Under the pieces are notes generated by a model. It did no database searches and was not told where the DNA came from. It saw only the letters and a list, made by a program, of their open reading frames with translations. From positions 930,001-994,000 of the forward strand of contig NZ_CP016783.1 of assembly GCF_002288385.1 (NCBI RefSeq): a stretch of 64,000 nucleotides of DNA, in the 5' to 3' direction. The translations under genes and the position numbers were made by a program. The DNA comes from Candidatus Planktophila lacus. Its GTDB lineage: Bacteria; Actinomycetota; Actinomycetes; Nanopelagicales; Nanopelagicaceae. Position 1 is the stretch's first letter; each line of letters starts with the position of its first letter. Of this stretch, positions 1-64,000 are shown in pieces.

Positions 1-1425
<1,425 letters not shown>

Positions 1426-1426
<1 letters not shown>

Positions 1427-3186
1427 TAGAGCTCCTGTGAATCCCAGTCGGGCGCGGTGGCGCGAGCGATCATGATTTCATCATTTGAAGTTCCGGCAGC
1501 AACCATCGGCCAAACCATCGCATCGCGATGTACGCGGAAATCGACAACAACTGGTTGGTCATTGATCGACATCGCTTTCTCGATCGTCTTATCCAAATCT
1601 TCAGGGCGTTCGCAAGAAAGACCGACGCAACCCATGCTTTCTGCGAGCATTGGGAAGTTAGGCACGCGCTTTGATTCGAGGTTGGTATTTGAATAACGAC
1701 CTTCGTAGAACAAGGTCTGCCATTGGCGAACCATGCCGAGTGATTCGTTATTGATAATCGCAACCTTGATTGGAATATTGTTTAGTGCGCAGGTAACGAG
1801 TTCCTGATTTGTCATCTGGAAACATCCATCGCCATCGATCGCCCAAACAGTTGCATCTGGTGCGCCAACTTTTGCGCCCATTGCAGCAGGTACGCCGTAA
1901 CCCATGGTGCCTGCACCGCCGGAGTTAAGCCAGGTGCGTGGGTGTTCGTATGAAATAAATTGTGATGCCCACATCTGGTGTTGGCCAACGCCTGCGGTAA
2001 AGATGGTGTCGGTTCCAGATATCTGCCCAAGTCGTTGGATTACATGTTGTGGTGACAATGAACCATCATCAGGTTGGTCATAACCCAATGGATATGTGGA
2101 CTTCAGCGAATTCATCTGGCGCATCCATGTTGAAAGATCTGGTTGGTTCTTTGCAAGAGCGGCTTTAAGTGCAGGAATCAGTGCAGAGATGGTTTCTCTT
2201 ACATCGCCAACAACTGCAACATCGGCATGACGGTTCTTTCCGATTTCAGCAGGATCAATATCTGCATGAAGAATCTTTGCATTTGGTGCAAATGTTGAAA
2301 GCTTTCCGGTAACGCGATCATCGAAACGAGCGCCTAAAGCGATTAGTAGGTCGGCCTTTTGTAGCGCTGTAACAGCGGCGACAGTTCCGTGCATTCCTGG
2401 CATACCCATATGCAGCGGATGTGAATCTGGGAAAGCACCGCGCGCCATAAGAGTTGTAACAACTGGTGCTCCTAGAAGTTCCACAAGTTGACGAAGTTCT
2501 TTATGAGCATTGGCCTTGATTACGCCGCCACCAACATAGAAGACTGGCTTTGATGATTGCGCGATAAGCGCTGCGGCATCGGTGATCGCCTGTGCATCTG
2601 GTGTGGTCTTTGGGTTGTAACCGGCAAGCTTGATTGAAGTTGGCCAATTAAATGTAGTCATCTTCTGCAAAGCATCTTTTGCAATATCTACTAGTACAGG
2701 ACCTGGGCGACCAGTTGTTGCGATATGGAAAGCCTCTGCAATAACGCCAGGGATTTCATCAGGGTTGGTTACCAAGTAATTGTGTTTTGTAAATGGCATA
2801 GTGATCCCGCGAATATCGGCTTCCTGGAATGCATCGGTACCAATTGCCGCAGATGGAACTTGACCAGTGATGGCAATCAGCGGAACTGAATCCATCGCCG
2901 CATCCATCAAAGGAGTAACAAGGTTTGTCGCACCTGGACCAGATGTTGCGATACAGACACCAGCGCGGCCAGTAACTTGCGCATAACCCGTTGCTGCGTG
3001 ACCTGCGCCTTGTTCGTGGCGAACCAAGATATGGCGAATAGATGAATCAAAGATCGGATCGTAAGCAGGAAGAATTGCGCCACCTGGCAGTCCGAACATC
3101 ACTTCTACATCTGCTGCTTCTAGGCTTTTCACCAATGAAGTAGCTCCTGTCATTGCTGTGCCGTTGGCCGTTGGTATGTGCGCCAT
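1426..3186 (-). CDS. ilvB: Acetolactate synthase large (catalytic) subunit
   Basis: This thiamine-diphosphate enzyme condenses two pyruvates, or pyruvate plus 2-oxobutyrate, as the first common step to valine, leucine and isoleucine. It is 586 aa, normal for the family. The catalytic Glu is E58 in [14 protein letters not shown], and the ThDP/Mg motif starts with [11 protein letters not shown] at about residue 449. The three-domain layout (PYR, central FAD-type, PP) is complete. GGAAAGGAGT precedes the ATG. It is the first gene of ilvB-ilvN-ilvC and lies behind a leader peptide plus terminator (3251-3355), so expression is probably controlled by attenuation. Confidence 0.97.
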
Positions 3187-3250
3187 CTTCTTACTCCTTT
3201 CCGTACTCTCTAGGTTTTACTTTTTATTTCTACAACTTATTTCTTAAATG

Positions 3251-3275
3251 AAAAAACCCTCAGAGGATCTGAGGG
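3251..3275 (-). terminator. Attenuator terminator of the ilvBNC operon
   Basis: On the minus strand an 8-bp perfect stem (CCCTCAGA / TCTGAGGG, loop TCC) is followed at once by TTTTTT. This is a textbook intrinsic terminator, placed between the leader peptide and ilvB, so it would stop transcription before the operon. The arms are 3257-3264 and 3268-3275 and the T run is 3251-3256. Its upstream neighbour is a second stem (3275-3299) that shares one base with it, so the two structures may compete. Confidence 0.85.
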
Positions 3276-3299
3276 CGCGTGCGTTAAAAAGGCACGCGC
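3275..3299 (-). promoter_or_regulatory. Leader hairpin abutting the attenuator (candidate antiterminator)
   Basis: An 8-bp perfect inverted repeat, GCGCGTGC (3292-3299) with GCACGCGC (3275-3282), encloses a 9-base loop on the minus strand. The upstream arm ends in the leader peptide stop codon, so a ribosome finishing the peptide would cover it. The downstream arm ends exactly where the terminator stem begins and shares one base with it. This is the geometry expected for ribosome-controlled attenuation. Which stem acts as antiterminator is an inference. Confidence 0.6.
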
Positions 3300-3355
3300 T
3301 ATCGAATGACCACCACAATTACTGATGACGAGATGAGCGCGTACTTCTTTGACAT
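3299..3355 (-). CDS. ilv leader peptide (18 aa, Ile/Val-rich)
   Basis: A small reading frame, MSKKYALISSSVIVVVIR, ends 5 bases before the loop of the leader hairpin and ahead of the ilvBNC terminator. Eight of its 18 residues are Ile, Val or Leu, with a Val-Ile-Val-Val-Val-Ile run just before the stop. GGAG lies 9 bases before the ATG. Leader peptides of this kind sense charged tRNA(Ile/Val/Leu): stalling at the run would favour readthrough into ilvB. It is too short for ordinary gene callers. The role is inferred from composition and position and fits known ilv leaders, including those of corynebacteria. Confidence 0.82.
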   Translation of the reverse strand: MSKKYALISSSVIVVVIR

Positions 3356-3393
3356 GTGAGTATTCTCCATCGCAGATGGCAGTTGAGTCAAGG

Positions 3394-3413
3394 TTTGAGA
3401 TGTAAGTCTCAAA
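3394..3413. repeat. Perfect inverted repeat between ilvD and the ilv leader
   Basis: TTTGAGA (3394-3400) and TCTCAAA (3407-3413) form a 7-bp perfect inverted repeat with a 6-base gap, in the 66 bases between the ilvD stop and the leader peptide. It has no T run, so it is a poor terminator. It could be an operator for the ilvBNC promoter or a weak ilvD 3' hairpin; the sequence does not decide. Confidence 0.35.
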
Positions 3414-3421
3414 TTGTGAAA

Positions 3422-5095
3422 CTAGCCGCAGACAGCGCCCTTGGAGGCCGAGCCAACGGTCTTGGAATACTTCGCCAAGACGCCACGGGTGAATTTATGA
3501 GGCAGTGGCTGCCAGCCAACTTTGCGAGCTTCGAGTTCTGCCGGGTCAACCAAGAGATCTAAGGTGCGCGCCTTGATATCAATGCGCACAAGATCTCCAT
3601 CTTTTATAAATGCAATCGGTCCACCATCTACTGCTTCAGGTGCAACGTGCCCAACGCATAGACCAGTTGATCCACCAGAGAAGCGACCATCAGTTAAGAG
3701 CAGAGTTGATTTACCAAGACCTGCGCCTTTTATCGCACCAGTAATCATCAACATCTCGCGCATTCCTGGTCCACCCTTTGGGCCTTCGTAGCGAATAACA
3801 ACTACATCGCCGGCTTGGATGGTTCCGTTTTCTAACGCTGCCATTGCTGCTTGTTCGCGTTCAAAGACGCGCGCTGGCCCTTCGAAAGATTCGATACCGA
3901 TACCTGCGGTCTTGCAAACTGCGCCATCTGTTGCAAGTGATCCACCAAGAATTGTGATTCCGACATCGGTAGAAAGTGGCGTAGCAACGGCATGCAAGAT
4001 ATCGCCATCAACATCTGGTGGATTAATTCCAGCAAGGTTTTCGGCCATAGTTTTTCCGGTAACCGTCATGACATCACCATGCAATAGACCGGCGTCAAGA
4101 AGGGCTTTAAGAATTACAGGGACTCCCCCAACGCGGTCCATGTCAGTCATTACATAGCGACCAAATGGTTTTAAATCTCCGAGCAGTGGAACACGTGAAC
4201 CTATGCGATGGAAATCATCGAGTGATAAATCAACTTCTGCTTCGTGTGCGATGGCTAATAAGTGGAGCACGGCATTGGTTGATCCGCCCACTGCCATAAC
4301 CGCCGTTATAGCGTTTTCAAATGCGCGCTTAGTTAAAATATCGCGAGTCGTTAGACCCATCTTGATCATATTTACAACGGCAGCTCCAGATTGAACTGCG
4401 AATGCATCGCGACGACGGTCAACTGCAGGAGGTGCAGCAGATCCTGGAAGCGAGAGACCAATTGCTTCACCAACTGTTGCCATGGTGTTTGCCGTATACA
4501 TGCCACCGCAAGCGCCTTCACCTGGACAGATAGCGCGCTCAATTTGATCAACGCGTTCCTTAGTGATCAACCCGCGAGCGCATGCACCAACTGCTTCAAA
4601 GGCATCAATGATGGTTACATCGTTTCCATCTACTTGGCCAGGAAGAGTTGATCCGGCATAGACAAATACAGATGCCACATCGATACGCGCTGCCGCCATC
4701 ATCATTCCAGGCAGTGACTTATCGCACCCTGCAAAAGTGACCATGCCATCAAAGCGTTCTGCCTGCATAACAGTTTCAACTGAATCCGCGATTACTTCAC
4801 GAGATACAAGTGAAAAGTGCATACCTTCATGGCCCATTGAGATTCCATCGGAAACTGAGATGGTGCCAAATTGCATTGGGAATCCACCGGCATCGATAAC
4901 GCCTTGCTTAGAAGCTTTAGCTAAGCGATCTAATGAGAGATTACATGGGGTGATTTCATTCCAGGACGATGCAATTCCAATTTGTGGCTTGACCCAATCT
5001 TCATCACCCATTCCGACTGCGCGAAGCATTCCGCGGGCAGGTGCGCGCTCTAAACCATCTGTGACCAAACCCGAACGTGGCTTCATCTGCGACAT
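3422..5095 (-). CDS. ilvD: Dihydroxy-acid dehydratase
   Basis: IlvD removes water from dihydroxy acids to give the 2-oxo acid precursors of isoleucine and valine, using an iron-sulfur cluster and Mg2+. With the ATG at 5095 the protein is 557 aa. The three cluster cysteines are visible: C51 in ITPCN, C124 in AGCDKSLPG and C196 in [12 protein letters not shown]. The open frame extends eight codons further to a GTG, but I prefer this ATG because TAGACT lies exactly 7 bases before it with no ribosome site, the leaderless pattern used repeatedly in this window. It is upstream of, and in the same direction as, ilvBNC, and divergent from the exporter at 5172. Confidence 0.96.
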
Positions 5096-5102
5096 GGCGG
5101 TG

Positions 5103-5132
5103 AGTCTAATAGACTCCACTCATTGACTTCAA
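5103..5132 (-). promoter_or_regulatory. Leaderless promoter of ilvD
   Basis: On the minus strand TTGAAG (5132-5127) is followed after 18 bases by TAGACT (5108-5103), and 7 bases later by the ilvD ATG. Transcription would start at or next to the ATG. No Shine-Dalgarno sequence is present, which supports a leaderless mRNA. Confidence 0.6.
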
Positions 5133-5171
5133 TATTTAACCAATTTGCTTAACGTTTCCGAGGAGATTTCT

Positions 5172-6644
5172 GTGTCAAAAAAGCCTGTCCAATTAGATAA
5201 AGATGGATTAGATCCAAATCGCTGGCGTACGCTCTTTGTAGTTGCCATCGCTCAATTAATGGTCGTTCTTGACTCATCTATTGTAAATATTGCGATCCCA
5301 AGCGCTAAAGCAGATCTCGGGATTACCGATGCTAATCAGCAATGGGTTATAACCGCATACACCCTTGCCTTTGGATCTTTACTTCTTATTGGTGGTCGCA
5401 TTGGTGACTTTATGGGTCGCAAGCGAATATTCATTATCGGTCTCGCAGGATTTGCAGCAGCATCTGCCCTTGGTGGAGTAGCCGCAAATCAGGAATTACT
5501 CTTCGCTTCACGCGCACTTCAAGGTGTTTTCGGTGCGCTACTTGCACCTGCAGCTTTAGCAATTATTTCTGTAACTTTCACCGTTCCTGCAGAGCGCGCT
5601 AAAGCTTTCGGAGTTGTTGGAGCGATCTCAGGTGGTGGCGCAGCAATTGGCCTAATTCTTGGCGGAACACTCACCGAGTACTTCTCATGGCGCTGGTGCT
5701 TGGGCGTCAACGTTCCGATCGCAATCTTTGCTGGCTTAATGGCCTTTTTCTATGTCAGAGAATCTAAAGCTGGTGGCGAACACAGCTATGACATTCCAGG
5801 CGTTATCACCGCAACTGCCGGTCTCTTCTCGTTGACTTACGGCTTTAACGAAGCAGCGACAAAGGGTTGGTCATCACAGAGCACAATTACATTCTTAGTT
5901 GTCGCTGTACTTCTCTTGGTTTCGTTTGTTGTAATCGAAGCCAAGGTTTCAAACCCAATGATGCCGCTTCGCGTTGTAACAGAGCGCAATCGTGGTGGTT
6001 CTTACCTTGGTTCGCTCATCGTCGGAGCTGGTCTCTTCTCGATGTTCTTATTCCTAGGTCTTTACCTACAAGTCGTACTTGGTTACTCACCACTTAAATC
6101 AGGCTTTGCATTCTTGCCATTTACTGCAGGAATTATTGTCTTCGCAGGTATCGCATCTCAGTTGCTGCCGAAATTTGGTCCAAAGCCGCTGATGGTTCCT
6201 GGTCTGGTTTTCGCAGGTATTGGTCTGCTTGCGTTGACCTTGATTACCCCCGAAACTTCCTATGTAACGCATGTACTTCCATCTCTGTTGATTATGAGCT
6301 CGGGAATGGCGTTGGTCTTTATTCCACTTACTTCAACATCGCTACATGGAGTAAGTAATCAAGACACGGGCGTTGCCAGTGCGATGCTCAACACCAGCCA
6401 GCAGGTTGGTGGATCACTCGGTACCGCACTACTTAATACAGTTGCGGCAACCGCTGCTACAAATTACATCGCAGCCAATCAAAATCTTGGAGATAAGGTG
6501 CAAGCCTTTGGCATCACACATGGTTTCACGGTTGCATTTACCGTATCTGCTGGCTTGTTATTTGCTGGTGCGATCGTGCTCTTCTTCTTTATCAACGTTG
6601 GGAAAGATTCTCTCGTTGAAACAGAAGGCGTTTCAGTTCACTAA
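5172..6644 (+). CDS. MFS drug exporter, DHA2 (14-TM, EmrB/QacA) family
   Basis: A 490-residue proton-coupled exporter of the plasma membrane. The first helix carries VVLDSSIVNIAIPS, the DHA2 signature for the EmrB/QacA group, and the loop after helix 2 has GGRIGDFMGRKR (motif A). About 14 hydrophobic segments follow. The start is GTG at 5172, because GAGGAG lies 6 bases before it; an upstream in-frame ATG at 5145 has no ribosome site. It is divergent from ilvD and stands alone. Substrate cannot be read from the sequence; family members export amphipathic drugs or metabolites. Confidence 0.9.
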   Translation: MSKKPVQLDKDGLDPNRWRTLFVVAIAQLMVVLDSSIVNIAIPSAKADLGITDANQQWVITAYTLAFGSLLLIGGRIGDFMGRKRIFIIGLAGFAAASALGGVAANQELLFASRALQGVFGALLAPAALAIISVTFTVPAERAKAFGVVGAISGGGAAIGLILGGTLTEYFSWRWCLGVNVPIAIFAGLMAFFYVRESKAGGEHSYDIPGVITATAGLFSLTYGFNEAATKGWSSQSTITFLVVAVLLLVSFVVIEAKVSNPMMPLRVVTERNRGGSYLGSLIVGAGLFSMFLFLGLYLQVVLGYSPLKSGFAFLPFTAGIIVFAGIASQLLPKFGPKPLMVPGLVFAGIGLLALTLITPETSYVTHVLPSLLIMSSGMALVFIPLTSTSLHGVSNQDTGVASAMLNTSQQVGGSLGTALLNTVAATAATNYIAANQNLGDKVQAFGITHGFTVAFTVSAGLLFAGAIVLFFFINVGKDSLVETEGVSVH

Positions 6645-6653
6645 TTAGTTAGA

Positions 6654-6683
6654 AATTTCAATGGCCGCAGGCTATGTGAAATT
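6654..6683. terminator. Bidirectional hairpin between converging exporter and gatB
   Basis: AATTTCA (6654-6660) pairs perfectly with TGAAATT (6677-6683). Inside, ATGGCC and GGCTAT extend the stem past a one-base bulge around a GCA loop. It lies in the 45 bases between two converging genes, where a shared terminator is expected. T-rich flanks are short, so strength is uncertain. Confidence 0.55.
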
Positions 6684-6689
6684 GAAGAT

Positions 6690-8189
6690 CTAGTGACCTA
6701 AGTGGCCAAGTAGAAGCTCTCGTACGCGAGCAGCATCTGCTTGGCCCTTTGTCTCTTTCATAACCGCGCCAATTAGCGCGCCTGCTGCAGGAACATGTCC
6801 ATTACGAACTTTATCTGCAGTCTCTGCTTGCTCAGCACAAACCTTCTCAATGGCAGCCATTAGCGCGCCATCATCGTTAACAACTTTAATACCGCGCTTT
6901 GCCACAACTTCAGAAGGCTTTCCTTCACCAGCGATTACGCCTTCTACAACTTGGCGGGCCAACTTATCGGTGAGCTCGCCTGCAGCAACTAGCGCAACGA
7001 TTTCAGCAACATCGGCTGGGGTAATTGAAAGATCGGCAATCGCAGAATCTTTTTCGTTTGCGATACGTGAGATTTCACCGAGCCACCAGGTACGCGCCTT
7101 AGTTGGTTCTGCACCAAGCAGAACGGTAGCTTCCACGATATCCAAAACGTCAGCGTTGATCATCGCAGCCATCTCTTTATCTGGAACAGACCATTCCTCT
7201 TTCAAGCGCTTACGACGTAGCGATGGGCGCTCCGGTAATTGCTTGCGAAGAGTTTCGATCCAGCCTGCATCAGGTGCAACTGGAACTAGATCCGGCTCAG
7301 GGAAGTAACGGTAATCCTCAGCTTGTTCTTTTGAGCGACCAGAGCGAGTTAGCCCCGACTCTTCTTGGAAGTGACGAGTCTCTTGCTTAACTTTCTTGCC
7401 ATCATTTAGAAGTTCAGCATGGCGGATCATTTCACCGCGGATAGCGCGCTCGACAGAGCGAAGTGAGTTTACGTTCTTGGTTTCAGAGCGCGTTCCAAGA
7501 ACTTCAGAACCAATTATGCGAAGGGAAATGTTGGCATCACAACGAAGCGAGCCTTGCTCCATCTTTACATCAGAGACCTTGAGACCGCGCAAGATATCGC
7601 GGAGTTCGGCAACGTAAGCCTTGGCAACTTCTGGTGCGTACTTTCCAGTGCCAGGAACAATCTTGGTAACGATTTCAACAAGTGGAATTCCAGCGCGGTT
7701 GTAATCAAGGAGCGAGTATTCAGCGCCATGGATACGACCAGTTGCACCGCCAACGTGCAGCGACTTTCCGGTGTCTTCTTCCATATGTACGCGTTCGATT
7801 TCGATGCGGAACTGCTTTGGACCTTCTTCAGTTTCGATTTCTACATCTACATAACCATCGAAGCAGATTGGTTCGTCGTACTGCGAAATCTGGAAGTTCT
7901 TTGGCATATCAGGATAGAAATAGTTTTTGCGGGCAAAGCGACTGTAAGGAGCGATCTGACAGTTAAGCGCCAGACCAATCTTGATCGTGGATTCGATCGC
8001 TGTTGCATTTACAACTGGCAGTGCGCCAGGGAGTGCCAAACAGACTGGGCAAGTTTGGGTATTTGGTTCTGCGCCAAATGTGGTGCTGCAAGAGCAGAAC
8101 ATCTTGGATTCGGTATTTAGTTCAACGTGAACTTCTAGGCCAAGTACTGGTTCGTACTTTGAAATTACATCGTCATAGGTAAGCGCCAT
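6690..8189 (-). CDS. gatB: Asp-tRNA(Asn)/Glu-tRNA(Gln) amidotransferase subunit B
   Basis: GatB binds mischarged tRNA and activates its Glu or Asp carboxyl with ATP, so that GatA-derived ammonia can amidate it. It is 499 aa, normal length. The N-terminal catalytic cradle starts with [12 protein letters not shown], and Cys pairs CSC (32-34) and CPVC (47-50) form the zinc site seen in this family. A GatB/YqeY helical tail domain binds the tRNA. The start overlaps the gatA stop (TAATG), giving the translationally coupled order gatC-gatA-gatB. The organism therefore makes Gln-tRNA, and possibly Asn-tRNA, by the indirect route. Confidence 0.97.
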
Positions 8190-9685
8190 TATTTGGCACC
8201 TCCTAGCGCTGGAACCTGATCAATTAAATATCCGCCCCATTTGCTGACCAGCGCTGCTTCAAGTGCTCCACCGACTTCGTAAAGTCGTTGATCTTGCATC
8301 GCTGGCGCCATGATCTGGAAACCAACCGGCAGACCATCTTCATCGGCTAATCCTGCTGGCAGGCTCATTCCGCAAATACCAGCAAGGTTTACCGGAATTG
8401 TTGCTACATCTGCCAAATACATCGCGATTGGATCTTCAGATTTTTCACCGATCTTAAAGGCGGTGATTGGTGATGTTGGTGAAACCAATACATCTGCCTG
8501 AGTAAATGCCTTCTTATAATCATCAATAATCAAGGTACGGATCTTCTGCGCGCTGCCGTAGTACGCATCGTAATAACCAGATGAGAGTGCATATGTACCG
8601 AGGATGATGCGGCGCTTAACCTCGCGGCCAAATCCTGCTTCACGGGTTGCGTTCATGACTGTTTCAGCAGATGCGCCATCGACATCGCCTGTCCGTAGTC
8701 CATAACGCATAGCGTCAAAGCGGGCTAAGTTGGAAGAGCATTCAGATGGTGCGATCAAGTAGTAAGCAGCAAGTGCATATTCGAAACTTGGGCAATCAAC
8801 TTCAACGATTTCAGCGCCAAGAGATGCAAGTAGCTCAAGTGATTCGTTAAAGCGGGCAAGGACTCCGTTCTGATAGCCATCGCCTTGCAACTGCTTTATT
8901 ACGCCGATCTTCTTTCCTTTTAAATCGGCGCTACGTGCTGCCGCAACAACGTTTGGAACTGCCGCCTTAATGCTCGTTGCATCCTTCGGATCATGTCCAG
9001 CCATTACTTCATGCAACAACGCAGTATCTAAAACGGTGCGACCAAACGGTCCTGCTTGATCAAGACTTGAGGAGTAAGCGATAAGACCGTAACGAGAAAC
9101 TGCTCCGTAAGTTGGACGAACGCCAACGATTCCAGTTAGCGCCGCAGGTTGGCGAATCGAACCGCCAGTATCAGAACCAACGGCGATCGGTGCTTCAAAT
9201 GCGCTAACCGCTGCAGCTGATCCACCACTTGAACCACCTGGAGTGCGAGTTAAATCCCATGGATTAAAAGTTGGGCCATAGCCTGAGTTTTCAGTAGAAG
9301 AACCCATTGCGAATTCATCCATATTGGTTTTACCAAGAATTACAACGCCGGCCTGCTTTAACTTTGAAACGACAGTTGAGTCATACGGCGGTTTCCAACC
9401 CTGCAAGATCTTTGATCCCGCTGTTGTCGGTACGCCTTCTTGGGCTAAGACATCTTTAAGTGCAAGTGGAACACCTGCAAGTGGGTGCAACTTCTTTCCA
9501 GCAGCGCGTTCGGCATCAACTTTGGCGGCTTGAGCAAGTGCATTCTCGCCATCGACATGTAGAAATGCTTTTACCTTTGAATCGACTTCACTGATGCGAT
9601 CTAAATGGCTTTGGGTAAGCGCAACCGAAGTCGTCTCCCCCGATGTCAGGGATGCTGACATTTGTGCAGCAGTTTTTTTAATCAT
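8189..9685 (-). CDS. gatA: Asp-tRNA(Asn)/Glu-tRNA(Gln) amidotransferase subunit A
   Basis: GatA is the glutaminase of GatCAB: it releases ammonia from glutamine and passes it to GatB. It is 498 aa. The amidase-signature triad is intact: K77 in LALKDV, cis-Ser S152 in PGGSSGGSA, and nucleophile S176 in [11 protein letters not shown]. It overlaps gatC upstream by 4 bases (ATGA) and gatB downstream by 1 base. This is a housekeeping operon with nothing unusual in it. Confidence 0.97.
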
Positions 9686-9981
9686 TCTGCTTCACCAAGA
9701 ATTTGTGGAACGCGAAAGCGTTGATCTTCTTGTGCAGGGGCCCCAGATAACGCTTGCTCTGGAGTAAGGCTTGGTTGCACTTGATCTTCACGGAAAATGT
9801 TTTCAATTGGCTGCGGATGAGATGTTGCCTTGACGCCTTCTAAATCCAGCTCTTGAACTCGCGCTACTGCGTCGAGGATGCTGCCAAATTGTGATGCCAG
9901 ATTTACGAGTTCATCCTCGGTCATCTCAATGCGGGCAAGCGATGCCAACTTTGCGACATCATCACGGGAAAGGCTGCTCAT
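9682..9981 (-). CDS. gatC: Asp-tRNA(Asn)/Glu-tRNA(Gln) amidotransferase subunit C
   Basis: GatC is the small linker that wraps around GatA and GatB and stabilises the complex. It is 99 aa, with the typical N-terminal [16 protein letters not shown] and the C-terminal [16 protein letters not shown]. It opens the gatC-gatA-gatB operon. TAAACT lies 9 bases before the ATG, so the mRNA leader is probably only a few bases long; no convincing ribosome site is seen. Confidence 0.95.
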
Positions 9982-10009
9982 AGTGTGTGAAGTTTAATGA
10001 GAAAGCGGG

Positions 10010-11278
10010 TTACGAGCGAATTTGCCCATCACCAGTGACGATCCAAGTGGTTGTGGTCATCGCTTCTAAGCCCATCGGGCCGCGGGCATGAAGTTTCTGA
10101 TTTGAGATGCCGATTTCAGCGCCAAATCCCATTTGTTCGCCATCAGTAAAGCGCGTAGAAGTATTGACCATCACGGCTGCGCAATCAGCAAGTGCGATGA
10201 AACGGTCTGCGTTCTCTTTCTTCTCAGTCACGATCGCTTCTGTGTGATTAGTGCCGTACTTTGCGATGTGATCTGCTGCAGCATCAACTGAATCAACAAC
10301 ACCAACGTTCATTTCAAGGATTCCATATTCAGTGCACCAGTTTTGATCAGTGGCAGGAGTTGAAGCAATTCCAAACTTTTCAGCCACCTTCTGTGCAGTT
10401 GCATCAGCGTGCAAGATAACGCCAGCATCAGATAGCGCCTTGAGCGCCATCGGCAAAAATGTCGGTGCAATGGCTCGGTGAACCAAAAGAGTTTCGGCGG
10501 CGTTGCAAACACTTGGGCGATGGGTCTTGGAGTTAATCAAGATTGGAAGAGCTTTTTCAATATCTGCAAATTCGTCGACATAAACATGGCAAACACCAGC
10601 ACCGGTTTCGATAGTTGGAACTGTAGATTCATCGACCACCATGCGGATTAGCGCGGCGCTGCCACGTGGAATAACTAGATCAACTTTGCCACGTGCGTTT
10701 AGCAGTGCTTTAACGGTTGCACGATCTTCGGATGGAACCAACTGAATTACCTCTGGTGAAATTTTTGTTGTGGCTAGCGCATCTCGGATAACGGTTACGA
10801 GAACCTGGTTGCTCGCCGCCGCTGTAGAAGAGCCACGCAACAACGCTGCGTTGCCGGACATTAGCAAGATAACTGCAGCATCTACCGTGACATTTGGACG
10901 GGCTTCGTAAACCATTCCGATGACGCCAAATGGAACAGATACTTGTTTAAGATCTAAACCATTTGGCAGAGTTGATTGGCGCAACACTTGTCCAAGTGGA
11001 TCTGGAAGATCAGCGACCAAGCGCGCGCCATTAGCCATTCCGGCAACTCGAGATTCGGTAAGAAGTAACCGGTCTTGCATCTGAGGATGCATATCTTCAG
11101 CTTTTGCTCGCGCAATATCTTCGGCATTAGCCTTTAAAATCTCGGCGCTACGAGATTCGATTGCGGCAGCAATTGCATACAAGGCGGCCTTACGTTCGGC
11201 ACCCGTTGCTGTCGAAAGAGTGCGTGCAGCGGTACGCGCTTTAAGCGCTAACCCTGAAACTATCTCGACAGCATCCAT
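10010..11278 (-). CDS. proA: Gamma-glutamyl phosphate reductase
   Basis: ProA reduces glutamyl-5-phosphate to glutamate semialdehyde with NADPH, the second step of proline synthesis. It is 422 aa, the usual size. The aldehyde-dehydrogenase fold is evident, and the catalytic Cys lies in HRPSVCNAAETLLVH at about residue 258. It follows proB after a 23-base gap. That gap contains TAAACT exactly 6 bases before the ATG, so proA may also have its own leaderless transcript. Confidence 0.96.
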   Translation of the reverse strand: MDAVEIVSGLALKARTAARTLSTATGAERKAALYAIAAAIESRSAEILKANAEDIARAKAEDMHPQMQDRLLLTESRVAGMANGARLVADLPDPLGQVLRQSTLPNGLDLKQVSVPFGVIGMVYEARPNVTVDAAVILLMSGNAALLRGSSTAAASNQVLVTVIRDALATTKISPEVIQLVPSEDRATVKALLNARGKVDLVIPRGSAALIRMVVDESTVPTIETGAGVCHVYVDEFADIEKALPILINSKTHRPSVCNAAETLLVHRAIAPTFLPMALKALSDAGVILHADATAQKVAEKFGIASTPATDQNWCTEYGILEMNVGVVDSVDAAADHIAKYGTNHTEAIVTEKKENADRFIALADCAAVMVNTSTRFTDGEQMGFGAEIGISNQKLHARGPMGLEAMTTTTWIVTGDGQIRS

Positions 11279-11284
11279 TGGAAA

Positions 11285-11290
11285 AGTTTA
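11285..11290 (-). promoter_or_regulatory. -10 box for leaderless proA
   Basis: TAAACT on the minus strand is followed by six bases and then the proA ATG, with no ribosome site between. It matches the TAnnnT-N6/7-start pattern found before many genes here. No clear -35 is seen. Confidence 0.45.
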
Positions 11291-11301
11291 TCGGTTTCTA
11301 T

Positions 11302-12420
11302 TTATCCGAGGAGTACTAAATCATCGCGGTGAACTAACTCGCGCTCATATTCTGCGCCCAAAGTTGCCGCAAGCTCTTTAGTGGAGCGACCGAGCATCTG
11401 TGGGATTTCATGCGAATCAAATGCCACAAGTCCACGTGCAATAACTTTCTTATCTGCGCTCATTAGTTCGACGGTATCCCCGGCGATGAATTCACCTTCA
11501 ACGGCAGTAACGCCGGCAGGTAGAAGTGAAACTCCTCTTTCGAGAATCGCTGTTACTGCTCCAGCATCGAGAATTAAGCGACCGCGTGGAGTTGAGGCAT
11601 GTGCCAACCAGAGCAGACGCGATGTAGAACGTGTTCCGTGAGATGCAAAGAAGGTTCCGACTTCAGCGCCGGCTAGTGCATTTGCTGCATTAGTAAGCGA
11701 TGTAAGCAACATTGGAGTTCCCGCGCCCGTTGAGATGCGCGCAGCTTCAATTTTGGTAACCATTCCCCCGCTACCAACGCCGGCAGAACCTGCGCCACCA
11801 ATATCAAAATTCTCAATATCTGCGATGTGATCGACAAATGAGATTGCTTTTGCGCCCGCATGTGAAGGTGGGGCGTCATAGAGCGCATCAACATCTGAAA
11901 CCAGCACAAGTAAATCAGCGCCGATTAGTAGCGACACAAGCGCGGCTAAGCGATCGTTATCGCCGAAGCGGATCTCTTGCGTACCGACTGAATCGTTTTC
12001 GTTGATGATTGGCACAACACCAAGTGAGAGCAACTTATTCAAAGTCTGTTGTGCGTTCTGATAGTGCGAACGACGAACCACATCTTCGGTTGTTAAAAGC
12101 ACCTGAGATGAGACCAAGTTATGGCGTGAAAAGTTCTCGTTGTACTTTGCAATAAGCAAGCCTTGGCCAACTGATGCTGCCGCTTGTTGCGTCGCTAAAT
12201 CCTTTGGACGGGTTGTTAAACCGAGTGGAGCAAGGCCGGCTGCGATTGCACCCGAAGAAACCAGAACAACTTCAGCACCACGTGAACGTAGTTGGGCAAC
12301 TGCATCAACGATTTGTGAAACCGCTTGGCTATCGAGGGCAGAACCTGCAGAACCGGTTAGCGAAGATGAACCAATTTTAATGACAACGCGTTTCGCACTT
12401 GTAACTGCGCTGCGGCTCAT
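11302..12420 (-). CDS. proB: Glutamate 5-kinase with PUA domain
   Basis: ProB phosphorylates glutamate with ATP, the first committed step of proline synthesis and the point of feedback inhibition by proline. It is 372 aa: an amino-acid-kinase domain starting VVIKIGSSSLTG, with substrate motif NENDSVGTQEIRFGDNDRL near the middle, then a PUA domain over roughly the last 90 residues (LPAGVTAVEG onward). Its ATG directly abuts the obg stop (TAAATG), so obg, proB and proA are likely co-transcribed, a common actinobacterial order. Confidence 0.96.
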   Translation of the reverse strand: MSRSAVTSAKRVVIKIGSSSLTGSAGSALDSQAVSQIVDAVAQLRSRGAEVVLVSSGAIAAGLAPLGLTTRPKDLATQQAAASVGQGLLIAKYNENFSRHNLVSSQVLLTTEDVVRRSHYQNAQQTLNKLLSLGVVPIINENDSVGTQEIRFGDNDRLAALVSLLIGADLLVLVSDVDALYDAPPSHAGAKAISFVDHIADIENFDIGGAGSAGVGSGGMVTKIEAARISTGAGTPMLLTSLTNAANALAGAEVGTFFASHGTRSTSRLLWLAHASTPRGRLILDAGAVTAILERGVSLLPAGVTAVEGEFIAGDTVELMSADKKVIARGLVAFDSHEIPQMLGRSTKELAATLGAEYERELVHRDDLVLLG

Positions 12421-13911
12421 TTACTTATCCTCTGCTGGTGTTGGATCCGTTAAGCGTGGAGTATGTGGGTCCTCCACGTTGTACTCCCATTGTTGCGCAA
12501 TTTCATCATCACTTAGTTGATCGACAACACGTTCTTCTACAACCCATGAGCCTTCTAGGCGTGAGTCTTCGCCGCGACGATGCAAGTGACCGGCTAATTG
12601 TTCGGCGCCAGCTTCAATAGTTGGCTCCCATTCGAAGACAACTTCATTATCGCCAGATCCGATACGTACTTCACTTCCGGCAACCGCTCCCTGCTTGAAC
12701 AACTCTTTTTCTACTCCGAGTTGTGCCAAGCGATCTGCCAAGTAACCGATTGCTTCAGCGTTCTTAAAGTTTGTCTGGCGAACCCAACGAACAACTTTCT
12801 GTCCGCGCACGCTAAATGAACCATCGGCATTGGCGCGAACAGTGAATCCTGAATCATCTACAGCTGTTGGACGCAAGATGATGCGAGTGCGTTCTTCGGT
12901 TGCAGCTTCGGCACGTGCTTTCTGCACTAGGCGTGCCATTGCGTAGAGAAGTTCAGTTAAACCGGCACGGCTTGCGGCAGAGACTGGGTAAACCTCATAG
13001 CCCTTATCGCGCAAAGTTTGCGCAACCATATCGGCCATTGCTTGGCCGTCAGGAAGATCAATTTTATTTAGCGCAATAATGCGCACGCGATCTTCGAGGC
13101 CGCCGTACTGTGCAAGTTCAGATTCAATGATTTCAAGATCTGTAATTGGGTTGCGATCTGTTTCTAACGTTCCGCAATCGAGTACATGTACAAGTGCCAC
13201 ACAACGTTCGACGTGGCGCAAGAACTCAAGACCCAAACCTTTACCTTGTGAGGCTCCTGGAATGAGACCTGGAACATCGGCAACGGTAAAGCGGGTATCG
13301 CCTGCTTGAACAACACCTAAATTTGGAACCAAAGTTGTAAATGGATAGTCAGCGATCTTTGGGCGCGCAGCGGAAATTGCGGCAATTAACGAAGATTTTC
13401 CAGCGCTTGGATATCCAACAAGTGCAATGTCGGCAACTGATTTAAGTTCTAAGTAGAGAGTGCGTTCTTCACCTGGTTCGCCAAGGAGTGCAAAACCTGG
13501 CGCGCGACGCTTTGAAGATGAGAGAGCCAAGTTGCCGAGGCCACCATGTCCACCTTGTGCCGCAAGAAATGTTGTGCCGACGCCGATTAAATCTGCGAGT
13601 TGATTTCCTTTATCGTCGAAAACCACTGTGCCATTTGGAACAGGAAGAATTAAATCTTCACCGTAAGTGCCATCTTTTCGATCGCCATAGCCTTGTGAAC
13701 CAGATGTTGCTTTGCGATGAGGTGAATGGTGAAAATCAAGGAGCGTCGTAACACTGGAATCGACGATCAAGATTATGTCGCCACCGCGTCCACCGTTACC
13801 GCCATCAGGACCACCAAGTGGTTTAAATTTTTCGCGCTTAACAGAGACGCAACCATCTCCGCCTTTTCCGGCAGCGGCGTAGAGCGTTACGCGATCTACG
13901 AATGTAGCCAT
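12421..13911 (-). CDS. obg: Obg/CgtA-type ribosome-associated GTPase
   Basis: Obg is an essential GTPase involved in 50S assembly and stress signalling. It is 496 aa with the full actinobacterial layout. The glycine-rich Obg fold (residues 1-160, [15 protein letters not shown]) is followed by a GTPase domain with G1 GYPSAGKSS at 166-174, DVPG at 212-215 and an NKID motif. A C-terminal OCT domain of about 80 residues and an acidic tail complete it. A GGGAG ribosome site lies about 9 bases before the ATG. It sits downstream of the rpmA terminator, so it probably has its own promoter, and it leads proB. Confidence 0.96.
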
Positions 13912-13972
13912 CTCTTAACGCTCCCTTCTGGTTTACTGCCTCTAGTTTAAATCTCTAAAAATTTTGTGAAAT

Positions 13973-14004
13973 AAAAAGAGCGAGCCACGAACGCGGCTCG
14001 CTCT
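13973..14004 (-). terminator. Intrinsic terminator of rplU-rpmA
   Basis: On the minus strand a 10-bp perfect stem, AGAGCGAGCC / GGCTCGCTCT (13995-14004 and 13977-13986) with an 8-base loop, runs straight into a T run (13973-13977). It lies 16 bases after the rpmA stop and ends the ribosomal-protein transcript before obg. Confidence 0.93.
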
Positions 14005-14020
14005 CTTTGAGAAACCTAAA

Positions 14021-14278
14021 TTAAGCGACCGGTGCAACCACGTTCACTACACGGCGACCGCGAGCGCGACCGAATTCAACTGCGCCTGCAGCTAGTGCAA
14101 AGAGAGTGTCATCCTTACCGCGACCAACATTCTTTCCTGGGTGGAAATATGTTCCGCGTTGACGAACCAAAATTTCACCAGCGTTTACTTCTTGTCCGCC
14201 AAAGCGCTTGATACCGAGGTATTGCGGATTGGAATCGCGACCGTTACGTGTCGAGGAGACACCCTTCTTACTTGCCAT
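14021..14278 (-). CDS. rpmA: 50S ribosomal protein L27
   Basis: L27 reaches the peptidyl-transferase centre and steadies tRNA there. It is 85 aa and begins [17 protein letters not shown], the flexible N-terminal arm without any Firmicutes-type cleaved leader. [16 protein letters not shown] and [18 protein letters not shown] follow as expected. It lies 11 bases after rplU and directly before a strong terminator. Confidence 0.97.
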
Positions 14279-14289
14279 TGTTCAGCCCC

Positions 14290-14604
14290 TTATTTCACGC
14301 CGCTGATTGCGGTGATCTTGACTCGAGTTTGCTGTGCACGGAAACCTTGACGACGACGATAACCGGTCTTGTTCATGTAACGAAGGATGTCGATCTTTGG
14401 ACCCTTTACTTCGTCAATAACTTCGCCGGTAACTTTTACACCGCTAAGAACTTTTGCATCTGTTGTAACGCTGGCACCGTCTACTACAAGTAGCGCAGGA
14501 AAAGTTACGGTTGCACCAGCAGCCTGGTCGATACGATCGACAGTGATGGTTTCACCAACGGTGACTTTCTCCTGGCGTCCGCCAGCTTTAACGATTGCGT
14601 ACAC
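14290..14604 (-). CDS. rplU: 50S ribosomal protein L21
   Basis: L21 is a primary 23S rRNA-binding protein. It is 104 aa: the N-terminus [18 protein letters not shown] and the C-terminal [16 protein letters not shown] are both family hallmarks. The start is GTG, with GGAG about 9 bases upstream. It has a good promoter of its own (14669-14698) and is co-transcribed with rpmA up to the terminator at 13973. Confidence 0.97.
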
Positions 14605-14668
14605 GATTCTTGCTCCAGTTCAGTTCACGCTCATGAGGCCCAGGTGGGCTTCTTTCGAGCAGAGGCTA

Positions 14669-14698
14669 AGGGTACGGATTTCGTACCCCTAGGGTCAA
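14669..14698 (-). promoter_or_regulatory. Promoter of rplU-rpmA, overlapped by an inverted repeat
   Basis: TTGACC (14698-14693), an 18-base spacer and TACCCT (14674-14669) give a good sigma-A promoter on the minus strand, 65 bases ahead of the rplU start. A 7-bp perfect inverted repeat, GGGTACG / CGTACCC (14670-14676 and 14682-14688), covers most of the -10 box and half the spacer. It could be an operator, or a coincidence. Confidence 0.6.
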
Positions 14699-14710
14699 AT
14701 TGAGGCTTTT

Positions 14711-16930
14711 CTAGGCGGTGATGATCCCGCTGGAAGCAGCCCTGCGACGACGTCGCCCGGCTGGCTTGGCTTCTACTTCTACATCCTCATCTACCTCGGT
14801 TTTTGAAGACATTTCGGTATCTGTTACTTCAGTATTTAGAGTTTCAGTATTTAGAGTCTCGTGGAATTCATGTTCGGTTGCTTCAGATTCATCGGCATCG
14901 TCATGTGATGCTGATTGTGAATTTACTTGTGGCATCGGCGCCTTCATCTTTACCGGTTCCATATGGATATGAATTCCGCGGCCCGCACATGAATCGCAAG
15001 TTGTTGAGAAAGCTTCGATCAAACCTTGGCCAACGCGCTTACGTGTCATTTGTACCAAGCCAAGTGAAGTCACTTCTGCAACCTGATGCTTAGTGCGATC
15101 GCGACCAAGACATTCAACTAGGCGACGAAGAACTGCATCACGGTTTGATTCAAGAACCATATCGATAAAGTCGATAACGATAATTCCGCCAAGGTCGCGC
15201 AAGCGAAGCTGGCGAGCAATTTCTTCGGCTGCTTCCAAGTTGTTCTTGGTAACAGTCTCTTCAAGGTTTCCACCCTTACCGATGAATTTACCGGTGTTAA
15301 CGTCAATAACGATCATCGCTTCAGTGCGATCGATAACTAGCGAACCACCTGAAGGTAAGTAAACCTTGCGGTCAAATGCCTTAGCCAGTTGTTCTTCAAC
15401 GCGGAAGTCTGCGAATAGATCGCCTTTTCCGGTGTACTTCTCAAGTTTAGTTACGAGTTCAGGAGCAATAGATCCGAGGTAAGAGCTGATCTCTTCCCAA
15501 GCCTCATTGCCTTGAATTGTAAGTTTACGGAAATCTTCATTGAAGATATCGCGGATTACGCGAACAGCAAGATCTGGCTCTGAGAGCAGAAGTGCCGGTG
15601 CGTGGAAATTTGGATTTTCAGATTTCTGATAGATATCTTCCCATTGTGCTTTTAGACGTGCGACATCGTTGGTGAGTTCTTCTTCGCTAACGCCTTCAGC
15701 AGCGGTGCGGACAATTACGCCAGCTTCTTCAGGGATTAAGTTCTTTAAGATCGCCTTGAGTCGGGTGCGCTCTGATTCAGGAAGGCGCTTTGAAATACCG
15801 CTCATTCCGCCGCCAGGAACATAGACAACATAACGGCCAGGAAGTGAGATCTGGCTAGTTAAGCGCGCACCCTTTTGACCGATTGGATCTTTGGTAACTT
15901 GTACAAGAACAGGTTGACCGGTCTTTAAAACCATTTCAATTTTACGTGGTTGAGTTTCAGAGATACCTGCAGCATCCCAGTTAACTTCACCGGCATAGAG
16001 AACTGCGTTGCGACCTTTGCCGATATCAACGAACGCCGCTTCCATAGATGGAAGAACGTTCTGTACGCGACCGAGATAAACGTTTCCGACATAAGAAACG
16101 TTGGCGTTACGGTTTACGTAGTGCTCAACCATGACTTTATCTTCGATAACTGCGATCTGAATGCGATCACCAATCTGGCGAACCACCATCTCGCGATCGA
16201 CGTTTTCACGACGAGCTAAGAACTCTCCGTCAGTAATGATTGTTCCGCGGCGACGATATGGCTCGCGATAATCTCCACGACTATCACCACGATTGTCATT
16301 GCGTCCGCCACGATCGCGATCGCGACCACGGCTACGTGTTCCACGTTCGTTGCGCTCTGCGCGCGCAGGACGTTCGGTACGTTCGCGAACTTCGCGGACC
16401 TTAACAACTGTGATTACGCCATCTTCATCAACGGTCTCGCCAGGAGTTACACCCTCTCCAGTTGCACGGCGGCGACGACGGCGACGATGAGTTGTGCCTT
16501 CTGCAGAATCTTCGCTGGAATCCTCTGAACTATCTGTTCCTTCATCTGAAGCGTTAGCGTCGGCGCCATCTGCACCTGGCTTACGGCGACCGCGTCCACC
16601 ACGACGGCGGCGACGATTGCGTCCACCACGGCCATCGGAATCTTCAGAGTCGTCAGAATCAGGCGCTGCTGCAGAAGTACTTACCTTCTCATCAGATCCG
16701 CTTTCGACTTCAACTTTCTTTGCGCTCTTCTTTGCTGCAGCCTTCGGTGCTTTCTCTTCTGGAGCAGCCTGAAAAATTGGGACAGGGATCGAAGGCGCTT
16801 TCTTCTTCGACTTGGTTTCAACCGCTTCTGTTTCGGGGGTTGTATCAACGGCTGCGCTTTGTTCGGCAGCTTTCTTCTTGCTAATCTTTTTCACCGCACG
16901 TTTGCGCGGTGACTTTGGCTCAATCGCCAT
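14711..16930 (-). CDS. rne: Ribonuclease E/G family endoribonuclease
   Basis: This is the main endoribonuclease of actinobacterial mRNA decay and rRNA/tRNA maturation. It is 739 aa. Residues 1-245 are a disordered extension of alternating Lys/Ala, acidic and Arg-rich tracts (a run RRRRRRR near 149). The catalytic core follows: an S1 domain (VGNVYLGRVQNVLPSMEAAF, about 281-300), Mg2+ aspartates in VIDVNTGKF (about 542) and VIDFIDM (about 584), and the zinc link TCDSCAGRG (about 643-651). In E. coli the disordered scaffold is C-terminal; an N-terminal one is usual for actinobacteria. AGAGGA lies 9 bases before the ATG. Confidence 0.95.
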   Translation of the reverse strand: MAIEPKSPRKRAVKKISKKKAAEQSAAVDTTPETEAVETKSKKKAPSIPVPIFQAAPEEKAPKAAAKKSAKKVEVESGSDEKVSTSAAAPDSDDSEDSDGRGGRNRRRRRGGRGRRKPGADGADANASDEGTDSSEDSSEDSAEGTTHRRRRRRRATGEGVTPGETVDEDGVITVVKVREVRERTERPARAERNERGTRSRGRDRDRGGRNDNRGDSRGDYREPYRRRGTIITDGEFLARRENVDREMVVRQIGDRIQIAVIEDKVMVEHYVNRNANVSYVGNVYLGRVQNVLPSMEAAFVDIGKGRNAVLYAGEVNWDAAGISETQPRKIEMVLKTGQPVLVQVTKDPIGQKGARLTSQISLPGRYVVYVPGGGMSGISKRLPESERTRLKAILKNLIPEEAGVIVRTAAEGVSEEELTNDVARLKAQWEDIYQKSENPNFHAPALLLSEPDLAVRVIRDIFNEDFRKLTIQGNEAWEEISSYLGSIAPELVTKLEKYTGKGDLFADFRVEEQLAKAFDRKVYLPSGGSLVIDRTEAMIVIDVNTGKFIGKGGNLEETVTKNNLEAAEEIARQLRLRDLGGIIVIDFIDMVLESNRDAVLRRLVECLGRDRTKHQVAEVTSLGLVQMTRKRVGQGLIEAFSTTCDSCAGRGIHIHMEPVKMKAPMPQVNSQSASHDDADESEATEHEFHETLNTETLNTEVTDTEMSSKTEVDEDVEVEAKPAGRRRRRAASSGIITA

Positions 16931-17172
16931 GGCACCAAATCCTCTATGCGTTCAAATAAACGCGCTCTGGCTTGTAGATACTCAACTAGCTAACGCCCCG
17001 AACGGGATGCGCACTTGGGTCAAATCCTTCAAGCAAATCTCTGTGTGTACTTCTGTGTTAGTCCGCCGCTGGCTGTGTGCCGCGAATTGGTTCGCGAGCC
17101 GCGCTGAACTGTTGGGGTAAGTATGCCAGAAGATGGGGGTAAATCGCGAAATGAGCGGGGTTTGCGCCTGAA
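16931..17172 (-). promoter_or_regulatory. Intergenic region upstream of rne
   Basis: These 242 bases separate the end of rodA from rne and are the longest gap in the minus-strand housekeeping block. They should hold the rne promoter and 5' leader. RNase E is known to autoregulate through its leader in other bacteria. I could not identify a convincing -10/-35 pair or a terminator after rodA here; short GC-rich inverted stretches such as GCGAATTGGTTCGC are the only structure seen. Confidence 0.35.
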
Positions 17173-18333
17173 TTAGCCGCGGTGGCGAGCGTTTACGTTT
17201 TGCAATAGACCGAAACCGATCATATTGGCGAACATGCTTGAGCCACCATAAGACAGGAATGGCAGCGGAACACCAGTCATAGGCATCATGCCTAAAGTCA
17301 TACCGATGTTTTCAAATGTTTGAAATGCAAACCAAGCGATAACACCGGTGCAAACTAATTTTCCATAAGGGTCGCTAGATCTTCGGGCGATTCCAAATGC
17401 CCGCATCAAAATAATTAGATACAAGAGAATTATAAATCCGCAGCCAAGAAAACCTAACTGCTCTCCAGCAACTGTGAAGATAAAGTCAGTTTGTTGTTCA
17501 GGAACGAAACGTCCATTTGTTTGTGGGCCGTTGAATAATCCTGTGCCAAGTAATCCACCAGAGCCAACGGTGATTCGTGCCTGACGTAATTGGTAACCAC
17601 TCCCCTGCGAATCTGCATTTGGATCAACAAAGGCCTGTAAGCGCTTTACCTGGTAATCATTAATAACACCGACTTGCACCGCTGCAAAACTGCCAACGAT
17701 GGCAACAATGATTAATCCCGCAACCCAACGAAGTGGGGCGCCAGATACTGCAATGATTGTTACGACCGCGATACTAATAATAAAAACAGTTCCCATATCT
17801 GGTTGAGCCAGAATTAAGAGAACTGGAATTGCTGCAATAACCAGCGCCTGCATAACATCTCTGTGGGAAGGCGCATCTGAGTCGTGGCTACGCTCAGATA
17901 AAATCATCGACATACCAACGATGATTGAAATCTTTGCCAGCTCTGCCGGCTGTACTTGGAATCCACCAGGTAGACCGATCCACGCGTTTGCACCATTTAC
18001 TTCTTCGCCAATGCCTGGAATCAAAACCAGGGTAAGCCCAACAACGCCGCCGATCCATAAGAACGGCGTGTACGCGCGAATCAATCGGTAATCAATGATC
18101 GTGGTTCCCCAGGCAAGTAGCGAACCGATCAAAATATTTACAACATGGCGCTTTAAGTAGTACTCGGGATCTAAACCATTTGCCGCATACCAATTTCGCG
18201 TTGCGGCATAAACCAAAAGAGTTCCGATCACCAACAACGCAGCAACGGCAATTGTGAGGATTGGATCAAAACCGGCAAAAGCTGAGGGGCGCTGAGCTTT
18301 TCGGTAGTTAATGCGCTGGGACATCAAGCTCAT
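17173..18333 (-). CDS. rodA: Peptidoglycan glycosyltransferase RodA (SEDS family)
   Basis: RodA polymerises glycan strands in the elongasome, working with PBP2. It is 386 aa with about ten membrane helices. Family marks include GANAWIGLPGGFQVQPAEL in the large loop, RLQAFVDPNADSQGSGYQ, and the C-terminal GVPLPFLSYGGSSM. The start overlaps the mrdA stop by 4 bases, so the two partner enzymes are translationally coupled. It is the last gene of mreB-mreC-mreD-mrdA-rodA. Confidence 0.95.
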   Translation of the reverse strand: MSLMSQRINYRKAQRPSAFAGFDPILTIAVAALLVIGTLLVYAATRNWYAANGLDPEYYLKRHVVNILIGSLLAWGTTIIDYRLIRAYTPFLWIGGVVGLTLVLIPGIGEEVNGANAWIGLPGGFQVQPAELAKISIIVGMSMILSERSHDSDAPSHRDVMQALVIAAIPVLLILAQPDMGTVFIISIAVVTIIAVSGAPLRWVAGLIIVAIVGSFAAVQVGVINDYQVKRLQAFVDPNADSQGSGYQLRQARITVGSGGLLGTGLFNGPQTNGRFVPEQQTDFIFTVAGEQLGFLGCGFIILLYLIILMRAFGIARRSSDPYGKLVCTGVIAWFAFQTFENIGMTLGMMPMTGVPLPFLSYGGSSMFANMIGFGLLQNVNARHRG

Positions 18334-20420
18334 TTGGCACCCTTAACTTTTGTTGCTGGAGAAATCTTCGGCAATCCTACGGGCGGAATTCCACTTGGGA
18401 ACAAAATCTTCGCTGAACTTACCTTCGATCCCTCAACGCCAAATAAAGTCTCGTAAATCTTGCGCGTTCCTACACCTGATACTGATGCACCAAAACCACC
18501 CTGGCTCACCATCATGACGACGGCAAATCTAGGTTTATTGGTTGGACCGTAGGATGCAAACCAAGATGTATCTGCCTTCGCGCTGCCATTTGGATTGCGA
18601 CCAAAAACTTGCGCTGTTCCGGTTTTTCCACTGATAGGAATCGGAAATGAGTTAAATGCTCCAGCACCAGTTCCACTGATTACAACTTCGCGAAGTGAAC
18701 CATGAAGGAATTTAATCGTCTCTTTAGTGGCAGGAATTACTCCTAATTTTTCTGGCTTAAACTCTTTGATTACGGTGCCATCAGTTTTCACAATTGCTTT
18801 GGCAATAGTTGGCTTCAAAATAGTTCCGCCATTGGCAATCGCGGCGTACATCTGCGCCAGCTTTAGTGGAGATATAACTGTGTCGCCTTGGCCAATTGAG
18901 AAGTTAACTGCATCGCCTGCGCGAATCTTGTCGCCATCTAAACAGTTTTCATATGCGAGTTGTACCAAGAACGCGGTTTGCTGACTCTTTGAGGCGCGCT
19001 CTTTGTAATTGCAATAGAAATCTTTATTCTGTTCATACCAAGATTTACGCCATTCGCGATCTGCTAATCGTCCAGATGATTCAGATGGCAGGTCAATTCC
19101 CGTCTTTACGCCAACCTGAAATCCTTTTGCCGCGCTAAAGAAGTGGTCCTTTGCATTTGATTTAGGTTTTAGGCCACCATCGCGAAGCCATTCATCAAAG
19201 GCGATGCGATACCAAATAGTGTCACAGGAAACCGCAATCGCCTTTTTCATTGAAATTCGCCCCTGCGCTTTGCTTTCGAAGTTTTGAAAGGCGCGCGTGC
19301 CTACTTCAACTTGTGAAGGACAATCGTAAGAAGCGTTTAAGTCATAACCTGCATTGGCTGCAGCAACTGCTGAGACCGCTTTAAATGTTGACGCAGGGGC
19401 AAAAAGTCCTTGCAGCGCGCGTGAGAGCGCAGGTACGCCCGCCTTCTCGCTATACAAATTCTTTGCCTCAGCAACGGTCAGCCCGCGCTCAAATGCATTT
19501 GGATCGTAAGTCGGATGCGATGCAAGAGCGATTATCTGTCCGTTGCGAACATCCATTACAACTGCAGCGGCGCCATCTGATGGATACCCCATTGATCGCG
19601 CACGTCGCACTGCATCGGCTAGCGCCGTTTCGGCAGCGGCTTGAACGCGAACATCAATACTTGTTACTAGGTGATTTCCGCCAACTGGCTTTGAATTTTG
19701 AGTCGTACTTGTTACCGCTTCTTTACGATCAACGATAACGGTCTTTATACCCGGTGATCCTCTTAAATATTCATCGTATTGAATCTCAAGTCCTGCTTTA
19801 CCAATTGACTCAGATCTGAAATAACTTCTGCCGTTAGCGCCCGATAAATCTTCTTCTGTAAGCGGTCCGATGTAACCAAGTAAATGCGCAGCATTAGCGC
19901 CAGCGTTTCCTGGATAGTTTCTTATCGAAACCGGTGTTGCCGAGACTCCCGGATACTGGTCTGGACGTTCGACTATACGTAAGGCAAGTTCGGGATCGGC
20001 TTCCTTGGTTAGCGGAATCGGTTGGAAACGAGAACCTGTCCAGCATCCCGCACGTTCTCCCTTGGCCAGTTCTCCGCAAAGTCTGGTTCTTTGATAGATA
20101 TCTCTATATTCAATCTTTAGCAAAGTTGAAAGACTTCGCAGAACTGCAACACCTTTATCTGACTGGCGATCCAATTTTGTGCGATCTACGGTGATAGCGA
20201 CACCGACTCTGTTAAGTGCCAGTGGCACCCCCGATGAATCAACTATTAACCCACGTGTTGCAGGCGTGACAACATCGCGACTTTGAATAGATAGTGCGGC
20301 ATCACGGTATTTCGGACCTGCAGCAACCTGTAGGTAGAACAAGCGGCCCATTAATCCAAAGAGCAGAGAGAAAATAAAGATTTGTACAACCAAAAGGCTA
20401 AGTCTTGCGCGCTGATTCAT
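18330..20420 (-). CDS. mrdA: Penicillin-binding protein 2 (elongation transpeptidase)
   Basis: This class B PBP crosslinks peptidoglycan during rod elongation. It is 696 aa: one N-terminal membrane helix (LLVVQIFIFSLLFGLMGRLFY), a pedestal domain, then the transpeptidase domain. The active-site Ser is in ASTFK (S343), with SCD at about 398 and KTGTAQ at about 599. It overlaps mreD upstream and rodA downstream by 4 bases each. Its position between mreD and rodA assigns it to elongation, not septation. Confidence 0.95.
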   Translation of the reverse strand: MNQRARLSLLVVQIFIFSLLFGLMGRLFYLQVAAGPKYRDAALSIQSRDVVTPATRGLIVDSSGVPLALNRVGVAITVDRTKLDRQSDKGVAVLRSLSTLLKIEYRDIYQRTRLCGELAKGERAGCWTGSRFQPIPLTKEADPELALRIVERPDQYPGVSATPVSIRNYPGNAGANAAHLLGYIGPLTEEDLSGANGRSYFRSESIGKAGLEIQYDEYLRGSPGIKTVIVDRKEAVTSTTQNSKPVGGNHLVTSIDVRVQAAAETALADAVRRARSMGYPSDGAAAVVMDVRNGQIIALASHPTYDPNAFERGLTVAEAKNLYSEKAGVPALSRALQGLFAPASTFKAVSAVAAANAGYDLNASYDCPSQVEVGTRAFQNFESKAQGRISMKKAIAVSCDTIWYRIAFDEWLRDGGLKPKSNAKDHFFSAAKGFQVGVKTGIDLPSESSGRLADREWRKSWYEQNKDFYCNYKERASKSQQTAFLVQLAYENCLDGDKIRAGDAVNFSIGQGDTVISPLKLAQMYAAIANGGTILKPTIAKAIVKTDGTVIKEFKPEKLGVIPATKETIKFLHGSLREVVISGTGAGAFNSFPIPISGKTGTAQVFGRNPNGSAKADTSWFASYGPTNKPRFAVVMMVSQGGFGASVSGVGTRKIYETLFGVEGSKVSSAKILFPSGIPPVGLPKISPATKVKGAK

Positions 20421-20938
20421 ATCCGACTCTTAACATCAAAGAGCGCTTCATGAATTCTGGTAACAACAGGTAGCAGTAGCGGAGCAAGTGCTGCTGACCA
20501 GAAAGCAGATGAGAAGAGCGAGAGAAAAACCGACCAAGTACTTCCAGTATCGCTGCCTAGGAAGAGTCCGAGAATTAAGTAGATCAAGCGGATTACTACG
20601 ACTGCTGCAGCGACTGTGAAGATCAATGAAATTGGATTACCGCGGAAATTATCGTCGCCGTATCCAAGATAAGAGACTGCGAAACCTGCCAGGATCATTA
20701 TCAGAGTCCACTGTCCCATTGGTCCGGAAGCGCTTTGCGAAAGATCCATCAAAAGCCCAGCGCCGAAACCAGTTAACGCTCCCATTTCTGGAGTGCCGAG
20801 CGCAGACCAGAGAAGCGCGAATATTAAAAATAGTGAGAATCCCCCACCGAATAATTTAAATTGGGTAACAACGCTCTCTTGCAGAATATAGATAAGAGTA
20901 AATATTGGAAGTGAGATAAAGAATCTGCGGGCAAACAT
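20417..20938 (-). CDS. mreD: Rod shape-determining protein MreD
   Basis: MreD is a small integral membrane protein linking MreC to the elongation machinery. It is 173 aa with five or six hydrophobic helices and a middle segment FGAGLLMDLSQSASGPMGQW, which matches the family's FxxGLLxDL signature. Its ATG directly follows the mreC stop, and its end overlaps mrdA. Sequence conservation in this family is low, so the call leans on topology and position. Confidence 0.9.
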   Translation of the reverse strand: MFARRFFISLPIFTLIYILQESVVTQFKLFGGGFSLFLIFALLWSALGTPEMGALTGFGAGLLMDLSQSASGPMGQWTLIMILAGFAVSYLGYGDDNFRGNPISLIFTVAAAVVVIRLIYLILGLFLGSDTGSTWSVFLSLFSSAFWSAALAPLLLPVVTRIHEALFDVKSRI

Positions 20939-21862
20939 TTATGGGGCTGGCGATTCTGATGGTTGAGCGTAGATAGTCACAGTTGGAACTGGCGTTGGAA
21001 CCGGCGCTCTTGGAACTAGCGCATCGCGTGGATCTTCCTTCGGCGCAGAGACAACAACTGCCACAGTACTAAGCGCCGAGAAATTAACGTAGAGCTTGAT
21101 ATCCGCAGTTTGGGTTACCGCACCCGCTGCATTATCTACTGAGGTTACTTGGCCGATAGGAACACCAGGAACAAATGGTCGATTGTTGACGCTGCCACGA
21201 GCCAGAATTACATCGCCGACTTTAAGAGTTGTTTGATTATCTAAAAGTTGGAGTACTGCTTTGGAAGTGCCTTGCCCGCTCAAAATTCCAATTTGCTGAC
21301 TGCCAGCAACTCTTGCTCCGACTTTAAATGCCGGGTCGGTTGCCAACTGCACCAGCGCGCTATTTGGATAAGAAATTTTCACAACGCCAACTAAACCAAG
21401 CCCGGTAATTACCGTCATATTTTGGCGAACACCATCATTGGTTCCAGCATCGATAGTGATTGTTTGGGTAAAGGAAGAAGTAGATCCAAGTGAAATAACC
21501 TTGGCATTTACAACTTTATATTTGGCGGTGCCTGCGAGATCAAGTACTGATTTTAATTTTGCAAGTTCGGCATCGGCGTTCTTGCGATCAATTAGCTCTT
21601 TGCGCAATTTTTCATTGGTCGCCTTTAATCTCTCAATTTCTCCGCGAGTGCGACCAAGTTGGGTTACATCAGAGAAGAAATTTCCAACCGGGCGAAAGAT
21701 TGTGGCGGCAACTGATTGAACTGGTGAAAGCGCAGATTGTGAACCGTTACGTAGCCCAGTTATCACTTGTACGCCGCGGAGATCTAAAGTAATTAGAAAA
21801 AGCGCAGTAACAATAAGTGAAATGAGAAGGAGACGACCGCGGTTGTCGCCGCCGCTACGCAT
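20939..21862 (-). CDS. mreC: Rod shape-determining protein MreC
   Basis: MreC bridges cytoplasmic MreB to periplasmic-side PBP2. It is 307 aa: one membrane helix (LLLISLIVTALFLITLDL), a coiled coil rich in E, K and L (about residues 65-105, RGEIERLKATNEKLRKELID), then the two beta-barrels of the MreC core with GVVKISYPNSALVQLATDP. The tail is Pro/Ala-rich (PVPTPVPTVTIYAQPSESPAP is its end region). It lies 9 bases after mreB in the elongasome cluster. Confidence 0.93.
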   Translation of the reverse strand: MRSGGDNRGRLLLISLIVTALFLITLDLRGVQVITGLRNGSQSALSPVQSVAATIFRPVGNFFSDVTQLGRTRGEIERLKATNEKLRKELIDRKNADAELAKLKSVLDLAGTAKYKVVNAKVISLGSTSSFTQTITIDAGTNDGVRQNMTVITGLGLVGVVKISYPNSALVQLATDPAFKVGARVAGSQQIGILSGQGTSKAVLQLLDNQTTLKVGDVILARGSVNNRPFVPGVPIGQVTSVDNAAGAVTQTADIKLYVNFSALSTVAVVVSAPKEDPRDALVPRAPVPTPVPTVTIYAQPSESPAP

Positions 21863-21871
21863 CTTTAAAAC

Positions 21872-22903
21872 CTATCGACGAGGCTCGGAGATCAAAACCT
21901 TTTCAAGGGCTTCGAACTCTTCAATGCACTTTCCGGAACCTTCAACAACTGCATCCAATGGACGGTCAGCGATATGAATTGGCATTCCGGTCTCTTTGCG
22001 AAGGCGCTCATCTAGACCCTTAAGAAGCGCTCCTCCACCAGTTAGAACAATTCCGCGATCCATAAGATCTGAAGAAAGTTCTGGTGGACACTTATCGAGC
22101 GTGCTCTTTACTGCATTGATGATCGCATTGACTGGCTCTTCGAGCGCTTTGCGAATTTCTGCAGCGGATACAACGATTGTCTTAGGAAGTCCGGTTGCAA
22201 GATCGCGACCGCGGATTTCTGCATCGTTTTCACCTTGAAGTGGGTAGGCAGAACCAATCGCCATCTTGATTTCTTCTGCTGTGCGCTCACCGAGAAGAAG
22301 TGAGAATTCGCGCTTAACCCAGTTAATAATTGATTGATCTAGCTCATCTCCACCAACGCGAATTGAAAGGGATGTAACGATTCCGCCGAGTGAGATAACG
22401 GCAACTTCAGTTGTTCCGCCACCTATATCTACAACCATATTTCCTGTCGGTTCGTGGATTGGAAGACCGGCACCGATTGCTGCAGCCATTGGTTCTTCAA
22501 TGATGTAAACCTTGCGCGCACCTGCTGCATAACCAGCATCTTTAACTGCGCGCTGTTCTACACCTGTGATACCTGAAGGAACGCAAACGACGATGCGTGG
22601 CTTTGCCAAGTAACGACGGCGGTGAACTTTCTGGATGAAGTATCGGAGCATGCGCTCGGTTGTATCGAAGTCTGCAATAACACCATCCTTAAGTGGACGG
22701 ATCGCAACAATATTTCCAGGTGTGCGACCAATCATTTTCTTTGCTTCAAGACCAACAGCAAGGATTCCGCCAGTGTCTTGGTTTACAGCAACTACTGAAG
22801 GCTCGTTTAGAACAATGCCACGACCACGTACGTAGACCAGGGTGTTTGCAGTTCCCAAGTCAACGGCCATATCTCGGCCGATAAATGACATTTTATTACT
22901 CAT
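21872..22903 (-). CDS. mreB: Actin-like cell shape protein MreB
   Basis: MreB forms membrane-bound filaments that direct the elongation machinery round the cell. It is 343 aa with actin-type ATP motifs: phosphate 1 [18 protein letters not shown] near the N-terminus, [19 protein letters not shown] in the middle and [16 protein letters not shown] near the end. GAAGG lies 7 bases before the ATG. Corynebacteria and mycobacteria lack mreB, so its presence with mreCD-mrdA-rodA points to a rod or curved cell growing along the side wall. Confidence 0.96.
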
Positions 22904-22946
22904 GTTTAACCCTTCAGTTAATCGCTTTGCTTTGAATTACTTGGAA

Positions 22947-23366
22947 TTACTTGCCGAAGAAAATTTCGATTTCGCGTGCTGCAGATTCTGGTGAATCTGA
23001 ACCATGCACGATGTTCTGAACAACTTTTGTGCCTTGATCGCGAGCTAGATCGCCGCGAATTGTTCCGGGCGCTGCAACCGTTGGATCAGTTACTCCAGCA
23101 AGGGAACGGAAACCTTCGATTACGCGATTTCCTTCGGCAACTATTGCAACGATCGGACCTGACATCATGAACTCAACTAGTGGTTCGAAAAATGGTTTGC
23201 CTTGATGTTCTGCGTAATGACGTTCTAGAAGAGCGCGATCTGCCTGCATCATCTTGAGCGCGGTTACAACATAACCTTTCTTCTCGATACGCGAAATAAC
23301 TTCGCCTACCAATTGGCGGCGTACGCCATCTGGCTTTACGAGGATCAAGGTCTTTTCTGTGCTCAC
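22947..23366 (-). CDS. ndk: Nucleoside diphosphate kinase
   Basis: Ndk equalises nucleoside triphosphate pools by moving phosphate through a histidine. It is 139 aa with the full family pattern: [20 protein letters not shown] at the start and the active His in [16 protein letters not shown]. The start is GTG. There is no ribosome site, but TAGACT lies 6 bases before the GTG, so it is probably translated from a leaderless mRNA. It sits between the folC pair and mreB. Confidence 0.97.
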
Positions 23367-23372
23367 CTGCCT

Positions 23373-23378
23373 AGTCTA
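23373..23378 (-). promoter_or_regulatory. -10 box for leaderless ndk
   Basis: TAGACT on the minus strand, then AGGCAG, then the GTG start of ndk. The same hexamer occurs at the same distance before ilvD, valS and two other genes in this window. No clear -35 is seen. Confidence 0.5.
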
Positions 23379-23417
23379 TTAGGCATCTGGGTGTGTCCGC
23401 TCCATGGCTATTTCGCC

Positions 23418-23771
23418 CTACTTTTCATCGCCTTTGCGGTCGGCGGGGTTACCTTGCGCCAAAAGGGCGGCGCGGGCGGCCTCACCCTTACGGCCAACAA
23501 TTATCGCCGCAATCCATAACCCCACGAACATGACATTAACAATCGCCATGGATGGAACAACAAAGCTATATGCAGCCATTGCGATCTGAAGAATTGAACC
23601 AAAGATCCAACCTGAGCGCTTCTTGAGAAGTCGAATTGCATAGATCATTAAAAACATAACTACTGCGCCATAAATTAAAGTCAGCGGCTCGCCGCTATCT
23701 TTCGCAAGCAACATTGCAAAACCCATAATCAAAAATTCCATGGAAAGTACAGCAGAACCAAGTACGCGCAT
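23418..23771 (-). CDS. DUF4233 small membrane protein
   Basis: This 117-residue protein has four predicted membrane helices (from LGSAVLSMEFLIMGFAMLLA to VNVMFVGLWIAAIIVG) and a short charged tail. It starts in a TAATG overlap with the folC stop. A small membrane protein of the DUF4233 family regularly follows folC in Actinobacteria, and both topology and position match. The function of the family is not known to me. The coupling to folC suggests that it is made with, and may act near, folate metabolism, but that is only contextual. Confidence 0.8.
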   Translation of the reverse strand: MRVLGSAVLSMEFLIMGFAMLLAKDSGEPLTLIYGAVVMFLMIYAIRLLKKRSGWIFGSILQIAMAAYSFVVPSMAIVNVMFVGLWIAAIIVGRKGEAARAALLAQGNPADRKGDEK

Positions 23772-25141
23772 TATTTGCCTTCCTCAATCGAGGACTTCGC
23801 ATATTTCTTTCGCACCGCAGTGCGAGCTTCGCCAACCGTGACTACTGATCCGGTTATCAAGATAGCTAACGATTCTTCACTAAGTGGACGAACTGAATCC
23901 TTAATGGCTTTATCAATTGCATCGGTAAGCGTTGGCTGAGCAAAGACTCGGTCAGCGCCAAATATTTGGGTTGCTAAAGCCTCTAAATCGCCAACTGCCA
24001 TTGATCGTGCAGCCGAGTTAGTTGTAACAATTATTTGGTTCATGATCGGCTCCAGCGCCTGCAAAATTCCTAGAGCATCCTTATCTGCCATAAGGGCAAC
24101 AATTCCTGTGACATCATCAAAGGTGAATTCACTCTGAATGGTTTCTGCAATCGCCTTAGCTCCATGCGGGTTATGTGCGGCATCCAAGATAATTGTTGGA
24201 TCGCGATGAATAATCTCGCAACGCCCTGGTGAGGTCACATTGGCAAACCCGGCGCGCACCGCATCTATATCCAAGTCTTGTTCTCCGAAAAATGCTTCAA
24301 CAGCGATCAAGGCAGCCGCCGCATTTGATGCTTGGTGCTTGCCGTGTAGCGGCAAGAAAATATCGTCGTAATGTCCACGCAAACCTGTAATTGAGATCAA
24401 CTGACCACCTACTGCAATCGCGCGAGAATCAATTGAGTATTCAAGGCCTTCACGTGCTACATCAGCACCGACTTCAGCGGCTCTGCGTAGTAGTTCTACC
24501 GCTGCTTCGGGCTCTTGTTGTGCCAAGACTACAAAACCTTGTTCCTTAATGATTCCAGCTTTAGTTGTAGCAATTTCTGCAATTGTGTTTCCAAGGTACT
24601 CCATATGATCAAGACCAATCGGCATAATTACCGATACATCGGCATCGACAACATTTGTTGCATCCCACTGTCCACCCATGCCGACTTCAATTACTCCGAC
24701 ATCAATCGGATGTTCTGCGAAAGCGGCAAAGGCCAGTGCGGTAATTGCTTCAAAGAATGAGATTGGGTTATCAAACTTGGTATCCATTAAATCTAGATAA
24801 GGGCTGATGTCGTTAAAGGAGAAGATCATCTCTTTAGCATCGATCGGTTGGCCATTGATGCAGATACGTTCTAGATAACTTTCTAGGTGCGGGCTGGTGA
24901 AGCGACCCGTTCGTAGACCCATCTCAAATAGAAGTGAATCGACCATACGTGATGTTGTGGTCTTGCCGTTGGTGCCACCGATATGAATCGTTGGATAAGT
25001 AAGTTGTGGCGAGCCAAGCATGTCAACGAGTGCTGAGATTCTTTCAAGAGTTGGTGCGATGCGATTTTCTGGCCAGCGCGCGAGCAAAGCTTTTTCGATT
25101 GCGTCTATGCGCGCCTGATCATCTGGATTGATGTTATTCAT
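23771..25141 (-). CDS. folC: Bifunctional folylpolyglutamate synthase / dihydrofolate synthase
   Basis: FolC adds glutamate to dihydropteroate and extends the polyglutamate tail of folates, using ATP. It is 456 aa. The Mur-ligase-type P-loop is IGGTNGKTTTSRM near residue 56, and the folate-binding segment SPHLESYLERICING follows. The central VGMGGQWDATNV and the C-terminal ILDAAHNPHGAKA complete the pattern. It lies 14 bases after valS, an old actinobacterial neighbour, and overlaps the DUF4233 gene. Confidence 0.95.
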   Translation of the reverse strand: MNNINPDDQARIDAIEKALLARWPENRIAPTLERISALVDMLGSPQLTYPTIHIGGTNGKTTTSRMVDSLLFEMGLRTGRFTSPHLESYLERICINGQPIDAKEMIFSFNDISPYLDLMDTKFDNPISFFEAITALAFAAFAEHPIDVGVIEVGMGGQWDATNVVDADVSVIMPIGLDHMEYLGNTIAEIATTKAGIIKEQGFVVLAQQEPEAAVELLRRAAEVGADVAREGLEYSIDSRAIAVGGQLISITGLRGHYDDIFLPLHGKHQASNAAAALIAVEAFFGEQDLDIDAVRAGFANVTSPGRCEIIHRDPTIILDAAHNPHGAKAIAETIQSEFTFDDVTGIVALMADKDALGILQALEPIMNQIIVTTNSAARSMAVGDLEALATQIFGADRVFAQPTLTDAIDKAIKDSVRPLSEESLAILITGSVVTVGEARTAVRKKYAKSSIEEGK

Positions 25142-25155
25142 AATTTATATGCGAT

Positions 25156-27744
25156 TTACTTTAGCGCAGCAAGAGCGGCAGTAATGCGTTCGATATCTGC
25201 AGTTGTCTTACCCAAGCGCTCTTTAATCTCGACAACGACATCAGCCGGTGCCTTGGCCATAAAGCCAGCGTTGCCTAATTTAACTTCAGCGGTCTGAAGA
25301 TCTTTCTTGGCGGCGGCTAAATCTTTCTCTAATCGTGCGCGCTCAGCCACAACATCGATCGAACCAGTTAGATCGAGTTCGATCTTTATGCCGCCAATTT
25401 CAAGGGATGCAGATGGTGTGAAATCTTTATCTTCAAGCTTCAATAAGAAGCGCAAGGCGCTGGAGTATTCGAGCACATCGGCAGAGCCAGAGAAACGGCC
25501 CGGCACTTTCTGAGAAGGCTTAAGCCCTTGATCATTGCGGAAGCGACGAACTTCAGTAACGACTTCTTGCAGAGTTGAAATCAGTTTCTCTGACTTTTTA
25601 TCAACGTGTGAACTATCTGCCTTCGGCCATTGAGCGACAACAAGGGACTCTCCCCCGGTGAGCGTGCACCAGAGTTCTTCAGTAATAAATGGCATTACTG
25701 GGTGCAGAGTGCGCAGCAGTTGATCAAGAACATGGCCAAGCACGCGTTGTGAATTTGCCTTGTTATCAGAGGCGAAAGTTTCTTTAGATAACTCTAGATA
25801 CCAGTCACAGAGGTCATCCCAAGCAAAGTGGTAGAGAGTTTCACAAGCGCGAGCAAATTCGTAGCCTTCGAGAAGTGAATCAACATCGCGCAGAGTTTCG
25901 CTAAGGCGAGACAAGATCCAGCGATCAATTGCATTTAAATCAGATGTAGCCGGTAGCGATCCATTTACATTTGCACCGTTCATCATCGCAAAGCGAGTTG
26001 CATTCCAAAGCTTGGTTGCAAAGTTACGAGATCCGCCGATCCAATCTTCAGCTAGCGCTTGATCGGTGCCTGGATTAGCACCACGTGCGAGAGTGAAGCG
26101 CAGCGCATCGGCGCCGTACTTATCCATAAACTCAATTGGATCAATTACATTTCCGCGACTCTTCGACATCTTCTTGCCGAATTGATCGCGCACTAGACCG
26201 TGCAACATGATCGTTTTAAATGGAGCAACGCCATCCATTGCAAAGGTGGACATCATCATCATGCGAACTACCCAGAAGAAGAGAATGTCATAACCAGTTA
26301 CAAGAACGCTTGTTGGATAGAACTTAGCAAGATCGGCTGATTTTTCTGGCCAACCGAAGGTAGAAAATGCCCACTGACCTGATGAGAACCAGGTATCTAA
26401 AACATCTGGATCCTGTGACCAACCTGCAGGTGCAGTTTGGTCAGGTCCAACAACTTCAACTTCACCATTTGGTCCATACCAAACTGGAATGCGATGGCCC
26501 CACCAAAGTTGGCGAGAGATACACCAGTCGTGCATGTTATCTACCCACTCAAAATATCTAGGTGCAAGCGCTTCTGGTTCAATCTTTACTTCACCGCTGC
26601 GCACAGCATCTGCTGATGCTTTAGCAAGAGGTGCAACCTTTACAAACCACTGCTTTGAAAGTCTTGGTTCAACAGTTGTATCGCAACGAGAACAATGGCC
26701 AACAGCGTGAATATATGGACGCTTTTCGGCGACAACGCGCCCCATCTCTTTAAGCTTTGCAACAACTGCAACGCGGGCATCGAAGCGATCCATGCCATCG
26801 AATTCGGTTCCGGTGCCAGCCATTACGCCGTGTTCGTTCATGATTACAACGAATGGGACGTTGTGACGTACTGCCATTTCAAAGTCATTTGGATCGTGCG
26901 CGGCAGTTACCTTTACCGCTCCGGTTCCAAAATCCATTTCTACAAGTTCGTCGGCGATGATCGGAATCATGCGATCAACCAGAGGAAGCAAAACTTCAGT
27001 ACCGATCATGTGCTTATAGCGCGGGTCATCTGGGTGAACTGCTACAGCGCCATCGCCCAACATCGTTTCAGCACGCGTGGTTGCGACAACGATTGATTGT
27101 TCACCTTCGCCGTAACGGATCTGAACAAACTCGCCCGCATCATCTTGGTGATCAACTTCGATATCGGAAAGCGCTGTTAAACAACGCGGACACCAGTTGA
27201 TGATGCGCTCTGCGCGATAGATAAGCCCCGCATCGTGCATCTTCTTAAAAATTGAGACGACGGCTTTCGACATGCCTTCATCCATTGTGAAACGCTCGCG
27301 CGACCAGTCGACGCTAACGCCGAGGCGCTTCATCTGGTCAAGAATTGCTCCACCGGATTCGGCTTTCCATTCCCAAACTTTCTTAACAAACTCTTCGCGT
27401 CCTAAGTCATGGCGTGAAAGCCCTTGTGCGCCTAATTGTTTTTCAACAACGTTCTGCGTTGCAATGCCCGCGTGATCCATTCCGGGTAACCAGAGAACTT
27501 CGTAACCCTTCATGCGCTTCATGCGCGATAAACAATCTTGCAGAGTTTGATCTAGCGCGTGACCAATATGTAGAACACCGGTCACATTTGGTGGAGGGAG
27601 AACAATTGTGAACGCCTCTTTAGAAGATGAAGCATCTGCAGTGAAGTAATCAGCTTTCAGCCATTTTGAATAAAGGCTGGACTCAATATCGGCCGGATTA
27701 AAGGTCGATGCGAGTTCTTTGCCAGATGGCGAGCTTGAAGACAT
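25156..27744 (-). CDS. valS: Valyl-tRNA synthetase
   Basis: ValS charges tRNA(Val) and edits misactivated threonine. It is 862 aa, a class I synthetase. HIGH is in [12 protein letters not shown] near residue 59, KMSKS in [11 protein letters not shown] near residue 535, the CP1 editing domain lies between them, and a C-terminal coiled-coil arm rich in K, A and E closes the protein. CPRC and CSRC pairs may bind zinc. There is no ribosome site; TAGACT stands 7 bases before the ATG, so the transcript is probably leaderless although clpX is only 15 bases upstream. Confidence 0.97.
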
Positions 27745-27751
27745 AGAGCGC

Positions 27752-27757
27752 AGTCTA
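27752..27757 (-). promoter_or_regulatory. -10 box for leaderless valS
   Basis: TAGACT, seven bases and then the valS ATG on the minus strand. The box lies across the end of clpX, so valS can be expressed separately from the clp genes. Confidence 0.5.
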
Positions 27758-27759
27758 GA

Positions 27760-29055
27760 TTATGCGCTCTTCTCCTCTGTACCTTTTTCGCGGCGTGAAG
27801 CGCGCTTTGGAATATCGCCAGTGCGTGCAACCAGCGTTGGAGCCGCATTTTCATCGATACATTCCTTATTAATGATCACTTTTGCGATATCGCTGCGACT
27901 TGGTACGTCGTACATCACAGATAACAGAACAGATTCCATGATCGCACGAAGTCCGCGAGCACCTGTGCCACGCTTTAGCGCAAGCTCTGCAATGGCATCG
28001 AGTGACTCAGAAGTGAATTCGAGTTCCACATCATCTAAGTTAAAGAGGCGCCGATACTGCTTAACGAGCGCATTCTTTGGCTCCGTCAAAATCTGCATTA
28101 GCGCCGGCTTATCTAGATTCTCGACGCTAGTAAGAACTGGCAGGCGGCCGATGAATTCAGGGATCATTCCAAACTTCAAAAGATCTTCTGGCATTACATC
28201 GGAGAAGATATCTTTGCGGTTCTTATCTGTAGCCTCTTGCAGAGTTGCATTAAATCCAACTCCAGCTTTTCCGCTACGCGCTTCAATGATTTTATCTAGA
28301 CCAGCGAATGCTCCACCGACGATAAAGAGAACATTTGTTGTATCGAGTTGAATAAATTCTTGGTGTGGGTGCTTGCGTCCACCTTGAGGTGGAACTGATG
28401 CGACCGTGCCTTCAAGAATTTTAAGGAGCGCCTGCTGAACGCCTTCACCTGATACGTCGCGAGTAATTGATGGGTTTTCGGATTTACGTGCGACCTTATC
28501 GATTTCATCGATATAAATGATTCCGGTTTCGGCTTTCTTTACATCGTAATCTGCAGCCTGTAAAAGTTTGAGCAAAATGTTTTCTACATCTTCACCAACG
28601 TAACCGGCTTCAGTTAGAGCAGTTGCATCTGCAATTGCAAATGGCACATTGAGCATGCGCGCCAAAGTTTGCGCCATAAGAGTCTTGCCACAACCAGTTG
28701 GGCCAAGTAACAAAATATTTGACTTGGCTAGTTCTACGCCGTCTTCACCTTTTGCTTCACCTGATTGCACGCGCTTGTAATGGTTATAAACGGCAACTGC
28801 TAAAGATTTCTTTGCGCGATCTTGTCCAATTACATATTGATCAAGGAATTCAAAGATTGCTTGTGGTTTAGGAAGTTCAGTTAAGCCAAGCGTGCTCGCT
28901 TCGGCGAGTTCTTCAACGATGATCTCGTTACAGAGTTCGATACATTCGTCGCAGATATAAACGCCAGGACCGGCGATGAGCTTCTTGACCTGCTTCTGTG
29001 TCTTGCCACAGAAGGAACATTTGAGCAGGTCGCTAGTTTCACCGATACGAGTCAT
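27760..29055 (-). CDS. clpX: ATP-dependent Clp protease ATPase subunit ClpX
   Basis: ClpX unfolds substrates and feeds them to the ClpP1P2 chamber. It is 431 aa. The N-terminal zinc finger has C13, C16, C35 and C38; Walker A is GPTGCGKT (118-125), Walker B is IIYIDEID (179-186), and the ClpP-docking loop is in the [10 protein letters not shown] region. TATTCT lies 6 bases before the ATG without a ribosome site. In many actinobacteria clpX directly follows clpP2; here an MFS gene has come between them. Confidence 0.97.
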
Positions 29056-29061
29056 GGGTAA

Positions 29062-29067
29062 AGAATA
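29062..29067 (-). promoter_or_regulatory. -10 box for leaderless clpX
   Basis: TATTCT, then TTACCC, then the clpX ATG on the minus strand. It lies in the 41-base gap after the MFS gene and has no Shine-Dalgarno sequence, so clpX is probably transcribed on its own as a leaderless mRNA. Confidence 0.5.
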
Positions 29068-29096
29068 GTTTTTAGCGCGGAAATATGTTGGTTAAA

Positions 29097-30368
29097 TCAG
29101 GCTTGGGTGTGTTCGCCCATAGATGAATTACCTGAAGAGTAAGGCGGCTTGGTGGATTTCATCTCCTTAACTCCAGGTACAAATAAGACGATGCCGCAGA
29201 TGAGTAAGTGAAATACCGCTACGCCGATCAAGAGTTCTTTCTCTCCAAAAACGCTAACCATTGGCCCCGCAAGCGCCATACCTAATGGCATTAAGCCAAG
29301 TGATCCCATGTAATCAATGCTAAAGACGCGCCCTTGATATTCGGCAGGAACTTCGCGTTGAACTTGAGTTGCCCAAAAAGCTTCCCAAGGTCCAACTGAA
29401 AATCCTGCTGCAAAATATGCCAGGAAGATTAATTCTTTCGAGGAAGGAAAAGCTAAGACTAGAGGTGCAAAGATAAACAATCCCCAGACGACTACTGAAA
29501 CTAACCCTGGATTTTTAACTTTTGCTTTGATGCAAATAACGGCTGAAATTGCCCCACCCAAACTAAAGAGCGCAGCAGATGTTGCAAAAACCGAGGCTGT
29601 TCCAAAATCTCGTTTTGTAATCACTGGCAATAGTACGTTTTCAACTCCGATAACCATCATTAGTTGAACTGATGCCATGAGGATCATCGCTGCGATCCAC
29701 TTGTAATACCAAACAACCTTTAAGCCTTCACGAATCTCAAGAAAAAATTGGTTCTCTTTCCCAGTTGGTGCAATTGCAGGACCTTCATCTATACGGAGTA
29801 GCAAGACCGCGCCGAGAAGAAAGAAAATAGAGGTTGCTATATAGGTTGCGTGCGTTCCCAATGAAACGACAATTACTCCAGCAACTCCTGGTCCAGCAAT
29901 ATGACTACCTTTTAACAAGATTCCGCGGATTACATTTCCAGAGGGAAGCAAGTGATCCGGAATCAGGCTTGGAATAATTGCACCAGCAGCGGGACCACCA
30001 AATGCATCGCTAACTCCCATCAGCACAACTATTCCGCCAAGAATCCACATGGAGATACTTTCCGGTCTGATGAAGATGACGATGCTTCCGATAACAGCTC
30101 TGAATCCATCAGAAAAAATCAGAATCATTTTTCTTGGCAAACGATCGACCCAGACACCGCCAACGGGAGCAAGTAACACTCCAGATAGAACTCGCGCCGC
30201 CAGGATTAATCCGAGTGTTGAAGCAGACCCGCCGGCATCGAGAACGGTTACTGCTAGTGCGATCGGAAAAGCAGACATTGCAATGACAGTGAGAACGTTT
30301 GAGATTAGAAGATTTCTATAGGCCTTATATGAAAAAAGAGCGCCGGGTTCGAAATATTTTTTCAACAT
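29097..30368 (-). CDS. MFS permease (12-TM, MFS_3 / enterobactin-exporter-like)
   Basis: A 423-residue membrane transporter with about 12 helices. The short motif GGVWVDRLPRKMILIFSDG between helices 2 and 3 is the MFS motif A, in the form seen in the TetV/Tap and EntS-like group. No substrate can be assigned. It is placed between clpP2 and clpX on the same strand, with 41 bases on either side, which looks like an insertion into an otherwise conserved clp order. No mobile-element traces are visible. Confidence 0.82.
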   Translation of the reverse strand: MLKKYFEPGALFSYKAYRNLLISNVLTVIAMSAFPIALAVTVLDAGGSASTLGLILAARVLSGVLLAPVGGVWVDRLPRKMILIFSDGFRAVIGSIVIFIRPESISMWILGGIVVLMGVSDAFGGPAAGAIIPSLIPDHLLPSGNVIRGILLKGSHIAGPGVAGVIVVSLGTHATYIATSIFFLLGAVLLLRIDEGPAIAPTGKENQFFLEIREGLKVVWYYKWIAAMILMASVQLMMVIGVENVLLPVITKRDFGTASVFATSAALFSLGGAISAVICIKAKVKNPGLVSVVVWGLFIFAPLVLAFPSSKELIFLAYFAAGFSVGPWEAFWATQVQREVPAEYQGRVFSIDYMGSLGLMPLGMALAGPMVSVFGEKELLIGVAVFHLLICGIVLFVPGVKEMKSTKPPYSSGNSSMGEHTQA

Positions 30369-30409
30369 TTCTAGACCGACGCCCCTTTATTGAGAGAATT
30401 AATTAAGAA

Positions 30410-31036
30410 TTATGCGGAAGGCTTCGCCTTACGTGAAGACATAACCCTATCGATAATTCCGTATTCAACTGCTTCTGCTGCAGTAAGAATCTTGTCGCGC
30501 TCGATATCTTTCTCGATTTCTTCAATACTCTTATTTGAATGCTTTGCAAGCATAGTTTCGAGCAGCCCACGCATACGCATGATCTCGCGCGCTTGGATTT
30601 CGATATCTGAAGCCTGTCCCCCACCCTCAGATGAAGGTTGGTGGATAAGGATTCGTGAATGTTCTAGTCCGTAGCGCTTTCCTTTAGTTCCACCAGCAAG
30701 GATGATCGCTGCAGCAGATGCTGCTTGTCCAAGACAAATTGTTGTGATGTCTGGGCGAACAAATTGCATAGTGTCATAAATAGCGGTGAGAGCTGTAAAT
30801 GATCCACCAGGTGAGTTGATGTAGATCGAGATATCGCGATCGGGATCCATTGATTCAAGAGTTAGCAACTGAGCCATTACATCGTTTGCAACGGTGTCAT
30901 CAATTGGTTGACCCAAGAAGATGATGCGCTCTTCGAATAACTTTGTATAAGGATCAAGGCGCTTGTAACCATAAGCAGTCTTTTCTTCAATTGTTGGAAG
31001 AACGTAGCGGTTGGTAATTTCTTGGATATGTTTCAT
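30410..31036 (-). CDS. clpP2: Clp protease proteolytic subunit ClpP2
   Basis: ClpP2 is one of two unlike ClpP rings that together form the actinobacterial ClpP1P2 chamber. It is 208 aa. The nucleophile is S107 in GQAASAAA and the base is H132 in LIHQPSS, with the oxyanion loop NSPGGS near 74-79. It starts in a TAATG overlap with clpP1, so the two rings are made in step. The N-terminal [20 protein letters not shown] matches the ClpP2 type. Confidence 0.96.
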
Positions 31037-31656
31037 TACTTTTTGCCTCCCGCAACTTGTCCATCATTTGTAGCGATGTGATCGATAAAGCCATATGCGA
31101 GCGCATCCTTGGCGTTGAACCAGTTATCGCGATCTGAATCAGCGATGATCTTTTCTAGAGGCTGACCAGTGTGCTTGGCATTTAGCTCAGACATTGTCTG
31201 CTTGGTAATTGCCATTTGTTCTGCCTGAATACGAATATCTGTTGCCGTACCGCCGATGCCACCCAGTGGCTGGTGCATCAAGATACGCGCATTTGGGGTT
31301 GCAAAGCGTTTTCCAGGAGCACCTGCAGTCAGAATGAATTGACCCATTGATGCAGCCATTCCCATTGCAACTGTTGCTACATCGTTCTTGATGTAATGCA
31401 TGGTGTCGTAGATCGCCATACCTGCTGTTACAGAACCACCAGGTGAGTTGATGTAAAGGTAGATATCTTTATCGGAATCTTCAGCGGCTAGCAAAAGCAT
31501 CTGTGCGCAGATTGCATTGGCCATCTCGTCGCGGAATTCACCGGCAAGGAAGATTATGCGCTCACGGAGCAAGCGGTTGTAGATGTTTTCATCTAGCGCA
31601 TTGCCGGTTGCTGCCCGAGACATTGATCCAGTCAATTGTGGGTCTTGATAATCCAC
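31036..31656 (-). CDS. clpP1: Clp protease proteolytic subunit ClpP1
   Basis: ClpP1 pairs with ClpP2 in the ClpXP protease. I start it at the GTG at 31656, giving 206 aa, because AGGAGG lies 5 bases before it. The open frame runs 27 codons further upstream, but that part lacks a ribosome site. The nucleophile is S103 in GMAASMG, the base is H128 in ILMHQP, and NSPGGS is at 70-75. It is followed by clpP2 in a 1-base overlap. Confidence 0.95.
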
Positions 31657-31747
31657 GTAATCCTCCTGATTGATAACAACTTTTATATGTAGAGACCTTA
31701 ACAATGCCTGAGGCGAAATGCTTCCCAAATATCGCAAAAAGGGTGCA

Positions 31748-31781
31748 AATCTCCCCTTGTTCGCTCAGGGCAGAGGAGATT
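31748..31781 (-). terminator. Weak hairpin between the small secreted protein and clpP1
   Basis: AATCTCC (31748-31754) and GGAGATT (31775-31781) can pair perfectly around a 20-base loop. On the minus strand a TTTTT run follows six bases after the stem. It could end the tig / secreted-protein transcript before clpP1. The long loop and the displaced T run make it uncertain. Confidence 0.35.
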
Positions 31782-31783
31782 GG

Positions 31784-32170
31784 TTACGAAACGGTCAGCT
31801 TGAGCAGGTAGGTCTTCTTGCCATCGGTCAGCGATACCGAAGTTTTACCTTTTTTCAGAATAGTCAGCGATGGATTGGTTTCATAGGTTGATTGCGGGCC
31901 GCCTGGAACAAATTTGGCAATTGATGAGTTAATGACTTTGCCTCGCCAGATCTCTGGATTTTCAACTCTAAATACAACTACTCGCCCATTTTTTACTTTG
32001 ATCGTCTTCGCCTTAAGCGGGTTGACCATGACCGGAGGAATAACTCTTGCCTGTGGTGCAATCTCTTCGACAGTAGCTGTCTCTGACTCATCCGCTGATG
32101 AAATCGCAACCGTGTAGAGAGATGAGAAAAGCAGAACAAATAGCGTTACAAAGAACTTAAGTTGACGCAT
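31784..32170 (-). CDS. Small secreted protein of unknown function
   Basis: I do not recognise this 128-residue protein. It has a clear signal peptide (MRQLKFFVTLFVLLFSSLYTV, cleavage probably after SSA near residue 26). The mature part of about 100 residues looks all-beta: alternating segments such as AKTIKVKNGRVVVFRVENP and LTILKKGKTSVSLTDGKKTY resemble a single Ig-like or BIG-type fold that ends the protein (KLTVS). It follows tig by 23 bases on the same strand and precedes clpP1, within an otherwise conserved order. Confidence 0.7.
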   Translation of the reverse strand: MRQLKFFVTLFVLLFSSLYTVAISSADESETATVEEIAPQARVIPPVMVNPLKAKTIKVKNGRVVVFRVENPEIWRGKVINSSIAKFVPGGPQSTYETNPSLTILKKGKTSVSLTDGKKTYLLKLTVS

Positions 32171-32193
32171 AAGACCGTCGACTTTAGCGGTGG

Positions 32194-33492
32194 TTATTCC
32201 TCTGAATCAATAGGTGCCGCGGGTGGTGTCTGTGGGCGAAGCGCCTCGAGATCAACCTTCTTGCCTGATTTGTCGACAACGTTTACGCGACCAAGAACTC
32301 CAGCCAAGGCCTTCGTGCGAGATACCTCAGCAACTAGTTGTGAAATCTGACCAGCATCCTGAAGTTGCTTTGCGAATTGCTCTGGAGGCATTCCGTAACG
32401 CTGTGATGTACGGATGAGATATTCAGTTAACTCGATTTCGTTCACTTGAACTTCCTCTGCCTTAACAATTGCATCGAGCAAGAAATCAGATTTGATTGAT
32501 GTGCGAACCTGGCCATCTACTTCAGCGCGGTGTTCAGCATCTTCTAGTCGGCCTTCGCCTTCGAGGTGTTCATTGACTTCATCAGTAACTAACTTTTCTG
32601 GAACTGGAATATCAAGATCATCGATCATTTTCTTAAGTAGCAAGTCGCGTGCTTGTGCGCCTTGTTCCATCGCCTTAACGCGCTTCAAACGCTCAGCAAA
32701 ATCAGCCTTCAATTCTGCAATGGTGTCGAACTCTGACGCTAATTTTGCAAAGGCATCATCAACTGGTGGGAGTTCGCGCTCTTTAACTGCCTTTAACTTA
32801 ATTTCAACATCGCCCTTTTCGTCATCTTTCTGACCTACGAGCTGTGTTTCAAAGTTCTTAACGTCTCCGGCCTTCATGCCAAGAAGTGCAGCATCTAAGC
32901 CATCGATCATGCGATTTGACCCGACTTCGTATGAAATGTCATTTGCCTTGCCGCCATCAACTTCTGCGCCATCGATCTTCGCGGTTAAATCAACAGTTAC
33001 GAAGTCGCCATCTTTTGTTTCGCGTTCAACGGTCATGAGAGTTCCGAAGCGAGCGCGGAGCTCGTCAACTTGCTCATCTATATCTTTATCTGTGACGGCG
33101 AGATCATCAACTTCGATTGTGATCTTTGAAAAGTCAGGAAGAGTTACTTCTGGACGGACATCTACTTCAACTGAGAAGACCAGCTTCTCGTTGTCGACGT
33201 ATTCCTTGATATCTACTTCTGGGCGGCCAACGACTAGAACTTCATGTTCACGAGCTGCCATTCCGTAAAACTGTGGAAGTGCGTTATTGATCGCTTCATC
33301 GATTACTGATCCGCGACCTACGCGTTGATCGATCATTGCGGCTGGGACTTTGCCTTTACGGAAACCTGGGATGTTCACCTTTGATGCGACAGATTTGTAA
33401 GCATCAGTTACGTATTCGGTGAGATCTGCGTAAGGAACTTCGATATCGAGACGGACGCGAGTTGAGGAAAGTGTTTCGACCGTGCTCTTCAC
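32194..33492 (-). CDS. tig: Trigger factor (ribosome-bound chaperone)
   Basis: Trigger factor meets nascent chains at the ribosome exit and carries peptidyl-prolyl isomerase activity. It is 432 aa. The ribosome-docking signature GFRKGKVPAAMIDQRVG is near residue 42, the FKBP domain covers about 150-245 (KDGDFVTVDL through VEIKLKAVKER), and the helical arm domain follows. The start is GTG with AAGGAG 7 bases before it. It leads into clpP1P2 as in many bacteria. Confidence 0.96.
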   Translation of the reverse strand: MKSTVETLSSTRVRLDIEVPYADLTEYVTDAYKSVASKVNIPGFRKGKVPAAMIDQRVGRGSVIDEAINNALPQFYGMAAREHEVLVVGRPEVDIKEYVDNEKLVFSVEVDVRPEVTLPDFSKITIEVDDLAVTDKDIDEQVDELRARFGTLMTVERETKDGDFVTVDLTAKIDGAEVDGGKANDISYEVGSNRMIDGLDAALLGMKAGDVKNFETQLVGQKDDEKGDVEIKLKAVKERELPPVDDAFAKLASEFDTIAELKADFAERLKRVKAMEQGAQARDLLLKKMIDDLDIPVPEKLVTDEVNEHLEGEGRLEDAEHRAEVDGQVRTSIKSDFLLDAIVKAEEVQVNEIELTEYLIRTSQRYGMPPEQFAKQLQDAGQISQLVAEVSRTKALAGVLGRVNVVDKSGKKVDLEALRPQTPPAAPIDSEE

Positions 33493-33537
33493 AAAGTGCT
33501 CCTTGAATTAGAGATACAAAGAAAAACCAAAAAATTC

Positions 33538-33613
33538 TGGTCGGGGCGGGGAGATTCGAACTCCCGATCTCCTGCTCCCAAAGCAGGCGCGCTAGCCACT
33601 ACGCTACGCCCCG
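33538..33613 (-). tRNA. tRNA-Pro (anticodon TGG)
   Basis: A full cloverleaf is present on the minus strand. The acceptor stem CGGGGCG pairs with CGCCCCG, the anticodon loop is CTTTGGGAG, the T loop is GTTCGAATC, and a 3' CCA is encoded (33540-33538). It lies just upstream of tig. Confidence 0.96.
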
Positions 33614-33711
33614 AGGCGCAAGAGGTGAGTCTAGAGTAATTTTTTACTCTCGGTTACCGAGGCAGTAGGCTTAGCCCTCACACGAAACCTTCGCAGGTTT
33701 TAGCACCTATT

Positions 33712-33785
33712 GCGGGTGTAGCTCAATGGTAGAGCCCCAGCCTTCCAAGCTGGCCATGCCGGTTCGATCCCGGTCACCCGCTCCA
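33712..33785 (+). tRNA. tRNA-Gly (anticodon TCC)
   Basis: The acceptor stem GCGGGTG pairs with CACCCGC, the D arm is GCTCAATGGTAGAGC, the anticodon loop is CCTTCCAAG, the T arm is CCGGTTCGATCCCGG, and a CCA end is encoded at 33783-33785. It lies 6 bases from the end of the converging collagen-like gene. Confidence 0.97.
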
Positions 33786-33791
33786 TAGTTT

Positions 33792-34868
33792 TTATAAGGC
33801 CCCTATAGAGCCAACCAAGGTTGAATACATTCGACCGCTTAAGGACATCGGCCGAGTCGACGTTACTCCCATATCGTCAATTATCTTTATAGCTATTCCT
33901 GAATCAGCAGATACGGGCGTGAATGTTCCCGTAATGGTGAAGAAATATCTATACATCTTCGGATCAAGTTCCAGCCCATTGGAAAATCCAACTGAGTAGT
34001 TGAAATTCGCTGCCGAGTTATCTTCATGCAGAACCTCAAGAGAGAATGCCGCTGCATTCGCATCGCTGACTCCGTAAATATAGATTGTGTAGACGTAGGA
34101 TTTTCCTGCAATGAATTTCGGAGTTACCGCGCTAACCGAAAACGTTCTTTTAGTGGCTGTACTTAACGTCCATGTCGGTATGGAGTTAACGTAAACATTA
34201 GATGGCCCTGTTGCGCCGGCAGTTCCCGTTTCACCTTTCAAACCCACTGCTCCAATTGCGCCATCTGCTCCCGCTGTTCCTGTCTCGCCTTTCGCACCTG
34301 TAAGACCTGTTGCGCCTGCGGAACCGGTTGCACCAGTCGCACCAGTTGCACCAGTAGGTCCGGGTGATCCTCCACCTCCACCACCAGATGGACCTTGCGG
34401 TCCTGTTGCACCTGTTGCACCAGCTGGTCCTGCAGAACCGCTTGAACCTGGTGAACCTGCTTCACCCTTCTCTCCCTTTTCGCCTTTCTCCCCTTGTAAA
34501 CCTTGCGCACCTATAGGGCCCGCAACATTTGATGCGGTTGCAATTGTCTTTCCTTCACTTCCATTTTTTCCATCAACCCCATTTGCCCCAACTGGGCCTT
34601 GCAAATTCTGCGGTAGCGGCCACTTTCCACTTTTCTTTGGACCATAAATCAAAAGGCTTCGTGTGTCTATATAGAAATCACCATCAATACCGATCTTTGA
34701 TAGTGGCGCACCTTTGCCATTTAATATCGTATTTGGAATCGTTGTTGAAGTTCTGCCAGCGGCTTTTGGCTTAGTTGCGGCGCTAGTTAATGGCGCCGAT
34801 AGAACCGCCATTGTTGTTGTAACTGCAATTGAAAGTGTGAAAACTACAGACATCCGTTTGCGATTCAT
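33792..34868 (-). CDS. Secreted collagen-like protein with C-terminal beta domain
   Basis: A 358-residue exported protein with a signal peptide (about 1-31, TSAATKP at the cleavage region). A short head (51-90) carries KIGIDGDFYIDTRSLLIYGP, a segment that precedes collagen repeats in many bacterial proteins. Gly-X-Y repeats run over about 91-222, with breaks at about 107-116 and at a six-glycine stretch near 162-167. GATGATGAT and GEKGEKGEKGE are typical repeats. A non-repetitive, beta-rich domain of about 135 residues ends it and may trimerise the fibre. GGAGG precedes the ATG. It is probably a surface fibre or adhesin; the ligand is unknown. Confidence 0.85.
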   Translation of the reverse strand: MNRKRMSVVFTLSIAVTTTMAVLSAPLTSAATKPKAAGRTSTTIPNTILNGKGAPLSKIGIDGDFYIDTRSLLIYGPKKSGKWPLPQNLQGPVGANGVDGKNGSEGKTIATASNVAGPIGAQGLQGEKGEKGEKGEAGSPGSSGSAGPAGATGATGPQGPSGGGGGGSPGPTGATGATGATGSAGATGLTGAKGETGTAGADGAIGAVGLKGETGTAGATGPSNVYVNSIPTWTLSTATKRTFSVSAVTPKFIAGKSYVYTIYIYGVSDANAAAFSLEVLHEDNSAANFNYSVGFSNGLELDPKMYRYFFTITGTFTPVSADSGIAIKIIDDMGVTSTRPMSLSGRMYSTLVGSIGAL

Positions 34869-35123
34869 GGAACCTCCGGGCCCACTTCGACGAATTGGTT
34901 ATTGAAAAGTGTGAATGCGCTTCCAAGGGGCGCGAAGAGGGCTTTCCCTGAGTTTTTCCTTAGAGCCAATAGGTGAAACCCCGTTTGTGAGCGTGGGCAG
35001 ATGGCCAAATATTCGCACGGGTCTCACAGGATCTAGGGGTACTTTTCTGAGCATCAGGTAGTTATCTACGGGTAGTCGACAACGAGGGTTTCGACACAAT
35101 GCTCAACGGGATGAAAGGAAGAC
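34869..35123. promoter_or_regulatory. Divergent promoter region of two secreted-protein genes
   Basis: These 255 bases separate the divergent collagen-like gene (minus) and the Gly/Lys-rich secreted protein (plus), and should carry both promoters. Ribosome sites are clear on each side (GGAGG for the former, AAGGAAG for the latter). I could not pin either -10/-35 pair, and I see no small gene in it. Confidence 0.4.
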
Positions 35124-35876
35124 ATGCAAATGTCGTCAAAGAAAAACGTAATCGCAATCGCGATAACAACGGTTGCACTTACAGTAGCTAGCGTTGGAGT
35201 CGGTCAAGCGTCATCAAAAGTTAAATCAGTTTCAACAAAGGTAACTCGTACTTCTTCAACAGGAGTTGCAAATCCGATGTCAGTAAACGGATTAACTCGC
35301 GGCGGTGGACATGCTGCAGATCTAGCAGCAACACTTTCTGCTCTTGTTGCAAAGGGAACAATTACCCAGGCTCAAGCAGATGCAATTACTGCAGCTGCAA
35401 CAGCTGCGCAAGCGGCAAAGGCTGCATCACGCGTTGCCGACCATGCAGCAATGGATGCAGAGCGCGCAGCAACTGAAGCGTTGATTTCAAAGACAATTGG
35501 AGTTGACTCAGCAACTATTCGTACTCGTTTAGCAGCAGGTGAATCTCTTGGCGCTATCGCTGGTGCAAAGAAGGCCGAATTAATTTCAGTTTTAGTTGCT
35601 GATCACACTAAGCGCATTGATGCCGCTGTAACTGCTGGAAAGTTGACTGCTGCACAAGCAACAACTCTCAAGGCTGACCTAACTACTCACGTGACTGCAG
35701 AAGTTGATCGCGTTGGTGGCAAGGGTGCATTTGGCGGTAAAGGTGGCAAGGGTGCAAAGGGTGAAAAGGGCGGACGCGGACACGGTGGTCGCGGACACGG
35801 TGGACCAGGAAAGGGCGGCATGGGGGCCGCTCCGACTATTCCAACACCAACTGCTTCACCAGCAGCTACTGCTTAA
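35124..35876 (+). CDS. Secreted helical protein with Gly/Lys-rich tail
   Basis: A 250-residue exported protein of unknown function. A signal peptide (about 1-31) is followed by an Ala-rich helical body with two related segments, LVAKGTITQAQADAITAAA and VTAGKLTAAQATTLKADL. Between them lies VDSATIRTRLAAGESLGAIA, a repeat type seen in many exported proteins of Gram-positive bacteria. The tail (about 205-235) is a glycine-, lysine- and histidine-rich stretch (GGKGGKGAKGEKG, GRGHGGRGHGG), ending in Pro/Thr/Ala. The start is the ATG at 35124 or at 35130. A strong terminator follows, so it is a single-gene unit. Confidence 0.75.
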   Translation: MQMSSKKNVIAIAITTVALTVASVGVGQASSKVKSVSTKVTRTSSTGVANPMSVNGLTRGGGHAADLAATLSALVAKGTITQAQADAITAAATAAQAAKAASRVADHAAMDAERAATEALISKTIGVDSATIRTRLAAGESLGAIAGAKKAELISVLVADHTKRIDAAVTAGKLTAAQATTLKADLTTHVTAEVDRVGGKGAFGGKGGKGAKGEKGGRGHGGRGHGGPGKGGMGAAPTIPTPTASPAATA

Positions 35877-35929
35877 CAAGTAAAAAGGCTCTGGAGTAAC
35901 AACTTCATAACTCCTCCTAGGGTAAGAAA

Positions 35930-35965
35930 AACCCGTCGCGAATTCTCCTTCGCGGCGGGTTTTTT
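35930..35965 (+). terminator. Intrinsic terminator after the Gly/Lys-rich protein gene
   Basis: An 11-bp stem, AACCCGTCGCG (35930-35940) with CGCGGCGGGTT (35951-35961) and one G-T pair, has a 10-base loop and leads into a run of T. It is a strong rho-independent terminator in the plus direction. Confidence 0.9.
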
Positions 35966-36021
35966 GATGCCCTAAAGAGTTGGTTATCCCTAATTAATTG
36001 GCTGCGTGAGAGACTTCGCAT

Positions 36022-36474
36022 ATGCGTTTACATATCGGTAGTGATCATGCAGGTCTTGAGTTAAAGAATGAACTCCTTGCTCACTTAGTAAATAACGGGC
36101 ACGACGTTACCGACCACGGGCCTTACGAATATGATGCTTTAGATGACTATCCAGATTTCTGCATCCCGGCTGCTCAAGCAGTTGCGAAAGATGCAACATC
36201 TCTTGGCATTGTCATAGGCGGATCTGGCAATGGAGAACAAATCTCGGCAAATAAAGTTAAAGGCGTCCGTGCGGTGCTGGCATGGAATATTGAAACTGCG
36301 AAATTAGGGAAAGAACATAACAACGCCAATGTTGTTTCTGTAGGTGGCCGCATGCATTCAATTGAAGAGTGCAAAGCGATAATCGATGCCTTTATCGCCA
36401 CACCATTTAGCAACGACGAACGCCATATCCGCCGGATAGATAAGATCGCTAAGTTCGAAAGAGAAAATCAGTAA
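36022..36474 (+). CDS. rpiB: Ribose-5-phosphate isomerase B
   Basis: RpiB interconverts ribose-5-phosphate and ribulose-5-phosphate in the pentose phosphate pathway. It is 150 aa. GSDHAGLELKNELLAHL opens the protein, GGSGNGEQISANKVKGVRA forms the phosphate-binding loop, and EHNNANVVSVGGR follows. There is no close ribosome site. Its last 26 bases overlap the end of the converging trmB. Confidence 0.94.
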   Translation: MRLHIGSDHAGLELKNELLAHLVNNGHDVTDHGPYEYDALDDYPDFCIPAAQAVAKDATSLGIVIGGSGNGEQISANKVKGVRAVLAWNIETAKLGKEHNNANVVSVGGRMHSIEECKAIIDAFIATPFSNDERHIRRIDKIAKFERENQ

Positions 36475-37105
36475 CTCTGTGATCTTTCGTTAAACCTTGT
36501 CCTTCAAAGCGCGTTAGGGGACGAGACTCTGGTCTATCAATTACTCCACCAGTAAATAGCGTTGACTCGTTGAATTGTTCGGTAATCCATTCGGCATATG
36601 GAACCCAGTCGGTTGCGATATGTAGGTATCCACCTGGCTTTAACTTTTGAGCGACTTCGCTGATAAAGCGGTGATTAACAATGCGGCGTTTAAAGTGGCG
36701 TTTCTTCGGCCAAGGATCTGGGAAGTAGAGATGAACTCCATCTAGTGCGCCATCAGAGATCATGAAGTGAAAAACTTCAAAGACATCGCGTTCGATTAAC
36801 TTCACATTTGTTAATTCATATTCATTTAACTTCGCCATTAGCTTTCCAACACCTGGCATATGCACTTCAACGCCCAAGTAATTAACATCTGGATTTGCTT
36901 TGGCTATCTGCCATGTGGCCTCCCCCATGCCGTAACCAATTTCCATTACTACGGGTCGAGCTTTTGCGAAAGAGGTAGATAGATCCAATAAAGACTCTTG
37001 GAATTCGATACCAAATTTGGCCCACAAAGTATCGCGCGCTATTTGCTGGGCAGGGGTGATCCTCACGCCGCGTAAGCGATAACTTCTATTGGTAACTGGT
37101 TCCAC
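36449..37105 (-). CDS. trmB: tRNA (guanine-N7-)-methyltransferase
   Basis: TrmB methylates G46 in the variable loop of tRNAs using S-adenosylmethionine. It is 218 aa. The SAM loop is VMEIGYGMGEATW, and the substrate-side motif YFPDPWPKKRHFKRRIV is diagnostic. The start is GTG. It diverges from pepN and its 3' end overlaps rpiB by 26 bases, an unusually long convergent overlap that fits a compact genome. Confidence 0.95.
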   Translation of the reverse strand: MEPVTNRSYRLRGVRITPAQQIARDTLWAKFGIEFQESLLDLSTSFAKARPVVMEIGYGMGEATWQIAKANPDVNYLGVEVHMPGVGKLMAKLNEYELTNVKLIERDVFEVFHFMISDGALDGVHLYFPDPWPKKRHFKRRIVNHRFISEVAQKLKPGGYLHIATDWVPYAEWITEQFNESTLFTGGVIDRPESRPLTRFEGQGLTKDHRVTDFLFRT

Positions 37106-37173
37106 AGCACAACTCTTTCATGATTAGACTTACGAGAGCAAAACGGTCCGTTAAGCATCTAAAGGAGTTTTAC

Positions 37174-39717
37174 GTGTCAGGCACAAATATCACGCAGATT
37201 GAAGCAGCCCAACGTTCTGAAGTTATCAAGGTTTCGAGTTACAAAATCGATCTTGATCTAACAACTGGTGCAGAGACTTTCTTAGTCAAGACAACCGTTA
37301 ACTTCGCCGGGCTAAAACCTGGTGCGACAACCTTTATCGACTGCGTTGGTAAGCGCGTAATTAGTGCAAAGCTAAATGGCGCCGACTTCGATCCAAAGTT
37401 CGATGGCGAAACCGTCTTCTTGCCCGCGTTAGCTGCAGAGAACGTCCTAGAGATTGAACATGAAGGTATCTACTCAAACTCCGGCGAAGGTTTACACCGT
37501 TTCGTAGATCCTGCTGATAATGAGGTCTATCTCTACACCCAGTTCGAAACCGGCGATGCGCGTCGCATGTATGCCTGCTTTGATCAACCTGATCAAAAGG
37601 CGACATTTACTATCAGCACAATTACCCCAAAGCATTGGGAAGTAATCTCGAACTACGGTATCGAATCGACTAAGGACGTTGATCGCGATCGTAAGCACAT
37701 TCAATTTGCTACCTCACAGGTTATTTCAACATACGTCACAGCAATTGTTGCTGGTGCCTATAAATCTGTTCATGACGAATACAAGGGCGAGAAGACAATT
37801 CCGCTTGGTATCTACGCCCGCAAATCTTTCTTCCAGCACGTTGATGCTGAAAACATCTTCGAAGTTACCAAGCAAGGCTTTGCCTACTTTGAGAAGACTT
37901 TTGGCCTGGCTTACCCCTTCGGTAAGTACGACCAGATCGCCGTTGCCGAATACAACTGGGGCGCGATGGAGAACGTCGGCTGCGTAACTTTCCACGAAGA
38001 TGTTTTGATCTTTCGCAGTAAGGTCACAGAACGCAGCTACATCAGCCGCGCTACAACGATCCATCACGAGATGGCGCATATGTGGTTTGGTGACTTGGTC
38101 ACCATGAAGTGGTGGCAAGATTTGTGGCTTAACGAATCCTTCGCCGAATGGGCTTCATACATGTCAGTTAGCGAATCAACTCAGTACAAGCACGCTTGGA
38201 CAGAATTTAACTCGGTCCGCAAGAACTGGGCATACCGCGTAGATCAAATGACTTCTACCCACCCAATCGCAGTTGAGATGGAAGATCTCGATGCAGTGCG
38301 CACCAACTTTGACGGTATTTCATATGCCAAGGGCGCTTCAGTTCTGCAGCAACTTGTGGCACACGTTGGTCGCGATCACTTCATCGCTGGCTTGCGTAAG
38401 TACTTCGCAAAGCATGCTTACAAGAACACTGAGTTAAGTGATTTGATTACTGAACTCGAAGCTGCTTGCGGAAAAGATTTAACTGCTTGGGTTAATACCT
38501 GGCTGCGCACCGCTGGTGTAAACACCCTTCGCCCAGTAATCAACCTAGATGGCGATAAATACGCATCTGTTTCAGTGAAGCAAGAAGTTCCTCCGCTACC
38601 TCTTGGCTCGAAGGAACTTCGCCCACACCGTTTATATGTTGGTCTCTTTGATGTAAAGGGCGATGCACTTGTGCGCCGCGAAAGCATTGAGGTAGATATC
38701 GCAGACGAACTAACTGAAATCAAAGAACTTGCCGGCAAGAAAGCGGCAGATCTATTGCTCATTAACGACCACGATCAGACCTACGCCAAGCTTCGCTTTG
38801 ACGAGCGTTCTGTTGAGACCATGAAGAAGTATCTTGGCCAGCTAGATGACTCACTAGCTCGCGGACTTATCTGGGCATCACTTTGGGATTCAACTCGAGA
38901 TGGCGAACTTCCTGCAAGTGATTACATCACCATTGCACTTAACGCGCTGAAGGGTGAATCAGATATCTCGATGATCACTGCAACATTTATGCAGATTGAT
39001 ACCGCTATCTGGGCATACGTTGCGCCAAAGAACCGCGAAGCAATTCGCCTTGCTGTTGCAAATGCAGCCGAATCTTTACTTGATGGCGCAAAGCCAGGAA
39101 GTGATCACCAACTTCAATATGCGCGTGCATTCGCAAACAACGCCGTTACACCTGCTCAATTCGATCGCTTAAAGGCGATGCTAGAAGGTGCGGTTAACGG
39201 TTTAACTGTTGATGCCGAACTTCGTTGGTACATCTTTATCTGTGGAGTAAAGCGTGGAGTATTTGGTCCAGCCGAAATCGCAGCAGAAGGTGATCGCGAT
39301 AAGACTGCTCACGGTAAGCAATATGTTGCCTACGCTCATGCCGCGATTCCAACTCGCGAGGCAAAGGTTGCCGCATTTAAATCAATCACAACCGATGATT
39401 TAAGCAACACGATCCACTCTTATAAGTGCCGTGGCTTTAACGAGAATATCCATTGCGATCTTCTTGAAGCATTTGTTGATGATTACTTTGATGCCATCTT
39501 GAAAGTCTGGGAGACCAAGGGCTTTGAGATCGCCGAGACGACTGCAACGTTGACTTTCCCAACTTGGGCAATTAGTGAAGGAACTGTCACAAAGGCTCAG
39601 CACTGGCTAGATGTCACGGGCAAAGATGCATCACATGCTCTGCGTCGTTCAGTGACCGAAGGTCGCGATGCAATGACTCGTGCGCTTAAAGCGCGCGCTG
39701 TTGACGCTACTCGATAG
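37174..39717 (+). CDS. pepN: Aminopeptidase N (M1 zinc metallopeptidase)
   Basis: PepN trims N-terminal residues from peptides in the cytoplasm. I start it at the GTG at 37174 (847 aa), because AAGGAG lies 6 bases before it; the frame is open 18 codons further upstream. The exopeptidase motif GAMEN is at 263-267, the zinc motif HEMAH is at 298-302, and the third ligand is E321 in NESFAEW. The long C-terminal helical domain (ERAP1-like) is complete. TAGACT about 40 bases upstream (near 37125) could serve as its -10 box. Its end overlaps the converging small membrane protein gene by 11 bases. Confidence 0.96.
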   Translation: MSGTNITQIEAAQRSEVIKVSSYKIDLDLTTGAETFLVKTTVNFAGLKPGATTFIDCVGKRVISAKLNGADFDPKFDGETVFLPALAAENVLEIEHEGIYSNSGEGLHRFVDPADNEVYLYTQFETGDARRMYACFDQPDQKATFTISTITPKHWEVISNYGIESTKDVDRDRKHIQFATSQVISTYVTAIVAGAYKSVHDEYKGEKTIPLGIYARKSFFQHVDAENIFEVTKQGFAYFEKTFGLAYPFGKYDQIAVAEYNWGAMENVGCVTFHEDVLIFRSKVTERSYISRATTIHHEMAHMWFGDLVTMKWWQDLWLNESFAEWASYMSVSESTQYKHAWTEFNSVRKNWAYRVDQMTSTHPIAVEMEDLDAVRTNFDGISYAKGASVLQQLVAHVGRDHFIAGLRKYFAKHAYKNTELSDLITELEAACGKDLTAWVNTWLRTAGVNTLRPVINLDGDKYASVSVKQEVPPLPLGSKELRPHRLYVGLFDVKGDALVRRESIEVDIADELTEIKELAGKKAADLLLINDHDQTYAKLRFDERSVETMKKYLGQLDDSLARGLIWASLWDSTRDGELPASDYITIALNALKGESDISMITATFMQIDTAIWAYVAPKNREAIRLAVANAAESLLDGAKPGSDHQLQYARAFANNAVTPAQFDRLKAMLEGAVNGLTVDAELRWYIFICGVKRGVFGPAEIAAEGDRDKTAHGKQYVAYAHAAIPTREAKVAAFKSITTDDLSNTIHSYKCRGFNENIHCDLLEAFVDDYFDAILKVWETKGFEIAETTATLTFPTWAISEGTVTKAQHWLDVTGKDASHALRRSVTEGRDAMTRALKARAVDATR

Positions 39718-39925
39718 AGGTTATTGCTGAAGCTGAATTCTTTGACTTCTTGCGATCGCCAGTTAGTGCGTAAGTTATAACTGCGATCAAAAGAAAGAGC
39801 GCTGTTGGCGCTGCGAAAAAGTAAGCGAAAGTTTCGACTGCGCTTAAGCCTTCGCCGGCTACGGTGCCATCTTCTTGGTTATCTAGCGCCAAGAAATTGA
39901 TTGCGGATGTAAGACGAATCATCAT
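39707..39925 (-). CDS. Small membrane protein of unknown function (72 aa)
   Basis: This is a short protein with one clear membrane helix (FFAAPTALFLLIAVITYALTG, about residues 34-54) and a basic, Ser-rich tail (DRKKSKNSASAITSIE). I start it at the ATG at 39925 because TAGACT lies exactly 7 bases before it, the leaderless pattern of this window. The frame extends upstream, but that part overlaps the HNH gene and looks like noise. The function is unknown. It lies immediately downstream of the HNH gene on the same strand. Confidence 0.65.
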   Translation of the reverse strand: MMIRLTSAINFLALDNQEDGTVAGEGLSAVETFAYFFAAPTALFLLIAVITYALTGDRKKSKNSASAITSIE

Positions 39926-39932
39926 GGGTGTA

Positions 39933-39938
39933 AGTCTA
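39933..39938 (-). promoter_or_regulatory. -10 box for the leaderless 72-aa membrane protein
   Basis: TAGACT, seven bases and ATG on the minus strand. It is the same hexamer and spacing as at ilvD. Because it lies just before the end of the HNH gene, the small gene can be expressed independently. Confidence 0.5.
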
Positions 39939-39944
39939 AGTGAA

Positions 39945-40460
39945 TTAAGCGGTAGCCGCTGCCACGCCAAATGGCGCAAGATATGGAAGCCAACGCGTAT
40001 CTGTGCGGCCTGTGCCGAGAATTCTCCAAGCGGCGCCAACTGGTTCGCGTGGAAGTGAGCGAAGTCTCCAACCTAATTCTTTAAGCGGCTTATCGGCCTT
40101 TAAGTGGTTGCACTTATGGCAAGCAGAGACAACATTTTCCCAGTTATGGCCACCGCCACGAGAACGTGGAATCACGTGATCGATCGATGTCGCAGGTGCG
40201 CTGCAGTAAACGCAGCGGCCACCATCGCGGGCAAATATTGCACGCCGTGAAAGTGGAACCGCATGGCGATAAGGAATCTTCACAAATTTATTTAAACGAA
40301 TAACTGATGGGAGTTCGATCTGACCCTGCGAGAAGTGCAAGATACTGCCGGATGCTTCAACCATTGTTGCGCGAGAGTTGAGAACTAAGAGCAGCGCACG
40401 GCGTTCTGTTACAACACCTAGTGGTTCATAGGTGGCGTTTAGAACTAGTGAACGAGACAT
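39945..40460 (-). CDS. HNH endonuclease-family protein
   Basis: A 171-residue protein starting MSRSLVLNATYEPL, the usual opening of a family common in Actinobacteria and Cyanobacteria. The HNH module is intact: C83 and C86 (CVYC), D94-H95 (SIDHVIPRSRGG), N107 and C114-C117 (CHKC). The biological role of this family is not well defined and it is not linked here to a restriction or intron system. The frame is open 18 codons upstream to a GTG. TTAACT stands 9 bases before my start. Confidence 0.88.
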   Translation of the reverse strand: MSRSLVLNATYEPLGVVTERRALLLVLNSRATMVEASGSILHFSQGQIELPSVIRLNKFVKIPYRHAVPLSRRAIFARDGGRCVYCSAPATSIDHVIPRSRGGGHNWENVVSACHKCNHLKADKPLKELGWRLRSLPREPVGAAWRILGTGRTDTRWLPYLAPFGVAAATA

Positions 40461-40567
40461 AGCTACCCCAGTTAATTCAGGCGCGTGGCTCGCGCCGATT
40501 GGTTTATCTTGCACTAATTTTGCGCGGATCGGGGTATTTGTAGGTCAATTTTAGGTAAAGAATTAGT

Positions 40568-40573
40568 TAGAGT
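40568..40573 (+). promoter_or_regulatory. -10 box for leaderless mscS-like gene
   Basis: TAGAGT, then TTGCGTT, then ATG in the plus direction. There is no Shine-Dalgarno sequence, so the mRNA is probably leaderless. Confidence 0.5.
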
Positions 40574-40580
40574 TTGCGTT

Positions 40581-41126
40581 ATGAGCGAGCAGACCCGCAA
40601 TATCTTGGAATGGCTAAGCGGCGCCCCGCTTCGCGTATTTAGCGTCCTGGTGGCGGCTTGGATCGCCCAGAGCATTGGCCGGCGCGCGATTGAACGAGCA
40701 GTTAGCAAACTTGCAACGGCTGATCTAAAGCCAGGTCCAGGTTTTGCAAAGCGCCAATCTGAGCGCGCCCGAACAACCGGTTCAGTACTCACTTCGATAT
40801 TGAAGGCGGCAGTTTGGATTATTGCGATCGCAATGATCCTGGGCGAATTCGGATTTAACTTAGGTCCGGTAATTGCATCAGCAGGCGTGATCGGCGTTGC
40901 TATTGGTCTTGGTGCGCAAACTTTGGTGCGCGATATCTTGTCAGGAATCTTTATGTTGATCGAAGATCAATATGGTGTTGGAGATCAGATCACAACTTTG
41001 GAGATTGAAGGCGTTGTTGAAAAAGTTGGTCTGCGCATAACAACGATTCGCGATAAAAAAGGCGTGCTTTGGTATGTACGAAATGGCGAAATATTAGTTA
41101 TTGGGAATGCGTCTCAGAAGCATTAA
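40581..41126 (+). CDS. MscS-family mechanosensitive channel, C-terminally shortened
   Basis: Small-conductance mechanosensitive channels release solutes during hypo-osmotic shock. This one is 181 aa. Membrane helices at about 17-32 and 70-95 lead into the pore-lining helix region (GVIGVAIGLGAQTLVRDILSG), then the start of the cytoplasmic beta domain (EDQYGVGDQI, WYVRNGEILVIGN). The protein stops there, whereas relatives continue for about 80-100 residues of alpha-beta vestibule. The last 29 bases overlap the converging globin gene, so no lost tail is hidden downstream. It may be a minimal channel or a decayed one. Confidence 0.85.
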   Translation: MSEQTRNILEWLSGAPLRVFSVLVAAWIAQSIGRRAIERAVSKLATADLKPGPGFAKRQSERARTTGSVLTSILKAAVWIIAIAMILGEFGFNLGPVIASAGVIGVAIGLGAQTLVRDILSGIFMLIEDQYGVGDQITTLEIEGVVEKVGLRITTIRDKKGVLWYVRNGEILVIGNASQKH

Positions 41127-41484
41127 CCATGCCATGCGCGGCCATCTCTAGATATTCGCGCAGCTGCACGCGGTGAAGCTCTGACATCTCCATACCTTCG
41201 AGTGCGCCCATCGCACAATCAAGCCAAGCATCGCGCGCTGCTAAATCGATGTGAAATCCTGCATGGCGCATACGAAGGCGTGGGTGTCCACGTTCATCAG
41301 AGTAAGTAGTTGGACCGCCCCAATATTGTTCAAGGAACATCTTTAGGCGAAGTGCTGCACCATGCATATCTTTCTCGGGATACATCGGGCGCAATATTGG
41401 ATCTGTTGCGACTCGCGCGTAAAATTGCGAAACGAAGTCGTTGAAGAAAGGCTCTCCCCCAACTTCTTCGTAAAACGTAGTCAT
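41098..41484 (-). CDS. glbO: Truncated hemoglobin, group II (GlbO-like)
   Basis: A 128-residue 2-on-2 globin that would bind heme and O2 or NO. It starts TTFYEEVGGEPFFNDFVSQFY. The proximal His region is RLRMRHAGFHI, and the group II marks YWGGPTTYS and the Trp in DAWLDCAM (G8) are present. It overlaps the MFS gene upstream by 4 bases (ATGA), so the two are translationally coupled. Its end overlaps the shortened mscS gene by 29 bases. Confidence 0.93.
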   Translation of the reverse strand: MTTFYEEVGGEPFFNDFVSQFYARVATDPILRPMYPEKDMHGAALRLKMFLEQYWGGPTTYSDERGHPRLRMRHAGFHIDLAARDAWLDCAMGALEGMEMSELHRVQLREYLEMAAHGMVNASETHSQ

Positions 41485-42749
41485 GTTCGCAAGACCTTTT
41501 CGTCAACATTGCGCGCGATCTGTAATACAAAGTAAGCGGTAATGATGCACATTGCACCGCTTATGTAGAAGGCAACTGCATAATCTCCAAGTTGAACGCG
41601 CAAGATGGCGGCGCCGAATGCGGCAATTGCTCCACCAATTTGATGGCCTGTGAAAACCCAACCGTAAACGATGCTGGCTCTTTCTGGTCCAAGAATTGCG
41701 CGGCAGAGCATGATTGTTGGTGGAACCGTTGCAACCCAATCAAGTCCGTAGAAGATAACAAAGACCAAGGTGGATGCATGAATGTCGGAGAATAAAATTG
41801 AAGGCAATAGGAATAGAGAAAGCCCTCTTGTTCCGAAATAGAAGAAGAGCAGCTTTCTTGGGTCGTAACGATCAGTTAGCCAGCCACTGAAAACAGTTCC
41901 AATAACATCAAAGATTCCAACCATTGCAAGAAGCGAAGCAGCAAGCGTTGTTGGCATACCGTGATCGTGCGCCGCAGGAATAAAGTGCGTGCCAATCAGA
42001 CCGCTAGTTGAAAGTCCACAGACAAAGAATGACCCGTACAAATACCAGAAATCCTTCTTTTTAGCGCTCTGCTTCAAAGTATCGATAGCTAGTGCGCCAG
42101 CACTTAACTCACTCTTTGCAGGTGGTTGCCAATCCGAATTGGCCCCGTATGGAAGGAGACCAACTTCAGCGGGGCTTTCGCGCAAGAAGAAAAATATAAA
42201 GGGAACAACCAAGATTGCAAATGACGAGACGGTTATTGAGACGCTCTTCCAGCCATAAGTATTAGCAAGATGTGACAGTCCGGGTAAGAAAATTAACTGG
42301 CCGGTTGCAGATGCAGCGGTAAGGACTCCGGTTACTAATCCACGTTTAGCAACGAACCAACGATTTGCAACCGTTGCGGCAAATACCAAAGCCATTGAAC
42401 CAGTGCCGATTCCGACAATGACTCCCCAGGTAGCAATTAGTTGCCATGGCGCTTGAATAAAAATAGTAAGAAAGGCGCCAATTGAAATAGTTGTTAGCGC
42501 CGACATTACGACTCGTCGTATTCCAAACTTTTCCATAAGCGCTGCTGCAAAGGGTGACATCAGCCCAAAGAGAAGAACGTTTATCGCAACCGCTAAAGAA
42601 ATATCTGAACGAGACCAACCAAAGGCGTCTTCAAGCGGAACGATCAGGACTGATGGCGCTGATCTAAACCCTGCCGTTGCCATGAGCGTTGCAAAGGTGA
42701 CTGCAACGGCTATCCAGCCTGGGTGAATACGGCGCGAAACTGGAACCAC
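41481..42749 (-). CDS. MFS permease (MCT/OFA-like, 12 TM)
   Basis: A 422-residue transporter with 12 predicted helices. The first helices (WSRSDISLAVAINVLLFGLMSP) and the short loop MEKFGIRRVVMSAL resemble the oxalate/formate and monocarboxylate transporter branch. A second motif-A-like loop, GWLTDRYDPRKLLFFY, begins the second half. The substrate is not predictable. It starts with GTG in a TAGTG overlap with the thioesterase gene and is coupled to the globin gene, forming ettA-thioesterase-MFS-glbO. Confidence 0.85.
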   Translation of the reverse strand: MVPVSRRIHPGWIAVAVTFATLMATAGFRSAPSVLIVPLEDAFGWSRSDISLAVAINVLLFGLMSPFAAALMEKFGIRRVVMSALTTISIGAFLTIFIQAPWQLIATWGVIVGIGTGSMALVFAATVANRWFVAKRGLVTGVLTAASATGQLIFLPGLSHLANTYGWKSVSITVSSFAILVVPFIFFFLRESPAEVGLLPYGANSDWQPPAKSELSAGALAIDTLKQSAKKKDFWYLYGSFFVCGLSTSGLIGTHFIPAAHDHGMPTTLAASLLAMVGIFDVIGTVFSGWLTDRYDPRKLLFFYFGTRGLSLFLLPSILFSDIHASTLVFVIFYGLDWVATVPPTIMLCRAILGPERASIVYGWVFTGHQIGGAIAAFGAAILRVQLGDYAVAFYISGAMCIITAYFVLQIARNVDEKVLRT

Positions 42750-43156
42750 TAATTACTCTCTTGGTAGCGCGAGAGGAATTCTCGCTCCGCATCGGTTAGC
42801 GGGCGAGACTTCTTGGTCTCCATAGAAACAGCAACTTGCACAGTTTTGATCTTTGCAAAGACTTTGCCGCCGTCAGAGATTGTGTAGAGAAGAACAAACG
42901 AGGTGTTTCCGATTTTCTCAACAGTTATCTCTACATCAACAAAGCGACCGCCTTCGTATATCGGTTCAACGAAATCAACTTCAGCGCGTGCAACAACCAT
43001 CTCGATTAAAGAGGACTCTCGCATGGCTGCTGCGAATTCTTCAGTTGACCAGATAAAGCGCGCCTCTTGAGCAAAGGTTAAATACTTAGCGTTATTGACA
43101 TGCCCCATGGCATCAAGGTCATCCCAACGAACAAATTGCTTATTGATGTACTTCAT
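42749..43156 (-). CDS. Acyl-CoA thioesterase, hotdog fold (YbgC/4HBT type)
   Basis: A 135-residue enzyme that probably cleaves short or medium acyl-CoA thioesters. The N-terminal VRWDDLDAMGHVNNAKYL is the hotdog catalytic signature, with Asp in DAMGHVNN. It starts in a TAATG overlap with ettA and is coupled to the following MFS gene. Its presence behind ettA is common in Actinobacteria; the physiological substrate is unknown. Confidence 0.9.
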   Translation of the reverse strand: MKYINKQFVRWDDLDAMGHVNNAKYLTFAQEARFIWSTEEFAAAMRESSLIEMVVARAEVDFVEPIYEGGRFVDVEITVEKIGNTSFVLLYTISDGGKVFAKIKTVQVAVSMETKKSRPLTDAEREFLSRYQESN

Positions 43157-44823
43157 TAACGGGTTAGCTTTCGGTAGGTCGCACGATGTGGACGCGCTGC
43201 ATCTGCACCAAGGCGAGAGATCTTATTTTCTTCGTAGGACTCGAAGTTTCCTTCAAACCAGAACCAATTCGAATCGCCCTCGTAAGCCAAGATATGTGTT
43301 GCTACACGGTCAAGGAACCAACGATCGTGAGAGATAACCACTGCGCAACCCGGAAATTCAAGGAGCGCATTTTCAAGTGAACCAAGAGTTTCCACATCAA
43401 GATCGTTTGTTGGCTCATCGAGAAGTAATAGGTTTCCACCGAGCTTTAAAGTCAACGCCAAGTTCAAGCGGTTGCGTTCTCCACCTGAGAGCACGCCGGC
43501 CTTCTTCTGCTGATCAGGGCCCTTAAATCCAAAGGCCGAGACGTATGCACGAGAAGGCATTTCAACTTGGCCGACCTTTATAAAGTCCAAACCATCTGAG
43601 ACAACTTCCCAAAGTGATTTAGAACCATCGATACCACCGCGTGACTGATCGACATAGGCGATCTTTACCGTTTCACCAATTTTTACAGTTCCAGAATCTG
43701 CTTTTTCGAGACCGAGAATAGTTTTAAAGAGCGTTGTCTTTCCGGCACCGTTAGGCCCGATGACTCCAACAATTCCGTTGCGCGGCAAGGTAAATGAAAG
43801 GTTATCGATCAAGATGCGATCGCCAAAACCTTTAACTAAGTTTTCTACCTCAACAACAACATTTCCAAGACGTGGTCCAGGTGGAATCTGAATTTCATCA
43901 AAGTCCAACTTACGCATCTTGTCGGCCTCTGCCGCCATTTCTTCGTAACGAGCAAGACGCGCCTTTGATTTAACTTGGCGTCCCTTTGCGTTCTGGCGAA
44001 CCCATTCAAGTTCTTCAGTTAAACGCTTAGCGCGCTTGGCATCTTTCTGTCCTTCGATTTTCAGACGCGTTGCCTTGGTCTCTAGATAAGTTGAGTAGTT
44101 ACCTTCATATGGATAAGCGCGACCACGATCGAGTTCGAGGATCCATTGTGCGACGTTGTCGAGGAAGTACCGATCGTGCGTAATCGCAACGACTGCGCCA
44201 GGATATTTATTTAAATGTTGTTCGAGCCACAGAACAGATTCGGCATCAAGATGGTTTGTCGGTTCATCGAGAAGTAAAAGATCTGGTGCTTCCAGGAGCA
44301 ACTTACAAAGTGCAACGCGGCGCTTTTCTCCACCAGATAGAACCTTCACATCAGCATCAGGTGGTGGACAGCGCAGGGCATCCATCGCCTGCTCAAGTTG
44401 TGAATCTAGCTCCCAAGCATTTCGGTGATCTAGCTTTTCTTGTAGGTCGCCCATTTCGGCAAGTAGCTTGTCGTAATCTGCATCAGGCTGTGACATCTCA
44501 TCGCTGATTGCATTAAAGCGATCGAGCATTGCAACGGTTTCAGCAACGCCCTCTTTAACGTTATCAATTACATTTTTCTCTTCATTTAAAATTGGTTCCT
44601 GCATCAAGATGCCAACGGTGTAACCAGGAGTTAGGTATGCCTCACCATTTGATGGTTGCTGCAAGCCAGCCATAATCTGCAAGACCGTTGACTTACCAGC
44701 GCCGTTAGGACCGACCACGCCAATCTTTGCTCCAGGATAGAACATCAAGGTGACGTCGTCGAGAATTACCTTTTCACCATGCGCTTTGCGCGTCTTTTTC
44801 ATCGTGTAAATGAACTCAGCCAT
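43156..44823 (-). CDS. ettA: Energy-dependent translational throttle protein EttA (ABC-F)
   Basis: EttA binds the ribosomal E site and gates entry into elongation according to the ATP/ADP ratio. It is 555 aa with two ABC domains. The first Walker A is GPNGAGKST (38-46) and the second, GPNGAGKTT, is near residue 355. LSGGE signatures and the paired LLLLDEPTNHLDAES and LLLLDEPTNDLDVET are present, and the interdomain linker KAKGRQVKSKARLARYEE type segment lies between them. There is no membrane part. TAAGGT lies 7 bases before the ATG, so it is probably leaderless. Confidence 0.95.
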   Translation of the reverse strand: MAEFIYTMKKTRKAHGEKVILDDVTLMFYPGAKIGVVGPNGAGKSTVLQIMAGLQQPSNGEAYLTPGYTVGILMQEPILNEEKNVIDNVKEGVAETVAMLDRFNAISDEMSQPDADYDKLLAEMGDLQEKLDHRNAWELDSQLEQAMDALRCPPPDADVKVLSGGEKRRVALCKLLLEAPDLLLLDEPTNHLDAESVLWLEQHLNKYPGAVVAITHDRYFLDNVAQWILELDRGRAYPYEGNYSTYLETKATRLKIEGQKDAKRAKRLTEELEWVRQNAKGRQVKSKARLARYEEMAAEADKMRKLDFDEIQIPPGPRLGNVVVEVENLVKGFGDRILIDNLSFTLPRNGIVGVIGPNGAGKTTLFKTILGLEKADSGTVKIGETVKIAYVDQSRGGIDGSKSLWEVVSDGLDFIKVGQVEMPSRAYVSAFGFKGPDQQKKAGVLSGGERNRLNLALTLKLGGNLLLLDEPTNDLDVETLGSLENALLEFPGCAVVISHDRWFLDRVATHILAYEGDSNWFWFEGNFESYEENKISRLGADAARPHRATYRKLTR

Positions 44824-44830
44824 AGAGAAA

Positions 44831-44836
44831 ACCTTA
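44831..44836 (-). promoter_or_regulatory. -10 box for leaderless ettA
   Basis: TAAGGT, then TTTCTCT, then the ettA ATG on the minus strand. No ribosome site is present. Confidence 0.45.
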
Positions 44837-44874
44837 GTGGTTGGTTTCGGTACAATTAACTATCGACCCTGCAG

Positions 44875-44948
44875 GCGCCTGTAGCTCAGTCGGATAGAGC
44901 ACTCGCCTTCTAAGCGAGTTGTCGCTGGTTCGATTCCAGCCAGGCGCA
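44875..44948 (+). tRNA. tRNA-Arg (anticodon TCT)
   Basis: The acceptor stem GCGCCTG pairs with CAGGCGC, the D arm is GCTCAGTCGGATAGAGC, the anticodon loop is CCTTCTAAG, and the T arm is GCTGGTTCGATTCCAGC. The discriminator A is at 44948 and CCA is not encoded. The orn start codon begins at 44950, one base after the tRNA end. Confidence 0.96.
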
Positions 44949-44949
44949 C

Positions 44950-45522
44950 ATGACTACACCTCTGCCCCACCTGATCTGGATCGATTGCGAAATGACCGGA
45001 CTCGACTTGGCATCTGATGCCTTGGTTGAGATTGCGGTCTTAGTGACCGATTCTGACCTCAATGTAATTGGTGAAGGTGTAGATCTCGTTATCGCAACGA
45101 CCCCTGAAAAATTGGCGGGCATGAACGAGTACGTAACCCAAATGCACACAACCTCAGGTTTGATCACTGAAATTCCAAATGGAGTAACTGCAAGTCAAGC
45201 TGAAGATGCGATAATTAAATATCTCGAATCCACTGAAACTGTTGCGGGTAAATCACCACTTGCGGGAAATTCCGTTAGCGTCGATCGCAATTTCATCGCC
45301 CGCGATATGCCCCGCCTTAATGAATACCTGCACTACCGAACTGTCGATGTTTCATCGATTAAAGAGTTGGCACGACGCTGGTATCCCAAGACCTATTTCG
45401 CGGCCCCGGCCAAGACCGGCAACCATCGCGCGCTGGGTGATATCCAAGATTCGATCGCTGAACTGGCGTATTACCGCTCAACCTTATTTATCCCGACCGC
45501 TACGACAGCCGAGTCAAACTAG
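44950..45522 (+). CDS. orn: Oligoribonuclease (DEDDh 3'-5' exoribonuclease)
   Basis: Orn degrades the 2-5 nt RNA fragments left by other nucleases. It is 190 aa. D12 and E14 lie in WIDCEMTGLDL, and the closing HRALGDIQDSI supplies the His-Asp pair. The ATG begins one base after the tRNA-Arg discriminator, so there is no room for a ribosome site. The mRNA is probably released by tRNA 3' processing and translated as leaderless. An alternative start downstream would remove the catalytic D12. tRNA-His follows, a known actinobacterial neighbour of orn. Confidence 0.95.
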   Translation: MTTPLPHLIWIDCEMTGLDLASDALVEIAVLVTDSDLNVIGEGVDLVIATTPEKLAGMNEYVTQMHTTSGLITEIPNGVTASQAEDAIIKYLESTETVAGKSPLAGNSVSVDRNFIARDMPRLNEYLHYRTVDVSSIKELARRWYPKTYFAAPAKTGNHRALGDIQDSIAELAYYRSTLFIPTATTAESN

Positions 45523-45550
45523 ATAACAGGTACGACCAGATAACAGGTAC
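45521..45550 (+). repeat. 13-bp direct repeat upstream of tRNA-His
   Basis: AGATAACAGGTAC occurs twice (45521-45533 and 45538-45550), separated by four bases, between the orn stop and tRNA-His. The second copy ends in the TACTAT that could be the tRNA -10 box. It may be a small tandem duplication or a regulator site; nothing else supports either. Confidence 0.5.
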
Positions 45551-45572
45551 TATTGCCTTTCAATCAGCACAT

Positions 45573-45649
45573 GGTGGACGTAGCTCAGCTGGTAGAGCAC
45601 CCGGTTGTGGTCCGGGATGTCGCGGGTTCGAGCCCCGTCGTTCACCCCA
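45573..45649 (+). tRNA. tRNA-His (anticodon GTG)
   Basis: The acceptor stem GTGGACG pairs with CGTTCAC (one G-T pair), with the extra 5' G (G-1, 45573) opposite a C discriminator, as in bacterial tRNA-His. The anticodon loop is GTTGTGGTC and the T arm is CGGGTTCGAGCCCCG. CCA is encoded at 45647-45649. Confidence 0.96.
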
Positions 45650-45691
45650 AGTTTTTCTTTCCTACTTAAGCACTAAACGAGAGCGGTAATT

Positions 45692-46177
45692 ATGATCTTC
45701 GACGTTGTAGTTGAAATCCCTGCTGGCTCGCGCAATAAATACGAAATCAATCACACAACTGGTGAAGTTCGTCTTGATCGCATGCTCTTTACCGCAACAC
45801 GCTTTCCGCACGATTATGGATTTGTAAAGAACACTCTCTCAAACGATGGCGATCCACTCGATGCTTTGATTATGTTGGATGAACCAACATTTCCTGGCTG
45901 CGTAGTTTCTTGCCGCGTTATCGGAATGTTCCGCATGACCGATGAAAAAGGCGGAGACGACAAGTTGCTCTGCGTTGCAGCTGGAGACATTCGTAAATCA
46001 AATCTCAATGATCTAGACGACGTCCCTGTTTACGAACTCGATGAAATCAAGCACTTCTTTGAGGTTTACAAGACGCTCGAGCCAGGTAAGGAAGTTCACG
46101 GCGGAGATTGGGTCGGACACGACGCCGCTGAAGAAGAAATCCTCGCGTCATATAAGCGATATAACGAAACCCACTAA
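45692..46177 (+). CDS. ppa: Inorganic pyrophosphatase (family I)
   Basis: Ppa hydrolyses pyrophosphate and so drives biosynthetic reactions forward. It is 161 aa, soluble and Mg2+-dependent. The signature DGDPLDALIMLDEP carries the catalytic aspartates, preceded by FPHDYGFVKNT and followed by DVPVYELDEIKHFFEVYK. A GAG-type ribosome site precedes the ATG. It stands between tRNA-His and amtB as its own unit. Confidence 0.97.
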   Translation: MIFDVVVEIPAGSRNKYEINHTTGEVRLDRMLFTATRFPHDYGFVKNTLSNDGDPLDALIMLDEPTFPGCVVSCRVIGMFRMTDEKGGDDKLLCVAAGDIRKSNLNDLDDVPVYELDEIKHFFEVYKTLEPGKEVHGGDWVGHDAAEEEILASYKRYNETH

Positions 46178-46243
46178 GACTCCCCTTTAGCATTGCTCCA
46201 TTGCTTCGCCACACATTAGGCGGAGCAGATTTCGGAGAGCGCT

Positions 46244-47512
46244 GTGATTGATGTAAATACTGGTGATACCGCTTGGGTTCTAGCAAGCGCTGCCTTAGTT
46301 CTTTTCATGACACCTGGTTTAGCCGTTTTCTATGGCGGCATGGTTCGCGCCAAGAGCGCGCTAAATATGATGATGATGTCATTTGCCGCAATCGGTGTGA
46401 CAACGATTATCTGGGTGCTTTATGGATATTCGTTGGCGTTCGGTAAATCAAATGGTGGATTAATCGGAAACTTCGATCACATTGGTTTATCAAATACTTT
46501 AGATCAAGTAACTGGGGCTGAAGGTCATCAGATTCCTGTTCTTGCCTTTGCCATGTTCCAATTAACTTTCGCGATCATCACCGTTGCACTACTTTCGGGC
46601 GCAATCGCAGATCGCGCAAAATACGGCTCATGGGTTGTCTTCGTAGCTGTCTGGATCACACTGGTTTATCTTCCAATTGCGCACTGGGCATTTGCCACAC
46701 AAGGCGGTGATGGCGGATGGATCATCGACAAACTTGGCGCGCTCGATTTCGCTGGCGGAACTGTTGTTGAAATCAACTCCGGTGCTGCAGCTCTTGCACT
46801 CGCAGTAGTTCTCGGAAAGCGGGATGGTTTCAAACGCGATCCAATGCGTCCACACAATATGCCGTTAGTTCTTCTTGGTGCAGGAATGCTCTGGTTTGGA
46901 TGGTTTGGATTTAACTCGGGATCCGCACTATCTGCAGGATCTCTTGCAGCAACAGCAATGATTAACACTCAAATTTCTACTGCAGCTGCAGCCATGACCT
47001 GGATCGCTTATGAAAAGAAGCGTGATGGCAAAGCAACAACCTTGGGCGTTGCATCTGGTGCAATCGCTGGCGCTGTAGCAATCACGCCTGCATGTGGTTT
47101 CTTAAATCCAATGGGCGCACTAGTTCTTGGACTAATCGCAGGTGTTGCATCTGCTTGGGCGGTAACTCGCAAATACAAGTTCGGATATGACGATTCACTA
47201 GATGTTGTCGGAGTTCACGGCATGGGCGGACTTATCGGAATGCTCTTTATCGGTTTGGCGGCAACAGTTACCGCTAACGCTGCGGGCAAGGATGGCCTCT
47301 TCTTCAAGGGTGGCACAGACCTGCTGCAATCTCAGGTAATCGCGATTGTCGCTGTTGCAACCTTCTCTTTCTGCGCAACATGGTTAATCGCAACCGTGAT
47401 TTCAAAGACCATCGGCTTCCGAGCATTCCGCGACGACGAGCTAAATGGCCTCGATACGACTTATCACGCCGAATCGGCATATGACATAACCGGAAACTCA
47501 AACCGGTACTAG
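46244..47512 (+). CDS. amtB: Ammonium transporter (Amt family)
   Basis: AmtB conducts ammonium into the cell. It is 422 aa with about 11 membrane helices. Family marks include MTPGLAVFYGGMVRAKS near the start, PIAHWAF, LWFGWFGFNSGSAL (containing the pore) and GVHGMGGLIGMLFIG with a pore His. The start is GTG with GGAG 6 bases before it. glnB follows after 27 bases, so the channel and its PII regulator are co-expressed. This fits nitrogen scavenging in dilute water. Confidence 0.96.
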   Translation: MIDVNTGDTAWVLASAALVLFMTPGLAVFYGGMVRAKSALNMMMMSFAAIGVTTIIWVLYGYSLAFGKSNGGLIGNFDHIGLSNTLDQVTGAEGHQIPVLAFAMFQLTFAIITVALLSGAIADRAKYGSWVVFVAVWITLVYLPIAHWAFATQGGDGGWIIDKLGALDFAGGTVVEINSGAAALALAVVLGKRDGFKRDPMRPHNMPLVLLGAGMLWFGWFGFNSGSALSAGSLAATAMINTQISTAAAAMTWIAYEKKRDGKATTLGVASGAIAGAVAITPACGFLNPMGALVLGLIAGVASAWAVTRKYKFGYDDSLDVVGVHGMGGLIGMLFIGLAATVTANAAGKDGLFFKGGTDLLQSQVIAIVAVATFSFCATWLIATVISKTIGFRAFRDDELNGLDTTYHAESAYDITGNSNRY

Positions 47513-48531
<1,019 letters not shown>

Positions 48532-48620
48532 GTCACCATCTTCGTGGCAGCCGAGGTGTTAGACAAGCCGCGCTGCCCTGATAGGGTCTGCTCTGCATTC
48601 AAACATTCGACCGTTTGAAT

Positions 48621-48693
48621 GGGTTGTTAGCTCAGTTGGTAGAGCAGGTGACTCTTAATCACCGGGTCGGGGGTTCGAGTCCCTCACAACCCA
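48621..48693 (+). tRNA. tRNA-Lys (anticodon CTT)
   Basis: The acceptor stem GGGTTGT pairs with ACAACCC, the D arm is GCTCAGTTGGTAGAGC, the anticodon loop is GACTCTTAATC, and the T arm is GGGGGTTCGAGTCCCTC. The discriminator is A at 48693 and CCA is not encoded. It borders the surface-protein region to the right, but no attachment-site duplication was seen. Confidence 0.96.
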
Positions 48694-48756
48694 CGTATGT
48701 AAGTAAATCCGAGTTCCATTTCCAAACCTTGGATGTGGTTCAAATCCTTGAATAGT

Positions 48757-48783
48757 GGATATATCTGCCAAACCTTTATATCC
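48757..48783. terminator. Weak convergent hairpin after tRNA-Lys
   Basis: GGATATA (48757-48763) and TATATCC (48777-48783) form a 7-bp inverted repeat with a 13-base loop, in the gap between tRNA-Lys and the converging metallopeptidase gene. It is AT-rich and without a T run, so at best a weak terminator. Confidence 0.25.
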
Positions 48784-48840
48784 AGTATTTGATCTCTTGA
48801 CTCCTTTAGTCATAGGGAGAAGATGATTTTGGTTAGCGAA

Positions 48841-50028
48841 TTAACGCGCTTCTAGGAACTGCTTTGAAACAGTCCGTGCCAGAATTGGCTTAGCGTTCGC
48901 CCAAGAAATTCCGTAGACCTTTTCAAAGGCTTGATCAAAAGTCATTCCTGACGCATATTTATCCAGTACATCAAAGGTAAATGAAATTCCACCAATCGAT
49001 GTCAGTGCCTCAACAGCTATAAATCCGATGTCATAAATATGTAGACGTGTTGCTGAATCACATGGCTGCTGATGCTGCAGATCAAAGAATTTGTTGATAC
49101 TTGCTTCTGAAAAATCAGGTAATCCACGCAGTGGCGGACGAAGCCAACTGCGACGGTTCTTTACGTATTCACTTAAACTTGCGCTGCTAGAAGTTTGCCC
49201 AACAACCTGCGGCTGTCCCTCAGAAAACCAGCAGGGAATCGAAAATCTCTTCAAGCCATACTTTTTGTAGATTGATTTCTGGATTGTGTGAGTAGTTTCG
49301 TGCGCATAGTGAGATCGTATAATTGCAGTATTTGTGTTTGAAGAGTTTGGTAATCCAGACACACCCTGAATTATCAACCCTGAATCAAGTGAAATATTTC
49401 CAAAAGCATTGTCACACTCTGCTTGCGAACTACAAGCTACGCCTACTTGATCTGAAAATGTGTCATTTAATGTGAATGGGGACGCAATCGTGCTGAGTCG
49501 AGTTTTTGCCCAATCCCTGTCGGTGAAATTAAACGCAACCACTAGGAATTTGGATTGTTTGGGGAAGTTTCCACCGAGTTGTTGAGCTCTAGAAATTCCA
49601 TACTCAATTTCTGAGTAGGAATAAAGGATTTTTGTAGATTCACCTTTTTCAACATCCACCTTAATTGGCGTGCTCAAGGGTTGAGCAAAGAGTCTCTCGG
49701 CATCGACCCACACAGAATTAGGAATACCTTTGTAATTCGCTTCTAAATCTTCGAATGAAGTTGGCATTGCGGGAACGATTTCAATTTTAGGTGTTGGAGT
49801 TGGAGTTGGGGTCGGCGTTACGACTGGCATCGGCGTGGACAACTTCACGCCTTTGTTCCATATAAGTTTTTTGCCGGACTTGATGCATTTGTATTTGATT
49901 CCAGAAACAGTTGTAGCTGCATTAAGTTTGGTACAAGGCGCTCCCGCCTTAACTGCGCCAGAAGCCGACATCGCAGGAACCAGAACCATGATCAAGGCAA
50001 GAACGACTGCGGATATGGATCGCTTCAT
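48841..50028 (-). CDS. Secreted zinc metallopeptidase-like protein with N-terminal Cys-x15-Cys domain
   Basis: A 395-residue exported protein. After the signal peptide (about 1-24) comes a small domain with C32 and C48, spaced by 15 residues, and ending in SGKKLIWNKG. A PTPTPTPTP linker (about 71-80) leads to the main domain. That domain holds HETTH at 243-247 and WFSEGQ at 267-272, which places E270 as the likely third zinc ligand, so it belongs to the gluzincin-type peptidases. Several other Cys suggest disulfides. TAAGAT stands 6 bases before the ATG (leaderless). Substrate unknown. The Cys-x15-Cys domain recurs in the three paralogs at 52252-57966. Confidence 0.75.
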   Translation of the reverse strand: MKRSISAVVLALIMVLVPAMSASGAVKAGAPCTKLNAATTVSGIKYKCIKSGKKLIWNKGVKLSTPMPVVTPTPTPTPTPKIEIVPAMPTSFEDLEANYKGIPNSVWVDAERLFAQPLSTPIKVDVEKGESTKILYSYSEIEYGISRAQQLGGNFPKQSKFLVVAFNFTDRDWAKTRLSTIASPFTLNDTFSDQVGVACSSQAECDNAFGNISLDSGLIIQGVSGLPNSSNTNTAIIRSHYAHETTHTIQKSIYKKYGLKRFSIPCWFSEGQPQVVGQTSSSASLSEYVKNRRSWLRPPLRGLPDFSEASINKFFDLQHQQPCDSATRLHIYDIGFIAVEALTSIGGISFTFDVLDKYASGMTFDQAFEKVYGISWANAKPILARTVSKQFLEAR

Positions 50029-50034
50029 AGGATG

Positions 50035-50040
50035 ATCTTA
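50035..50040 (-). promoter_or_regulatory. -10 box for leaderless metallopeptidase-like gene
   Basis: TAAGAT, then CATCCT, then ATG on the minus strand. An AAGGA further upstream lies outside the predicted transcript. Confidence 0.45.
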
Positions 50041-50098
50041 GATTTCCTTCTTAGTCGAGGCTAGTGGTGTTGAGGAGATTTTGAAGTGATTTTGTTAC

Positions 50099-51301
50099 TT
50101 ACCCAATGATTTCTTTCAATCCAGCCACTAAACGATCAACATCGTCGCGCGTGGAATAAGGCGCCAATCCGGCACGAAGTGCACCTGCATCACCGAGCCC
50201 AAGCTTGCGAGAAGTTTCCAAGGCATAGAAATTAGATGCCGGAAGTGTCACGGCCTTCTTCGCCATCGCTTTATAGATCTCTGCACTTTCAAAGCCTTTG
50301 AATGAGAAGTAAAGCGTAGGCGTGCGTTTCTTAGCATTGCCATAGAGAGTGATCCCCGGCAGAGCTTTCAGTGAACTTTCCATGTATTCCAAGAGTTCGT
50401 CTTCATAGGCTTCAAGCGCACGCATTGAGTTAACAATCTTGTCACGACGGCTTGTGGCACCGCCTGGCGCGAGATTTGCAATGTATTCAATTGCTGCAAC
50501 GCTTCCCGCCATTAATTCATAAGGCAAGGTACCGAATTCAAATCTTTCCGGAACCATGTTAGTTGCAGGAAGCAACTTATCGTTCTGCAAAGTTTCAAGA
50601 AGTGCCGGAGCAGCAGCCAGTGCTGCGCAGTGTGGGCCGAACATCTTGTAGAAGGAAAACCCTATGAAATCGGCGCCAATCTCTTTTGCACTGATTGGTG
50701 CGTGCGGGGTTAGGTGAACTGCATCGACATAGAAGAGTGCACCAACTTTGTGGACTGCGGCACCAATCGCCTTTAAGTCGGGGCGAGTACCAATAGTGTT
50801 TCCAGCCCCGGTTACTGCAACAAGTTTTGTTCTGGCAGATAAAACGGATTCGACGGCTTCTACTGACAACTCTGTTGTATTTGGATCTAACTGTGCCCAC
50901 CGTACGGTTGCGCCCACTGCTTCTGCCGCCTGTACCCAGGGGCGAACATTGGAATCATGATCGAGAGTAGTGACTACAACTTCATCTCCTGGCCCCCAAT
51001 TTTTGGCAAGGGTGCGTGAAAAATCGTACGTCAGCTGAGTCCAGGATCGGCCATAGACAACGCCACGTGGATCTACATCGATTAAATCTGCAACTGCTGC
51101 ACGAAAACTTAGAACGATTTCTTCCGCGTTCTTTTCAGACTCAGTATTCACATTACGATTAGAAATCGGCTTAGTGATGGCATCGGAGATCGTTTTGCCA
51201 ACAACGTCAGGTACTTGGCTTCCGCCTGGTCCACAGAAAAAGGCGAGGCCTGTATTTAACGATGGGAAACTTGCACGGACTTTGTTGACGTCATAGCTCA
51301 T
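50099..51301 (-). CDS. Cysteine desulfurase-like class V aminotransferase
   Basis: A 400-residue PLP enzyme of the cysteine-desulfurase-like subfamily (the VC1184-type group). The Schiff-base Lys is K219 in SFYKMFGPH, and the PLP-binding Asp is D193 in YVDAVHLTPH. TTLDHDSNVRPW and GAGNTIGTRPDL are also typical. The short SufS/IscS catalytic loop cannot be confirmed, so real desulfurase activity is uncertain; many members act on other amino-acid substrates. TAGCCT stands 7 bases before the ATG. No iron-sulfur genes are next to it. Confidence 0.85.
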   Translation of the reverse strand: MSYDVNKVRASFPSLNTGLAFFCGPGGSQVPDVVGKTISDAITKPISNRNVNTESEKNAEEIVLSFRAAVADLIDVDPRGVVYGRSWTQLTYDFSRTLAKNWGPGDEVVVTTLDHDSNVRPWVQAAEAVGATVRWAQLDPNTTELSVEAVESVLSARTKLVAVTGAGNTIGTRPDLKAIGAAVHKVGALFYVDAVHLTPHAPISAKEIGADFIGFSFYKMFGPHCAALAAAPALLETLQNDKLLPATNMVPERFEFGTLPYELMAGSVAAIEYIANLAPGGATSRRDKIVNSMRALEAYEDELLEYMESSLKALPGITLYGNAKKRTPTLYFSFKGFESAEIYKAMAKKAVTLPASNFYALETSRKLGLGDAGALRAGLAPYSTRDDVDRLVAGLKEIIG

Positions 51302-51308
51302 AAGGTTG

Positions 51309-51314
51309 AGGCTA
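51309..51314 (-). promoter_or_regulatory. -10 box for leaderless desulfurase-like gene
   Basis: TAGCCT, then CAACCTT, then ATG on the minus strand, without a ribosome site. The divergent hydrolase gene has a matching element 73 bases away. Confidence 0.4.
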
Positions 51315-51386
51315 ACAGCGGTTGCATGAACTTCTCAATAGCAAAAGAGTGTGGTCGTTTACCTGCAAAACTGAGGCTTTCTCCGA

Positions 51387-51392
51387 TACGCT
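51387..51392 (+). promoter_or_regulatory. -10 box for leaderless alpha/beta hydrolase gene
   Basis: TACGCT, then TTTTAA, then ATG on the plus strand. No Shine-Dalgarno sequence is seen. Confidence 0.4.
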
Positions 51393-51398
51393 TTTTAA

Positions 51399-52262
51399 AT
51401 GACGCAGACCCGCCAGAATTTCACGCTCTCCGATGGACGCAATCTTGAGTATTTAACTAACGGACTCAAATCAGAGGCCGCGATTATTCTGCATGCCGGA
51501 ACTACACAAGACATAACTGGTTGGCAGACCTGGCTTGATTACTTCGCGGCTAAAGGCATATTCGCGCTCTCATTTGGACGAAGTGGATATGCCGGAAGTA
51601 CCAAACAACCAGGACGTATAACTATTGATGTAGCCAAAGATATTGCTGAACTTTCCCAACATCTCGGGATAACCATGTTTGTAAATTTGGGACTCTCTGG
51701 TGGTGGGCAACATGCGATCGCAACAGGGTTAGACCCGCGTTCAGTTGGCGTTGTAACGGTTGGAAGCTTGGCTCCCTTTGCTGAACTCGGTGAGCGCTTC
51801 TATGACGGCATGCAACAAGCTGATCTCGATGAGTACGCAGATGCACTGCGCAATATCAACGACTTAATCAAACGTTTTCAGGGTTGGCAAGATGGAAACG
51901 TTGCCGATTCCGTTGCTGGAGCAGAATTGAGCGAACGCGATCAATTGGCAGCCTCAAAGCCAACTTGGAAAGTTGTTCTCGATTCCTGTGCATTCACAAT
52001 GGGAAAAGGCTGGGATTGGGTTGCAGATGATTACAGCTCTTATTTGGAGCCATGGGGTTTTGATCCGCGCGATGTAAAGGTGCCAACAGTCATTTGGCAA
52101 GCAGAGTTAGATAAGAATGTTCCAGTTCAACACGGAAAATGGCTTTCAGAAAATATGCCAAGCGCCCGCTTAGAACTCCGCGCTGGCGAAAGCCACTTAG
52201 GGATTTACGTGAACTACGAGGAAGAGATTATGCAGAGCGCAATTGCCCTGCTTACTGCTTAG
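51399..52262 (+). CDS. Alpha/beta hydrolase
   Basis: A 287-residue cytoplasmic hydrolase. The nucleophile elbow is GLSGGG with S100. The oxyanion region LHAGTTQDITGW replaces the usual HGxPG. Acid and base are likely the Asp in WQAELDKNVP and the His in RAGESHLGIY near the end, so the triad is complete. The substrate is unknown. It diverges from the desulfurase-like gene, and its end overlaps the converging secreted-protein gene by 11 bases. Confidence 0.88.
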   Translation: MTQTRQNFTLSDGRNLEYLTNGLKSEAAIILHAGTTQDITGWQTWLDYFAAKGIFALSFGRSGYAGSTKQPGRITIDVAKDIAELSQHLGITMFVNLGLSGGGQHAIATGLDPRSVGVVTVGSLAPFAELGERFYDGMQQADLDEYADALRNINDLIKRFQGWQDGNVADSVAGAELSERDQLAASKPTWKVVLDSCAFTMGKGWDWVADDYSSYLEPWGFDPRDVKVPTVIWQAELDKNVPVQHGKWLSENMPSARLELRAGESHLGIYVNYEEEIMQSAIALLTA

Positions 52263-54462
52263 CCGGTTGCATCGGTATACCTGGTTGAACTGGATCTAGC
52301 GGTAGACCTGGCATGCCTGGTTGTCCTGGTCCCATTGGCTTCATCTGATAACCACTAGGGCATTGCACGGGTGATTTACCTGTAACTTGTTTAGATTCAG
52401 CACCTTTTACACAGGTAATAGTTATATCAGCGTTTGGATCAAATTGCGGCGCAGGTGCAATTGGTTGTGGTTTTGTCGGTTGATTTGGAGTTCCTGGTTG
52501 TCCAGCCGGTGATTGCGGTGCAGGCATATCTGCAGGTGCATCCGGTTGTTGCGCCGCAGGTTGTGCGGGAGATGATGGCGCTTTTACTGGTGTTGCCGCA
52601 CTCATTTTGTAACCTGCTGGACATTGTGGCTTTACACCAGTCACTATTTTCTTAGTTGCTCCCTTTGTGCATGTTACGGTCACTTGAACTTGTTGAGCAG
52701 CAGGTGCGCTAAAGTTTTGCATTTTGTATCCACTTGGACACTTTGGTTTAACACCCGTCACCTGCTTCTTTGTCGAGCCCTTTACGCAAGTGATCGTAAC
52801 TTTTCCGCCACCTGAATTCGGTACAGAAGGGGTTGAACCTTGAGCACTAGAGTTAGGAGTTGGTACATTTGAATTTGCAGAAGTTGATTTAACCCATCCA
52901 TCTAATTTCACGCTAACAGTCGGTGGAGCACCTGTGTACTCGAAGTTATCTGCGTGTAGATTTACCCAATCTTTATTGGTACCAAGAATTACAGACGCTG
53001 TTTTCTTCTCACCTGTATCGTCATAAGTAATTTCAACTTTTGCATAAGCTGGCAATTTACTCATTCCATAAACGCACTTGATAAGTTCAGCTTTCATAGC
53101 AAATGCATATCGGCCGACATTCTGTGTTTTACCATCCGCCCTATAAGTAGGCGCGGCAATTCGATAACCAAGGGCGCCTTCATTGCCATCCCACTTCGGA
53201 GATCCGGGCTCATAAACAGATGCATTGCTAGTAACAATTCCTTGCACTCCATCCGTTTTCTGACAAGGACCAGAAAATTGTTGCCCAGCGCTTGAAGTCG
53301 TATTTAGGCGCCAAGAAAGGGCGTTAGAAAGGGCAGAATTGCCGAATAACTTTGAGAGAGAACTGTAGTAGCGAACTGAATTCGCATCATCAGGATCTAC
53401 ACCGGCAATATCTAAATTTTTTGAGCCTGGCGCAGCTGTCTGAGCACGTTTTGTTTCCTCTAGGTACTGTGTGACCGCACCAGTATTGGGTAGCCACTTG
53501 CCAGTCATTATCTCTTCGAGAGTGTTGCCTTCAACAATAAGTTCTGAATAGTTTTCGTCGTAATCTTCAGAGTAGGCGACTGGTTTATCGAGACGACCGT
53601 TTAGCCACCCAGTGATTACCTTTGGAATTCTCATAACAAGGGCAAATCGTAGATTTGAAGCAAAAGCGATTCTTTGATAACAAACCCCGGTATCAACAGC
53701 TAAACATCCAGTAACGCCGGATCCTTCAACTAGCGCCGGGTTCTCGAATTTCTTAACCGGATAAATTGATAGGCGAAGACTTTTTTCGGAGGCATCCCAA
53801 GTTGACACACCATTTGGTCTATTAAACAGCGCACTTACCAACCCCAGAATCAGGTAATCGGTACTCTTGCCACCATCGTTGATTCTCCAGATCCAAGGTC
53901 CATCAGAACCTGGATAACCTGAATTTGTCTTTGAGTTGAATGTGGATGCCCAACCCGGACTTGTTTTTCTATAAACCCTAGTAACCGGATCCGCTTTAAC
54001 CTTCGAGCCATCTTCTTTGACTAGGGTCAAACTCTTAATGCATGCAGCTATTTGTCGAGCATCGCACGAACCCATAGCCACGTCATATTTGATTTGTTGA
54101 AAAGATGAATCAGCTAGTGCAGAAACACACTTTGGATCATCAGGTGTTAGGCAAGTTACAGCACCGCCTGCACCTGCTTGCCCTGCGCTTTGTTTCTCTA
54201 GAGAAATATATGACTTGAAATTAACTTGGTTCTGATCGAAGTAGACCATGGCGTTATCTGAAGAACTTGGTTCAATCACACGCAGAATTGAGCGAGCATC
54301 TTTAATAACTTCAGGATCTTCCGGCGGGGAAAATGCTGGACCGTTAGGGGCTGAAGAACCTGGCTGAGGTGTATCAACGGCGAAAGTCGATGTTGGTAAT
54401 AAGGAGAGGAATAGAACTGAGGTCAACAGAAGAATCGACACTTTTCGCGATGAAATTACCAC
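52252..54462 (-). CDS. Large secreted surface protein with three Cys-x15-Cys repeats (paralog 1)
   Basis: I do not recognise a named family. From the GTG at 54462 the protein is 736 aa: signal peptide (ILLLTSVLFLSLLPTSTFA), a long N-terminal region with several Cys pairs, and a core domain (about 410-525, with GIVTSNASVYEPGSPKW and KCVYGMSKLPAYAKVEI) shared with the next two genes. Three copies of a short motif, TCxKGxxxKxVTGxxPxCPxGY, follow, with first Cys near 558, 598 and 683. Pro/Ala/Gln-rich linkers separate them, and the tail is GPGQPGMPGLPLDPVQPG. I chose this start because TAGACT lies 7 bases before it. It is likely cell-wall associated. Confidence 0.7.
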   Translation of the reverse strand: MVISSRKVSILLLTSVLFLSLLPTSTFAVDTPQPGSSAPNGPAFSPPEDPEVIKDARSILRVIEPSSSDNAMVYFDQNQVNFKSYISLEKQSAGQAGAGGAVTCLTPDDPKCVSALADSSFQQIKYDVAMGSCDARQIAACIKSLTLVKEDGSKVKADPVTRVYRKTSPGWASTFNSKTNSGYPGSDGPWIWRINDGGKSTDYLILGLVSALFNRPNGVSTWDASEKSLRLSIYPVKKFENPALVEGSGVTGCLAVDTGVCYQRIAFASNLRFALVMRIPKVITGWLNGRLDKPVAYSEDYDENYSELIVEGNTLEEIMTGKWLPNTGAVTQYLEETKRAQTAAPGSKNLDIAGVDPDDANSVRYYSSLSKLFGNSALSNALSWRLNTTSSAGQQFSGPCQKTDGVQGIVTSNASVYEPGSPKWDGNEGALGYRIAAPTYRADGKTQNVGRYAFAMKAELIKCVYGMSKLPAYAKVEITYDDTGEKKTASVILGTNKDWVNLHADNFEYTGAPPTVSVKLDGWVKSTSANSNVPTPNSSAQGSTPSVPNSGGGKVTITCVKGSTKKQVTGVKPKCPSGYKMQNFSAPAAQQVQVTVTCTKGATKKIVTGVKPQCPAGYKMSAATPVKAPSSPAQPAAQQPDAPADMPAPQSPAGQPGTPNQPTKPQPIAPAPQFDPNADITITCVKGAESKQVTGKSPVQCPSGYQMKPMGPGQPGMPGLPLDPVQPGIPMQPAKQ

Positions 54463-54469
54463 GTCACTT

Positions 54470-54475
54470 AGTCTA
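54470..54475 (-). promoter_or_regulatory. -10 box for leaderless paralog 1
   Basis: TAGACT, then AAGTGAC, then the GTG start on the minus strand. The hexamer is identical to that at ilvD, valS and ndk. It supports GTG at 54462 over the in-frame ATG nine codons upstream. Confidence 0.45.
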
Positions 54476-54515
54476 GAAGTTCTGTCCATAAATAAATAGA
54501 CCTAGGCTTGGAAAT

Positions 54516-56204
54516 CTACTTCTTCTTAAATCCTGTTGGACAGACCGGCTTAACCGCAGTTACCTTCTTGGAAGTTTTCCCCTTTACGCAAGTAATAGTT
54601 GTCTTACTCCCACTTGTTCCGGCCTGAGTGATCTTCATCTTGATAGTTGGTGATGAGAATCCAAAGCCGTAAGCGCCCATTCGGAAGAAACCGTTCTTCT
54701 CATTAACAACCGTTGTAGCCACTTGTGCTTGGCCATCGCTACTTAATACTGAAACCGTTGCCCCTATTGGCGCCTTTGAGAATCCATAGAGGCACCGTGC
54801 AACGCTTGAGTTGAGAACCAAGTCATAACTTCCTGTAGTCAGCGTGCCATCTGGTTTGGTGTGAGGGGATGCAACTTTGTAATCCAAAGTTCCTTCAGAT
54901 TTATTGAAAGCTGGTGCGCCAGATGAAAAGACGCTCGCATTGGTAAAGACCAAGCCGGCGAGAGAATTAACGCTTGCTGTACATTTCGAAAGTTCTGCTG
55001 CTGTATCGCTATTTAGATTAAGCGTTTGGAAACTCCACTGGCTAGGCATCGCTACCGCTTTATCGCCGAGGAATGGCAACCATGACAAGAATTCATCTAT
55101 TCCAAGAGCATCATATTTGTTGCTGTGGCCTTTAAGAATTGAGACAGAATCAAATGGATCTTGCCGACTCGCGCCGGCATAGAGACCACCACCGCGATCC
55201 TTTTGATATCTCTCGCGCAATTCTGCGGTCAAATCTGAATTCTTCGTCCAACCAAAGACGATTGGCACCTTTACTGGCTCAGCGAGAATTTCTACTTTAA
55301 CCGAACTACCGCTGGCAGCAGTCACAGACACTTCTGGGTTTGCCATTCGTCCGTAAAGCCAACCGTTAAAGCGCTTAGACATATTTAGGCTAATTCCAAA
55401 AGAGTAGTTTGCAGGAAAAGGTTGCGACTTTATACAAGTGGTTCGAGTTGCCATCAAACATCTGTCATCTGTTATGAATCCAGATAAACTGGAGTCCATA
55501 GTGTTTGTCCCTGGTCCCACTGGCTTTCCAACGTAAAACATAGGATCTAAATTTGGTCCACCAGGAACGAATTGTCCTGTTTCTACCGTAACCGGATAAA
55601 TGCTGTTAGTTAGTTGATCTAGAACGAATCTATTTGCTGTGCCTGCGTCACGATGCGTAAAAAAGTCAGATTTGACCAGATATAAATCTCCGGCTGAATG
55701 TGCGGCGCTAGGTATCGAAACAACCAGTGGGTTTCCACCATTTGGTAAACCGATACTTGGATCCCCCTTGATTGCAGCGTCAAAGCTTTCAGTTAACTCT
55801 GGTCTTGGGGTAAATGAATTTGAAACTGCGCCCGTCGTTAAATTCTTGGTAGTGATTCCTGCAATGCAATCAACCTCGGTTGAGTTTGCGCAGGGAGTTA
55901 AATTCATATCCCCCAATTGAAAAGTGAAATTCGTCGGGCACTTATCCAGGGATTTGCATCTGGCCATCCCAGTAATTACCTGATTCTCAACCTTGAAAGT
56001 TGCTAAGTTGGTCCAGAATCGAGCAAGAGATCGTGAGTTATTTACTAGGTAGCCGGTGTATCCAGGACCGGGAGGATTTGCAACCTGAAATTGCTCATCA
56101 ATTTCAGCTACCGCTTGTGCAGAATTCATCGCAGGCGAAGCTAAGAGGCCAAGGCAAAGCGATCCTATGACAACTGCAAATTTAGCGCGGTGAGTGAATT
56201 TCAT
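54516..56204 (-). CDS. Large secreted surface protein with C-terminal Cys-x15-Cys motif (paralog 2)
   Basis: A 562-residue exported protein of unknown function. The signal peptide is about 1-31 (SPAMNSAQA). The start of the mature part (PGPGYTGYLVNNSRSLARFW) matches paralog 3 (GGYTGVLVEDS). Cys pairs lie around 82-110. The shared core domain covers about 415-530, with LVFTNASVFSSGAPAFNKSE and RCLYGFSKAPIGATVSVL. One Cys-x15-Cys motif closes the protein (C539, C555), ending CPTGFKKK at the very C-terminus. TAGATT stands 6 bases before the ATG. It is transcribed in the same direction as its two neighbours. Confidence 0.72.
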   Translation of the reverse strand: MKFTHRAKFAVVIGSLCLGLLASPAMNSAQAVAEIDEQFQVANPPGPGYTGYLVNNSRSLARFWTNLATFKVENQVITGMARCKSLDKCPTNFTFQLGDMNLTPCANSTEVDCIAGITTKNLTTGAVSNSFTPRPELTESFDAAIKGDPSIGLPNGGNPLVVSIPSAAHSAGDLYLVKSDFFTHRDAGTANRFVLDQLTNSIYPVTVETGQFVPGGPNLDPMFYVGKPVGPGTNTMDSSLSGFITDDRCLMATRTTCIKSQPFPANYSFGISLNMSKRFNGWLYGRMANPEVSVTAASGSSVKVEILAEPVKVPIVFGWTKNSDLTAELRERYQKDRGGGLYAGASRQDPFDSVSILKGHSNKYDALGIDEFLSWLPFLGDKAVAMPSQWSFQTLNLNSDTAAELSKCTASVNSLAGLVFTNASVFSSGAPAFNKSEGTLDYKVASPHTKPDGTLTTGSYDLVLNSSVARCLYGFSKAPIGATVSVLSSDGQAQVATTVVNEKNGFFRMGAYGFGFSSPTIKMKITQAGTSGSKTTITCVKGKTSKKVTAVKPVCPTGFKKK

Positions 56205-56210
56205 TTAAGT

Positions 56211-56216
56211 AATCTA
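56211..56216 (-). promoter_or_regulatory. -10 box for leaderless paralog 2
   Basis: TAGATT, then ACTTAA, then ATG on the minus strand. AGGAAGG lies too far upstream (about 13 bases) to serve well as ribosome site. Confidence 0.4.
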
Positions 56217-56262
56217 TCCTTCCTGTCTGGATTGCCCTATAGAGATATGGATGAAATACAAG

Positions 56263-57966
56263 TTATTTCTTCTTGTAACCAGTTGGGCAGACAGGTTTCA
56301 CGCCAGAGACTTTCTTGGATGTCTTGCCTTTCACGCAAGTTATAGTGATCTTCTTTGCGACCGCAGGCTTTGCAACCGGAGTAGCAACCGGCTTGTCTGC
56401 TTCTTGTGTCAACTTAACGCGAACTGTTGGAGCCGAGTAGGTAAATCCATTTGCTGATAGGTAGAGCCAGCCATTCTTTTCGTTGACTGTAGTTGTCGCT
56501 ACTTGAGCAGTTCCGTCTGAAGAAATGATACTGACCGTCGCAGATACAGGCGCCTTGGTAAAACCATAAATACAGCGGGCAGATTCTGAACTTATGACCA
56601 GGTTGTAATTACCGACATTTTCTTTACCCGCTTCATTGAAGTGCGGTGAGGTAACTCGGTAATCAAGAGACTGCGCCTCTTTGTTGAACGTTGGTGGAGA
56701 AGATACGTACATGCCAGCATTGGTAGTGACTATGCCTGTTAGATTCTTCGCATCACCCAGGCACTTGCGTATTTCTTCTCCCGCGCTGGCGACTTCAGAG
56801 CTGCTCAAGGTGTGAGCAATCCAGAGGGATTTATCGCCGATTGATTTATCCTTCGCCACATCTAGCCACCACAAATACTCTTTAAAAGTTTCGGCTGTGT
56901 ATTGATCAAAAGTTTGTAAGAGCTGTACGTTATCCCGAGTATTCCCGATGCCATCTTGATAGGTGAAGAATCCACCCCAATTGGTCATTGCATATAAGTA
57001 GTCATACAAGGCTTTGGGCATATCTGTGTTTTTGACCCAAGTGCTCAAAACTGGAACAGCAACTGGTCCTGCTTCAACAGTAAAGAGCTGACGGCCAGAG
57101 GGATCGGTCTCTATCTTGATAGTAGGGTCTAGCAAGCGGCCGTGCATAAAACTGGTGATCGGAATACTTGTACGAATCTCAAGGCGATATTTAACATTTT
57201 TTGGTAGCGGCCAACTCAAGGCGCACTCACCTTCGACTGATCCATTTGATTGGCAACCATAATTTGAACCATTCCACCAGGTTCGAGTCTTATCTACAAC
57301 AATATTGAACTTCTGCGCATTGGCTACTTTGCTCTTTGAAATAGCAAAGATTCCCATGTCAAACTGTTGAGGAGAAAGTGGTGGTTTACTTCCAAAAAAT
57401 ACATTTCCATTATGGAAATACCTTGGGAAGACCATGAACTGATCGCCACCTTGATGAGTTATCCCATCAAAAGTCCAAAGTGATGGAAGGCCACCATCTG
57501 GGATATTCAGGCCGGCATCGCCTTTAAACGCATATTCGTTTGATTCAGGATAATTCTGTGCATACTTTCCTGGGAATTCCTTCCCATCTTTTATTGCGGT
57601 AACCCCAACAACGCAATTTGTATCTGAAGTTGATTTGCATGCCCCAAGAATTGCGTCGTACCAAACATTGTCTGCATTGCTGCAATTTGGATCTGAGTAA
57701 GCAACACATGTCTTGGCATCTTTCTGTACCCAGTTACCATTCTTATTCTCAAAATAAAAACCGACCAGATTTGATTGCCGGGTAGTCAGCAGAAATGAAT
57801 CTTCTACCAGTACGCCTGTATAACCGCCGACGTTCTTAACTGTGGGACCTTGGTCATAAAATTGTTCAATTGGCTTGGTATCTGCGCTGGCGAGAATCGG
57901 AACCGATAGCCCCAAAATCAGAAGTGTTGAAAGTAGGCTCTTGATCAGCTTCTTGGACTTGCTCAT
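56263..57966 (-). CDS. Large secreted surface protein with C-terminal Cys-x15-Cys motif (paralog 3)
   Basis: A 567-residue exported protein of unknown function. The signal peptide is about 1-28 (VPILASADT). Four Cys at about 87-115 precede a long region without known motifs (SLWTFDGITHQGGDQFMVF, FGSKPPLSPQQFDMGIFAIS). The shared core domain covers about 415-520 (GIVTTNAGMYVSSPPTFNKE, RCIYGFTKAPVSATVSII). A short Val/Pro/Ala/Lys linker leads to the Cys-x15-Cys motif (C544, C560), ending CPTGYKKK at the C-terminus. Unlike paralogs 1 and 2 it has a proper ribosome site, GGGGGAG, 5 bases before the ATG. It is the first of the three in transcription order. Confidence 0.72.
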   Translation of the reverse strand: MSKSKKLIKSLLSTLLILGLSVPILASADTKPIEQFYDQGPTVKNVGGYTGVLVEDSFLLTTRQSNLVGFYFENKNGNWVQKDAKTCVAYSDPNCSNADNVWYDAILGACKSTSDTNCVVGVTAIKDGKEFPGKYAQNYPESNEYAFKGDAGLNIPDGGLPSLWTFDGITHQGGDQFMVFPRYFHNGNVFFGSKPPLSPQQFDMGIFAISKSKVANAQKFNIVVDKTRTWWNGSNYGCQSNGSVEGECALSWPLPKNVKYRLEIRTSIPITSFMHGRLLDPTIKIETDPSGRQLFTVEAGPVAVPVLSTWVKNTDMPKALYDYLYAMTNWGGFFTYQDGIGNTRDNVQLLQTFDQYTAETFKEYLWWLDVAKDKSIGDKSLWIAHTLSSSEVASAGEEIRKCLGDAKNLTGIVTTNAGMYVSSPPTFNKEAQSLDYRVTSPHFNEAGKENVGNYNLVISSESARCIYGFTKAPVSATVSIISSDGTAQVATTTVNEKNGWLYLSANGFTYSAPTVRVKLTQEADKPVATPVAKPAVAKKITITCVKGKTSKKVSGVKPVCPTGYKKK

Positions 57967-58082
57967 CTCGGCTCCCCCGCAGATTTAGAACATGGAACTA
58001 TCTGGAACTTCACCGCATCTGGAAGCCATTTTTATGCGCCAAAGAGGAAAAGTCATCGAAATTCTCTACCTATTTCGTGGAA

Positions 58083-59021
58083 TTATTGAAAGACCACGCC
58101 TGCTTTTATGAGTCTGGCGGTCATAGCCGCATAACCAGCGCTGAACTCTGGAGAATCAATCTCTGATTTCCAGCGGCCGCTCGTCGCCGCATCCGGCGTC
58201 ATTGATTGTGTGAAGAAATCCTGCATGGCGGTTTCATCCAAGAGCTTGAGGAAGTCAAGGAGTCTCTTGTACGTAGCTTCTCGTTTCTTGATTGCGAGAT
58301 CTTCTAAAGCGATCGTAATTTTCTTTTCTGGCTTAACTGCGGTCAAGGCTTCGTGGCCTGCCAGCAGTCGAGCTTCGATCCAATCCAAACCTTCTAGCGC
58401 AGTTGTTGGGCCCCACTTCTTGGTGAGAAGCGAGGCAATAACATCGCGAGGATCGCGAACCATATTTATAAAAAGCGCGTTGGGAAATAGTTCTTGAAGT
58501 TTATTAGCCTCTGGAATATTCATGGGAGTTGTCTCGACCCAATAAATCTCATCGCTGGCTTCAAATTGCTTGCTGATGAACGTGGCCATGAAGCGACGGG
58601 CAGCCCATTTGCGGTTGATCTTTAAATCGCGTTTAAGTCTCTTGAGTAAGTTTTCAAGATCTGTCTTTGCAATACCTGAGATTAGCCCGCGGCCATGCGG
58701 AGGGGGTGCATCAATATCCCACCACTTCTCCCAGATGAATTTATTGAACTCTGCAAGGATCTTAGAAAATCGTTCTTTCTCTTTTCGGTTACGTTTGCGG
58801 TAAGTGCGAAAGTTAAGGATTGAAACTTTTCCTGCGCTCTTTTCAATCTCATTGCTATATCCGAAGACCACATCGACAAGCCCCGATTTATTGGTAAGGA
58901 ACTTTATTTCAATGGGCGTGCTGGTTCTGATCTTGGAATGATTTCCAAGCAGATCTCCAACGACAGTCGTTCCGCTGCGGCCGGTTCCGCCCACAAATAC
59001 TGGGATGACCTTAGAACTCAT
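58083..59021 (-). CDS. Sulfotransferase (PAPS-dependent)
   Basis: A 312-residue enzyme that would transfer sulfate from PAPS to an acceptor such as a sugar, lipid or peptide. The 5'-phosphosulfate loop is GGTGRSGTT (11-19), and the 3'-phosphate loop is in FINMVRDPRDVIASL at about 180-200. There is no signal peptide. It lies directly downstream of cysD, the cysN-cysC fusion and a TauE/SafE permease, which would supply PAPS. TAGTCT stands 6 bases before the ATG, so it also has its own leaderless promoter. The acceptor is unknown. Confidence 0.88.
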   Translation of the reverse strand: MSSKVIPVFVGGTGRSGTTVVGDLLGNHSKIRTSTPIEIKFLTNKSGLVDVVFGYSNEIEKSAGKVSILNFRTYRKRNRKEKERFSKILAEFNKFIWEKWWDIDAPPPHGRGLISGIAKTDLENLLKRLKRDLKINRKWAARRFMATFISKQFEASDEIYWVETTPMNIPEANKLQELFPNALFINMVRDPRDVIASLLTKKWGPTTALEGLDWIEARLLAGHEALTAVKPEKKITIALEDLAIKKREATYKRLLDFLKLLDETAMQDFFTQSMTPDAATSGRWKSEIDSPEFSAGYAAMTARLIKAGVVFQ

Positions 59022-59027
59022 TGGGTA

Positions 59028-59033
59028 AGACTA
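59028..59033 (-). promoter_or_regulatory. -10 box for leaderless sulfotransferase gene
   Basis: TAGTCT, then TACCCA, then ATG on the minus strand, just after the stop of the TauE/SafE gene. Confidence 0.45.
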
Positions 59034-59786
59034 ACTTGCGATGATTCGATAGCCGTTGATTACGATGACAGCTACTCCGACGAGGATCCCGATCTGCTTA
59101 CGAGGTAACTTCACAACGATGCGAGCAGCGATTGGCGCCATTATGCAGCCACCGAGTGCAAGCCCGCCAACAGCGGCCCAGTTGATATCTAAGCGGTGCA
59201 GGTTCGCTAAGAAGCCAACGCTGGCAGAGACGGCAACGATAAATTCTGAGGCGCTCACTGTTCCGATAATTTTGCGAGGTTCTATCTGAGTAGTTGTCAT
59301 AAGGGTTGGCGTAACTATTGGACCCCATCCCCCACCACCAGATGCATCTACAAAACCACCGGTAAAGCCTAGATAAGTTAAAAACCTTGGGTTGGTAACT
59401 TCAAGTGAATTTGTATTCACCTGCGGTTGAAAGATATTTCGGTATAAAAGTAAGAAGCCGAGCAATAGAAGAAGTGTTGAGATAAAGACTTTTGCGCTAG
59501 AGAGATCTATAGAAGATAGAAAGGTTGCACCTAGCAATGCGCCAATGCCACCTGGGATTGCGAGTTTAAAGAGAATTTTCTTATCTATGTTTTCCGCATG
59601 CCAGTGTGATGCGCCAGATACTAAGGTTGTGCCGATTTCAGCGGCGTGAACTGCAGCGGATGCAACCGCAGCAGATGCTCCTAAGGTCAACAACAGAGTT
59701 GAGCTAGTTAAACCAAAACCCATGCCGAGAGTGCCATCAATTAACTGTGCGACCGATCCTGCCAAAGCAAAGAAAATCCAGTTCAT
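59031..59786 (-). CDS. TauE/SafE family permease (sulfite/sulfur-compound transporter)
   Basis: A 251-residue membrane protein with about eight helices. The repeated family motifs are visible: LIDGTLGMGFGLTSSTLLL in the first half and GGFVDASGGGGWGPIVTPTL in the second. Such proteins move sulfite, sulfate or organosulfonates. It overlaps cysN-cysC by 4 bases, so it is co-translated with PAPS synthesis. It is therefore most likely a sulfate importer for this pathway, or a sulfite exporter. Confidence 0.88.
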   Translation of the reverse strand: MNWIFFALAGSVAQLIDGTLGMGFGLTSSTLLLTLGASAAVASAAVHAAEIGTTLVSGASHWHAENIDKKILFKLAIPGGIGALLGATFLSSIDLSSAKVFISTLLLLLGFLLLYRNIFQPQVNTNSLEVTNPRFLTYLGFTGGFVDASGGGGWGPIVTPTLMTTTQIEPRKIIGTVSASEFIVAVSASVGFLANLHRLDINWAAVGGLALGGCIMAPIAARIVVKLPRKQIGILVGVAVIVINGYRIIAS

Positions 59787-61606
59787 AGAGCCACCTTAAG
59801 TATCGCGCTAACGCTGGCATCAAGATCTGCAGTGCCATCGATTGTAATCTCAGGTTTTGCTGGGCGCTCGTAATCTTGACCTACGCCAGTGAAGTTAGGG
59901 ATCTCTCCCTTGGCAGCCTTCTTATACAGACCCTTTGGATCGCGAGAGATACATACATCTACTGGTGTATCTACGAATACTTCAATGAAATCACCTTCTG
60001 CAAATATCGAACGTGCGCGCTGGCGATCAACTTCAAATGGGCTAACTAGCGCTGTAATAACAATTAACCCGGCATCGACCATTAGTTTGGCAACTTCAGA
60101 GACTCTACGAACATTCTCTGCACGATCTTCGGGGGTAAAGCCCAAATCAACATTGAGACCCATACGTAGATTGTCACCATCTAATACATAAGCATGTGCA
60201 CCTTGAGCATGAAGGCGTTTTTCAAGAAGGTTGGCGATCGTAGATTTTCCTGAACCCGATAGACCTGTTAACCAGATAACTTTTGCGCGCTGATTTTTAG
60301 CCGCTTCGCGAGCAGTTTTATCGACCTCGTAGGCCTGTGCGGTGATGTTTTCACCACGGCGTAATGAGTGGCGAATCATGCCGGCGCCAACTGTTTGGAA
60401 GTTGGTGCGATCTACCAGGATAAAGTTTCCGAATTCGCGAGATTGTTTATATGGATCTAGTGCGATCGGTTGGTTTGTTGCAATTTCAACCTCGCCAATT
60501 TCGTTCATGGCCAGGGTATTTACTGAGAGGTGCTCACCTGTATGAACGTCAATCTTGTGACGAATCTTGGTGATGATTACTGGAGTCTCGCTAGGGCCTG
60601 ATACGAGAAGATATGAACGGCTATGAATCAAGGCATCTTCATTTAGCCAGACTAGGTTTGCGTTAAAGCGATCAGATGGAGTTACAGCGCTTTGATTGGC
60701 GTAAACCAGATCACCGCGAGTTATATCTACCTCTGGCTCGAGTACCAGCGTCACCGCATCCGACTGAGCGGCAACTTTTTGGCTCTGCATGTCAGAAATT
60801 ATCTGCGCAATCGTTGCTACTTGATTGCTAGGAAAGATCTTTACCTGATCGCCTAATTTGAAGTCACCTAAGTGAACCGTCCCGGTAACACCTCTGAAAT
60901 CTTCGGCACGAGCGATAGATTGAACGCGCAGGCGAGCAGTTGCTTCTGCGGATTTGCCTGGTTGCCAACCTTGAATCGCCTCAAGCAAAGTCTCGCCTGA
61001 ATACCAAGGCGTTGAATTACTGCGATAAACCACGTTATCGCCAGCTAGCGCACTAAGCGGAATAAAGTGAACGTCGGCGATATCAAGGCGCTCTAGAGTC
61101 TTTTCAATCTCACTCTTTATCTCGCTATAGATACTCTCTTGAAACCCAACGGCATCTAATTTATTGATCGCAACTAATACTCGCTGGACTCCCATTAGAG
61201 AACAGATAGTTAGATGGCGCAAAGTTTGGGTACGCACTCCCTTTGTAGCATCGACTAAAACTATTGAGATCTCAGCGCGTGATGCGGCAACAGCCATATT
61301 GCGTGTGTATTGCTCGTGTCCTGGAGCATCAGAGATGATTAAACGTCGTCCATCAAGAAGTGACATCGAGCGATATGCCACATCAATTGTGATTCCTTGT
61401 TCGCGCTCTGCTTCAAGGCCATCTGTAAGCAAACTAAAGTCAATTTCACCCGCTGGAATAATCGACCCTGCACGACGTACTTTTCGCGTTGAATCAATCG
61501 TGTCATGAGGAACGCTATCGGTCTCAACCAATAGACGTCCGATCAAGGTGCTCTTTCCATCATCAACGCTTCCACAAGTTAAGAGACGAACAATTGGGGT
61601 CTGCAC
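59783..61606 (-). CDS. cysNC: Bifunctional sulfate adenylyltransferase subunit 1 / adenylylsulfate kinase (CysN-CysC fusion)
   Basis: The N-terminal part is the GTPase that drives ATP sulfurylase; the C-terminal part phosphorylates APS to PAPS. It is 607 aa. The CysN G1 loop is CGSVDDGKST (11-20), with DAPGHEQYT and INKLD following. The CysC P-loop GLSGSGKST is at about 446-454 and CysC ends the protein. The fusion matches mycobacterial CysNC and rhizobial NodQ. It overlaps cysD by 1 base and the TauE/SafE gene by 4. The product PAPS is the donor for the sulfotransferase downstream. Confidence 0.95.
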   Translation of the reverse strand: MQTPIVRLLTCGSVDDGKSTLIGRLLVETDSVPHDTIDSTRKVRRAGSIIPAGEIDFSLLTDGLEAEREQGITIDVAYRSMSLLDGRRLIISDAPGHEQYTRNMAVAASRAEISIVLVDATKGVRTQTLRHLTICSLMGVQRVLVAINKLDAVGFQESIYSEIKSEIEKTLERLDIADVHFIPLSALAGDNVVYRSNSTPWYSGETLLEAIQGWQPGKSAEATARLRVQSIARAEDFRGVTGTVHLGDFKLGDQVKIFPSNQVATIAQIISDMQSQKVAAQSDAVTLVLEPEVDITRGDLVYANQSAVTPSDRFNANLVWLNEDALIHSRSYLLVSGPSETPVIITKIRHKIDVHTGEHLSVNTLAMNEIGEVEIATNQPIALDPYKQSREFGNFILVDRTNFQTVGAGMIRHSLRRGENITAQAYEVDKTAREAAKNQRAKVIWLTGLSGSGKSTIANLLEKRLHAQGAHAYVLDGDNLRMGLNVDLGFTPEDRAENVRRVSEVAKLMVDAGLIVITALVSPFEVDRQRARSIFAEGDFIEVFVDTPVDVCISRDPKGLYKKAAKGEIPNFTGVGQDYERPAKPEITIDGTADLDASVSAILKVAL

Positions 61607-62487
61607 TAGAAGTACCCCTCTTTCTTCTTCTTCTCCATCGAATCTTCATTTGCGCCGTCAATTAAACGCGTTGCTCGTTCGCTCAGCTTCACCTTTAAAA
61701 CCTCGTCAACAACTTCAGAGATCGTTGTTGCAGTTGATTCAACGGCTGCGGTAAGCGGGTAGCAACCGAGAGTTCTAAAGCGAACCATCTTTGGCTCTGG
61801 AACTTCTCCAGGGTTAAGTGGGTAGCGATCATCATCGACCATAATTAATTGGTCACCGCGTTTAACCATGGGGCGATTTTTTGCAAAGTAAAGAGGATTT
61901 ACTTCAATTTTCTCTTGTTGGATATAGCGCCAGATATCGCCTTCGGTCCAATCTGAAAGTGGAAAGACGCGCATTGTCTGACCAGGCGCTAAACGAGTGT
62001 TGTAAGAACGCCAGAGTTCGGGGCGTTGATTACGTGGGTTCCAGCTATGGCCTTCATCGCGAACGCTAAAGATTCGTTCCTTTGCGCGAGATTTTTCTTC
62101 ATCACGGCGTGATCCCCCGATAGCGGCATCTACTTCATAGTGATCGAGCGCTTGCCGTAGTGCAACAGTCTTCATGATGCGCGTGTATTCAGAAATACCG
62201 GTAGTAAATGGATTTGCTCCGGAAGTTGCGCCCTCTTGGTTTGTGTGAACAATCAAATTCAATTTGTGATCGGCGACAATCTTGTCGCGGAAGGAGATCA
62301 TCTCTTTAAACTTCCATGTTGTATCGATATGTAACAACCGGAAAGGAACTGGGGCGGGATAGAAAGCTTTGATCGCTAAATGGAGAAGAACGGAAGAATC
62401 TTTTCCAATGGAATACATCATCACGGGATTTCGGAAGGATGCGGCGGTCTCGCGCAGAATCTCTATCGATTCAGCCTCAAGGGCCAT
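61606..62487 (-). CDS. cysD: Sulfate adenylyltransferase subunit 2
   Basis: CysD joins sulfate to AMP from ATP, forming APS, driven by CysN. I start it at the ATG at 62487 (293 aa), because AAGGA lies 6 bases before it; the frame is open eight codons further. The PP-loop is [14 protein letters not shown] (about 25-38), followed by [12 protein letters not shown] and [16 protein letters not shown]. It opens the operon cysD, cysNC, TauE/SafE permease, sulfotransferase. No PAPS or sulfite reductase gene is in the window. Confidence 0.95.
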
Positions 62488-62540
62488 TAAAATTCCTTCA
62501 TTCACATGCACGCGCCTACGCTACTGGTTAATCCTGTGAT

Positions 62541-63380
62541 CTACCTGTATTTCTTCTGGCAGCGCGGGCAAAAATGCGATGATCTCGCACCAAATGTGAT
62601 CCGGCGAATAGGTGTTCCACAACGCGGGCATGGCTCATCGGTACACCCATAAGCCGCAAGGGCTTGTTCGAAGAATCCACTTTCGCCATTTACATTTATA
62701 TAGAGATCGTCAAACGATGTGCCACCTTGTTCGATTGCTTCACTCATAACCTCTGTTGCATAACTAATTATCGAAGCAAGCTTCTTCTTGGAAAGATCGG
62801 CTGTAGATACTTCTGGATGAACCTTGGCGCGCCAAAGAGTTTCATCGGCATAGATATTTCCAACACCGCTCATGATTTCTTGGTTTAGTAGCGCGGTTTT
62901 AATTCGGATCTTTCGCTTTGCAAACTTCTCAATCGTCTCTTGCAGATCAAATTGCGAATCAAAGGGATCGCGCGCAATGTGCTGGGCTGAACTTGGCACG
63001 CCATCAATTGTCTCTTCAACTGATACCCAGCCGAAGGTTCGCTGATCATTAAAAACTAGTTCGCGCTTGCGCATCTGCTTGGTCAGGTCAAACTGTGCGC
63101 GTACATGCTTTGCTCTGGGATGGCCTTGCTGATGAATTAAGAATTGCCCACTCATTCCCAAATGAGCAACTAATACCTGTGGGCGATCCAAAACAAACCA
63201 GAGAAACTTGCCACGTCGATTTAAATCGATGATCTTGGCGCCCTGAATAGATTTTAGCGGTGCGATTGATTCAGGTTTAAGCGCGCGTGGATGTAAATCA
63301 TGCGCCCCAACAATTTTGTAACCTTTAACCAGGCTGACTAAACCGCGGCGAACCGTTTCTACTTCTGGGAGTTCGGGCAC
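62541..63380 (-). CDS. mutM: Formamidopyrimidine-DNA glycosylase
   Basis: MutM removes 8-oxoguanine and other oxidised purines and nicks the site. It is 279 aa. The catalytic N-terminus PELPEVETVRRGL (P2, E3), the helix-two-turn-helix with GVGNIYADETLWRA and the C-terminal zinc finger (CPRCG, HFCPRCQ) are all present. The start is GTG with AAAGG 7 bases upstream. It lies just after ribH. Confidence 0.95.
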   Translation of the reverse strand: MPELPEVETVRRGLVSLVKGYKIVGAHDLHPRALKPESIAPLKSIQGAKIIDLNRRGKFLWFVLDRPQVLVAHLGMSGQFLIHQQGHPRAKHVRAQFDLTKQMRKRELVFNDQRTFGWVSVEETIDGVPSSAQHIARDPFDSQFDLQETIEKFAKRKIRIKTALLNQEIMSGVGNIYADETLWRAKVHPEVSTADLSKKKLASIISYATEVMSEAIEQGGTSFDDLYINVNGESGFFEQALAAYGCTDEPCPRCGTPIRRITFGARSSHFCPRCQKKYR

Positions 63381-63383
63381 AAC

Positions 63384-63842
63384 TTAACCTTTTTTTATCA
63401 CGCTAAGTGCGGCAAGTGCGCTGTCATAACCCTTATCTTCTTTGCTTCCAGGAAGGCCAGCGCGCGCAGTCGCTTGTTCTAGGTTGTCGCACATAAGTAC
63501 TCCAAAGCCAATTGGCTTAGATCTGCTTAGCGAAACATCCATTACGCCCTGAGTGAGGCCCTGACAGACATAATCAAAGTGCGGAGTTTCACCACGAAGA
63601 ACAAGACCGACAATGACAGCAACGTCAAAGCCTTCATCAAAGGCTAACTGTGCAGCAAGTGGAAGTTCAAAAGAGCCAGCAACTGTGCGAACTACAGGAT
63701 TAGCTATACCCGACTCTTTAAAACCACGAACTGCACCGGCAACTAGCGCATCACATATATCTGGATGCCAAGCAGCGGTGATGACAATTGCCTTGAGATG
63801 TGGCATTTGTGGAATCTTTACTTCGGGGGCATGTCCAGCCAT
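63384..63842 (-). CDS. ribH: 6,7-dimethyl-8-ribityllumazine synthase
   Basis: RibH condenses the ribityl pyrimidine with dihydroxybutanone phosphate, the step before riboflavin. It is 152 aa. Family marks include AAWHPDICDALVAGA, VRTVAGSFELPLAAQL and VIVGLVLRGETPHFDYVCQG, which carries the catalytic His. The start overlaps the stop of the preceding ribA/ribBA gene by one base (TAATG), so the two riboflavin genes are coupled. Confidence 0.96.
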   Translation of the reverse strand: MAGHAPEVKIPQMPHLKAIVITAAWHPDICDALVAGAVRGFKESGIANPVVRTVAGSFELPLAAQLAFDEGFDVAVIVGLVLRGETPHFDYVCQGLTQGVMDVSLSRSKPIGFGVLMCDNLEQATARAGLPGSKEDKGYDSALAALSVIKKG

Positions 63843-64000
63843 TAGAGCGCTCCTAACGCGTGGTTTAACTTATCTCGCTTGGTTTCTAGATACTTCTGGT
63901 TATGTTTGTTAGCAATTACTTCAAGTGGTGCGGTAGTTAGAGAAATTCCAGTTGCCTTTATCGCGGCAATCTTTTCAGGATTGTTGGTCAATAAAGTTAG
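63842..64000 (-). CDS. GTP cyclohydrolase II (ribA or ribBA), C-terminal end only
   Basis: The last 52 codons of a gene whose start lies beyond the window. The end reads LLTNNPEKIAAIKATGISL, the typical C-terminal segment of GTP cyclohydrolase II, the enzyme that opens the imidazole ring of GTP for riboflavin synthesis. It precedes ribH with a 1-base overlap. Whether the N-terminal half includes a RibB domain, as usual in Actinobacteria, cannot be seen here. Confidence 0.85.
   Translation of the reverse strand, partial: LTLLTNNPEKIAAIKATGISLTTAPLEVIANKHNQKYLETKRDKLNHALGAL

Follow-up and report, generated by a model that had tools for sequence, protein, structure and literature searches.

A 30-residue, lysine-rich module with two cysteines (module A) recurs at the C-terminus of exported proteins with unrelated bodies across the genomes of Candidatus Planktophila lacus and its relatives, and it probably keeps these proteins at the cell surface. 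The best reading of the data, to which we assign a probability of about 0.5, is that module A serves as a tag for attachment to the envelope, non-covalent and independent of sortase. It forms a real, widespread and apparently undescribed family of C-terminal tags; neither a description of the tag nor four typical tail strings were found in the literature searched.

Module A in the window and in the source genome

The window (the whole stretch of 64,000 nucleotides analysed) is part of the source genome of Candidatus Planktophila lacus, a single contig of 1,410,107 bp. A sequence-only reading of the window had described six copies of one small Cys-x15-Cys domain, shared by three tandem secreted paralogs (P1 to P3) and a metallopeptidase. 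The open reading frames and motifs are indeed located where that reading placed them (Table 1), including the endings CVKGKTSKKV...CPTGFKKK and CPTGYKKK of paralogs 2 and 3 and the three copies in paralog 1, one of which has an additional residue. The window nevertheless contains five copies of module A and one copy of a different module, B, which is discussed below.

Table 1. Features of the locus, numbered from the first letter of the window
Feature	Position	Strand	Evidence
Paralog 3 (P-family, exported, 567 aa), consisting of a signal peptide, a beta-rich body, a Pro/Ala linker and module A	56263..57966	-	
Module A at the C-terminus of paralog 3 (KKITITCVKGKTSKKVSGVKPVCPTGYKKK-stop)	56266..56355	-	E 2.1e-14; AlphaFold2 hairpin
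Paralog 2 (P-family, exported, 562 aa)	54516..56204	-	
Module A at the C-terminus of paralog 2	54519..54605	-	E 1.2e-11
Paralog 1 (P-family, exported, 745 aa), with three copies of module A and linkers rich in Pro	52252..54489	-	
Module A, paralog 1, copy one of three	52720..52803	-	E 7.9e-10; Cys 568/584
Module A, paralog 1, copy two	52603..52686	-	E 4.5e-8; Cys 607/623
Module A, paralog 1, copy three; 16 residues between Cys693 and Cys710 (one extra)	52339..52425	-	E 1.0e-6
Metallopeptidase with an HExxH motif, exported, 395 aa; weak match to a gluzincin-like fold	48841..50028	-	
Module B, N-terminal in the metallopeptidase (AVKAGAPCTKLNAATTVSGIKYKCIKSGKKLIWNKG); not module A	49849..49956	-	AlphaFold2 pLDDT 90-93

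A search of the source genome with the 30-residue query returned 22 copies in 20 exported proteins (E 2e-14 to 3e-6), 5 in the window and 17 elsewhere, and beyond these a single weak match (E = 0.16). This recurrence is far above chance. Eighteen of the 20 proteins form one paralog family, which leaves a trypsin-like protease and a protein of 248 aa. The module has a very unusual composition, with 0.1% acidic residues compared to 8.9% in the bodies of its hosts, and 29% Lys plus Arg compared to 8.6%. Across the 20 proteins the copies share 69% of their amino acids, compared to 22% for the bodies, while synonymous sites in the copies are saturated (pS 0.80, pN 0.20). Together these values demonstrate that the tag is held by selection at the protein level and not by recent copying; gene conversion, or recent spread of the tag by copying, is rejected given the saturated synonymous sites.

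Module A (A1) gave only chance-level matches in Pfam, to TSP_1 (0.047) and zf-C3HC4 (0.11), each for one member and short of the curated cut-off, and it has no match in NCBIfam or among PDB sequences. With respect to Pfam and NCBIfam the module is unnamed, as claimed, and the description of an exported, lysine-rich and probably disulfide-linked module was likewise correct. Structure prediction, which the sequence-only reading had proposed, returns a confident beta-hairpin: in the AlphaFold2 model of paralog 3, module A (pLDDT about 92; 62-69 for the linker that precedes it) has strands at 540-546 and 549-555; Cys544 lies within strand 1, and the loop that follows strand 2 contains Cys560. Paralog 3 and the P-family as a whole are without matches in Pfam, NCBIfam or the PDB in sequence and P-family profile searches, and Foldseek returned no usable match for the paralog 3 model (best TM 0.15).

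Hosts and position of module A

To describe the hosts, we use 221 distinct open reading frames with module A, 219 of which have a complete 3' end and 182 a complete 5' end. The module lies 6 or fewer residues from the C-terminus in 211 of the 219. The eight exceptions comprise three multi-copy proteins of the P1 type and a small family, represented here by five members, in which module A follows the signal peptide; a sixth member of this family was seen separately. Variable position, as claimed by the sequence-only reading, thus holds for the tandem copies of P1 and its orthologs, two of which (in L146 and L233) carry four copies, and for this one N-terminal family; otherwise module A is C-terminal.

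Clustering of the host bodies gave 36 unrelated groups. Pfam identifies trypsins, a subtilase (Peptidase_S8), fn3, BIg21, kelch and neocarzinostatin domains, together with an AT3 acyltransferase (Acyl_transf_3+SGNH), Peripla_BP_6, RCC1, Laminin_G_3, Trypsin_2 and DUF3472. Ig-like proteins and M6-like peptidases are also present, with the M6-type identity of some tagged peptidases being weak in Pfam (E 0.0098, below the cut-off). The profile search thus produced what the sequence-only reading had named as support, i.e., module A beside varied catalytic and repeat domains in exported proteins across the Nanopelagicales. What these varied hosts have in common, as supported by prediction, is export: by a crude hydrophobicity rule, a signal-peptide-like stretch is present near the N-terminus in 160 of 182 hosts, compared to 218 of 518 other open reading frames, and a DUF1501 host bears a twin-arginine-type leader, characteristic of a Tat substrate.

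The nature of the hosts bears on what the module might bind. Since proteases and lectin-like or Ig-like proteins are among them, and a conserved aromatic residue plus lysines would be compatible with glycan binding, module A could direct secreted proteins to polymers or particles in the environment, or to other cells, instead of the producer's own envelope. We consider this improbable, because the tagged periplasmic binding protein and membrane acyltransferase work at the envelope of the producer. Alternatively, the module could serve for docking, either between exported proteins or onto a scaffold resembling an S-layer, possibly via intermolecular disulfides. Beta-rich or Ig-like proteins encoded in tandem paralog arrays are common among the tagged proteins, and tandem copies of the module would suit multivalent assembly. 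However, no conserved complementary receptor was found, and the strong positive charge without acidic partners speaks against pairing of A with A, making docking a rather unlikely explanation.

Distribution of module A and of sortases

Within the family, module A is present in 151 of 201 genomes and in 14 of 16 genera, at 0 to 23 copies per genome. This sample consists of genomes with a completeness of 80% or more, and copy numbers from fragmented assemblies are to be read as minima. Among 397 genomes sampled across the phylum, module A was found only in the source genome and in two genomes of another family (f74), which is probably Acidimicrobiia / Ilumatobacteraceae-like and in which 10 of 100 genomes have the module. 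The f74 copies have Arg for Lys and Trp for Tyr, so that charge and aromaticity are kept. The 80 named module A loci among the matches listed are all from Actinomycetota, mostly from freshwater. Module B has a similarly narrow distribution (30 of 60 relatives, and 3 of 397 genomes in the phylum sample).

No match to sortase (PF04203) was obtained in the source genome, with positive controls, and 122 tagged genomes of the family are without a recognised sortase. Sortase is present in 33 of the 201 family genomes and in none of the 34 genomes with at least 9 tag copies (Fisher p 0.002); this cut-off was chosen after the data had been seen, the Fisher test ignores relatedness, and a rank test gives p 0.85. 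The notion that sortase and tag are substitutes is therefore a lead only.

Comparison with known anchors and the attachment model

By analogy, the nearest functional parallel to module A would be the WXL domain (PF13731) of Firmicutes, which is C-terminal and has been shown to bind peptidoglycan non-covalently (PMC5817068). Both occur at the C-terminus of varied exported proteins, both are sortase-free, and in both cases tagged proteins are encoded in gene clusters. However, WXL domains have about 120-190 residues with Trp-x-Leu motifs, whereas module A has about 30 and two cysteines, lacks the WXL motif and is without a match in Pfam; it is not a WXL member. With the LPXTG/sortase signal (PF00746) module A shares the design of a short, modular C-terminal tag with a basic end on unrelated surface proteins, but it lacks the transmembrane helix, an LPxT[GA] string occurs in only 2 of 221 host tails, and the source genome has no sortase.

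The PEP-CTERM and MYXO-CTERM signals, which likewise recur at the C-terminus of many unrelated exported proteins of one genome, consist of a transmembrane helix and an Arg-rich end and are served by a dedicated protease. Module A, by contrast, is predicted to be a folded, cysteine-closed hairpin without such a helix. Excalibur (PF05901) is also a small, cysteine-containing C-terminal domain of actinobacterial exported proteins; the DxDxDG part of its DxDxDGxxCE signature is absent from all 112 module A copies, which have almost no acidic residues and no Pfam match. Finally, CWB2, LysM, SH3b and SLH domains retain proteins at the envelope non-covalently, often in tandem (PMC5817068); module A is much smaller and has no Pfam sequence match to any of them. 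Given the missing motifs, helix, matches and sortase, we reject the known anchors (LPXTG, the CTERM helix, Excalibur and Pfam or NCBIfam domains) as explanations.

According to the attachment model, a tagged protein would leave the cell via Sec or Tat, after which its body would fold. The tail, carried on a Pro/Ala/Lys-rich linker, would fold as the predicted beta-hairpin and would probably be closed by a disulfide between its two cysteines; VKOR, the oxidase that was searched for, was not found in the source genome. The cationic face and the conserved aromatic residue may then bind an anionic envelope polymer non-covalently, for which a wall or membrane glycopolymer, possibly sulfated, is a candidate. 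Retention in this way would need neither a sortase nor a membrane helix nor cleavage. The binding or anchoring role proposed by the sequence-only reading thus survives as the best reading, with export and the hairpin fold supported by prediction, and with the disulfide, the anchoring and the ligand being what we infer.

Two observations sit less well with an anchor. The tag is found on a membrane-anchored acyltransferase, where retention seems redundant, so that retention cannot fully explain every host. In addition, module A is C-terminal almost without exception, a stricter placement than would be required of a plain binding domain, and this keeps alive a model in which module A is a sorting signal for dedicated machinery (a transpeptidase, a glycosyl- or lipid-ligase, or a secretion step) and is subsequently processed or joined to the envelope, as for LPXTG, PEP-CTERM or the type IX CTD. 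Its conservation across unrelated bodies and its variable copy number per genome would also suit such a signal. On the other hand, a TM-like stretch is present in the last 60 residues of only 3 of 221 host tails, no partner gene has been identified so far, and the internal tandem copies of P1 orthologs and the N-terminal family would be unworkable as C-terminal processing signals. Tandem copies fit the avidity of a binder better than a terminal cleavage signal, and overall we judge a sorting signal unlikely and favour non-covalent attachment.

The metallopeptidase carries a different module

The sixth copy described by the sequence-only reading, in the metallopeptidase, does not belong to module A. 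Ungapped scores against module A are near chance when compared to shuffles with fixed cysteines (p = 0.026 for P3 and 0.09 for P2), and the metallopeptidase module is absent from the module A matches in the source genome in both the single-sequence and the profile search (E <= 0.001). Instead, it matches three other source-genome proteins (E 6e-10, 7e-10 and 0.05, the last reaching 5e-18 when a profile containing that sequence is used). We term this module B. It has the motif G-x2-C-x-K ... V-S-G-x-K-Y-x-C-x-K ... W and is located at the mature N-terminus, directly after the signal peptide, in every case inspected. Its only Pfam match is to CBM_5_12 at 0.12, for one member. For the metallopeptidase itself, the best meaningful Foldseek match is M30 lugdulysin (7bb8), with a probability of 0.97 but an E-value of 0.1 and a TM of about 0.4.

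Could A and B nevertheless be one ancient domain that has since drifted, in line with the sequence-only reading? They have identical C-x15-C spacing, with K at +2 and V/S-T/G-A near +9 to +11 in common, and A and B occur as ALTERNATIVES: homologous M6-like metallopeptidases bear either B at the N-terminus (L087, L094, L100, L034) or A at the C-terminus (L058, L161, L240, L263, L234), with E-values for the bodies down to 8e-10. The equal spacing and the shared positions are real, yet they do not demonstrate common descent. A profile-profile comparison of 112 A copies and 31 B copies (hhalign) gives a probability of 1.4% (E = 0.038). Module A has an invariant Pro at +17 (99% at +14), compared to Tyr/Phe at +14 in module B. 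The predicted models also thread the cysteines differently: the first Cys of A is in strand 1, whereas that of B (Cys32) precedes the strands at 38-41, 44-51 and 54-57, with Cys48 inside the second strand and a conserved Trp at the end of the third. On the shuffles, genome searches, profile comparison and AlphaFold2 models, a single domain for all six copies is rejected, and a common ancestor appears highly improbable; A and B are probably two unrelated Cys-x15-Cys modules. A reading at the scale of one window can merge two such modules by eye.

No open reading frame with both A and B was found, some frames being truncated by locus ends. A swap of one domain between N- and C-terminus, as had been proposed, thus falls away, since A is C-terminal and B N-terminal; what stands is that M6-like peptidases have either B in front or A behind, suggesting that the modules are possibly functional alternatives. 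Module B, as a separate N-terminal module, may have the same role as A.

Exchange of bodies and phage-encoded tags

Comparison of the locus between related genomes provides direct evidence for the exchange of bodies beside conserved adapters. In P. lacus MMS-21-148, the metallopeptidase retains its signal peptide and module B (92% over 64 aa), but these are followed by a different peptidase body, whose HEISH motif is that of an M6-like enzyme. This strain has a paralog 3 with 68% identity and, within the array, an out-of-frame P2/P3 chimera. In the G571 locus, identity is 94-100% for the flanking genes but only 69% for paralog 3, and paralogs 1 and 2 are absent.

Module A is also encoded by 13 IMG/VR contigs, always at or near the C-terminus; in the deposited phage genomes that were searched, no tagged protein was found. 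On one contig (L277), the gene for a tagged trypsin-like protein lies upstream of that for an endolysin (PHROG E 3e-27), and on another (L278) a tagged, 562-aa, beta-rich exported protein is encoded directly after the gene for the terminase large subunit (E 3e-14). Phages with the host tag presumably infect these bacteria, and any purpose of the tagged proteins, such as blocking re-infection, is a guess.

Implications

Nanopelagicales (acI) rank among the most abundant bacteria of fresh waters, and how they retain surface proteins is apparently undescribed in the literature searched. We tentatively propose that they possess a private, exchangeable pair of adapters, N-terminal B and C-terminal A, for sortase-independent surface display from a streamlined genome, that enzymes and adhesins are swapped as bodies behind or in front of these adapters, and that phages may borrow the host tag to place exported proteins on the host surface. 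In practical terms, a 30-residue profile marks likely surface proteins in Nanopelagicales genomes, with up to 23 copies per 1.4-1.5 Mb genome. Sortase-free display in these bacteria becomes a testable question, and the tagged phage proteins are a candidate phage-host interface.

Variation at the metallopeptidase and paralog loci

In P. lacus (locus L283), the signal peptide and N-terminal module B of the window metallopeptidase are kept at 92% identity, while the peptidase body behind them differs and is M6-like. The body has been exchanged behind a constant N-terminus. In the window, the gene next to the metallopeptidase encodes a putative GmrSD_C/HNH-type nuclease.

The array of paralogs 1 to 3, which carry module A (a C-terminal tag of about 30 residues with two cysteines), lies between flanks that are 94-100% identical to the related loci L283 and L284. 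Paralogs 1 and 2 are missing from the array of another relative, G571, and the P. lacus array contains an additional, out-of-frame P2/P3 chimera. The array is a variable spot between these conserved flanks.

Locations of the features discussed (G000, the genome of the window)
Feature	Location	Pfam E
Predicted exported GmrSD_C/HNH-type putative nuclease	window 47875-48531	8e-18
Metallopeptidase	window 48841-50028; L283:1-1666	
Paralog array	window 52252-57966	
Sulfotransferase-like, TauE/SafE-like, CysN/C fusion, CysD	window 58083-62511	
Tandem P-family arrays	G000:C1 80-84, 982-988, 1131-1139 kb	
Phage regions with tagged protein	L277:2864-5661; L278:600-4090	
Further phage contigs with tagged proteins	L270-L276, L279-L282	

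Proteins carrying module A

The P-family comprises beta-rich, predicted exported paralogs, 18 of them tagged with module A in G000. Their structure is predicted with confidence (pLDDT 84); a PDB fold search and Pfam gave no match. Module A also directly follows the signal peptide, rather than being C-terminal, in one family of small predicted exported proteins (approximately 240 aa; L065, L067, L121, L123, L177 and L183) that Pfam did not match.

On phage contigs, predicted exported proteins bear module A, the tag of the host, at the C-terminus; these include trypsin-like proteases near endolysin genes and, on L278, a 562-aa beta-rich protein immediately behind the terminase gene.

Many predicted exported proteins of G000 have conserved cysteine pairs, yet no VKOR homolog was found across the whole genome.

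Genes beside paralog 3

The sulfotransferase-like to CysD genes directly adjoin paralog 3, in an order conserved in two relatives. A sulfated surface polymer would be a plausible candidate for an anionic ligand of module A.
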